Shown here piece after piece: positions 1-33,895 of a DNA stretch of 33,895 nucleotides (position 1 is its first letter; every line of letters begins with the position of its first letter). This DNA is from Coleofasciculaceae cyanobacterium (GTDB lineage Bacteria; Cyanobacteriota; Cyanobacteriia; Cyanobacteriales; Xenococcaceae): positions 1 to 33,895 of the forward strand of contig DATNPK010000107.1 in assembly GCA_036703275.1 (NCBI GenBank). Reading direction: 5' to 3'. The position numbers and the translations under genes are program-made. The notes beneath the pieces were generated by a model, which was given only the letters and a program-made list of their open reading frames with translations, did not search any database and had not been told where the DNA came from.

Positions 1-828
1 CGCCATCATGTTTTTTACTGCCAGAGTCTCGGTATAGATAGCTTGGCTTTCGCTAACTAGTTTTGTACTCAGCTTGTGTAAAAAATCAAGTCTACAATCG
101 GCAATCTTAGCGTGAAGCTTTGCTACTTTTAGCCTTGCCTTGTATCGATTGTTAGAACCTTTCTTTTTAGACGCTAGTCTGCGCTGTAGAATTTTGAGCC
201 TAAGCTGATATTTTTGATAGTGCTTAGGATTGCCAGAAGCGAACCCATTTGAGCAAACTACTACATCTTTAATGCCTAGATCGATTCCTATTTCTTCTGT
301 GGCTGGTTCCCATTGTTCTAGTTTTTCTTCCACTAAGAATGAAACGAAATACCTGTTGCTTGGATCTTTGGAAATAGTTACGCTTCTTGGTTCGCCAGTA
401 AAATACCTACTCCATTTAATCTTTAAAGGTTGAGACATTTTAGCTAGAGTTAATTTACCATCGCGCCAGGTAAAGGCATTAGGTGCATAGTGAGCTGACT
501 GCCTATTGTTCTTTTTCTTGAATCTAGGGTATTTGGTTTTACCTTTGAAGAAATTCAAAAAAGCAGTATTTAAATGTCTTAACCCTTGCTGCAATGGAAC
601 AGCAGAGACTTGTTTTAACCAAGGTTTTTCAGGGTCTTTCTTCAGCTTAGTTAAAGCATTAGAGGTGTCTGTATAGGTAAGAGAAACATTATCCTGGTAG
701 TAGCTATTAGTCCTTAAAGCTAATGCCCAGTTAAAGACAAATCTAGCGCATCCGAATGTCTGCGCCAGCTCCAATCGCTGCGCTGAAGTCGGATAAAATC
801 TAGATTTAAAACCTCTTAACTGTTTCAT
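1..828 (-). CDS. tnpB: TnpB, RNA-guided nuclease of IS200/IS605-type element (partial, runs off left edge)
   Basis: The minus strand is open from an ATG at 828 to the first base of the window, giving 276 codons with no stop. The N-terminal residues MKQLRGFKSRFYPTSAQ and the segment FGCARFVFNWAL are typical of the OrfB/TnpB helix-turn-helix region. RuvC motif I is seen as GIDLGIKD, with the first catalytic Asp at residue 183, and the second motif as TETLAVKNM with Glu267. The third acidic residue and the zinc ribbon should lie beyond the edge, since full TnpB is about 400 residues. TnpB is an RNA-guided DNA endonuclease that helps retain its transposon; its guide (omega) RNA would overlap the missing 3' end. 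No tnpA is visible upstream, so this may be a tnpB-only (IS1341-like) element. The visible part has no disabling change. Confidence 0.93.
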   Translation of the reverse strand, partial: MKQLRGFKSRFYPTSAQRLELAQTFGCARFVFNWALALRTNSYYQDNVSLTYTDTSNALTKLKKDPEKPWLKQVSAVPLQQGLRHLNTAFLNFFKGKTKYPRFKKKNNRQSAHYAPNAFTWRDGKLTLAKMSQPLKIKWSRYFTGEPRSVTISKDPSNRYFVSFLVEEKLEQWEPATEEIGIDLGIKDVVVCSNGFASGNPKHYQKYQLRLKILQRRLASKKKGSNNRYKARLKVAKLHAKIADCRLDFLHKLSTKLVSESQAIYTETLAVKNMMA

Positions 829-945
829 AGTAATATTTTACCACGAAGCAGCTCTTTGTGTAAACTACTCTCAATCCTTCGTTGTTGAGTTTGCTCTCAT
901 CCCCATGGATAAATCACAGGGGTCTTCTCGCTCACACTCGAAAAG
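1..945 (-). mobile_element. IS200/IS605-family element, left part
   Basis: The tnpB gene is preceded on its own strand by about 100 nt of non-coding sequence that looks like an element end. It contains an imperfect hairpin at 901-922 (CCCCATG facing CAGGGG), typical of the subterminal hairpins these elements use instead of terminal inverted repeats. The left boundary is not defined by sequence alone. A TTAC just outside the hairpin on the minus strand (about 945) is a plausible target tetranucleotide, but this is a guess. The other end lies outside the window. Confidence 0.5.
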
Positions 946-1549
946 TAAAGTAGAAATTTAAAAGCGATCGCATTTCTCTTCAATGCCTTGTAAATTCAAT
1001 AAAGCGATCGCAATTAATTTCAATACTTTTAATTCAGACAGAGTAATAATTTAAAAACCTTGAGTTATACTTCGCTCAACCTAACCATCAAGAACTTTAA
1101 TTATTTTGATAGGGGCAAATATGGGGAAAGTTCTCTATACTCTAGTAAATCAGGGCTATCTTCACAAGTTAATTGCCAATATTTAATTGCAGGCACTTCT
1201 ATCAAAGCAATATTATCTAAATTTAAAAACTCACTGTACCCCTCTTATTCGTATTGCTCTAGAAACACTCCTCCTGAAGGAATTTCATTATTATCAGAGA
1301 AAAAAAATGGATCGTTGCATAATGTTCTTAAATCAGCCAAAGTCCACCACAGTCTTTTATCTAATAAATAAGACTCTGTTGCTCCATATATAGTATGGAT
1401 TCAAATGAATAAAAGAATTTTAATACTTTTGATGTGTATTATAAGTATTAAAACAACTTTAACGTGTTTCTGGACAAAATATCTCTTGGCAAATAAAACA
1501 ACAAAGTAGTTGAAGGGTGGGCAACTGCCCACCTTTCCCATCTAAAAAC
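829..1549. other. Intergenic region between tnpB and the transketolase-like gene
   Basis: About 720 bases without a gene I can support. It holds the IS end (to about 945), two HIP1 octamers near 964 and 1002, and AT-rich sequence. Two overlapping plus-strand frames (1060-1371 and 1187-1393) are open but start with non-ATG codons, lack ribosome binding sites and match nothing I recognise; they may be chance or a decayed gene. The GGTGGGCA hairpin near 1516 is listed separately. Confidence 0.6.
1516..1533 (-). terminator. GGTGGGCA hairpin, possible terminator of the transketolase-like gene
   Basis: GGTGGGCA at 1516-1523 is followed after two bases by its exact complement TGCCCACC at 1526-1533. 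It lies 17 bases beyond the stop codon of the minus-strand gene. On the minus strand the stem is followed by a T-rich but interrupted tract, so it is a weak intrinsic terminator at best. The same GGTGGGCA arms occur downstream of metH (16991-17043), so this may be a dispersed repeat. Confidence 0.5.
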
Positions 1550-3748
1550 CTAACCAATCAACTCCATTGCTCGTTTAACAAAATTATCCGCCGTAATACC
1601 GTTAAATTCCATAATCTGTGCAGCACTAGCCGTAGTTTCTCCTCGTTTCCAGGCAAAAACATCGCGCTTACTATTACTCCGCAACATCACGGGTTCTAAC
1701 ATAGCACTCGAACCACCAGTAACACCTAATAAAGCATCACCATCAAACATAGCGGAAAACTCAGCATCACCGAGAAATTCGCCATCCTGCTGACTGCAAC
1801 TATCCCAAGCTACATCTGTAGGACGGTATAAACGGCGGGGATTGATTACTGAAACAATTTTAGAACCAATTCCGTGAGAACTTAACTGTTCGGCAGCTGC
1901 AAAGACGGGTATTAAAGTCATATCACCGATGACGGCAAAAACAACTGTTTTATCTCCTGGGGTTTCTTGTAAAACTATGCCTCCTTTGGCTAATCCTGCG
2001 CGGGTTTGTTCTAAAGTAGTGCGGATTTCTAAAGGAGATTTACTAGCGGTGATGGTAACACCTTTGTTTTTTGTACCCAATGCCCATTCATAACAAACCT
2101 GAATACTATTAGCATCGCAAGGAAAAAGAGCAAAAATATTGCCGTTACGCATCATGCCGGCAAAGTAATTCTCGACTTCAGGGCGTTGGTGTGTCCAGCC
2201 GTTGCGCCCTTGTTCTAATGCCCCTGCGGTAAATAGAGTAATCGTAGAAGGGGTAGATCGGCGCAATTCTGCCATCGCTTGAGTAACCGTTTGCCAGATA
2301 GGTAAACCGTTGATCGCAAAAGATTCATAAGAACACCAGAGAGTTCGCGCCCCAAATAAAGCCTGAGCTGCTGCTAAGCCAGCACAAGCATCTTCGCTTA
2401 AGGGCTCATATACCTGTCCATTAGGCTGTTGAGAATAAGTTTCGTCTGGGGTAGGATGAATAATTTTTAATGCCGTGTTGATGTTTTTGATTCCTGAAGC
2501 CGCGTTACCGTCCGCATTTGCCACGATAAAGTCTTTGTCTTGTTGTCCGACATAAGCTGCGATCGCACCCATGGCAGTAGTTGCTACTTGTTTCTCTCCC
2601 CCGACTGTATATTCTTCTAAAGGAATTTCACCCAAATCGGGAATAAAATACTCTTTTTCGGTAATGGCTGTCTCGACTGCTGCACCACCATTAGAACGAA
2701 CATAGTTATTGCGTACTAATTGCCAAGCTTCGGGAGTTAAAGCTCTTTCTTTTAAGGCAGCAACGATATAATCCTTGTCTACGCTGTCTCCTGGATAGAG
2801 ATTATGAGACTGTGCGCCACTTTTATGTACCCCTGAACCTTTGAGCTGTTTGACAATTAGTACCGTTAGTTTACCGCCCAGTGCCGATTTTGCTGCCTTG
2901 TCCGTTGCCTCTAATACTGCCTGAGTAAACGCCATTCTACCCTCAAAAGAGAACTTAGTACTGTTTACATAGTCCCCTGGTTGATTCGTATCATCGTAAT
3001 CTTTGGCATTAACTAGAATTACCTCAGCAAAACCGTTACCTTTCCAGTAAGCGATCATTTCCTCATTGGTCATCGTAGAAACCATACTATGATGTTCCTG
3101 GGAAAAGCCATTCCAGACTAAAATCGGTAGGAAGTTAGTTACCTGGGGAAATGCTGTATGAAAATGCCCAAAGCTACTCATGATGTATGGTTCACCTAGA
3201 CCACCATCACCAATAGTTACGGGAAATAAAACCCCTGGATGTAGTTTTGCCCCTGCCATGGCAAAGTGTTGCCCTTGTCCCAATGGTCCTGCGGGGCTAA
3301 GTAAGCCTGGGATTTGTCCTGAAAGGTGTCCCAACAAACCGTGCATTTCGCGAAAGCGATCGCGCAGATCCTGAACGCTATTGATCCCCATTATCTCTAA
3401 AGATGTATCTAGAAAGACATTGCTATAAAAGCCTGGGGCATGATGCCCTACTTCGGTAATCAAATTTTTGTATCCCAGCATAACTAATGCAGCGATGGTA
3501 TCGGCAATACTGGCAAACCCTCCTGGGTGTCCTGACTGTTTACTAGCGGTAATCTTAAGGGTTAGATAGCGTAAGGCATCGGCAGCCAACATAGTTTGAT
3601 AAACTGCTGCTTTGTCTGAGGGAGAAGCGATCGCTGTTTGTCCTGATTTGATAGCTAATTCCTGTCCATACTGCTCGAAACCAGGTAAGCTTTCTGGAAA
3701 ATGTTGAATACCTTGACAAAAACCGGGAATGTTAGTGGCGATGGTCAT
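1550..3748 (-). CDS. ThDP-dependent transketolase-like enzyme (resembles cyanobacterial Sll0529-type putative phosphoketolase)
   Basis: A 732-residue ThDP enzyme of the transketolase superfamily. Visible motifs are the transketolase signature SGHPGG at 72-77, GPLGQGQ at about 154-160, and the ThDP/Mg motif starting GDGG at 180-183 and ending with Asn213 in VWNG. The second half carries the pyrimidine-domain pattern NADGNAASGI and a C-terminal transketolase-like domain. Classical phosphoketolases are near 800 residues with a different N-terminus, and classical transketolases are about 670. From memory, this sequence belongs to the cyanobacterial group often annotated as transketolase or second phosphoketolase (Synechocystis sll0529). 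It probably acts on xylulose-5-phosphate or fructose-6-phosphate in the cytosol, but the reaction cannot be settled from sequence. The gene stands alone, with a nested inverted repeat in its upstream region. Confidence 0.82.
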   Translation of the reverse strand: MTIATNIPGFCQGIQHFPESLPGFEQYGQELAIKSGQTAIASPSDKAAVYQTMLAADALRYLTLKITASKQSGHPGGFASIADTIAALVMLGYKNLITEVGHHAPGFYSNVFLDTSLEIMGINSVQDLRDRFREMHGLLGHLSGQIPGLLSPAGPLGQGQHFAMAGAKLHPGVLFPVTIGDGGLGEPYIMSSFGHFHTAFPQVTNFLPILVWNGFSQEHHSMVSTMTNEEMIAYWKGNGFAEVILVNAKDYDDTNQPGDYVNSTKFSFEGRMAFTQAVLEATDKAAKSALGGKLTVLIVKQLKGSGVHKSGAQSHNLYPGDSVDKDYIVAALKERALTPEAWQLVRNNYVRSNGGAAVETAITEKEYFIPDLGEIPLEEYTVGGEKQVATTAMGAIAAYVGQQDKDFIVANADGNAASGIKNINTALKIIHPTPDETYSQQPNGQVYEPLSEDACAGLAAAQALFGARTLWCSYESFAINGLPIWQTVTQAMAELRRSTPSTITLFTAGALEQGRNGWTHQRPEVENYFAGMMRNGNIFALFPCDANSIQVCYEWALGTKNKGVTITASKSPLEIRTTLEQTRAGLAKGGIVLQETPGDKTVVFAVIGDMTLIPVFAAAEQLSSHGIGSKIVSVINPRRLYRPTDVAWDSCSQQDGEFLGDAEFSAMFDGDALLGVTGGSSAMLEPVMLRSNSKRDVFAWKRGETTASAAQIMEFNGITADNFVKRAMELIG

Positions 3749-4023
3749 AAGAATCTATCCTTCTACGATCAAATTGCAAGTGTTAAGTAAATCTTACAGT
3801 TTTGCGGGATAGAGCAACGACCAGATCTTTCTATGGGTTGTATTGATAACTATTTATCTTTTGTAAGTGAACTATTCTAGCTGGAGAGATTCAGGCGTTA
3901 AATAAATTGTTATTGTTTAGCAAGAAGCGGCAATTTTTCTTATATATAGAAGCTTCTGACTTTGAACTAAAAAATTGCCAGTTTAAACACCAATTTACAC
4001 CATAAAGTACAATACATAACTAT
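3749..4023. other. Upstream region of the transketolase-like gene with a nested inverted repeat
   Basis: Non-coding sequence between the nblA terminator and the transketolase-like start. GGCAATTTTT at 3929-3938 pairs perfectly with AAAAATTGCC at 3970-3979, and the 31-base interval holds the palindrome AGAAGCTTCT. This is a two-level dyad in a position to be a leader or operator for the minus-strand gene. I see no convincing promoter hexamers. Confidence 0.45.
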
Positions 4024-4055
4024 AAAAAAAACTTCCCTAATATTCATTAAGGAAG
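4024..4055 (-). terminator. Intrinsic terminator of nblA
   Basis: On the minus strand CTTCCTTAAT (4055-4046) pairs with ATTAGGGAAG (4041-4032): 10 bp with one mismatch and a four-base loop. Eight uninterrupted Ts follow (4031-4024). It lies about 40 bases after the nblA stop and is a textbook Rho-independent terminator. Confidence 0.9.
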
Positions 4056-4095
4056 CCCGATATCCAATTACTTATTTATCTTGTTTAGTTATTTA

Positions 4096-4299
4096 TTAAC
4101 GATCGAATAGAGAATCGACAATATCTTTTCCTTGACTCAAAATTAGTTGCTTATAAATATTGTCTTTATGCAGCATTTGTTCGTGTAATTGCACTAATAG
4201 CTCCTGAGCCTCTTCGCGAGACAGTTCTTGGACTCTACTTGCAAAAACTCGATGATTAAATTCTTGTTCTATAGACAGCTTATTTTCTAGCTTATCCAT
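4096..4299 (-). CDS. nblA: NblA, phycobilisome degradation protein
   Basis: A 67-residue protein with the NblA pattern: LSIEQEFNHRVF, then the helix around SREEAQELLVQLHEQM and a C-terminal YKQLIL segment. NblA is a small helical adaptor that binds phycobilisome antenna proteins and directs them to Clp proteolysis during nitrogen or sulfur starvation. The start is set by the ribosome binding site. An upstream in-frame ATG at 4314 is itself part of the SD (ATGGAGG), whereas GGAGG sits 8 bases before the ATG at 4299, so the latter is chosen. The gene is monocistronic, with a strong terminator behind it. I looked for a canonical NtcA box (GTA-N8-TAC) in the 300 bases upstream and found none, so any nitrogen control is not obvious in the sequence. 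Confidence 0.92.
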   Translation of the reverse strand: MDKLENKLSIEQEFNHRVFASRVQELSREEAQELLVQLHEQMLHKDNIYKQLILSQGKDIVDSLFDR

Positions 4300-4650
4300 A
4301 ATCTTTACCTCCATACAGGTAGCTTTGATTCAATAATTACCTAGCAAAATTTAAATTTAATAGTTGATTAATTAGGTTTCATTTAAACTATTCACTTAGC
4401 TAATTACTGATTACTTTTATATTCTAGACAAAGTCTTAATAAAATCAGCTCTACCTAAAGTAGTAATAACCGAATGTATTGCGTAAGCTAGATCCAGCTT
4501 TTTATTTATCATTAGGAAAAAAATTAGTCATGAAAATCGCCAAAGATTGAAGTAAACCTTGACGATGTTCGAGATACGCTCGATAGATAAATTTGAAGTA
4601 TATAAATTATTTTTCTTTGGCTTAGTACTAAAGATAATACCTGTAGACAA
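4300..4650. other. nblA upstream region
   Basis: About 350 bases without a gene. It contains the nblA SD (GGAGG) and AT-rich DNA. No NtcA-type site and no unambiguous minus-strand -35/-10 pair was found. The only other structure is the 12-bp palindrome TTGCTCGAGCAA, which falls just inside the 3' end of the neighbouring small gene. Confidence 0.5.
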
Positions 4651-4887
4651 TTATTCTTGCTCGAGCAATTTAGTAAATTTATCTCTCACGTCCTGAATCT
4701 TCTGTTCGCATCTGGGTACAGCTACTAAACGGATGTCTATTTCTAAAACATTATCTAATCTGGTTGTTTTTTCCCATACCTTTACTTCGGCGGAAGACTC
4801 ATGCTGGTAACGAAAAGTCACAACGTCTGACCCTACTTCTAAAATTTCCACATTTTTAAGCCAACCATTGCTGCTTTTAATATACAA
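4651..4887 (-). CDS. DUF6679-like small cyanobacterial protein; start codon uncertain
   Basis: A small hydrophilic protein with the pattern WLKNVEILEVGSDVVTFRY and WEKTTRLDNV, resembling cyanobacterial DUF6679 proteins (function unknown) as I recall them. The coordinates use the only conventional start in the frame, a TTG at 4887. The family-like sequence continues upstream: residues IESKLTELIGQSNIW are encoded at 4888-4932, directly before the TTG, so the TTG falls inside a conserved strand. An in-frame TAA at 4950-4948 closes the frame, and no ATG, GTG or TTG lies between it and 4887. The codon where the family start would align is ATA (4932-4930). Either a rare AUA start is used or the ancestral ATG has mutated. 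No SD is seen at either place. Confidence 0.7.
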   Translation of the reverse strand: MYIKSSNGWLKNVEILEVGSDVVTFRYQHESSAEVKVWEKTTRLDNVLEIDIRLVAVPRCEQKIQDVRDKFTKLLEQE

Positions 4888-4932
4888 CCAAATATTAGAC
4901 TGACCGATTAGTTCCGTTAGTTTGCTTTCTAT

Positions 4933-5255
4933 AAAAACAAAATTGAATTACCTACACTATTATTAAAATATTTTATCCACTATAAGTTATATTTTTTTGC
5001 TCTGCACGAACATTCATCACAAAACTAATCTTACTTAAGATAGATGGCAAAAAGAAAATTATATAATCGTTGTGTAATATGGCATTGGAAATTAGAGCCA
5101 GTTATCAGCTTGGACTATTGCTCTTTTAGACAAGCATCAGTGAAATTAATCAAATTTTGCTAAAAAACCTCAGCTAAACTTTTCCTTAGTTAGAGGCGCG
5201 ATCGCTTTATCCCTGCGTAATTTAAAATCTAGATAAAGTAATCTGAGCCTAGTTA
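4933..5255. other. Intergenic region before the VOC gene
   Basis: About 320 AT-rich bases with one HIP1 octamer. A 39-codon frame starting at an ATG at 5044 lacks an SD and resembles nothing known to me. No clear promoter or terminator is seen. Confidence 0.5.
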
Positions 5256-6188
5256 ATGTCTAATATCCAATATGTCGCCATGACTGTTGCCAACCTAGAA
5301 CAGTCAGTCAAGTTTTATTCAGAAGTTCTATCTTTTCAAAAAATTAAGGATACGGAAGTTGCAGGAGAAGACTGGGAGAAGTTACAGGGAGTGTTTGGTC
5401 TGCGGATGCGAATTGTTCAGATGCAGCTTGGAGAAGAAGTTATTGCTTTGATGGAATATCTGACCCCTCAAGGAAGACCAATACCCGTAGATTCTCGTAG
5501 TAACGATCGCTGGTTTCAACACATTGCGATCGTAGTGAGCGATATGGATCGAGCTTATCAGCAGGTGCGTCAACACAATATTAAACATACCTCTACTAGT
5601 CCTCAGCAGTTGCCAGAATGGAATAAAAAACTGGGTGGAGTAAAAGCATTTTATTTTAAAGATCCTGACGGACACAATTTAGAGTTGATTCAGTTTCCAC
5701 CAGACAAAGCAGATAAAAAGTGGTTAAAAGATACAGAGCAATTGTTTTTAGGAATTGACCACAGTGCAGTAGGAGTAAAAGATGCCGAGGCTAGTTTTGG
5801 TTTATATCGCGATCGCCTTAATTTAAAGTTAATGTTACAGGCAGAAAATTACGGCAACGAATTTGAACACATTACTGGTGTTTTCGGCTCAAGAGTCCAG
5901 GTAAATAGCATGAAGGGTGATGCTGGTATTGGTTTTGAATTACTAGAATATATTGCTCCTACCAATGGTAGAAATATGCCTGTAGATAGTCAGGCTAACG
6001 ATTTATGGCTTTATCAAACAGTTATCTGCGTATCCGATTTAGCTACTTTAGCCGAACAATTGCGCTCTGCACCCTGTCAGTTTATCTCGCCTGGCATAAT
6101 TAAAATGTCTAATAGCGAGTTGGGATTCAGTCAGGCTTTAGCAATCAGAGATTTAGATGGTCACGTTTTACATCTGGTAGAAGCGTAA
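5256..6188 (+). CDS. Double VOC (glyoxalase/dioxygenase superfamily) protein
   Basis: A 310-residue protein made of two consecutive vicinal-oxygen-chelate units, each a pair of beta-alpha-beta-beta-beta modules. In the first unit the start strand reads IQYVAMTV, the second module begins WFQHIAIVVSD, and the unit ends DPDGHNLELIQF. The second unit begins GIDHSAVGVKD and ends DLDGHVLHLVEA. VOC enzymes bind a divalent metal through His and Glu on these strands; the usual His is absent from the very first strand, so not all sites need be active. Substrate cannot be predicted: glyoxalase, ring-cleaving dioxygenase or a binding protein are all possible. The gene stands alone and ends at a bidirectional hairpin shared with the convergent protease gene. 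Confidence 0.85.
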   Translation: MSNIQYVAMTVANLEQSVKFYSEVLSFQKIKDTEVAGEDWEKLQGVFGLRMRIVQMQLGEEVIALMEYLTPQGRPIPVDSRSNDRWFQHIAIVVSDMDRAYQQVRQHNIKHTSTSPQQLPEWNKKLGGVKAFYFKDPDGHNLELIQFPPDKADKKWLKDTEQLFLGIDHSAVGVKDAEASFGLYRDRLNLKLMLQAENYGNEFEHITGVFGSRVQVNSMKGDAGIGFELLEYIAPTNGRNMPVDSQANDLWLYQTVICVSDLATLAEQLRSAPCQFISPGIIKMSNSELGFSQALAIRDLDGHVLHLVEA

Positions 6189-6197
6189 TGTGATGAC

Positions 6198-6238
6198 AAA
6201 AAAAACGCTGCATTATCTTGTAAGTTAAAGTGCAGCGT
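6198..6238 (-). terminator. Intrinsic terminator of the HtrA-type protease gene, possibly bidirectional
   Basis: ACGCTGCA (6205-6212) and TGCAGCGT (6231-6238) form a perfect 8-bp stem. Read on the minus strand it is followed by eight Ts (complement of the A-run at 6198-6205), a good terminator for the protease gene ending at 6284. On the plus strand it is followed by CTATTTATTT, so it may also stop the convergent VOC transcript less efficiently. Confidence 0.85.
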
Positions 6239-6283
6239 CTATTTATTTAGGGGAATATTATCAAGATAAAAGCTAAGAGCTAT

Positions 6284-7513
6284 TTAAGATAGTCCCTCCA
6301 ATTGAGTAGTAACGACTCGCAATTTCAAAGTGCGATCGCCTCGCTTAACGGTAAACTGGAGATTCTTATCTAAACCACTGCCGTCAACGATGGTTTGCAA
6401 CTGACTTGCATCAGTAACTGCCTGACCATCAATAGCGGTAATTACATCACCCAAGCGTAATCCTGCTGCCTCTGCTGGAGTGCTGGGTAAAACTCTGACG
6501 ATCAAGACTCCTTCAACTTCAGGAATAGTAAAGGGAGAATTGGGATTACTGTTGTTTTTCTGGGCTAATTCTGGAGTTAGCGTCAGCATCTGCACCCCAA
6601 TATAAGGATGAGGAACTTGCTTACCCGCAGCTAAAGTATTAGTGATCGATCTTGCCTGATCGATTGGTATAGCAAAGCCAATGCCGTTAGCATCAGGGCG
6701 AATTGCCGTATTAATGCCAATTACCTCTCCCCGTTGATTTAATAATGGTCCGCCAGAATTACCGGGGTTAATTGCTGCATCAGTTTGCAGAAAGTCGATG
6801 CGCTTATCAGGGATACCAACCTGAGCTGAGGAGCGAGTTAAAGTACTAATAATGCCTAAAGTAACGGTGTTATTTAAACCTACGGGGTTTCCCACAGCGA
6901 TCGCCCAGTCACCAACCTGAACATTTTCCGAATTACCCAAAGGAGCAATAGGGAGATCTATCCCCGAAGCTTCAATTTTGACTACTGCCAAATCTGTAAC
7001 TTCATCTGTGCCTTTGACCACTCCTTCAAATTCTCGTCCATCTTTGAGTGTAACCGTCACTCGCTCTGCGCCACTAACTACGTGAGCATTGGTCAAAACA
7101 ATACCGTCTTTTTGGGTAATAAATCCTGAACCTTGTCCCCGTACCTGCCTTTCTGGCGGCATCGCACCGCCCAAGCGATCGCCAAAAAATTCGCGAAAGA
7201 AGGGATCTTCAAATAAAGGATCCATTCTGGTGGCAACGGTTCTCTCTGTATCAATTCTGACTACTGCTGGACCTGTTTTTGCCACCGCTTCTGCCACAAA
7301 ACTACCAGAATTACTGGCAACAGGTGCTTGTGCCAGAATTGCTGGTTCGCTCTTGAGAGCAATAGGATTCTGCTTATAGTTTAATTTAAAGTTCAAAGGT
7401 AATGTGTCCGCCTGGGAAGACATTACTCTAATGGTGCTAAAAGTCAAAATGACTCCTAAAAAAAGTGCTGTAGCGTGGCTAGCCACTTTACCTAGAAATC
7501 GCTTGTTTTTCAT
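6284..7513 (-). CDS. Deg/HtrA-type periplasmic serine protease (HhoA/HhoB/HtrA family)
   Basis: A 409-residue trypsin-like serine endopeptidase. A hydrophobic segment at about residues 13-30 serves as signal peptide or membrane anchor. The protease domain spans roughly 75-295 with the full triad: His144 in TNAHVV, Asp174 in VTDLAVVKI and Ser253 in NPGNSGGP. One PDZ domain follows (about 300-400), with the carboxylate-binding region YIGVQM and the strand AGLRLGDVITAIDG. Such enzymes degrade damaged proteins in the periplasm or thylakoid lumen under heat and light stress. Cyanobacteria carry several paralogues, and I cannot tell which this is. It is transcribed divergently from the Hsp70-like gene across about 230 bases. 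Confidence 0.95.
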   Translation of the reverse strand: MKNKRFLGKVASHATALFLGVILTFSTIRVMSSQADTLPLNFKLNYKQNPIALKSEPAILAQAPVASNSGSFVAEAVAKTGPAVVRIDTERTVATRMDPLFEDPFFREFFGDRLGGAMPPERQVRGQGSGFITQKDGIVLTNAHVVSGAERVTVTLKDGREFEGVVKGTDEVTDLAVVKIEASGIDLPIAPLGNSENVQVGDWAIAVGNPVGLNNTVTLGIISTLTRSSAQVGIPDKRIDFLQTDAAINPGNSGGPLLNQRGEVIGINTAIRPDANGIGFAIPIDQARSITNTLAAGKQVPHPYIGVQMLTLTPELAQKNNSNPNSPFTIPEVEGVLIVRVLPSTPAEAAGLRLGDVITAIDGQAVTDASQLQTIVDGSGLDKNLQFTVKRGDRTLKLRVVTTQLEGLS

Positions 7514-7743
7514 TATTGGTCAATTTGAATTTATTCAATTATTCATACTTTCATATCATAGCCTGACTAAATATTTGATTTCTTAATTTGCGATCGAGGT
7601 TATCGGCCTACAATTTAGGAACTATTAGGAAAGCTCAAGCAGTTTGAGCGCCGAAATATTTATGGCTTATTATCTATTACCTCTGGTCAACTTAAAACGA
7701 TAAACTAATTTGCAATAATCTTTCATTGTTATTGATGCTTGCC

Positions 7744-9354
7744 ATGGTAAATAGTCCTAGTTCTCCTAACTCGTATGCAATTGATTTTGGCACTAGCAAT
7801 ACCACGATCGCTCGTTGGAACATGGCTACAGGAAAAGCTGAACTGGTGAAGCTACCTGGTTTATCTCAAGAGTTTAGCTCTCTACCTCCTTTAATTCCTA
7901 GTTTGATTTATGTAGAAGATGCCGCGCTGGAAAAGATTATGGCAGGACAAACAGTGCGCGATCGCGGTTTGGATCTAAAGAGTGATTTGAGATTTTTTCG
8001 TAATTTTAAACGGGGCATCGGTACTGAAATTCAGGGCTTTTTACCCGAACTGGATGGTCAAAAGATCTCTTTTGAGCAAATCGGGGAATGGTTTTTACGC
8101 GAGTTGATTACCAGTCTTCAGGGAGAAACGGCGGAAGATCTAGAATCTTTGGTTTTGACTGTTCCCGTTGATAGCTTTGAATCCTATCGTCAATGGCTGA
8201 TGGAAATCTGTCAGTCATTGGCGGTAAAACAAATTCGGATTTTGGATGAGCCTACTGCTGCTGCTTTGGGCTATGGTGCAGCAGAGCGAGAGTTGTTACT
8301 GGTAGTGGATTTTGGTGGCGGTACGGTTGATTTTTCTTTAGTAAGGCTTTCGTCTAAAAATCCTCAAAGTGGTTATTTGCTTAAGTGGGGTCAAAAAATG
8401 CTGGGGAAAAATACTGCCCAACAAAAGAACACGGCTCAGGTAGTTGCTAAAGCGGGAGATAATCTGGGTGGTGCAGATATTGATAATTGGTTAGTGGATT
8501 ATTTTGCTACTACTCAGGAACTGCCTAAATCTGCCTTGACTACCCGTTTGGCTGAGAGGCTCAAGATCAAGCTCTCTAGCAGTGAGTCAGCTAAAGAAGT
8601 TTACTTTAATGATGAAACCTTTGAAACTTACGATCTGAGCTTGGATCGCGATCGCTTTGAGACTATTTTAGAACAGCAGGGTTTTTTTGCCCAACTTGAT
8701 GGTTTAATGGAGCGAGTATTGCAGCAGGCTAAACGTAATGGTATTGTAGCTACCGATATCGATTCAATATTACTGGTGGGTGGTTCGGTACAGATTCCCG
8801 CCGTACAAAATTGGATCGAGCAGTATTTTGATAAAGCTAAGATAAAGAACCAACTTCAGTTTGAGGCGATCGCCACAGGTGCATTACAAGTGTCTCAAAC
8901 CGCTGAGGTACAAGACTTTTTATATCATAGCTATGGCATTCGCTATTGGAATCGTAAAACCAACAGCCATGATTGGCATCCGATTATTAAAACTGGACAA
9001 CCTTATCCGATGCAGCAGCCAGCCGAACTGGTTTTGGGAGCTTCTCAGCCCAATCAGAGCAGTATTGAGCTGATTATTGGCGAATTGAGTATGGACACCG
9101 CTACTGAAGTGTATTTTGATGGCGATCGCCTAATTACTCGCACTGTAGAGGGTAATCATAACAAAGTTCAGCCGTTAAACGACCGTGAGGGAGCGAGGAC
9201 TATTGCTCGGCTTGAACCAGTGGGAAACCCTGGCAGCGATCGCCTTAGACTATTATTTAACGTCGATCGACAGAGGTACTTACGTATTACGATCAAAGAC
9301 TTATTGACTCAGAAATCTTTACTGAATAATTACATAGTAGTCAAGCTAAATTAA
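7744..9354 (+). CDS. Hsp70-family (DnaK-like) ATPase
   Basis: About 536 residues with an actin/Hsp70-type ATPase fold. The phosphate-1 loop is AIDFGTSNTTIARW near the N-terminus, the connect-1 region is ILDEPTAAALGYG, phosphate-2 is VVDFGGGTVDFS, and the adenosine motif is ILLVGGSVQIPAVQ. The C-terminal part is shorter than in DnaK and lacks the normal lid, as in the cyanobacterial Hsp70-like proteins whose partners are unknown. It is most likely a specialised chaperone, or an actin-like ATPase with a substrate-binding beta domain. Start choice: TTG 7726, ATG 7735 and ATG 7744 are in frame without a good SD. The last is preferred because it puts the ATPase strand close to the N-terminus. Confidence 0.88.
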   Translation: MVNSPSSPNSYAIDFGTSNTTIARWNMATGKAELVKLPGLSQEFSSLPPLIPSLIYVEDAALEKIMAGQTVRDRGLDLKSDLRFFRNFKRGIGTEIQGFLPELDGQKISFEQIGEWFLRELITSLQGETAEDLESLVLTVPVDSFESYRQWLMEICQSLAVKQIRILDEPTAAALGYGAAERELLLVVDFGGGTVDFSLVRLSSKNPQSGYLLKWGQKMLGKNTAQQKNTAQVVAKAGDNLGGADIDNWLVDYFATTQELPKSALTTRLAERLKIKLSSSESAKEVYFNDETFETYDLSLDRDRFETILEQQGFFAQLDGLMERVLQQAKRNGIVATDIDSILLVGGSVQIPAVQNWIEQYFDKAKIKNQLQFEAIATGALQVSQTAEVQDFLYHSYGIRYWNRKTNSHDWHPIIKTGQPYPMQQPAELVLGASQPNQSSIELIIGELSMDTATEVYFDGDRLITRTVEGNHNKVQPLNDREGARTIARLEPVGNPGSDRLRLLFNVDRQRYLRITIKDLLTQKSLLNNYIVVKLN

Positions 9355-9721
9355 CGAAGCATACTGTAATATGTACTTATGTGAAATCAACCAGGGCTAA
9401 ATTTTGTAATTTTGTTTAATTTCACAGAATATTTGTACATTTAGGAGGTCTTAGCTTGACTACAATCGACTGAACCTTAATTATGTTTCAATAATAGCTA
9501 CCGTTTAGCTATGCTCAATATTTCAAATCTGCAATTTCATACTTCATAGCAATCTAAATACTACATTAATAGTTTTCAGTACAATGACTAGTTTAGTTAT
9601 TATGCTCTAGTAATAATTACATAAGGGCATTAAATTCAAAAGTTCAACGTAAGAAAAGTAAAAGTAAGAATATTGCAGCATAGTAACTACCTGTCCCAGA
9701 CAACAGAAAATCACAAAAATA
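9355..9721. other. Leader region of the glycosyltransferase gene
   Basis: About 370 AT-rich bases. A near-perfect SD-like TTAGGAGGTC at 9441-9450 is followed only by a five-codon frame starting TTG at 9456. The same TTGACT can also act as a -35 element (listed separately). No other structure is convincing. Confidence 0.45.
9456..9484 (+). promoter_or_regulatory. Candidate sigma-70 type promoter for the glycosyltransferase gene
   Basis: TTGACT (9456-9461, five of six consensus positions) is separated by 17 bases from AATTAT (9479-9484, four of six). It would give a 5' leader of about 230 nt for the gene starting at 9722. This is pattern matching in AT-rich DNA only. Confidence 0.35.
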
Positions 9722-10510
9722 ATGAACTATAAGCGGGTAAATATATTAAATATTCCTATCGATAATATAGGAATGTACGAGCTTTTAGATAGGTTGCAAA
9801 ATGGTGGAGTTGTATTTACACCTAACGTAGATCATCTGGTCAAGCTACAGAAAGATCGTGAATTTTATCAAGTATATCAAGATGCCGATTATCGAGTGTG
9901 CGATAGTCAATTGATTTTATATGCCTCGCGCTTTTTAGGACAGCCAATTGACGAAAAAGTATCGGGTTCGGATTTATTTCCCGCTTTTTACCACTGCTAC
10001 AGTAGTGATAAGAACGTTAAAATATTTTTGTTGGGCGGTTTGGAAGGCGTAGCCGAAAAAGCTAGTCGTAGAATCAATGCTAAAGTTGGGCGCAATATGG
10101 TTATTGGTTCTTATTCTCCTCCTTTCGGCTTTGAAAAAGATCCCGCAGAGTGTAGCAAGATTGTTGAGATAATTGATCGCTCTGGAGCTAATGTCTTGGC
10201 AGTGGGAGTCGGCGCACCCAAGCAGGAAAAATGGATTGGTAAATATAAGGCTAGCTTACCAAGAGTTTCCACTTTCTTTGCGATTGGCGCAACTTTGGAC
10301 TTTGAAGCAGGAAACCTGCGTCGAGCTCCTGCATGGATGAGTTCAGCTGGTTTAGAGTGGCTTTATCGCTTAATTTTAGAGCCTGGTAGACTTTGGAGAA
10401 GATATTTGGTAGAAGATCTTGGGTTTTTTGCGTTAATTTTGCGCCAGAAACTTAATTTAAATCGTAAAAAAACTTTTTTGAGAAAAACTTATTTGAATCA
10501 AGACAATTAA
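9722..10510 (+). CDS. WecG/TagA/CpsF-family glycosyltransferase (GT26)
   Basis: A 262-residue protein of the WecG/TagA/CpsF family. The conserved sequence TPNVDH is at 33-38 with the family acidic residue, followed by VCDSQLILYASR around Asp61 and SGSDL at 81-85. The Rossmann-like part has VKIFLLGG and VLAVGVGAPKQEKW, and the C-terminus has the family signature AIGATLDFEAGNLRRAPAWM. These enzymes transfer ManNAc-type or related sugars to lipid-linked intermediates in teichoic acid, enterobacterial common antigen or exopolysaccharide synthesis, at the inner face of the membrane. The basic C-terminal tail fits membrane association. No other polysaccharide gene is adjacent, so the pathway is not given by context. 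The ATG at 9722 has no strong SD. Confidence 0.92.
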   Translation: MNYKRVNILNIPIDNIGMYELLDRLQNGGVVFTPNVDHLVKLQKDREFYQVYQDADYRVCDSQLILYASRFLGQPIDEKVSGSDLFPAFYHCYSSDKNVKIFLLGGLEGVAEKASRRINAKVGRNMVIGSYSPPFGFEKDPAECSKIVEIIDRSGANVLAVGVGAPKQEKWIGKYKASLPRVSTFFAIGATLDFEAGNLRRAPAWMSSAGLEWLYRLILEPGRLWRRYLVEDLGFFALILRQKLNLNRKKTFLRKTYLNQDN

Positions 10511-11062
10511 TGTTTGATTACATTCTGTTTTGATAGTGCATGGCAACATCAAACTAGGTTCTTTCTTGGTTAAATTTCGTGCCAATATAAGAAAGGCAGT
10601 TTAACCTTTGTAAGTACCTAGGCGAAACGGACGGCTTTAATTCCTGAGGCAACCTTACAAATCGCGTCCTCATTAATTGCACATTTGATTTTGCCTTTCC
10701 CCTTTCGCCTTTCCCCGATCTCAACTAGGAAATTTATTTTGCACGACTACTTAAGTAACTTCACCTTAATAATTCTTAGTTGAGATCGCAAGTTAATAAT
10801 TTTTAATATTGCTAAATTATGCTTAAAATTGCTTAGTCGATAATAACTAAATTTAGTTAACAAGCCAAAATTTATTTGAGTTGACGTACTTGGTTGATTG
10901 AGAAATTATTCCAATAACTATAGTTCTAATTAACTAAGCTAGAAAATTAATTTGGAACTTGAAGTTTTGATTTATAAGCGTAAATTAAGCCAACTTGCTG
11001 TAGCCGAAATGCTATATGTGAGACATAATAAGTTATGGGTAAAGGTCATTGAGGAATTACTA
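10511..11062. other. Repeat-rich intergenic region
   Basis: About 550 bases without a supported gene. A 7-bp inverted repeat (GTTTGAT 10512-10518, ATCAAAC 10548-10554) right after the glycosyltransferase stop is a weak terminator candidate. Next comes a pyrimidine tract with repeated CCTTTCCCC units (about 10695-10716), and then a nested dyad at 10717-10787 listed separately. The rest, to the small membrane gene, is AT-rich and unremarkable. Confidence 0.5.
10717..10787. repeat. 11-bp inverted repeat enclosing a palindrome
   Basis: GATCTCAACTA (10717-10727) and TAGTTGAGATC (10777-10787) are perfect complements 49 bases apart. The interval contains the perfect palindrome TACTTAAGTA. The element is about 71 bp, non-coding and AT-rich, and sits next to the CCTTTCCCC tract. 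It has the size and form of a small dispersed palindromic repeat or miniature element; other copies would be needed to prove that. Confidence 0.5.
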
Positions 11063-11191
11063 ATGTTGGAAAAAATCGTGTTAGCTGGAATTATTACTTT
11101 TTGTGTTTACTTGTTTTTGAATTTGAGTAGCAAGTCTTCCAATAGACCAAGTTTAGACGCTCGAAAAGAGGTGATTAATCGCATTGTCTAG
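11063..11191 (+). CDS. Small single-span membrane protein (42 aa)
   Basis: The ATG at 11063 is preceded by GAGG with 8 bases spacing (GAGGAATTACTA), a good ribosome binding site. The peptide starts MLEKIVLAGIITFCVYLF, one clear transmembrane helix, followed by a short basic tail rich in Ser, Asn and Arg. The frame stays open upstream to a TTG at 10952, but that region lacks an SD and reads as untypical protein, so the short form is preferred. Function is unknown. Small single-helix proteins of this kind in cyanobacteria are often subunits or regulators of membrane complexes, but nothing here assigns it to one. Confidence 0.5.
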   Translation: MLEKIVLAGIITFCVYLFLNLSSKSSNRPSLDARKEVINRIV

Positions 11192-11276
11192 GTTTCTTTA
11201 TAGTTGAATATTGTTAAAAAATTGTTAAACAGTGCCATTAGTTTGGCTAATTGTTAAGCTATTCTAAAGCAGCTTT

Positions 11277-14200
11277 TTAGTGCCAATTTTGTAGCTTGCT
11301 GGTGTAATTTTTTAACTGGTTTAAAGCGCGATCGCGCTGTTTTTCAAATCCTGCCGCGATCGCAATAGAGCAAATTCCTGTTAGTAATCCTATTACCCAT
11401 TTCAAGAAAGAATAAGTTACTACCAAGATAATTAGCTGATGTATAACGGTTATAATTAGTGTGATTGTTCCTGTAAACAAAAAGGCTCTAACTTTAAAAC
11501 CTAGACCAATAAAAATAAAGGCAAAGGCGATCGCGCCAGTCATGATTCCTGGTTGTTCAAACAACGCAAATATACAAATAATGCTGCTGCCGACAAGACG
11601 AAGATAGTGACGTTGTTGGCGATAAGATTGATAGTAGGGATCGTATTGGGCGATATATAAAATTGATAAGCTGATGATCCCCGCTATCCAAATAAATTCA
11701 GTATTGTATTGCCAAACTAGTCTAATTATCGCCCAGTTAATCAATCCGAGGCTGATATAGCTCCAGCGGATATTTCTTTGCGCATAAGCAATGCGCAGAT
11801 AAAACAGGGCAGTAACTAGCAGGCTAAGAGAAGATATATCTTCTGCCATCACCAACGCCATTAGCGCTGGGATAATTAGGGCTGTGCGTCGCCAGGGAGT
11901 TGCTCGCCAGCCAAAGTTTTGCCAGGGTATTTGATAAATTAACCAAGCGACGGCGCAGGTAAAGATAACTCGCCAAGGATCGAAGAGGCTTAATCTGCTA
12001 ATAATGAGACGACTGTAAACTAAAGTAGCAGCAATTTCGACTAATCCGATATATACCCACCAGTCTTTAGCCTCAGATGAATCTGCCTGACGATCTTTAC
12101 CCTGAATTACAGCATAAGCACCTAAACAAAAGCTAGTAGCGATACTAACTAGAGTAAGACGGGGCATAACACTTTCGATCGCCACACCAGCAGCAAAAAC
12201 TTTAAGCACACTACCAATCGCCCAGTGTATATGAGCGATGAGAATAACTTTGGCTAGACGAAGATTGAAGAGAGTTGGATATTGGCGTTGACGATACCAC
12301 CATGCACCAAGACGATAGCTAAAGGCGATCGCGGCAGCGATGAAAGCTAATATGGTTAAACCATCGGCGACACTACCCCCTGGTGCAGATTGCATCTGGT
12401 AAATTACTAATTCATAAATACCTAAAGAGATACCTGCAAAGCCGAAATAATTAATTACGGCATTGGCTCGATCGTTGTTTTGTTGTGTATTAATCAAGAT
12501 AAAAGCTGCACCCAGACTTAACCATCCTGTATAGGCATTAAAAGCTGAAAGTCGCCAGATTAATCCCAAAGCAGCGTAAATCAGAGGTATATGAGCTAGA
12601 TTTAACCTTGCCCAAGGGCAATCAGATTGAGCTAACCTGCCTAATACACCCAAAGCCACTAATCCCAAGACGATATTAGTAGTAGCGAAAAGGAAACTGC
12701 TTTGTCCCAAAAGCATGACTAACCCGACGGCAAATAATCCCCATAGCCAAGTTAAAGTGTATAAAACTAAATTATTAGGCTGCTGGCGATAACGCCAGAA
12801 GATTGCACTAATCAGTAAACCACTGGTTAACAAATACTGCCAATAAACGCCAAAATCACGCAGATCTAGATAAATAATGCTGACAATAGCTATTGCCAAC
12901 GTAATTAAAGCGATCGCCCAATAGTCTGCTGCGGCAATATATTTATTAATTAGTTTAAAATTTCTGGTTTCTGCCCCAACCCCTAACAACCCGTGGGCGC
13001 TACGTTGGGAGATATAAGAAAATTTGGGGGCATCGATCGCTCTTTTTAGATAAAAACGAAATTGGTACAAGCCGAGAATAGTCGCCCCACCTATGGGCAA
13101 TAAATTCCCATAACTGATAAGATTGTTGCCGATGAAACTACTAAGCAGACTAGCAACAAGACTTAAGACAAACCCTAAATGAATTATGGCAATTATAGTG
13201 CGACGTAGATTAAAGGCGTTAAGTGACATTAATCCTGTCGCTGTAGCCAAACCAATAAATCTGGTTTCAGGCGAGCCAAATACTAATAATTGAGCCACGA
13301 TTAAAGCAAGACAGCTAATCATAGTTGCCAAGCGACGTTGCCTGATGTTGCGAGTGTTTTTGGCAACCAGAGTTAACATTACAGGGGTAATTAACCAAAC
13401 TAATCCCCAACGAAAAGCATTAGGTGTAGAAGCTTCGATATCTGCCAGGAAACAGGTGTAGCTGACAGCACTAAGTAATAAGCCAAAATGCCAACAACTT
13501 TGCTCGAGTAAGGAAAAATGAGAGTTAGGTTTAATCCTAGGTTGTTTGACTCGGCGGATATAAACAATCCACTCGATCGCCATTAAAGCGACAAAAATAC
13601 TTCCCCAGACGGATTTACTCAAGTCGGGTAAAATAACAGCGATCGCCTGAGCTATTGTAATTAATCCTAGCAGGTGAGTTAGATAAATCAAGCTACTTCT
13701 AACTGGCTGACGAAGATGCGCAACATAACCTAAAGTAAGAGTGGAAAAAACTAAGTTAAGCGATCGCCAAGTAGGATTAGATAGACTGAGACAGGTTAAG
13801 ACAATACCTAGAAGTAAAATCAAATATTCGGTATACAAAGCTAGCTGGAGTTTCTGCCGTCGATATAGCCAGGTAGCAATGAAGACAAATAATATTATAT
13901 AAGGAAATAGAGTTACTCCCAACACCGACTCAGGAAAATATTCAGTTTTACCAACCGCAACAGACAGATCTAAAGCCTGGTTACGTAAGCTATGAGGAAT
14001 TAATTCTTTGGAGATATAGAGCGTTTGTAAGCCAATCAAGAAGATAGCGGTTAGATCTTGCTTACGCCAATACAGCGTTAGACGTTGACTAAATAGATGA
14101 ATTACCAAGGCACTGATGCTAACAGTTTGCCAAAAGAATAATGGCGAATTAGTAATACCTGCGACAATCGATATTAACCAAGTTAGAGTAAATAAAATCA

Positions 14201-15308
14201 GACTGAATACTTGACAGATTTTGCGCCCCCAAGCCTCAGCAACCGCTGCTTCTTGCCGATCTAGGGGAATAACGATTTTCTTTGCCTGAGCTAAATAAAT
14301 CGTTGCCAACAGCCAGGCTAAAAAAGCGATCGCTAAACAATAATTAGGCGCAAGCTCGGCATTAGTTATTATTTTTCGGACTAGTAATAATGACCATGCT
14401 GCTAAGATAAATAATAAATTGACCAGAGGATATTTCTGTTGTGGGAGTAAAAAACGATAGTGAATTAAGCAAATTGCCATCATCCCCCCATAAATCGAAA
14501 CTAATGGCAATAAGGGTATTTGCCAGCCAAGATGTATATAGCTGAGTAATAAAAGCAGCGGGATTAAAAATCCACTTCTGTTGCTTTTTTTTGGTAAAGG
14601 GGAAAGATAAACAATTGCTGTTAAAATAATTGCAGCCACCGCAATTACCAGCCAATCTATCGGGTTATTGCCCAACCCTAAATGGTTAATCGCCCAAAAG
14701 TTAATTGGTATTAATAAAGTTGCGATCGCCCCTATTGTCTGAGAAGTTAGTTTTAAACTATTGTGTTTACTCGTCCAAAAGCCAGTACCCCAAAACCCAA
14801 TAGTATAAGCTAGAAGAATTAAATATTGCCCAACTTTGGGAAAGTTTTGCCATTGGCTAGCAGCCAAAACACTTGAAGAAATAACAACTAAAAATATACC
14901 TAAAAATAATAGCCAGCGAATGCTTAATTCATCTAAAAATCCTTGTAAAATACGAGCAAAAATATTCGCTGATTTGGCAGTTTTAACTAAAACCTTTTCT
15001 TCCGTCTCTAAAATAGTTTGCGTCGGAGCGAGAATAGGTTTAACTACTTCTATATCGGGCAAAGCACAGCTTAAATGATTACGACTTAGCTTTTTTACTT
15101 GTTCCTGGCTAATTAAGTTTAACTGCAACCACTGTTCCAAACCATCTAGTAATCTTGGTTGGTTAGCTTTAATATATATCTCTATACTTAGCCAAGCATT
15201 ATTTTGAGACTCAGACTGACGATTACTACTCGTTTCGCTTGTTTCTGCTGAGAAGCGATCGCCCTGAAACTCATTATTAGGATTGGTATAATCGCCATTC
15301 GAGGACAT
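11277..15308 (-). CDS. Very large polytopic membrane protein (DUF2157-like N-terminal region)
   Basis: A 1343-residue protein. The first 120 residues are soluble and polar; they include LLDGLEQWLQLNLISQEQV, which resembles the start of DUF2157-type proteins, and a Glu/Lys-rich linker. From about residue 130 to 1320 it is an almost continuous series of hydrophobic helices, probably more than 30, joined by short basic loops. Cyanobacteria and some other bacteria have such giant membrane proteins of unknown function. I see no catalytic motif. The repeated helix-pair character suggests growth by duplication. The gene is monocistronic with an ATG start lacking a strong SD. It contains several HIP1 octamers, so its base composition matches the host chromosome. 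Confidence 0.85.
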   Translation of the reverse strand: MSSNGDYTNPNNEFQGDRFSAETSETSSNRQSESQNNAWLSIEIYIKANQPRLLDGLEQWLQLNLISQEQVKKLSRNHLSCALPDIEVVKPILAPTQTILETEEKVLVKTAKSANIFARILQGFLDELSIRWLLFLGIFLVVISSSVLAASQWQNFPKVGQYLILLAYTIGFWGTGFWTSKHNSLKLTSQTIGAIATLLIPINFWAINHLGLGNNPIDWLVIAVAAIILTAIVYLSPLPKKSNRSGFLIPLLLLLSYIHLGWQIPLLPLVSIYGGMMAICLIHYRFLLPQQKYPLVNLLFILAAWSLLLVRKIITNAELAPNYCLAIAFLAWLLATIYLAQAKKIVIPLDRQEAAVAEAWGRKICQVFSLILFTLTWLISIVAGITNSPLFFWQTVSISALVIHLFSQRLTLYWRKQDLTAIFLIGLQTLYISKELIPHSLRNQALDLSVAVGKTEYFPESVLGVTLFPYIILFVFIATWLYRRQKLQLALYTEYLILLLGIVLTCLSLSNPTWRSLNLVFSTLTLGYVAHLRQPVRSSLIYLTHLLGLITIAQAIAVILPDLSKSVWGSIFVALMAIEWIVYIRRVKQPRIKPNSHFSLLEQSCWHFGLLLSAVSYTCFLADIEASTPNAFRWGLVWLITPVMLTLVAKNTRNIRQRRLATMISCLALIVAQLLVFGSPETRFIGLATATGLMSLNAFNLRRTIIAIIHLGFVLSLVASLLSSFIGNNLISYGNLLPIGGATILGLYQFRFYLKRAIDAPKFSYISQRSAHGLLGVGAETRNFKLINKYIAAADYWAIALITLAIAIVSIIYLDLRDFGVYWQYLLTSGLLISAIFWRYRQQPNNLVLYTLTWLWGLFAVGLVMLLGQSSFLFATTNIVLGLVALGVLGRLAQSDCPWARLNLAHIPLIYAALGLIWRLSAFNAYTGWLSLGAAFILINTQQNNDRANAVINYFGFAGISLGIYELVIYQMQSAPGGSVADGLTILAFIAAAIAFSYRLGAWWYRQRQYPTLFNLRLAKVILIAHIHWAIGSVLKVFAAGVAIESVMPRLTLVSIATSFCLGAYAVIQGKDRQADSSEAKDWWVYIGLVEIAATLVYSRLIISRLSLFDPWRVIFTCAVAWLIYQIPWQNFGWRATPWRRTALIIPALMALVMAEDISSLSLLVTALFYLRIAYAQRNIRWSYISLGLINWAIIRLVWQYNTEFIWIAGIISLSILYIAQYDPYYQSYRQQRHYLRLVGSSIICIFALFEQPGIMTGAIAFAFIFIGLGFKVRAFLFTGTITLIITVIHQLIILVVTYSFLKWVIGLLTGICSIAIAAGFEKQRDRALNQLKNYTSKLQNWH

Positions 15309-15685
15309 AAGAAATTGGAAGTTAACTTACGCCTTATTTATATCTTAGCTTGTTTAAGTTTGGCATAGTATAATAACGGAAAATATCTTAAATAAACAGT
15401 TATTACATTCTAAGTTAACTTGATTTAAACAGGTCATATTTCCAGTAAATTTACACTTTTTAAAGAGAATAATCTGGTTAAATCGATATGATTTAATACC
15501 AGTTAACTTAATTATAATGCTGTTGATTATTTATCGAACTAGCAGAATACAACAGCCAATCTAAAATATATTTATTTATAGGGTTGTCTAACTGCAAGAT
15601 GATTTGGATTAGATCGCAATTAATAATTCTTGCCGTCTTTTAGTCTCTCAATCAGTCTAAACCATACCATAATCAGATGAACGTC
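15309..15685. other. Intergenic region upstream of the giant membrane protein gene
   Basis: About 380 AT-rich bases. The only clear item is a perfect 10-bp palindrome AAGTTAACTT near 15412, with a second GTTAAC near 15503. No supported gene, promoter or terminator. Confidence 0.45.
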
Positions 15686-16177
15686 TTATTTGACACTATC
15701 AAACGATTGATGCCGATTGAGAACGATTCCACCAATAATTGCCGACAAAATACCTGCGCCAATAAAGCCTAAATCCCAAGCCAGCTGATGTACTCCTGGT
15801 TTGACGTGATGAATTTGCAGAAGATGATGACTTAGAATACCTTCGGTGATATTAAACATACCTGCGCCAATGCAAAAAGCACCGATAAAAGTTGAGGTGG
15901 ACAAATCTACATCATCTCTTCTTACCGCTAACCATAATACGATTAATCCAGCTAGAGTCATCAGCCAGTCTACAAGATGGAACAAACCATCGCCTAAAGT
16001 GTTTAGTTCTAAACCAGCAACAGTATTACTACTTTCAACATTCGTAAACATATGATGCCATTGCAGCAGCTGATGAAAAACAATCCCATCAAAAAAGCCA
16101 GCTTGTCCTAAACCCAGTAAGATTCCTGCAATAATTAAAGGCTGACGATTTAAGCGACCAATATTTTCGGATTTCAT
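15686..16177 (-). CDS. DUF2243 family membrane protein
   Basis: A 163-residue protein with four predicted membrane helices. It carries the family-typical histidine clusters: GFFDGIVFHQLLQWHHM after helix 1 and ITEGILSHHLLQIHHVKPG after helix 3. These paired E/D-plus-His motifs suggest metal or haem coordination at the membrane, but the family has no established function. The start ATG at 16177 has no strong SD. It is a separate unit from its neighbours. Confidence 0.9.
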   Translation of the reverse strand: MKSENIGRLNRQPLIIAGILLGLGQAGFFDGIVFHQLLQWHHMFTNVESSNTVAGLELNTLGDGLFHLVDWLMTLAGLIVLWLAVRRDDVDLSTSTFIGAFCIGAGMFNITEGILSHHLLQIHHVKPGVHQLAWDLGFIGAGILSAIIGGIVLNRHQSFDSVK

Positions 16178-16558
16178 TTTTTAGTAATCAATTATTAAAG
16201 CGAAAGTTAAGGTGTTTTTAATGATTCAAACTTTGGATTCAATCGTGCTATGTTTTCAATACTGAGCTTTTCGAGCTGATTTTTTAAATCTTAAAATAAC
16301 TAATCGATCGCTTTATCTATCGCTAGAAATAAATAATTTTAAAGCAAATTTTAAAGCAAACTGTTGCCAAAATTAACCTCACTAAAATTTAAGGATCTGC
16401 AACTTTAGTCGGATGCAAATTTTCCCCCTTTTCAATCTTTGGCTTACTGTAGATGAATTAGCTTTATTTCTCCCTCTTTGAGCAGAAGCAAAGATTTAAG
16501 CGATCGCACTAGAGTAATACTAATTATCAAGTAATATTATCTCTGATTAAAAAAACAT
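16178..16558. other. Divergent intergenic region (DUF2243 gene / cupin gene)
   Basis: About 380 bases that must hold the promoters of both divergent genes. HIP1 or HIP1-like sites occur near 16305 and 16500. I see no convincing -35/-10 pair or operator. Confidence 0.45.
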
Positions 16559-16900
16559 ATGAGCGATACCACTGTCAAAAAAGTTAATTCCGCTACCTCT
16601 CCAACAGGTGCAATGAATCAAAAATATTTGGTTTCAGGTAAAAGTATGGCAATGCGTCTTTGGGAGCAAGAGCAACCAGGAGAGCCAAAACCACAACAAG
16701 CCAGAGAATATGAAACAGTCGGTTATGTTATTGGGGGAAAAGCAGAACTACATTTAGAAGATCAGATAATTAAACTAGAGCCTGGAGATTCTTGGCTAGT
16801 ACCAAAAGGTGCATCTCATACTTATAAAATCACTGAATCTTTTACAGCAGTTGAAACTACTAGTCCTCCTGCTAGGATTCATGATAGAGATGAATCGTAG
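16559..16900 (+). CDS. Small cupin-domain protein
   Basis: A 113-residue single-domain cupin. Motif 1 is degenerate (YETVGYVIGGKAELHL, lacking the HxH pair). Motif 2 is clearer: LEPGDSWLVPKGASHTYKI with the conserved His. The reduced metal-binding set suggests a weakly metal-binding or purely structural/sensor cupin rather than an oxygenase. The N-terminal 20 residues are polar. It stands alone on the plus strand, opposite metH. Substrate unknown. Confidence 0.85.
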   Translation: MSDTTVKKVNSATSPTGAMNQKYLVSGKSMAMRLWEQEQPGEPKPQQAREYETVGYVIGGKAELHLEDQIIKLEPGDSWLVPKGASHTYKITESFTAVETTSPPARIHDRDES

Positions 16901-16990
16901 AAGCAGTTTGGCTTTGCTGCTGATTCAATATTTTTTGGTTTAGACTAGATTAATATATAGAGCGATCGCCTAAGTTTAGTTGAACGGTGG

Positions 16991-17043
16991 GGTGGGCAAA
17001 CAATTGGACTTTGGAATTGGATACAAGCTTAGTATTGCCCACC
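16991..17043. repeat. GGTGGGCAA inverted repeat downstream of metH
   Basis: GGTGGGCAA (16991-16999) and TTGCCCACC (17035-17043) are perfect 9-bp complements around 35 bases of unrelated sequence. It lies between the convergent cupin and metH genes, 22 bases after the metH stop. The same arms with almost no loop occur downstream of the transketolase-like gene at 1516-1533. It could fold as a long-looped hairpin at the metH 3' end, but has no T-tract. Confidence 0.6.
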
Positions 17044-17064
17044 GAGAAAAAGAAATTAACTACT

Positions 17065-20000
17065 TTAAGTACTAAAGTATCTTGCCACAGGGTGATAAGC
17101 AATAATCGCTGTAGTAGATTGTTCGGGATAAAGTTGTTCGCTTTCGTCCATATACATACCGATGCGCTTGGTATCTAAAAGATCTAATTGCTTATATTGA
17201 TCTTCAATATTTGGACAAGCAGGATAACCAAAACTATAGCGCGAACCCCGATAACGTTGCTGCAAAACATCGCGGATGTTACTGGTTTCTTGCGCTTTAA
17301 AGCCTAACTCGCTGCGGATTTTAGCGTGTGTCCATTCTGCTAAAGCTTCTGCCATTTGTACAGCCATACCGTGATAATAAAGATAGTCTGTATAGTTGTC
17401 GGCTTTAAATAGCTTTTGGGCATATTCGGTAGCGACTTCCCCCACTGTTACCGCCTGCATTGGGAAGACATCGATTTTACCCGATTCTCTAGTTGCAAAG
17501 AAATCGGCGATGCAAAGGCGTTTACCAGATCGCTGACGAGGAAATTCAAAAGATGTGACCAACTTACCGCTATCTTTTGGATCGTAAACATATAAAATAT
17601 TACCCTCAGCATTACAAGGAAAATAACCATAAATTACTGTGGGATGCAATAAATCATCTGTAACAATTCTTTGTTGCCATTCTTCTAAAATCGGATCGAC
17701 TTTTCTGGCTAAAAACTCATCATATTGTTCCCGCGACTGTTCTTTAGGCTTGCGGAATTGCCATTGTCCGACGAATAAAGCTTGTAAATCCAAATAAGGG
17801 AATACTTCTTCAATAAGAATGTCTTCAGGTTTTAAAATTTTTGTACCCCAAAAAGGAGGAGTAGGGCGATCGATATCTAAACTTACCTCATCAGAACGCT
17901 TCGTATCTGTTACTAAAGGTTCTGGTTTTTTACTAACCTCATCAACAAAAATCTTATCCTGATTTTCCCCTTCAAACGGCTTTGATTCTCCTCCTTCTTC
18001 TTCCGAAGTAAGAGCAACTTCGTTTAAAAATCCTTGAAGATCGTCCCAATTACTATCAGCCTTCGCTGGCATTAATTTCTCCATAAAATGCAAATCGGCA
18101 AACGCATCTTTGCCATAGATAACTTTACCTTTATAGACATTTTGGCAATCTTGATTAACAAATTTAGGTGTTAAAGCAGCACCACCCAAGATAATAGGAA
18201 CAGTAATACCTTTTTGATTAAAAGTTTTTAGATTATCTTTCATAAAAGCGGTAGATTTCACTAATAGCCCACTCATAGCAATACAGTCTGGCTGGTGTTC
18301 TTCATAAGCTTGAATAATATTTTCAACTGGTTGTTTAATACCTAAATTAATTACTTTATAACCATTATTTGAAAGGATAATATCAACCAGATTTTTACCA
18401 ATATCATGAACGTCACCTTTAACTGTAGCAATGACAAATTTACCTTTACCACTATCGTCAGCTTCTTCTTTATCCATGTGTGGTTCTAAATGCGCCACCG
18501 CAGCTTTCATAGTTTGCGCCGACTGAAGTACAAAGGGAAGTTGCATCTGTCCCGACCCAAATAATTCTCCCACAACTTTCATGCCATCTAAGAGAAATAT
18601 ATTGACAATATCTAACGGTGGATATTGTTGTAAAGCTTCATCCAAAGCTTCATCTAAACCAATACGTTCGCCGTCAATAATATGCTGTTTTAATCTTTCT
18701 TGAATAGGTAAATTTTTATCAACTGCTTCAGTCTTTTTAGTTTTCTGACCAGCGAATAAAGTTGTTAGTTCACCTAAAGGATCATAAGTACAGATATCGC
18801 CATCAAATTCTCGTCTGTCATAAATTAAATCAGTACAGATTTTCTGATGATCGGGCTTAATTTTTGCCAAAGGTAAAATCTTACTTGCGCTAACAATAGC
18901 GGAATCTAATCCTACCTGCATACATTCATATAAAAAGACGGAATTTAATACCTGTCTGGCAACAGGATTTAAACCAAAGGAAACATTAGATACTCCTAAT
19001 AAAATATGACAGCCTGGTAATTCTTCTCTAATTCTTTTAATTGCTTCAACGGTTGCTTTGGCATTTTCTCTGTCTTCTTCTATACCAGTGGATACAGGTA
19101 AAGCCAGGGGATCGAAAAAGATTTCGTGGGAGGGAATACCATAGGCTACAGCTGCATCATAAACGCGTTTAGCAATCTCAAACTTTTTATCCGCAGTACG
19201 TCCCATACCATCTTCATCGATAGTACCAACAACTACTGCTGCACCATATTTTTTCGCTAAATCTAAGACTTGATAAAATCTTTCTTCTCCATCTTCGTAA
19301 TTAGTGGAGTTGAGGATACATTTCCCACCAGCAACCTTTAACCCCGCTTCCATCTTTGTCCATTCAGTGGAGTCAAGCATTAAAGGAAGAGTGACATTAT
19401 TAACTAGACGAGAGGCTAATTCATGCATATCCTTTTCCCCATCTCTTCCCACATAGTCCACGTTAACATCAAGGATGTGCGCGCCTTCTTTTACCTGAGA
19501 CTTAGCCAGAGAAACTAAACTATCCCAGTCTTCTGCATTGAGTAATTCTCGACATTTTTTAGAACCACTGGCGTTTAATCTTTCTCCCACAATCAAGAAA
19601 GAATTATCTTGCACATAGGGTTGGGTACTGTAAATCGAGGCTGCGGAAGGTTCGTAATTCGGATGACGTTCTTTGGGTTTTAAATCTTGCGTCATCTCGG
19701 CTAAGGCTTTGATGTGCTCAAACCTCGTACCACAACAACCCCCAACTATTTGCACTCCCAAATCTTCCACGAAGTGCATTAATGCCATACGCAATTCCAT
19801 TGGTGTAAGTCTATAGTGCGCCTGTCCCCCTACATTTTCAGGTAACCCAGCATTGGGGACACAAGAAACAACAAACGGCGAATGTTCCGACAGATACTTG
19901 ATATGATCCTTCATTAAATCAGGGCCTGTAGCGCAGTTTAAACCCAAAATATCAATAGGATAACGTTCTAGTATCGCTAAAGCTGCATCAATTTCTGTCC

Positions 20001-20616
20001 CCACTAGCATTGTCCCCATCTGTTCCATCGTCACCGAAACCATCAGGGGAACTCGCGCACCTTTTTTGGCAAATACCTCTTCTATTGCATTTAACGCTGC
20101 TTTAATCTGTAATACGTCTTGACAAGTTTCAACTAATAATAAATCAACACCACCGTCATACAATGCTTCAGCTTGTTCGACATAGGCATTTTTTAGACTG
20201 TCAAAATCAATATGTCCCAAGGTGGGTAACTTAGTACCAGGACCCATCGAACCAGCGACAAAACGAGGTTTTTCAGATGTAGAGTATTCTGTAGCGACTC
20301 GTTTAGCTAATTCCGCAGCAGCTTTATTGAGATAGTAAGCCCGATCTGCTAAATCGTATTCCGCTAAAACTAATTTAGTGCCCCCAAAAGTATCGGTTTC
20401 AATGACATCCGCACCAGCTTCTAAAAATCCTCGGTGTACGTTCTCCACCGCCTTTGGTTTGGTATGTACGAGATATTCATTACATCCTTCATATTCAGCA
20501 CCACCAAAATCTTCAGCAGTGAGGTTTTGTACTTGCAGGTTTGTACCCATCGCACCATCAAATACTAACACGGGGCGATTTGGGCTATTAAGGCGATTTA
20601 AAAAAAGGTTGTCCAT
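17065..20616 (-). CDS. metH: Cobalamin-dependent methionine synthase
   Basis: An 1183-residue MetH with all four modules. The homocysteine-binding barrel (1 to about 325) has zinc ligands Cys228 in LNCATGP and Cys294/Cys295 in GGCCGT. The methyltetrahydrofolate barrel (about 338-610) begins [11 protein letters not shown]. The cobalamin cap and Rossmann module (about 630-900) has the axial His737 in DVHDIG. The reactivation (AdoMet) domain occupies about the last 200 residues. It transfers the methyl group from 5-methyl-THF to homocysteine in the cytosol. A TTG at 20736 would add 40 residues not seen in the family; the ATG at 20616 puts [13 protein letters not shown] at the expected place. An acidic low-complexity linker of about 60 residues precedes the reactivation domain. 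No cobalamin riboswitch was recognised in the short upstream gap. Confidence 0.96.
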
Positions 20617-20866
20617 TGCTAGCGACTGCTGATCGACAGGTGAATTGATGTTAAGTCTTATTATATGGTTGTCTTTGAAAAAAAGGGAGTTTATCTTGAT
20701 ATTGCACTTTGAACTGTAGATTTTTTTCTCAGGCAAAGTAGCAAAGAGGTTTTAGAAAGAGTTTTTCAAGATAAAAAACACAAAATTTATTTTTTTTGAT
20801 GCACAATCAGATATTTTTGGGAAATCTATATATAGAAATCACACATATTAATTTCTTGAATTTATT

Positions 20867-21313
20867 ATGGGTTTATTTGATGAATTTTCCAGTGTTCGTA
20901 CCGCAAGAACTACTGATTTAAGTCCAGCAGAATCTTTTGCAGGAATTATGTTAGCAACTATTGCTGCTGACGGATATCTTGCGGATGAAGAAATTCGCAA
21001 CTTGATATCAACTTTGTATAGAATGAAATTGTTTCAAAGTTATCCTAGCGATCATGTTTCTAGGATGATTGACAAACTAATGAAAATTATTCAAACTCAA
21101 AGTGCAGGTTCATTATTAAAAGTTGCAGTTTCATCTCTTCCAGAGTATTTACATGAAACCGTTTTTGCTGTGGCAACTGATTTAATACTTTCTGATGGCG
21201 AAGTTTCCGAAGATGAAGAAGCAGTTTTATCAAAACTCTGTAAATCTTTATCAATTTCTCAGGAAACAGTTAATCAAATAATCAAAATTATGATTATAAA
21301 AAATAAAGGATAG
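20867..21313 (+). CDS. TerB-like (tellurite resistance fold) protein
   Basis: A 148-residue mainly helical protein with the two acidic repeats of the TerB family: ATIAADGYLADEE near the N-terminus and DLILSDGEVSEDEE near the C-terminus. The repeats can bind divalent metal. TerB-like proteins occur in stress and membrane-associated networks far beyond tellurite resistance. No other ter genes are present, so only the fold is assigned. It is transcribed divergently from metH. Confidence 0.85.
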   Translation: MGLFDEFSSVRTARTTDLSPAESFAGIMLATIAADGYLADEEIRNLISTLYRMKLFQSYPSDHVSRMIDKLMKIIQTQSAGSLLKVAVSSLPEYLHETVFAVATDLILSDGEVSEDEEAVLSKLCKSLSISQETVNQIIKIMIIKNKG

Positions 21314-21339
21314 ATAAAAAATTTTAGTGATGATACAAA

Positions 21340-21397
21340 GAAGGAAAAGTTTAAAATTTCATAGCTTATTGTAATTCATTAATTTTGCTTTTCCTTC
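21340..21397 (+). terminator. Long hairpin after the TerB-like gene
   Basis: GAAGGAAAAG (21340-21349) and CTTTTCCTTC (21388-21397) are perfect 10-bp complements, with an additional AAAATT/AATTTT pairing inside. It lies 26 bases after the stop. There is no uninterrupted T-run after it, so termination by the standard intrinsic mechanism is uncertain; it may protect the mRNA 3' end. Confidence 0.5.
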
Positions 21398-21604
21398 AAC
21401 AATTTGTTATTTGGCTAATATAGCAGCAGTTATTAATTTATTTTGATTTTTGTTCCAAAAATTGTTTCATGTTTAATTAGTTGTTTTAACTGAGCAGTCG
21501 TACTAAGATTTATCAGTTTTTACAGCAAAGGACGCTCACACTAACTAACTATCAATCTAAATACGTCATGACAAAGAGTATTGATTTCCAGTCACCAGCT
21601 GATT

Positions 21605-21820
21605 TTACTTAGCTTCTTCCAACTGATCCAAGCGCAACCAGACATTAGGAGTAGGAACATAAAACTGAATTAGAGCATATTCATCATTTAGCTCTAAAAT
21701 CTGCCCTTTGCTGTCGAATAAATAAGAGGGAAGCCTAGCATCACTTGCCTTCGCTTCTAGACTGCCTGCGATTTTTTCTTTAACTACACGAACTAGTGAA
21801 CCTTTTTTAATGCCTGCCAT
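21605..21820 (-). CDS. ndhO: NdhO, NDH-1 complex subunit O
   Basis: A 71-residue protein that fits NdhO along its whole length, starting [17 protein letters not shown] and containing [14 protein letters not shown] and [15 protein letters not shown]. NdhO is a small peripheral subunit of the cyanobacterial/chloroplast NDH-1 (ferredoxin-plastoquinone oxidoreductase) that works in cyclic electron flow and CO2 uptake at the thylakoid membrane. The alpha/beta hydrolase gene lies about 100 bases upstream on the same strand, so co-transcription is possible. Confidence 0.96.
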
Positions 21821-21921
21821 AGTTATTGACTGTGATTATTGTGCTAATTTCAACTTAAATTATATAGAGTTTGGTCAACCTCTATAGACTGACATTAAGA
21901 TAGTGTGATATCTTCCCAATG

Positions 21922-22845
21922 CTATTTGCTGCTTCGGCACAGTGATTGCAGCCAGTCTAGTAAAAGTGAATTAAATATTTCTGGATACTCATCATGGGGA
22001 CAATGCCCAGCATTTTCTAATTCTATTAATTTTAAACGAGTATTGAGAGAGGCGATCGCCTTAGCCTGTCTGGCAGGTATCATTTTATCTTGCAGCCCCC
22101 AGACCAAAAGCATTGGCACCTCAATTTGAGGTACTAAATCTCTAACTGATTTGGCAAAACTAGCTTTTCTGATGCTGCGCGACAAACGAAACAAAGTTTG
22201 CTCAGATCCTCGATCATAAGCAGGGCTAGATAAGATTTCTACCAATTCATCGGTAACAGCTTCTTTATTAGGATAGGCTATTGCTGCCCATTTACGAATT
22301 ATCTTGGGTCTTCTAACTAGTTTAAGAATACTTTTGATTAATAAAGGAGAGGCAAATAAGTTTTCAATAGCAGTTACTAGAGGACTCATCAGAGGCGGTA
22401 GCATATCTTCTCGCACCGATACATCGGGTAAACTGATCATGACTAAACCCCTAACCATTTCAGGATAAGTAGCTGTGGTGTTGAGGGCAACTAACGAACC
22501 AATGGAGTTACCTACTAAAATTACTGGCGTACTAATAAAAGTTTGCCAAAAATCATGGACTTGTTCTGTCCACAAAGCTGCACTGTAGTCTATATCTGCC
22601 TTTCTCGATGCCCCAAAACCGAGTAAATCTATAGCGTATACGGTATGTTTTTGAGCAATGACAGGTAAGTTGTGGCGCCAATGTTCGATGCTGGCACCAA
22701 AGCCATGAATAAAGATGATCGGAGGATATACACTGGAAGCTAAATTTTTTTTAGCTCTGAGGTAACTATAACGAGTCTGCCATCCTCGCCAAACCCAGTC
22801 TCTTTGGTTACCAACACGCTCTTGCCAAGCTTGGTATATAGTCAA
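21922..22845 (-). CDS. Alpha/beta-fold hydrolase
   Basis: A 307-residue alpha/beta hydrolase with a complete triad: nucleophile Ser114 in VGNSIGS, Asp253 in GLQDKMIP and His281 in AGHCPHDE. The oxyanion loop is IHGFGAS at 46-52. Cyanobacteria have several such proteins of unknown substrate; esterase, haloalkane-dehalogenase-like and epoxide-hydrolase-like activities are all possible, and no lid motif decides it. The start is a TTG at 22845. An in-frame TAA lies four codons upstream and no other start codon lies between, so TTG is forced unless the protein begins far inside. ndhO follows on the same strand. Confidence 0.9.
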   Translation of the reverse strand: MTIYQAWQERVGNQRDWVWRGWQTRYSYLRAKKNLASSVYPPIIFIHGFGASIEHWRHNLPVIAQKHTVYAIDLLGFGASRKADIDYSAALWTEQVHDFWQTFISTPVILVGNSIGSLVALNTTATYPEMVRGLVMISLPDVSVREDMLPPLMSPLVTAIENLFASPLLIKSILKLVRRPKIIRKWAAIAYPNKEAVTDELVEILSSPAYDRGSEQTLFRLSRSIRKASFAKSVRDLVPQIEVPMLLVWGLQDKMIPARQAKAIASLNTRLKLIELENAGHCPHDEYPEIFNSLLLDWLQSLCRSSK

Positions 22846-22980
22846 ATTACTTACTTAAAAAATATTTACACGATAGACTTGCACTATTCAAAGTGTATCT
22901 AATACTAGATTGAAGATAAGCCAAAGTCGAAAATAAAACTAACTTAATATTCTATTAATAACAAGATCGGTAAAATGGGA

Positions 22981-23012
22981 GATGATACGAGTTTTTATCA
23001 TCAATAATTTTT
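22981..23012 (+). promoter_or_regulatory. Leader hairpin upstream of infC
   Basis: GATGATA (22981-22987) pairs with TATCATC (22996-23002) around an eight-base loop, followed by AATAATTTTT. It sits 45 to 75 bases before the infC start. It could be a weak attenuator or a structured leader; the AT-rich stem is not stable enough to be sure. Confidence 0.3.
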
Positions 23013-23056
23013 AGTTCACATTATCACTAACATAAAAGGAAAGACAAAATACGCCT

Positions 23057-23593
23057 GTGAGAGATAGAAGACGCAGTAACAATAGTCGCGATCTAACCAA
23101 AACTAACGAAAGAATTCGCTTCCCCGAAATTCGTGTTATCGACTCCGAAGGTGAGCAACTAGGGATCATCACCCCAAAAGAAGCTCTCGCTAGAGCTCAA
23201 GAAAAAGGCTTAGATTTGGTCTTAGTTAGCGAAACCGCCAAACCCCCTGTCTGTAAAATTATGGACTACGGGAAATATAAGTACGAGCAAGATAAAAAAC
23301 TAAAAGAAGCTAAGAAAAAACAGCACAACGCTGACGTTAAAGAAGTGAAGATGCGTTATAAAATTGAAGAGCATGACTATAACGTGCGCGTCAAAAATGC
23401 TCAGCGCTTCCTTAAATCAGGAGACAAGGTTAAGGCAACAATTAGCTTCCGTGGTCGAGAAATTCAGCACTCTAGGTTAGCGGAAGATTTGCTGCGTCGC
23501 ATGGCAAAAGATTTGGAAGAGTATGCTGAAGTACAGCAGTTTCCCAAAAGAGAAGGTCGCAACATGATGATGATGCTATCACCGAAAAAGTAG
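23057..23593 (+). CDS. infC: Translation initiation factor IF-3
   Basis: A 178-residue IF-3. The N-terminal domain has the family motif [13 protein letters not shown], the linker is lysine-rich ([13 protein letters not shown]), and the C-terminal domain has [18 protein letters not shown] and FRGREIQH, ending in [14 protein letters not shown] as in cyanobacteria. IF-3 binds the 30S subunit and proofreads start codons. The start used is GTG at 23057, with the purine-rich AAAAGGAAAG about 14 bases before it, a longer spacing than usual. Non-ATG starts on infC are known from the autoregulated AUU of E. coli, but a GTG is not diagnostic of such control. It is not followed by rpmI-rplT; an intrinsic terminator ends the unit. 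Confidence 0.97.
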
Positions 23594-23686
23594 TTGATGC
23601 TTTGGTACAGATTTTAAGGATTGATTTTGGCTTTAATTGATAAGCTTTGCGCCTGGAAAATTTCTCAAAGTTTTTCAAAAGCAGAT

Positions 23687-23715
23687 AGAGAAGGGCAAGT
23701 TGCTCTTCTCTTTTT
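23687..23715 (+). terminator. Intrinsic terminator of infC
   Basis: AGAGAAGGGCAA (23687-23698) pairs with TTGCTCTTCTCT (23700-23711), with one G-U wobble, and is followed by an uninterrupted T-run to 23715 and then ATATTTT. It lies about 95 bases after the infC stop and is a classic Rho-independent terminator. Confidence 0.92.
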
Positions 23716-23749
23716 ATATTTTGATTTAATTTGCTTAAGAGTCAATCAA

Positions 23750-23956
23750 TTAACTTTGGTTAGCTTTAGTATCTTGAACCGCGATCCAAAATAAAATTAC
23801 CGTTAAGGGAATGCTGGCAGCCAAAATCAGACCAGTCACCATGCTACCTAACTCTGGATTGCCAGAAGATAGTTCAAAAACTGAACCCACGGCTGCGATC
23901 GCACTAATGCAACACAACAGCAAGCATACACCACTTTTCGGTGTCATTGAAATCAT
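23750..23956 (-). CDS. Small two-helix membrane protein (68 aa)
   Basis: A 68-residue hydrophobic protein with two membrane spans (about 9-27 and 38-60) separated by a short polar turn, ending in a basic tail. The ATG at 23956 is preceded on its strand by AGGAG with 8 bases spacing (AGGAGTTAATCAA), a strong ribosome binding site. It lies only 38 bases behind the def stop on the same strand, so the two are probably co-transcribed. Function unknown. Confidence 0.75.
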   Translation of the reverse strand: MISMTPKSGVCLLLCCISAIAAVGSVFELSSGNPELGSMVTGLILAASIPLTVILFWIAVQDTKANQS

Positions 23957-23994
23957 TTGATTAACTCCTCTTGTTGTCAGCCGATTTTATTTAT

Positions 23995-24561
23995 TTACTT
24001 TTTCACAGGCTTTACTGCGCTAACAGCAAAACCATTTTTGTTTAACTCGTCATTTAGAGCTAGGTTATTTTCAACTCGGTCTACAAACATTACACCATTA
24101 AGATGATCCATTTCGTGCTGAATTGCACGAGACAGTAAACCACTAGCTTCCAGTTTACAGGGTTTACCTAATTCATTTTTATAAGATATTTCAATCGTAT
24201 CAGGACGAATTACTTCTAAATAAACTCCAGGGATGCTCAAACAACCTTCTTCGGAGTTACAAAGGTTGTTACCAGAGTTGATGATTTTAGGGTTAATCAA
24301 AACCAGGGGAGGCTTATCTGGCTGGTCTAAATCAATATCAATGACGATAAGCTGCTTATTAATACCTACTTGAGGTGCTGCTAAACCTATACCATCAGCA
24401 CTATACATAGTTTGCAGCATTTCTTTAATTATATAGCGAAGCTGGTCATCCACTTTGGCAATACGTTTAGCAGGTTGGCGTAAGACGCGATCGCCTAAGT
24501 AGTGAATATTTAATGGCGGTTGTGCTAATTTTTTCTTTTCTACTGTTACAACAGTGGTCAT
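23995..24561 (-). CDS. def: Peptide deformylase
   Basis: A 188-residue peptide deformylase with all three motifs: GIGLAAPQVG at 57-66, EGCLS at 105-109 (metal ligand Cys107) and HEMDH at 149-153 (metal ligands His149 and His153, catalytic Glu150). It removes the formyl group from nascent proteins in the cytosol. The N-terminal extension of about 15 residues and the short Lys-rich tail are ordinary for cyanobacterial enzymes. The small membrane gene at 23750-23956 follows closely. Confidence 0.96.
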   Translation of the reverse strand: MTTVVTVEKKKLAQPPLNIHYLGDRVLRQPAKRIAKVDDQLRYIIKEMLQTMYSADGIGLAAPQVGINKQLIVIDIDLDQPDKPPLVLINPKIINSGNNLCNSEEGCLSIPGVYLEVIRPDTIEISYKNELGKPCKLEASGLLSRAIQHEMDHLNGVMFVDRVENNLALNDELNKNGFAVSAVKPVKK

Positions 24562-24824
24562 ATTATCCGATAGCGCAATCTAAATTTTTCTTATTTATAT
24601 TTTATCGCTAATTAAAAATTATCTTATGTAATAACCAGGAGGGCATAATCAACTGCCCAGTAAGCAAGAGTAGCGATCGCAAAAACAATCAAATTTTGGT
24701 AGTCCTGTAGAAGTAATGATATAGCAAGTGAATTATAGATTAGGACGTTAGTTATAAAACGAGCTAATAGCTGCGCAAAGCATGGCAATCCTGCGTCGAC
24801 GGGTCTTAACCTTTGCTTTGAGTG
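24562..24824. other. Gap between def and the DUF5648 relic
   Basis: It contains a 54-codon hydrophobic minus-strand frame (24788 to 24624, TTG start) whose last 27 residues, starting DYQNLIVFAIATLAYWAV, look like a membrane helix. It has no SD and no known match. It could be a decayed gene end rather than a functional peptide. Confidence 0.35.
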
Positions 24825-25484
24825 CTATATTTCTGTGGGAGATTCAACATAGTAGGCAACCTCACCGCTTTCTTGGATGTAGTCTGGGGATTCGCTCCAA
24901 AAATCTTTTTCTTCGATTGAAGGAGTATAAAAATGTGCATCTAACTCAGCATTATAAAAGCGATATAAAGGAACTGTTCCTTCTACCTGAGTGTCATAAC
25001 CATAATAAGGAATCCCTTCAAAAGTGTAGTTGTCTAAATTCTCTTCCACAAAAGCTTTTTCAGCTTCGTCAACAGTATAAAAATGTACCCCTGTATTAGT
25101 GTTTAAGAAGCGATAAACAGGACTCATTCCTGTAATATCTTCCCCTGCTTCTGGTATGGGCAAACCAACAAAAGATATTCCTTCTAATTCATATTGGGGC
25201 AAGTTTTTGAGAATCAAATCCCGTTCAGCTTGATCGGTGGTATAAAACTGAGTTTGGGTATCAGTCCTAAAAAATCGATAAACAGGAATTCCCTCACCAT
25301 CAAAGGTATCTGTACTAATGTTGTCATCAGTTAGATCGGCAATACCAAATCTCATCGTATTTTCTCCCTGCTGCACTGGAGCAACAATAGTTAAGACTGA
25401 ACTTACACCATCCTATTCGATGCCAAGAATATTGGCAGTGTTGTCGAAGAAATTACCTAATTCTGAGTTGCGATCGCTCTTTGC
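24825..25484 (-). pseudogene. Remnant of a secreted choice-of-anchor/DUF5648 repeat protein
   Basis: The 3' part is an intact frame with an ATG at 25355 (preceded by GGGAG at 8 bases) or a GTG at 25376. It encodes about 176 residues with three tandem ~46-residue DUF5648-type repeats, recognisable by PVYRFFRT...FYT, PVYRFLNT...HFYT and PLYRFYNA...HFYT. The same frame continues upstream through an in-frame TAG (25415-25413) into more protein-like sequence, SELGNFFDNTANILGIE, then DGVSSVLTIVAPVQQGENTM after the stop. This reads as the end of the beta-sandwich (choice-of-anchor type) that precedes such repeats in large extracellular cyanobacterial proteins. Another in-frame stop lies at 25487-25485, next to the speA stop. 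So this is probably a truncated relic; the 176-residue part could still be translated from its own SD. Without a signal peptide it would not be exported. Confidence 0.65.
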
Positions 25485-25489
25485 TCAAT

Positions 25490-27490
25490 CTAGCTTAAAT
25501 AGGTGTAGCTATTGAGAGTACTGGCATAATTTTGCAGTAATTTTTGGGCTTCTGCCAAAGTTATTGTTTGATTTTGCAAAGCCGCTTCAGTACGACGACG
25601 CATAGTTTCCAGTAAGTCCTTACTGTCATACTCTACATAGCTTAAAACTTCTTTGATCGTGTCTCCCCGTACTACGGATTCAACCTGATAGCCCGAGGGA
25701 GTAACTTGGATATGCACTACATTAGTATCGCCAAATAAGTTGTGTAAATTTCCCATAATCTCTTGATATGCGCCGACTAGAAACATCCCTAAGTAATAAT
25801 CACCAGGCGATCGCGAAGTACGATCTACGGCATGAAGTTCTAAAGTATTTTTAGTTTCTTTGGGGTTAATAAATTGATCGATCTTGCCATCACTATCACA
25901 GGTGATATCGGCTAAAATGCCTTTGACGGTAGGTCTTTGATCGAGACGATGAATCGGCATAATCGGAAAAAGCTGGTCGATTGCCCAGGTATCAGGAACA
26001 GAGCGAAAAATTGATAAATTGACATGATAAGTAGATGCCATAATCTGAGGCAAGTCAGCTAATTCATCGGGAACACGATCGCAACTTGCCATAATTGCCG
26101 AAATCTTGTGACAGCAAGCCCAATATAGCTCTTCGGCTTTAGCTCGTTCAACTAAACTGAAATAGCCGAAGTTAAATAAACTCAAAGCTTCTTGTTTAAA
26201 CTGAATCGCATCATAATAGCTCTCTTGGAGATTAACTTGGTTAATTCCCTGATAGGTTTCCCAGAAATTTTTAATCACCAAAGGTATGTCTGCTTGGGGT
26301 AAACCGACATCAGGACAAGATACATCACTAGTACTCAAAACATCAAACACCAATACCGATTGATGAGCAGCGATCGCCCTCCCGCTTTCACTGATTAAAG
26401 TAGGATGTACTACCTTACCGCGATCGCAAGCATCTTTTACCTGCGCCACAATATCGTTGGCATAATTCTGCATATTGTAGTTTTTGGAAGCAGGAAAGTT
26501 AGTTTTTGAACCGTCGTAATCGACTGCTAATCCTCCTCCTACATTGAGATACTGCATATTTGCACCCAGTTTGACTAGCTGCACATAGATTTGGCTAGCT
26601 TCGCGGATCGCATTTTTGATTACCCCGATGGCAGAAATTTGTGAACCAATATGAAAATGTAATAGTTGCAAACAGTCTAACTTGCCCAACGTTGCTAACT
26701 GGCGTACTATCTGTAAAATCTCGGCAACGGTTAAACCAAACTTAGCGCGATCGCCTGTAGAATTTCCCCATCTGCCAATTCCCTTATGGTTTAGCTTGGC
26801 ACGTACCCCCAAAATTGGCTGGATATTTAACTCTTGGCTAATAGTTAATACCAACTCTAATTCTTGAAGCTGTTCGAGTATGATAATTGGTTTTTGCCCC
26901 AGCTTGGTTGCCAGTAAAGCAGTTTCTATATATTCGCGATCTTTGTAACCATTGCACATTAATAAAGGTAATAAAGGTTCTTGGGCTTCTGCTGATGACA
27001 AACTAGCCAAAGCAATAATTAATTCAGGTTTAGATCCTGCTTCTAAGCCAAACCGATCTTGTTTGCCGTGGTGGACTAAAGCTTCAATCAAATGGCGATT
27101 TTGATTACATTTGATCGGAAAAACTCCCTGATATTGACCCAAATAGCTATAGCGGGCGATCGCTTGTGCCATACAGCTATGTAGCCTTGCCATGCGATCG
27201 GCCAGAATATCGGGAAACCGAATCAAAAGAGGTAAACTGATGTTGCGCTGTTTCAGAGATTCAATCAACTCTACCAAATCAAAAGCCTTACCCTGTGTAC
27301 CTTGAGGCGAAACAGTAACGTTTCCTGCTTGATTAATTGCAAAATACGGTTCTCCCCAACCTTCAATATTGTAAAGTTTGGCACTGTCTGCAACTGTCCA
27401 ATTATCATTACTGTCTGATACTAAAGAAGACTTGACTACGGCGTTCTGAGGCTGTTTCGGCTGACTAGATTTAGACTGACTATCGACCAT
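25490..27490 (-). CDS. speA: Biosynthetic arginine decarboxylase
   Basis: A 666-residue PLP-dependent arginine decarboxylase of the SpeA group (alanine-racemase fold III). The PLP lysine is Lys127 in FPIKCNQNRHL. Further motifs are LLHFHIGSQ, the glycine loop YLNVGGGLAVDYDG, and LISESGRAIAAH. It converts arginine to agmatine plus CO2, the first step from arginine to putrescine and spermidine. The N-terminal 30 residues are polar and low-complexity. Length is normal for the family. The gene is complete and monocistronic; the DUF5648 relic starts immediately beyond its stop. Confidence 0.96.
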   Translation of the reverse strand: MVDSQSKSSQPKQPQNAVVKSSLVSDSNDNWTVADSAKLYNIEGWGEPYFAINQAGNVTVSPQGTQGKAFDLVELIESLKQRNISLPLLIRFPDILADRMARLHSCMAQAIARYSYLGQYQGVFPIKCNQNRHLIEALVHHGKQDRFGLEAGSKPELIIALASLSSAEAQEPLLPLLMCNGYKDREYIETALLATKLGQKPIIILEQLQELELVLTISQELNIQPILGVRAKLNHKGIGRWGNSTGDRAKFGLTVAEILQIVRQLATLGKLDCLQLLHFHIGSQISAIGVIKNAIREASQIYVQLVKLGANMQYLNVGGGLAVDYDGSKTNFPASKNYNMQNYANDIVAQVKDACDRGKVVHPTLISESGRAIAAHQSVLVFDVLSTSDVSCPDVGLPQADIPLVIKNFWETYQGINQVNLQESYYDAIQFKQEALSLFNFGYFSLVERAKAEELYWACCHKISAIMASCDRVPDELADLPQIMASTYHVNLSIFRSVPDTWAIDQLFPIMPIHRLDQRPTVKGILADITCDSDGKIDQFINPKETKNTLELHAVDRTSRSPGDYYLGMFLVGAYQEIMGNLHNLFGDTNVVHIQVTPSGYQVESVVRGDTIKEVLSYVEYDSKDLLETMRRRTEAALQNQTITLAEAQKLLQNYASTLNSYTYLS

Positions 27491-27816
27491 CGAAGATAAA
27501 TTACAACACTTTCCACAAATATTAAATATTTAAATATTATAGTGACTACGTTCACTGATTATTTTTCTACGGGCATAGTATTGCCAAAAAAAAAGCAGAA
27601 ATAACTAAAGCGAGCGCCAGATTTTAGATTACCAGCTTGATAAGTTCTCTGACTTATTTAAAAAAATTGAATATCCTCAACCGCTTGTTTGGGCTTGAGT
27701 CATCATTTAAAGAAGCAAGTCAGTCCTTTTAACCGTAGGTGTTTAGTAATTTCCGTAAATTTAGTCTGCCAGGAAAGTTTTACAATCAAAACATACGACC
27801 AAATAAAATTTTTTTT
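27491..27816. other. Divergent intergenic region (speA / lipoprotein)
   Basis: About 330 AT-rich bases that should carry both divergent promoters. Repeated AATATT motifs lie next to speA. I found no convincing hexamer pair. Confidence 0.4.
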
Positions 27817-28683
27817 ATGTTGCGCAAAATTGTAATTCTATTAATGTCATTGTCTTTGTGCTGGACTACCGTTGGTTGCTCTGGCTCATCAACCTCAATA
27901 TCAACACCATCTTTTGATAATAATACTAGTACTAGTGTTCCTGCTGCACCTACCTCAATTAGTGATGGTACATATCCCGTGCAGCAAGCTACCTACGATG
28001 ATGTTACTGGTGAGTATAGTTTAATGCTATTAAACACTCCGCCTGGAACTCCTCCCGTACTGCAAACAGAACAGCTACAGATGGCTCGAATCGGCGAAGA
28101 AGACGCAGCTAATGGAAGCAAAACTTATCTTCAGGTGAAAAATGGTCAACCTGTGATGTATTTAACTGAAAATTTCAAGATCGAATATGTCCACAATGTT
28201 ACAGAAACGAGAAACGATACTCAATCTAGTCAACCTCAGACTGTAGTAGTTAGAAGAGAATCAAACTTCTGGAGTCCTTTTGCAGGAGCTTTGGCGGGTC
28301 AGGCTATTGGTAATATGCTATTTAGACCTCAATACTATGTCCCTCCCGTATATCAGCCAGGAGGAGTTATGACTGGTTATGGTGGTTATGGTAGTACCTA
28401 TACTCAGGCGGTCAATCGTTATCAAGATCGTTATAATACTCCCCCAGCAGCAGTCAAAAACCGTCGTACCCTTAGAACAACTGGTGGCATCCGCAATGCA
28501 GCCAGCAACAAGGCTCGTAAAACTATGAAAAATAATAGTCGCTCTACAGGATCTGGTGTAGGTTCTAGTACTCTGCGTTCTTCAGGGAAAAATACTAAAC
28601 AGTTTAAACGTCCTAGCAGTTTTGGTAGCAGCGGCATCAGAAGACCAAGTCGCAGCTTTAGTGGGGGACGCAGAAGAAGGTAA
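27817..28683 (+). CDS. Predicted lipoprotein with basic low-complexity tail
   Basis: A 288-residue protein. The start is taken at ATG 27817, which gives a proper lipoprotein signal (positive MLRK, hydrophobic core, Cys21 after TTVG); the upstream GTG at 27739 would bury it behind 26 extra residues. After a Ser/Thr-rich spacer comes a small beta-rich region (about 55-140), then a Gly/Ala segment (SPFAGALAGQAIGNMLF, near residue 160) that may touch the membrane, a Tyr/Gly-rich stretch, and about 80 residues rich in Arg, Lys, Ser and Gly ending in GGRRRR. The tail resembles polyanion-binding tails. I do not recognise the family. Expected location: periplasm or outer membrane, lipid-anchored. Confidence 0.75.
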   Translation: MLRKIVILLMSLSLCWTTVGCSGSSTSISTPSFDNNTSTSVPAAPTSISDGTYPVQQATYDDVTGEYSLMLLNTPPGTPPVLQTEQLQMARIGEEDAANGSKTYLQVKNGQPVMYLTENFKIEYVHNVTETRNDTQSSQPQTVVVRRESNFWSPFAGALAGQAIGNMLFRPQYYVPPVYQPGGVMTGYGGYGSTYTQAVNRYQDRYNTPPAAVKNRRTLRTTGGIRNAASNKARKTMKNNSRSTGSGVGSSTLRSSGKNTKQFKRPSSFGSSGIRRPSRSFSGGRRRR

Positions 28684-28696
28684 GTTAATTAAATAT

Positions 28697-28736
28697 TAAT
28701 TAGCGATCGCTCTTATTTAATGGCGATCGCTAATTA
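28697..28736. repeat. HIP1-based hairpin
   Basis: TAATTAGCGATCGC (28697-28710) and GCGATCGCTAATTA (28723-28736) form a perfect 14-bp stem with a 12-base loop. Each arm contains a HIP1 octamer. It lies 14 bases after the lipoprotein stop and could act as a transcript 3' end, although no T-run follows on either strand. Confidence 0.75.
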
Positions 28737-28805
28737 GCAGTAATCAAAGATTTAGTTGGAGGCGATTAAACTGACTGACGACTAAGTTTTTTAAATCTGT
28801 CTCGA

Positions 28806-29408
28806 TTACTCGATTAAAGGATCGTGACGGTTTTGCTGCCAATATTGCTCGACATCTCCATCATAGTCTTCTTGGATAATACCACCGAGAATACCGATTG
28901 CTTTGGCATTACCGCCGTAGGCTTGATTAATTTTGGCGAGCGCTCGAACATTCTTGATTTGACAAGCAGCAAAATACCGTTGCCATGCTGCTAGATCCAA
29001 GCCTGATAGACGATAATTTTATTACCCCGATCAACTAAATCTTCAAGAGTTGCGATCGCATTTTGTCGACCAACAAAATCTTTATTCTCTGATTTAAGCG
29101 AATTATTAGGTGAAGTTTCTGGCTTTTCGGACACCACTATTGCTAACCGAATTTAACTGTCTTTTGATTAGACTACGAAAATTGCTTTTAGTAACTTTTT
29201 TACCCCAGGCTTGAGACAGCAACTTCCACAAAAGTGAACCTATATCCTCAGCGTGTTCTTCTGTACAGCCATATTCATCAGCAATTTTTAAATATTTCCT
29301 ACCTTGCCAAACTTGAGTAATAATAGCTTGCTGTAAATCGCTGAGGTGTTTATTTGTCTGTAGATAAACTTCTCAATCTATCAGAATTACTGCTGCTTCA
29401 ACATCCAT
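28806..29408 (-). pseudogene. Decayed STAND/NB-ARC-type NTPase gene (N-terminal vMAP-type HTH; P-loop deleted)
   Basis: Read on the minus strand from an ATG at 29408, the frame gives MDVEAAVILID, then an in-frame TGA (29375-29373), then EVYLQTNKHLSDLQQAI, KIADEYGCTEEHAEDIG and KVTKSNFRSLIKRQL. This is the N-terminal helix-turn-helix module common in cyanobacterial NB-ARC/WD40 and vWA-MoxR-associated proteins. A frameshift near 29130 moves to a frame reading DFVGRQNAIATLEDLVDRGN and KIIV, the start of the NTPase domain. At about 29012 the P-loop and core are missing, and a third frame continues YRLSGLDLAAWQRYF and AYGGNAKAIGILGG up to a TAA at 28806. About 150 or more codons seem deleted. The only open stretch (TTG at 29000, 64 codons) is a fragment. 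Functional loss is certain if the family reading is right. Confidence 0.8.
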
Positions 29409-29594
29409 ATTAAACAATATTGCTTTAAGTAGCGATCGCTGATTGATCTTCTCTATATATTGGCAATTAGTATCAATTTATAGTTTTGCCTAGCTCAAAG
29501 TATCTATTTCTCTAGTTGTCAATCTAGTAAAAAGCTCAGCGAAACAATACGACTTATGATAGAAGTGACTCCTTTAAATTTTTTATAAGATATA
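29409..29594. other. Intergenic stretch before the structured region
   Basis: AT-rich sequence upstream of the decayed gene. A TATAAG at 29584-29589 could be a -10 element for the plus-strand structured region, but no matching -35 is seen. Confidence 0.35.
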
Positions 29595-29845
29595 AGTGCA
29601 TTCAAGCAAAGTATTGCACTGGATGGGGGTTGTACCGTTGTGACCCATTGCTGATAGCCGAAGGAGAGCGAACTGGCAGGCTTTCAGACAGTAAAAATTA
29701 AGTTAGTTCGGTGTAGAGTTTTTATCGCTTCCTCTACTTAATTGCTACCGAGGGAAGGCGCAACCCTTCATCAAAACGGTCTTAGGTAGCAGACGAAAAT
29801 CTTAATTAATATTCAATTAATAAGTATTAATTACAGTTATTTTTT
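29595..29845 (+). ncRNA. Candidate structured non-coding RNA, family unknown
   Basis: About 200-250 nt without an ORF but with at least five consecutive base-paired elements: AGTGCA/TGCACT (29595-29600, 29615-29620); ATGGG/CCCAT (29623-29627, 29644-29648); CTGA-t-AGCC/GGCT-t-TCAG (29651-29659, 29679-29687); AATTAAGT/ACTTAATT (29696-29703, 29736-29743) with AGAG/CTCT inside; and GCTACC/GGTAGC (29744-29749, 29785-29790) enclosing GAAGG/CCTTC (29754-29758, 29765-29769). It is more GC-rich than its surroundings. A plus-strand terminator-like hairpin follows at 29841-29878, and no plus-strand protein gene lies between 28683 and it, which argues for a plus-strand transcript. I compared it from memory with 6S, SRP, RNase P, tmRNA, and glycine and cobalamin riboswitches and found no convincing match. 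It could also be an end or guide RNA of a mobile element. Confidence 0.45.
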
Positions 29846-29878
29846 CAACCTATATTTATAATGAGTTGAAAAATTTTT
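29841..29878 (+). terminator. Plus-strand terminator-like hairpin
   Basis: TTTTTCAAC (29841-29849) pairs with GTTGAAAAA (29865-29873), and TTTTT follows (29874-29878). The stem is AT-rich, so only moderately stable. On the plus strand there is no protein gene for it to serve within 1.1 kb upstream, so it fits the end of the candidate RNA. Confidence 0.5.
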
Positions 29879-29933
29879 GTCGGCGATTGGTGATTTAGAA
29901 ATCAATTGCTGGTTACTGTTTGAGTGATTAATT

Positions 29934-30602
29934 TTACCAAGGCAAAATCTCTCCATTAGCGTGCCAAAACGTTCCCGTATTATTTAGATTTAATTCCTCA
30001 ATACGAGCCAGTAAGCCCTTAACTGAAGTTTCAGTAGTGATCCCAGAGTCGGTAAAGCCAGTCATGCGAGTTTTGACCAAACCAGGATGTAAAACCGCCA
30101 CCGCAATTCCCTGATGCTTGAGATCGTGAGCTAAAGACTTTCCTGCCATTGATAAAGCTACCTTAGACATCCGATAACCGTATGAGCCACCAGAAGTATT
30201 ATCATTAATTGAACCCATACGACTTGTCATTAAAACAACTTTCGAGCCAGAGGCTAAGTTAGGCAGTAAGGCACTAGTCAATCTTAAAGGCGCGATCGCA
30301 TTTACCTCAAACTGCCGACGAATACTCTCAAAATCGAGATTGGCTAAACTGACTCGTTCCACAATTCCCGCATTGTTAATTAAAACATCGATTTTTTTGC
30401 CATCTAACCTTTTGACTAAATCTCGAACGGCTGATTCAGAGGTAAGATCGACATTTACTTCAATTTTTACACCTAAGTTTTCTAATTCTGTTGAAGGCGA
30501 TCGACAAACAGCAATAACCTGATTTCCCTGCGCCTTAAGCTGACGGCAATATTCTAAACCAATACCTCTGTTTGTTCCCGTAACTAAATAAGTTTTTGTC
30601 AT
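29934..30602 (-). CDS. Short-chain dehydrogenase/reductase
   Basis: A 222-residue classical SDR. The nucleotide-binding motif TGTNRGIG is at 8-15, NNAG at 76-79, catalytic Ser127 in MTSRMGS, and Tyr143/Lys147 in YRMSK. The strand VIAVCRS after the dinucleotide loop with its Arg suggests NADP preference. The short C-terminal part, ending GEILPW, and the context-free position leave the substrate open; carbonyl reductase-like or C-factor-like SDRs have this length. Monocistronic. Confidence 0.93.
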   Translation of the reverse strand: MTKTYLVTGTNRGIGLEYCRQLKAQGNQVIAVCRSPSTELENLGVKIEVNVDLTSESAVRDLVKRLDGKKIDVLINNAGIVERVSLANLDFESIRRQFEVNAIAPLRLTSALLPNLASGSKVVLMTSRMGSINDNTSGGSYGYRMSKVALSMAGKSLAHDLKHQGIAVAVLHPGLVKTRMTGFTDSGITTETSVKGLLARIEELNLNNTGTFWHANGEILPW

Positions 30603-30670
30603 TCTGAAATTGCTAATTTAAAGTGTGAACTCAATGTTACTGTTCCACGCTTATACTTCGTTTACCAAAA

Positions 30671-31054
30671 TTACTCGTCTGGCGATGTTTTTGGCAAATC
30701 ATCCTGGTTCACTGCATCAGTTTCAACAGCTTCATCTATTTGCAAGATAGGTTCTGATGCTTTATCTGGGAGAAAGAAAAGTCGTTCTTTACCTCGGTCA
30801 AAAAATTGCCGTGAGCCACTATCAGAATCAATAAAAAGACTCGGCTGTTGAATCGGTTTGATATTGTTAAGTTGACTAGAATTAAGATTATTTATATTTG
30901 GTGTATTATTACTTGTCGTTCCAGACGGCAAGTTCTGGGCGCGAGTTATTTGACCAGATAAAATTATAGGTACTGCGAGCGAATATGGGGTTGATTTAAT
31001 TAGACACTTTTTTAGAGTATTAATGTTTAATTGCCTGAGAAAATAATCCCACAT
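30671..31054 (-). CDS. Secreted hypothetical protein (127 aa)
   Basis: A 127-residue protein with a signal peptide-like start (hydrophobic TPYSLAVPIILSG followed by a probable cleavage site TRAQN). The mature part is rich in Asn, Ser and Asp, with a core SRQFFDRGKERLFFLP and an acidic end. The ATG at 31054 has a good SD (GAGG, 8-base spacing). I do not recognise a domain; it is probably periplasmic. It is divergent from gyrB. Confidence 0.7.
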   Translation of the reverse strand: MWDYFLRQLNINTLKKCLIKSTPYSLAVPIILSGQITRAQNLPSGTTSNNTPNINNLNSSQLNNIKPIQQPSLFIDSDSGSRQFFDRGKERLFFLPDKASEPILQIDEAVETDAVNQDDLPKTSPDE

Positions 31055-33327
<2,273 letters not shown>

Positions 33328-33340
33328 CTTGTGTCGTTTT

Positions 33341-33400
33341 ACTCATAAGTTTAAATATTTACGCATAAGTTTAAATATTTTACTTATAAGCTTAAATGTT
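33341..33400 (+). repeat. Three tandem 20-bp repeats (putative TnsB-binding sites)
   Basis: Units are ACTCATAAGTTTAAATATTT (33341-33360), ACGCATAAGTTTAAATATTT (33361-33380) and, after one extra T, the diverged ACTTATAAGCTTAAATGTT (33382-33400). The first two differ at one position. The period of 20-21 bp fits closely spaced transposase-binding sites as at Tn7 right ends. They could also be iterons or operator sites. Confidence 0.8.
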
Positions 33401-33411
33401 AGGTAGAATCT

Positions 33412-33487
33412 AGGGTATCTCACGGAGATCATAAACGCATGAACTTGTTTCGGGCAAAAGACCTCTAACAATTATAAGAGATACCCT
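33412..33487. repeat. 10-bp inverted repeat in the tnsA leader
   Basis: AGGGTATCTC (33412-33421) and GAGATACCCT (33478-33487) are perfect complements 56 bases apart, directly upstream of the tnsA start. The loop contains a nine-codon frame (MNLFRAKDL from an ATG at 33440) with GGAG 11 bases before it. It may be an mRNA leader structure or an operator controlling transposase expression. Confidence 0.6.
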
Positions 33488-33493
33488 TATCTT

Positions 33494-33895
33494 ATGACTG
33501 TTTCTAAAAAGCTACGCAGCAATCGCGGATACAAGCAAACCGTTGGCAATTTCAGTAGTTACAAAATGAAGACGAGTGTTTGGTATGATTGTGCACTCAA
33601 AAGAGATTTTATGTACTAGCTGGAATTCGATCCAGATGTTGCCTCTTATACAACGCCAGCAACTTTATTCGATCATTACGAGTTAGGTAAACTCAAACAA
33701 TACGTTCCTGACTTCCAAGTTATTCGTCGTCAGAAAAAACAAATTATCGATGTTAAATCTCAAAAAACACTCTTTAGCGATCGCTATAAGCTACTGCACC
33801 AGTAATTATCAAATATTTGTTATGGTAGCGAATGGACATTTGTCGCTTTAAGCGAGTCACAAGTGCGACAAGAACCAATCTTTTCAAATATCAAG
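33494..33895 (+). pseudogene. tnsA: TnsA-like Tn7 transposase endonuclease, broken by two stops (partial)
   Basis: From ATG 33494 one frame stays recognisable to the window edge (134 codons) with stops only at 33617-33619 (TAG, codon 42) and 33803-33805 (TAA, codon 104). The translated parts read MTVSKKLRSNRGYKQTVGNF and KMKTSVWYDCALKRDF, then after the TAG LEFDPDVASYTTPATLF, QYVPDFQVIRRQKKQIIDVK and DRYKLLHQ, then after the TAA SNICYGSEWTFVALSESQV. This is the TnsA N-terminal catalytic domain. In TnsA a Glu normally sits in the LERD segment, and here it is Lys (ALKRD); the Asp of VPDF is kept, and the E/Q-x-K motif is DVK. TnsA cuts the 5' ends of the element during cut-and-paste transposition. 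Two nonsense changes plus loss of the Glu indicate an inactive copy. Confidence 0.85.

Follow-up and report, generated by a model that had tools for sequence, protein, structure and literature searches.

A type I-B CRISPR-associated Tn7-like transposon of cyanobacteria with the 3' end of gyrB as its very probable attachment site

Tn7 sits with its tnsA-side end beside the 3' end of an essential gene, glmS, reading away from it; the element has short repeats in its ends and inserts about 25 nt past glmS. Among CRISPR-associated transposons (CASTs), I-B1 elements have separate TnsA and TnsB proteins, the type I-F Cascade has a fused Cas8/5, and parE, one of the described docking genes, is a paralogue of gyrB. 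The accessible part of one review lists five CAST types and presents I-B1 as a close relative of Tn7 (PMC11406308). As described in that part, cyanobacterial I-B1 CASTs (AvCAST, Tn7743) combine TniQ and TnsD with a type I-B Cascade and home to glmS through TnsD or to comM through a crRNA; I-B2 CASTs (PmcCAST, Tn7744), with a fused TnsA-TnsB, use tRNA sites; and Tn7017 (EasCAST, I-F3) carries two TniQ-family proteins and occupies a TniQ/TnsD-targeted parE site (PMC11406308). Attachment sites named in the papers searched include glmS, tRNA, parE, comM and others.

The window analysed here is a stretch of 33895 bp that makes up the entire contig C107 of a genome (G000; 5.62 Mb in 116 contigs) that is cyanobacterial by its relatives and gene content. 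We put at roughly 85% the probability that the window closes with the tnsA side of a type I-B CRISPR-associated Tn7-like element whose attachment site is the 3' end of gyrB, most likely reached by TnsD homing (Table 1). The first letters of the end, TGTCG, lie 4 nt past the gyrB stop, at stop+5, and are followed by tandem repeats, with CATAAGTTTAAATATTT at the first two sites and a weaker copy at the third. The sequence-only reading of this locus had described tandem repeats ahead of a TnsA-type frame that reads away from gyrB, and both observations held, the frame being 61% identical across 134 codons to the intact 219-aa TnsA behind the gyrB of G157. Two of its details needed correction: it had started the element two bases past the stop, where alignment with 13 other occupied flanks places the start after 4 nt, and it had taken tnsA for an open frame, where codons 42 and 104 are in-frame stops.

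Table 1. Coordinates of gyrB and of the transposon features that follow it in the window
Feature	Position	Strand	Basis or remark
gyrB, attachment gene	31393..33327	+	644-aa ORF; last codons LDI, then TAA; 3' end aligned with 29 other gyrB flanks
CTTG spacer, gyrB stop to element	33328..33331	.	4 nt
tnsA-side transposon end	33332..33400	+	TGTCGTTTTA plus three TnsB-like sites (33344, 33364, 33385)
Hairpin (GGGTATCTC ... GAGATACCC)	33413..33486	+	z -3.0 against shuffles; consensus stem in 8 relatives
tnsA pseudogene, truncated by the contig end	33494..33895	+	ATG 33494; in-frame TAG 33617 and TAA 33803; homology to intact G157 TnsA
Stretch shared by the window and the end of C93	33755..33895	+	Letter-for-letter identity; the CRISPR-side end abuts it in C93; assembly branch point

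Taken alone, the window tnsA stays under the cut-off of the Pfam Tn7_TnsA-like_N model (E 0.023), which the G157 protein clears (3e-6). The gene is broken in G000, G007, G014 and G015 and intact in G157; an idea that fits the broken copies of G000, G007 and G015 is that loss of TnsA made the element replicative and so produced end-to-target junctions. Whole-genome searches with the Pfam TnsA model PF08722 gave no match even in controls and have no bearing on absence. The CTTG spacer and the A preceding it could possibly be half of a 5-bp target duplication. No right-hand match to it was found in G000 or G015, where tnsA sequence follows the C93 right end and AAGGCG the G015 right end; this weighs little, given the tnsA sequence in the right flank of G000 and the apparently rearranged right flank of G015.

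We searched the gyrB 3' end and its flank in 60 genomes and obtained matches in 57, including G000; the G025 match comprises the transposon end only, and the G005 contig stops inside gyrB. Flanks were aligned for 30 genomes, namely 23 of the 27 family genomes (no flank could be read for G005, G017, G021 and G025) along with 7 from elsewhere in the order. An end was present at exactly stop+5 in 13/23 readable family flanks (G000, G001, G004, G007, G008, G010, G012, G013, G014, G015, G016, G020 and G023) and in one of the seven from outside the family (G049), so that the boundary is stop+5 in 14/14 occupied flanks, each with 4 nt of varying sequence ahead of it. The end reads TGTCT in G015 and TGTTG in G023, and TGTCGNTT, which occurs 12 times within the first 200 nt of the 30 flanks, has an offset of 4 in 12/12 occurrences. 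The remaining ten family flanks lack the end (G002, G003, G006, G009, the native copy of G011, G018, G019, G022, G024 and G026). These flanks bear out the earlier proposal that gyrB is the attachment gene of a Tn7-like element: empty sites exist among the relatives, so the sequence behind gyrB is not ordinary flank in all of them, and the constant boundary excludes one unrelated to gyrB.

A degenerate pattern (last gyrB codons, 4 nt, TGTCG) hit 13 places in 12 of 388 genomes of the order, with G157 as a new case, against 0/388 for the reversed control; being stricter than the alignment, the pattern misses G013, G014, G015 and G023. Several relatives keep the end alone, with or without the hairpin. 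In G026 the end is missing, but a 46-residue remnant of TnsD (71% identical) lies some 345 bp past the gyrB stop. On G011 C7 (L063, L059) the native gyrB is empty, and a second gyrB 3' end with a relic lies about 41 kb away; similar DNA continues downstream of this second copy, as in a duplication of the attachment region. By eye, GyrB inteins also appear to occur in the family: gyrB is a 1631-aa frame in G001 (C432, L130), and intein-like sequence is seen in the gyrB of G023 (C257, L135).

Between the transposon end and tnsA lies a hairpin, the arms of which form a 9-bp inverted repeat in the window (33413/33478). A pattern search found an inverted repeat in this interval at 13/14 loci, of which 12 lie at gyrB or belong to a second element and one sits at another place in the G016 genome, with none found in the gyrB flank of G016; the search left out the short relics of G004, G010, G011 and G012, and the right arm is degraded in G013. 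Eight short-loop leaders share 15 predicted pairs, five of them with changes on both sides; four of these five belong to the outer stem, where the 5 pairs fail to form in one to three of the eight leaders, and one to the inner 10 pairs, which are never broken. Fold z-scores of five other leaders range from -2.3 (G015) to -8.8 (G014). A run of at least nine T follows the stem in G014, and runs of six or seven in G001 and G008, so the hairpin is terminator-like in these three genomes and less so in the window, where a simple terminator scan of the leader found no terminator. We infer that the hairpin would act as a guard that stops or damps transcription leaving gyrB toward tnsA, and that in relics it would serve gyrB as a replacement terminator. 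Away from gyrB, G016 C28 carries near 110140 (L142) a hairpin leader and a broken tnsA start, another relic.

In G000 the rest of the element is spread over other contigs. C71 opens inside a tnsA 3' end (L068:2-229), about 30 bp past the end of the window as judged by the G007 homologue, and continues with tnsB (792 aa), tnsC (331), tniQ (299) and tnsD (647), all four assigned by Pfam, and then a beta-lactamase-like cargo gene. C93 (4343 bp) holds cas8b, cas7, cas5 and a CRISPR array in which four 36-nt repeats were found. The array adjoins the right end, where four TnsB-like repeats and the terminus ...TTACA are followed directly by tnsA sequence. The cas8b frame measures 458 aa versus 599 aa in G015; the first 139 bases of C93 are repeated on C36, and bases 11-139 also on C38. 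Read by eye, cas8b was probably interrupted near its start by an insertion sequence, of which the opening bases of C93 would be the end. With two stops in tnsA and a cas8b that seems to be cut by an IS, the G000 copy appears decayed.

The last 141 bp are common to C107 and C93 and the first 141 bp to C71 and C66, the latter continuing with a short scrap and then chromosomal genes. C107 and C93 both enter, and C71 and C66 both leave, one repeated tnsA piece that we estimate at about 310 bp. We favour the layout gyrB-end-tnsA-C71...C93-right end-second tnsA piece-C66, because in G007 one element abuts another; a counterpoint is that this layout would require two tnsA pieces without a single difference along the stretch they share, the second stop among it, and an old remnant would be expected to have diverged. 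A gyrB-tnsA-C66 remnant plus a circle or tandem of C71...C93 fits as well. We also considered C26 as the right flank, as it holds the gene found 3' of the gyrB relic in G012, and rejected it since it is not transposon-adjacent in G000.

In G015, a Xenococcaceae MAG, the element spans 22.6 kb from gyrB to the right end on a single contig of 102537 bp. Directly after tnsA come tnsB and tnsC, then tniQ, tnsD, a BREX cargo (brxA, brxB, brxC, partial pglX and pglZ frames, brxL), cas6, cas8b, cas7, cas5, a five-repeat CRISPR array and the repeats of the right end. PADLOC, run on the ten listed ORFs (at least 70 aa long) that separate tnsD from the array, returned BREX proteins, Cas6b, Cas8b, Cas7b and Cas5b, with no cas3, cas1 or cas2 among these ten. 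The gene content of a type I-B CAST, a Cas8b-type Cascade with Cas5, Cas6 and Cas7, is therefore present inside the G015 element. This copy is damaged, with tnsA split by an insertion and tniQ truncated at its 5' end; the tnsA region (L051) shows a small palindromic element of about 120 bp with inverted ends (AAAATACCAGCC...GGCTGGTATTTT) at the split.

The tnsA, tnsB, tnsC and tniQ/tnsD genes occur together on C71 and in G015, tnsA and tnsB are separate frames on C71 and in G007, G015 and G157, and the element encodes two TniQ-family proteins, a short TniQ and a long TnsD. Inverted, similar repeats of the CATAAG type close the CRISPR side in C93 and G015, so that both ends have repeated TnsB-type sites and TGT...ACA termini, TGTCG at gyrB and ...ACA in C93 and G015. 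The tnsB, tnsC, tniQ/tnsD, cas and CRISPR components that the sequence-only reading proposed to look for beyond the window are thus found, on C71 and C93 in G000 and on one contig in G015. Where that reading had offered either a classical Tn7-like element or a type I CRISPR-associated one, the cas8b-cas7-cas5 genes and CRISPR arrays of C93 and G015 favour the second.

Every copy seen is a relic, carries damage or is interrupted by the end of a contig, and no complete intact one was found. G157, from a third family, has intact tnsA and tnsB behind gyrB and no TnsC match up to the contig end; in G020, tnsA has an altered C-terminus and no tnsB frame behind it; and at the G007 gyrB, tnsA contains a stop and tnsB is cut short. 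Near 4052478 on G007 C1 (L169), a CRISPR-repeat relic is present and right-end repeats are fused to the hairpin and the beginning of tnsA from a second element; this tandem arrangement is located about 60 kb away from gyrB, in opposite orientation and beside an IS-like copy, apparently through an inversion between two IS copies. CRISPR-repeat relics adjoin right-end relics in both G007 and G025. In G025, these lie near 10697 on C97 (L141), by genes that also flank the G015 element; the assembly is incomplete, and gyrB itself was not found in it. By eye, G001 C199 (L129/L164) carries a TnsD fragment, a transposase-like frame and cargo resembling dnd-type DNA phosphorothioation genes. Across 386 genomes of the phylum, TnsC was matched at E 1e-20 or better in two, G000 and G070, so few elements of this kind are represented in that set. 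A TnsD scan of genome contigs confirmed one relative, JASJCP010000007.1 (Xenococcaceae cyanobacterium MO_167.B27), apparently the contig of G015, and a scan of viral contigs confirmed none.

The 647-aa TnsD, with a TniQ core and a long C-terminal part bearing helix-turn-helix matches, would recognise the last coding part of gyrB and bring in TnsC and TnsA/TnsB, so that insertion would fall 4 nt past the stop with the tnsA end nearest gyrB and gyrB left intact. RNA-guided moves elsewhere would fall to the second, short TniQ and the cas6-cas8b-cas7-cas5 complex, next to which no cas3 lies. Position, ends, gene content, the hairpin and the lack of a detected gyrB match among the spacers are observed; TnsD targeting of gyrB and Cascade-guided transposition we infer. 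The fixed position and the long TnsD with its helix-turn-helix match suggest protein-guided homing, as for Tn7 at glmS. G000, G015 and G001 form a close TnsD group (75-77% identical), and each has a gyrB-adjacent end, with both on one contig only in G015. TnsD matches were obtained in 14/388 genomes, the 11 besides these three being more distant or shorter; an AlphaFold model of TnsD (mean pLDDT 39.9) was too poor for use. Plasmid relatives of TnsD, 22-24% identical over 82-97% of its length, were seen in Niallia (L175), Pseudomonas putida (L176) and Azospirillum (H104), the first two near tnsA-tnsB-tnsC.

Three other explanations of the locus deserve weighing. The least probable of them, in our estimate, is that a homing CRISPR spacer rather than TnsD selects gyrB, as in type V-K and most I-F3 elements. 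The CRISPR array does lie beside the right end, with a degenerate last repeat in C93, and one G000 spacer matches its own genome exactly (C89:99870-99904, L122, with ATG in front), at what we read as the 3' end of a flavodiiron protein-like gene; against this, no transposon end was seen by eye in the 215-250 bases either side of that match, and a separate TnsD with a long C-terminal part exists. Furthermore, neither the G000 array against its own genome (E up to 10) nor the G015 array against six genomes (E up to 1) gave a gyrB match, thresholds that a short or mismatched gyrB spacer could escape, and this result makes TnsD the likely selector. The C89 match and an 89% match of one G015 spacer to G015 C218 may be guides for the second pathway, and we regard them as leads only.

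That the element is a plain Tn7-like transposon without CRISPR, the cas module of C93 being unrelated cargo or part of another element, is highly improbable. No cas gene is listed for the four plasmids with related TnsB proteins, for which the PLSDB gene tables are incomplete, yet in G015 the cas genes and array sit between tnsD and the right end with no cas3, cas1 or cas2 among the ten ORFs scanned, CRISPR-repeat relics lie by the right-end relics of G007 and G025, and two TniQ-family proteins are present. We consider it unlikely, if less so, that what lies beside gyrB is an old end passed on vertically and retained as a terminator for gyrB, and that the intact-looking tns and cas contigs derive from an element elsewhere; in G000 this would read C107-X-C66 plus a circle or tandem X-C71...C93-X. 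The 141-bp contig overlaps permit such an arrangement, and the relatives that retain the end alone agree with it, but the G015 element runs end to end at gyrB on one contig, the ends differ among genomes as do the 4 nt before them, and TnsB of G007 is closer to that of G015 (87.1%) than to that of the same-genus G000 (84.5%). Homing of a type I-B CRISPR-associated element to gyrB thus remains our preferred reading.

We compared the transposition proteins with PDB entries. TnsC gave 9e-43 with TnsC of I-F3 Tn6677, 6e-17 with a second entry that we take to be I-F3 PseCAST, 3e-8 with type V-K ShTnsC, 0.009 with Tn7 and 0.09 with 8fcu/8ff4, presumably I-B2 PmcCAST TnsC; in the same order, TnsB gave 6e-70, 1e-67, 2e-29, 3e-16 (Tn7) and 6e-10, the last presumably I-B2 likewise. 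TnsB and TnsC are far nearer I-F3 than Tn7, a hint that a I-B Cascade was captured a further time. Judged by E-values rather than a tree, and against a set that does not include AvCAST, the gyrB element looks like a separate pairing of a I-B Cascade with an I-F3-like transposase. Four cyanobacterial plasmid relatives have TnsB proteins 38-41% identical; two carry the annotation tnsA-tnsB-tnsC-tniQ, matches to TnsC and TniQ were obtained in a third, and the fourth, from Calothrix, gave no TnsC match. Plasmid matches beside mercury genes (L162, L174), one of them labelled Tn7 TnsB, were read as Tn5053-type and rejected as Tn7. The Pfam Tn7 TnsC domain PF11426 matched none of 388 genomes, controls included, and has no bearing on absence.

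Set beside the described systems, the gyrB element resembles Tn7017 in its two TniQ-family proteins, in homing beside a type II topoisomerase B-subunit gene and in having its best TnsB and TnsC scores against I-F3 entries; it differs in its type I-B Cascade (Cas8b, Cas5b, Cas6b), its cyanobacterial host and its site, gyrB, Tn7017 being compared by description and not by sequence. The type I-F Cascade of I-F3 elements is absent, Cas8b and a separate Cas5b being present instead. With I-B1 CASTs it shares TniQ plus TnsD, the type I-B Cascade, separate TnsA and TnsB and cyanobacterial hosts, but the site is gyrB, and in place of Tn7-close transposition proteins it has those scored above, in a comparison to which AvCAST proteins did not belong. 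I-B2 CASTs likewise share the type I-B Cascade, TniQ plus TnsD and cyanobacterial hosts, whereas the fused TnsAB of I-B2 and I-D elements is absent from the gyrB element, which has separate proteins, and tRNA sites give way to gyrB. Like Tn7 at attTn7, it has short repeats in its ends and places the tnsA-side end next to an essential gene's 3' end, pointing away from it; it differs from Tn7 in inserting 4 nt past the stop, in carrying a Cascade and in its distant TnsC. Tentatively, and at somewhat less than even odds, we propose a sixth kind of CAST, in which a cyanobacterial, I-F3-related Tn7-like lineage independently captured a I-B Cascade and homes to gyrB via its own TnsD; its end hairpin would replace the displaced gyrB terminator, so that relics of end and hairpin would persist after the element dies and the site would be re-invaded in tandem.

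The survey by Hsieh and Peters (NAR, 2022), the one most likely to hold a gyrB site, lies outside the literature covered here; among the literature matches listed for Tn7-like, TnsD, TniQ, I-B CAST, parE and TnsA, none gives gyrB as an attachment site. The accessible part of PMC11406308 makes no mention of gyrB, PMC8649781 none of gyrase or gyrB, and the main text of PMC10293859 none of gyrase, parE or topoisomerase; in the accessible parts of PMC12452197 and PMC11915867, gyrB figures as a phylogeny marker and in an unrelated context, respectively. In the literature searched, gyrB therefore looks like a docking site that is apparently unnamed. CASTs are under development as DNA-insertion tools, and each new TnsD offers a further natural safe site. 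Since gyrB is essential and nearly universal, and its C-terminal residues are well conserved across the flanks compared, a TnsD able to recognise the end of this gene may function in other bacteria as well. If a I-B Cascade was indeed captured by an I-F3-type transposase, the element would be a further test case for the re-pairing of Cascade and TniQ. Because so many relics share a single fixed base, one can count directly how often a CAST is acquired and lost at its home site.
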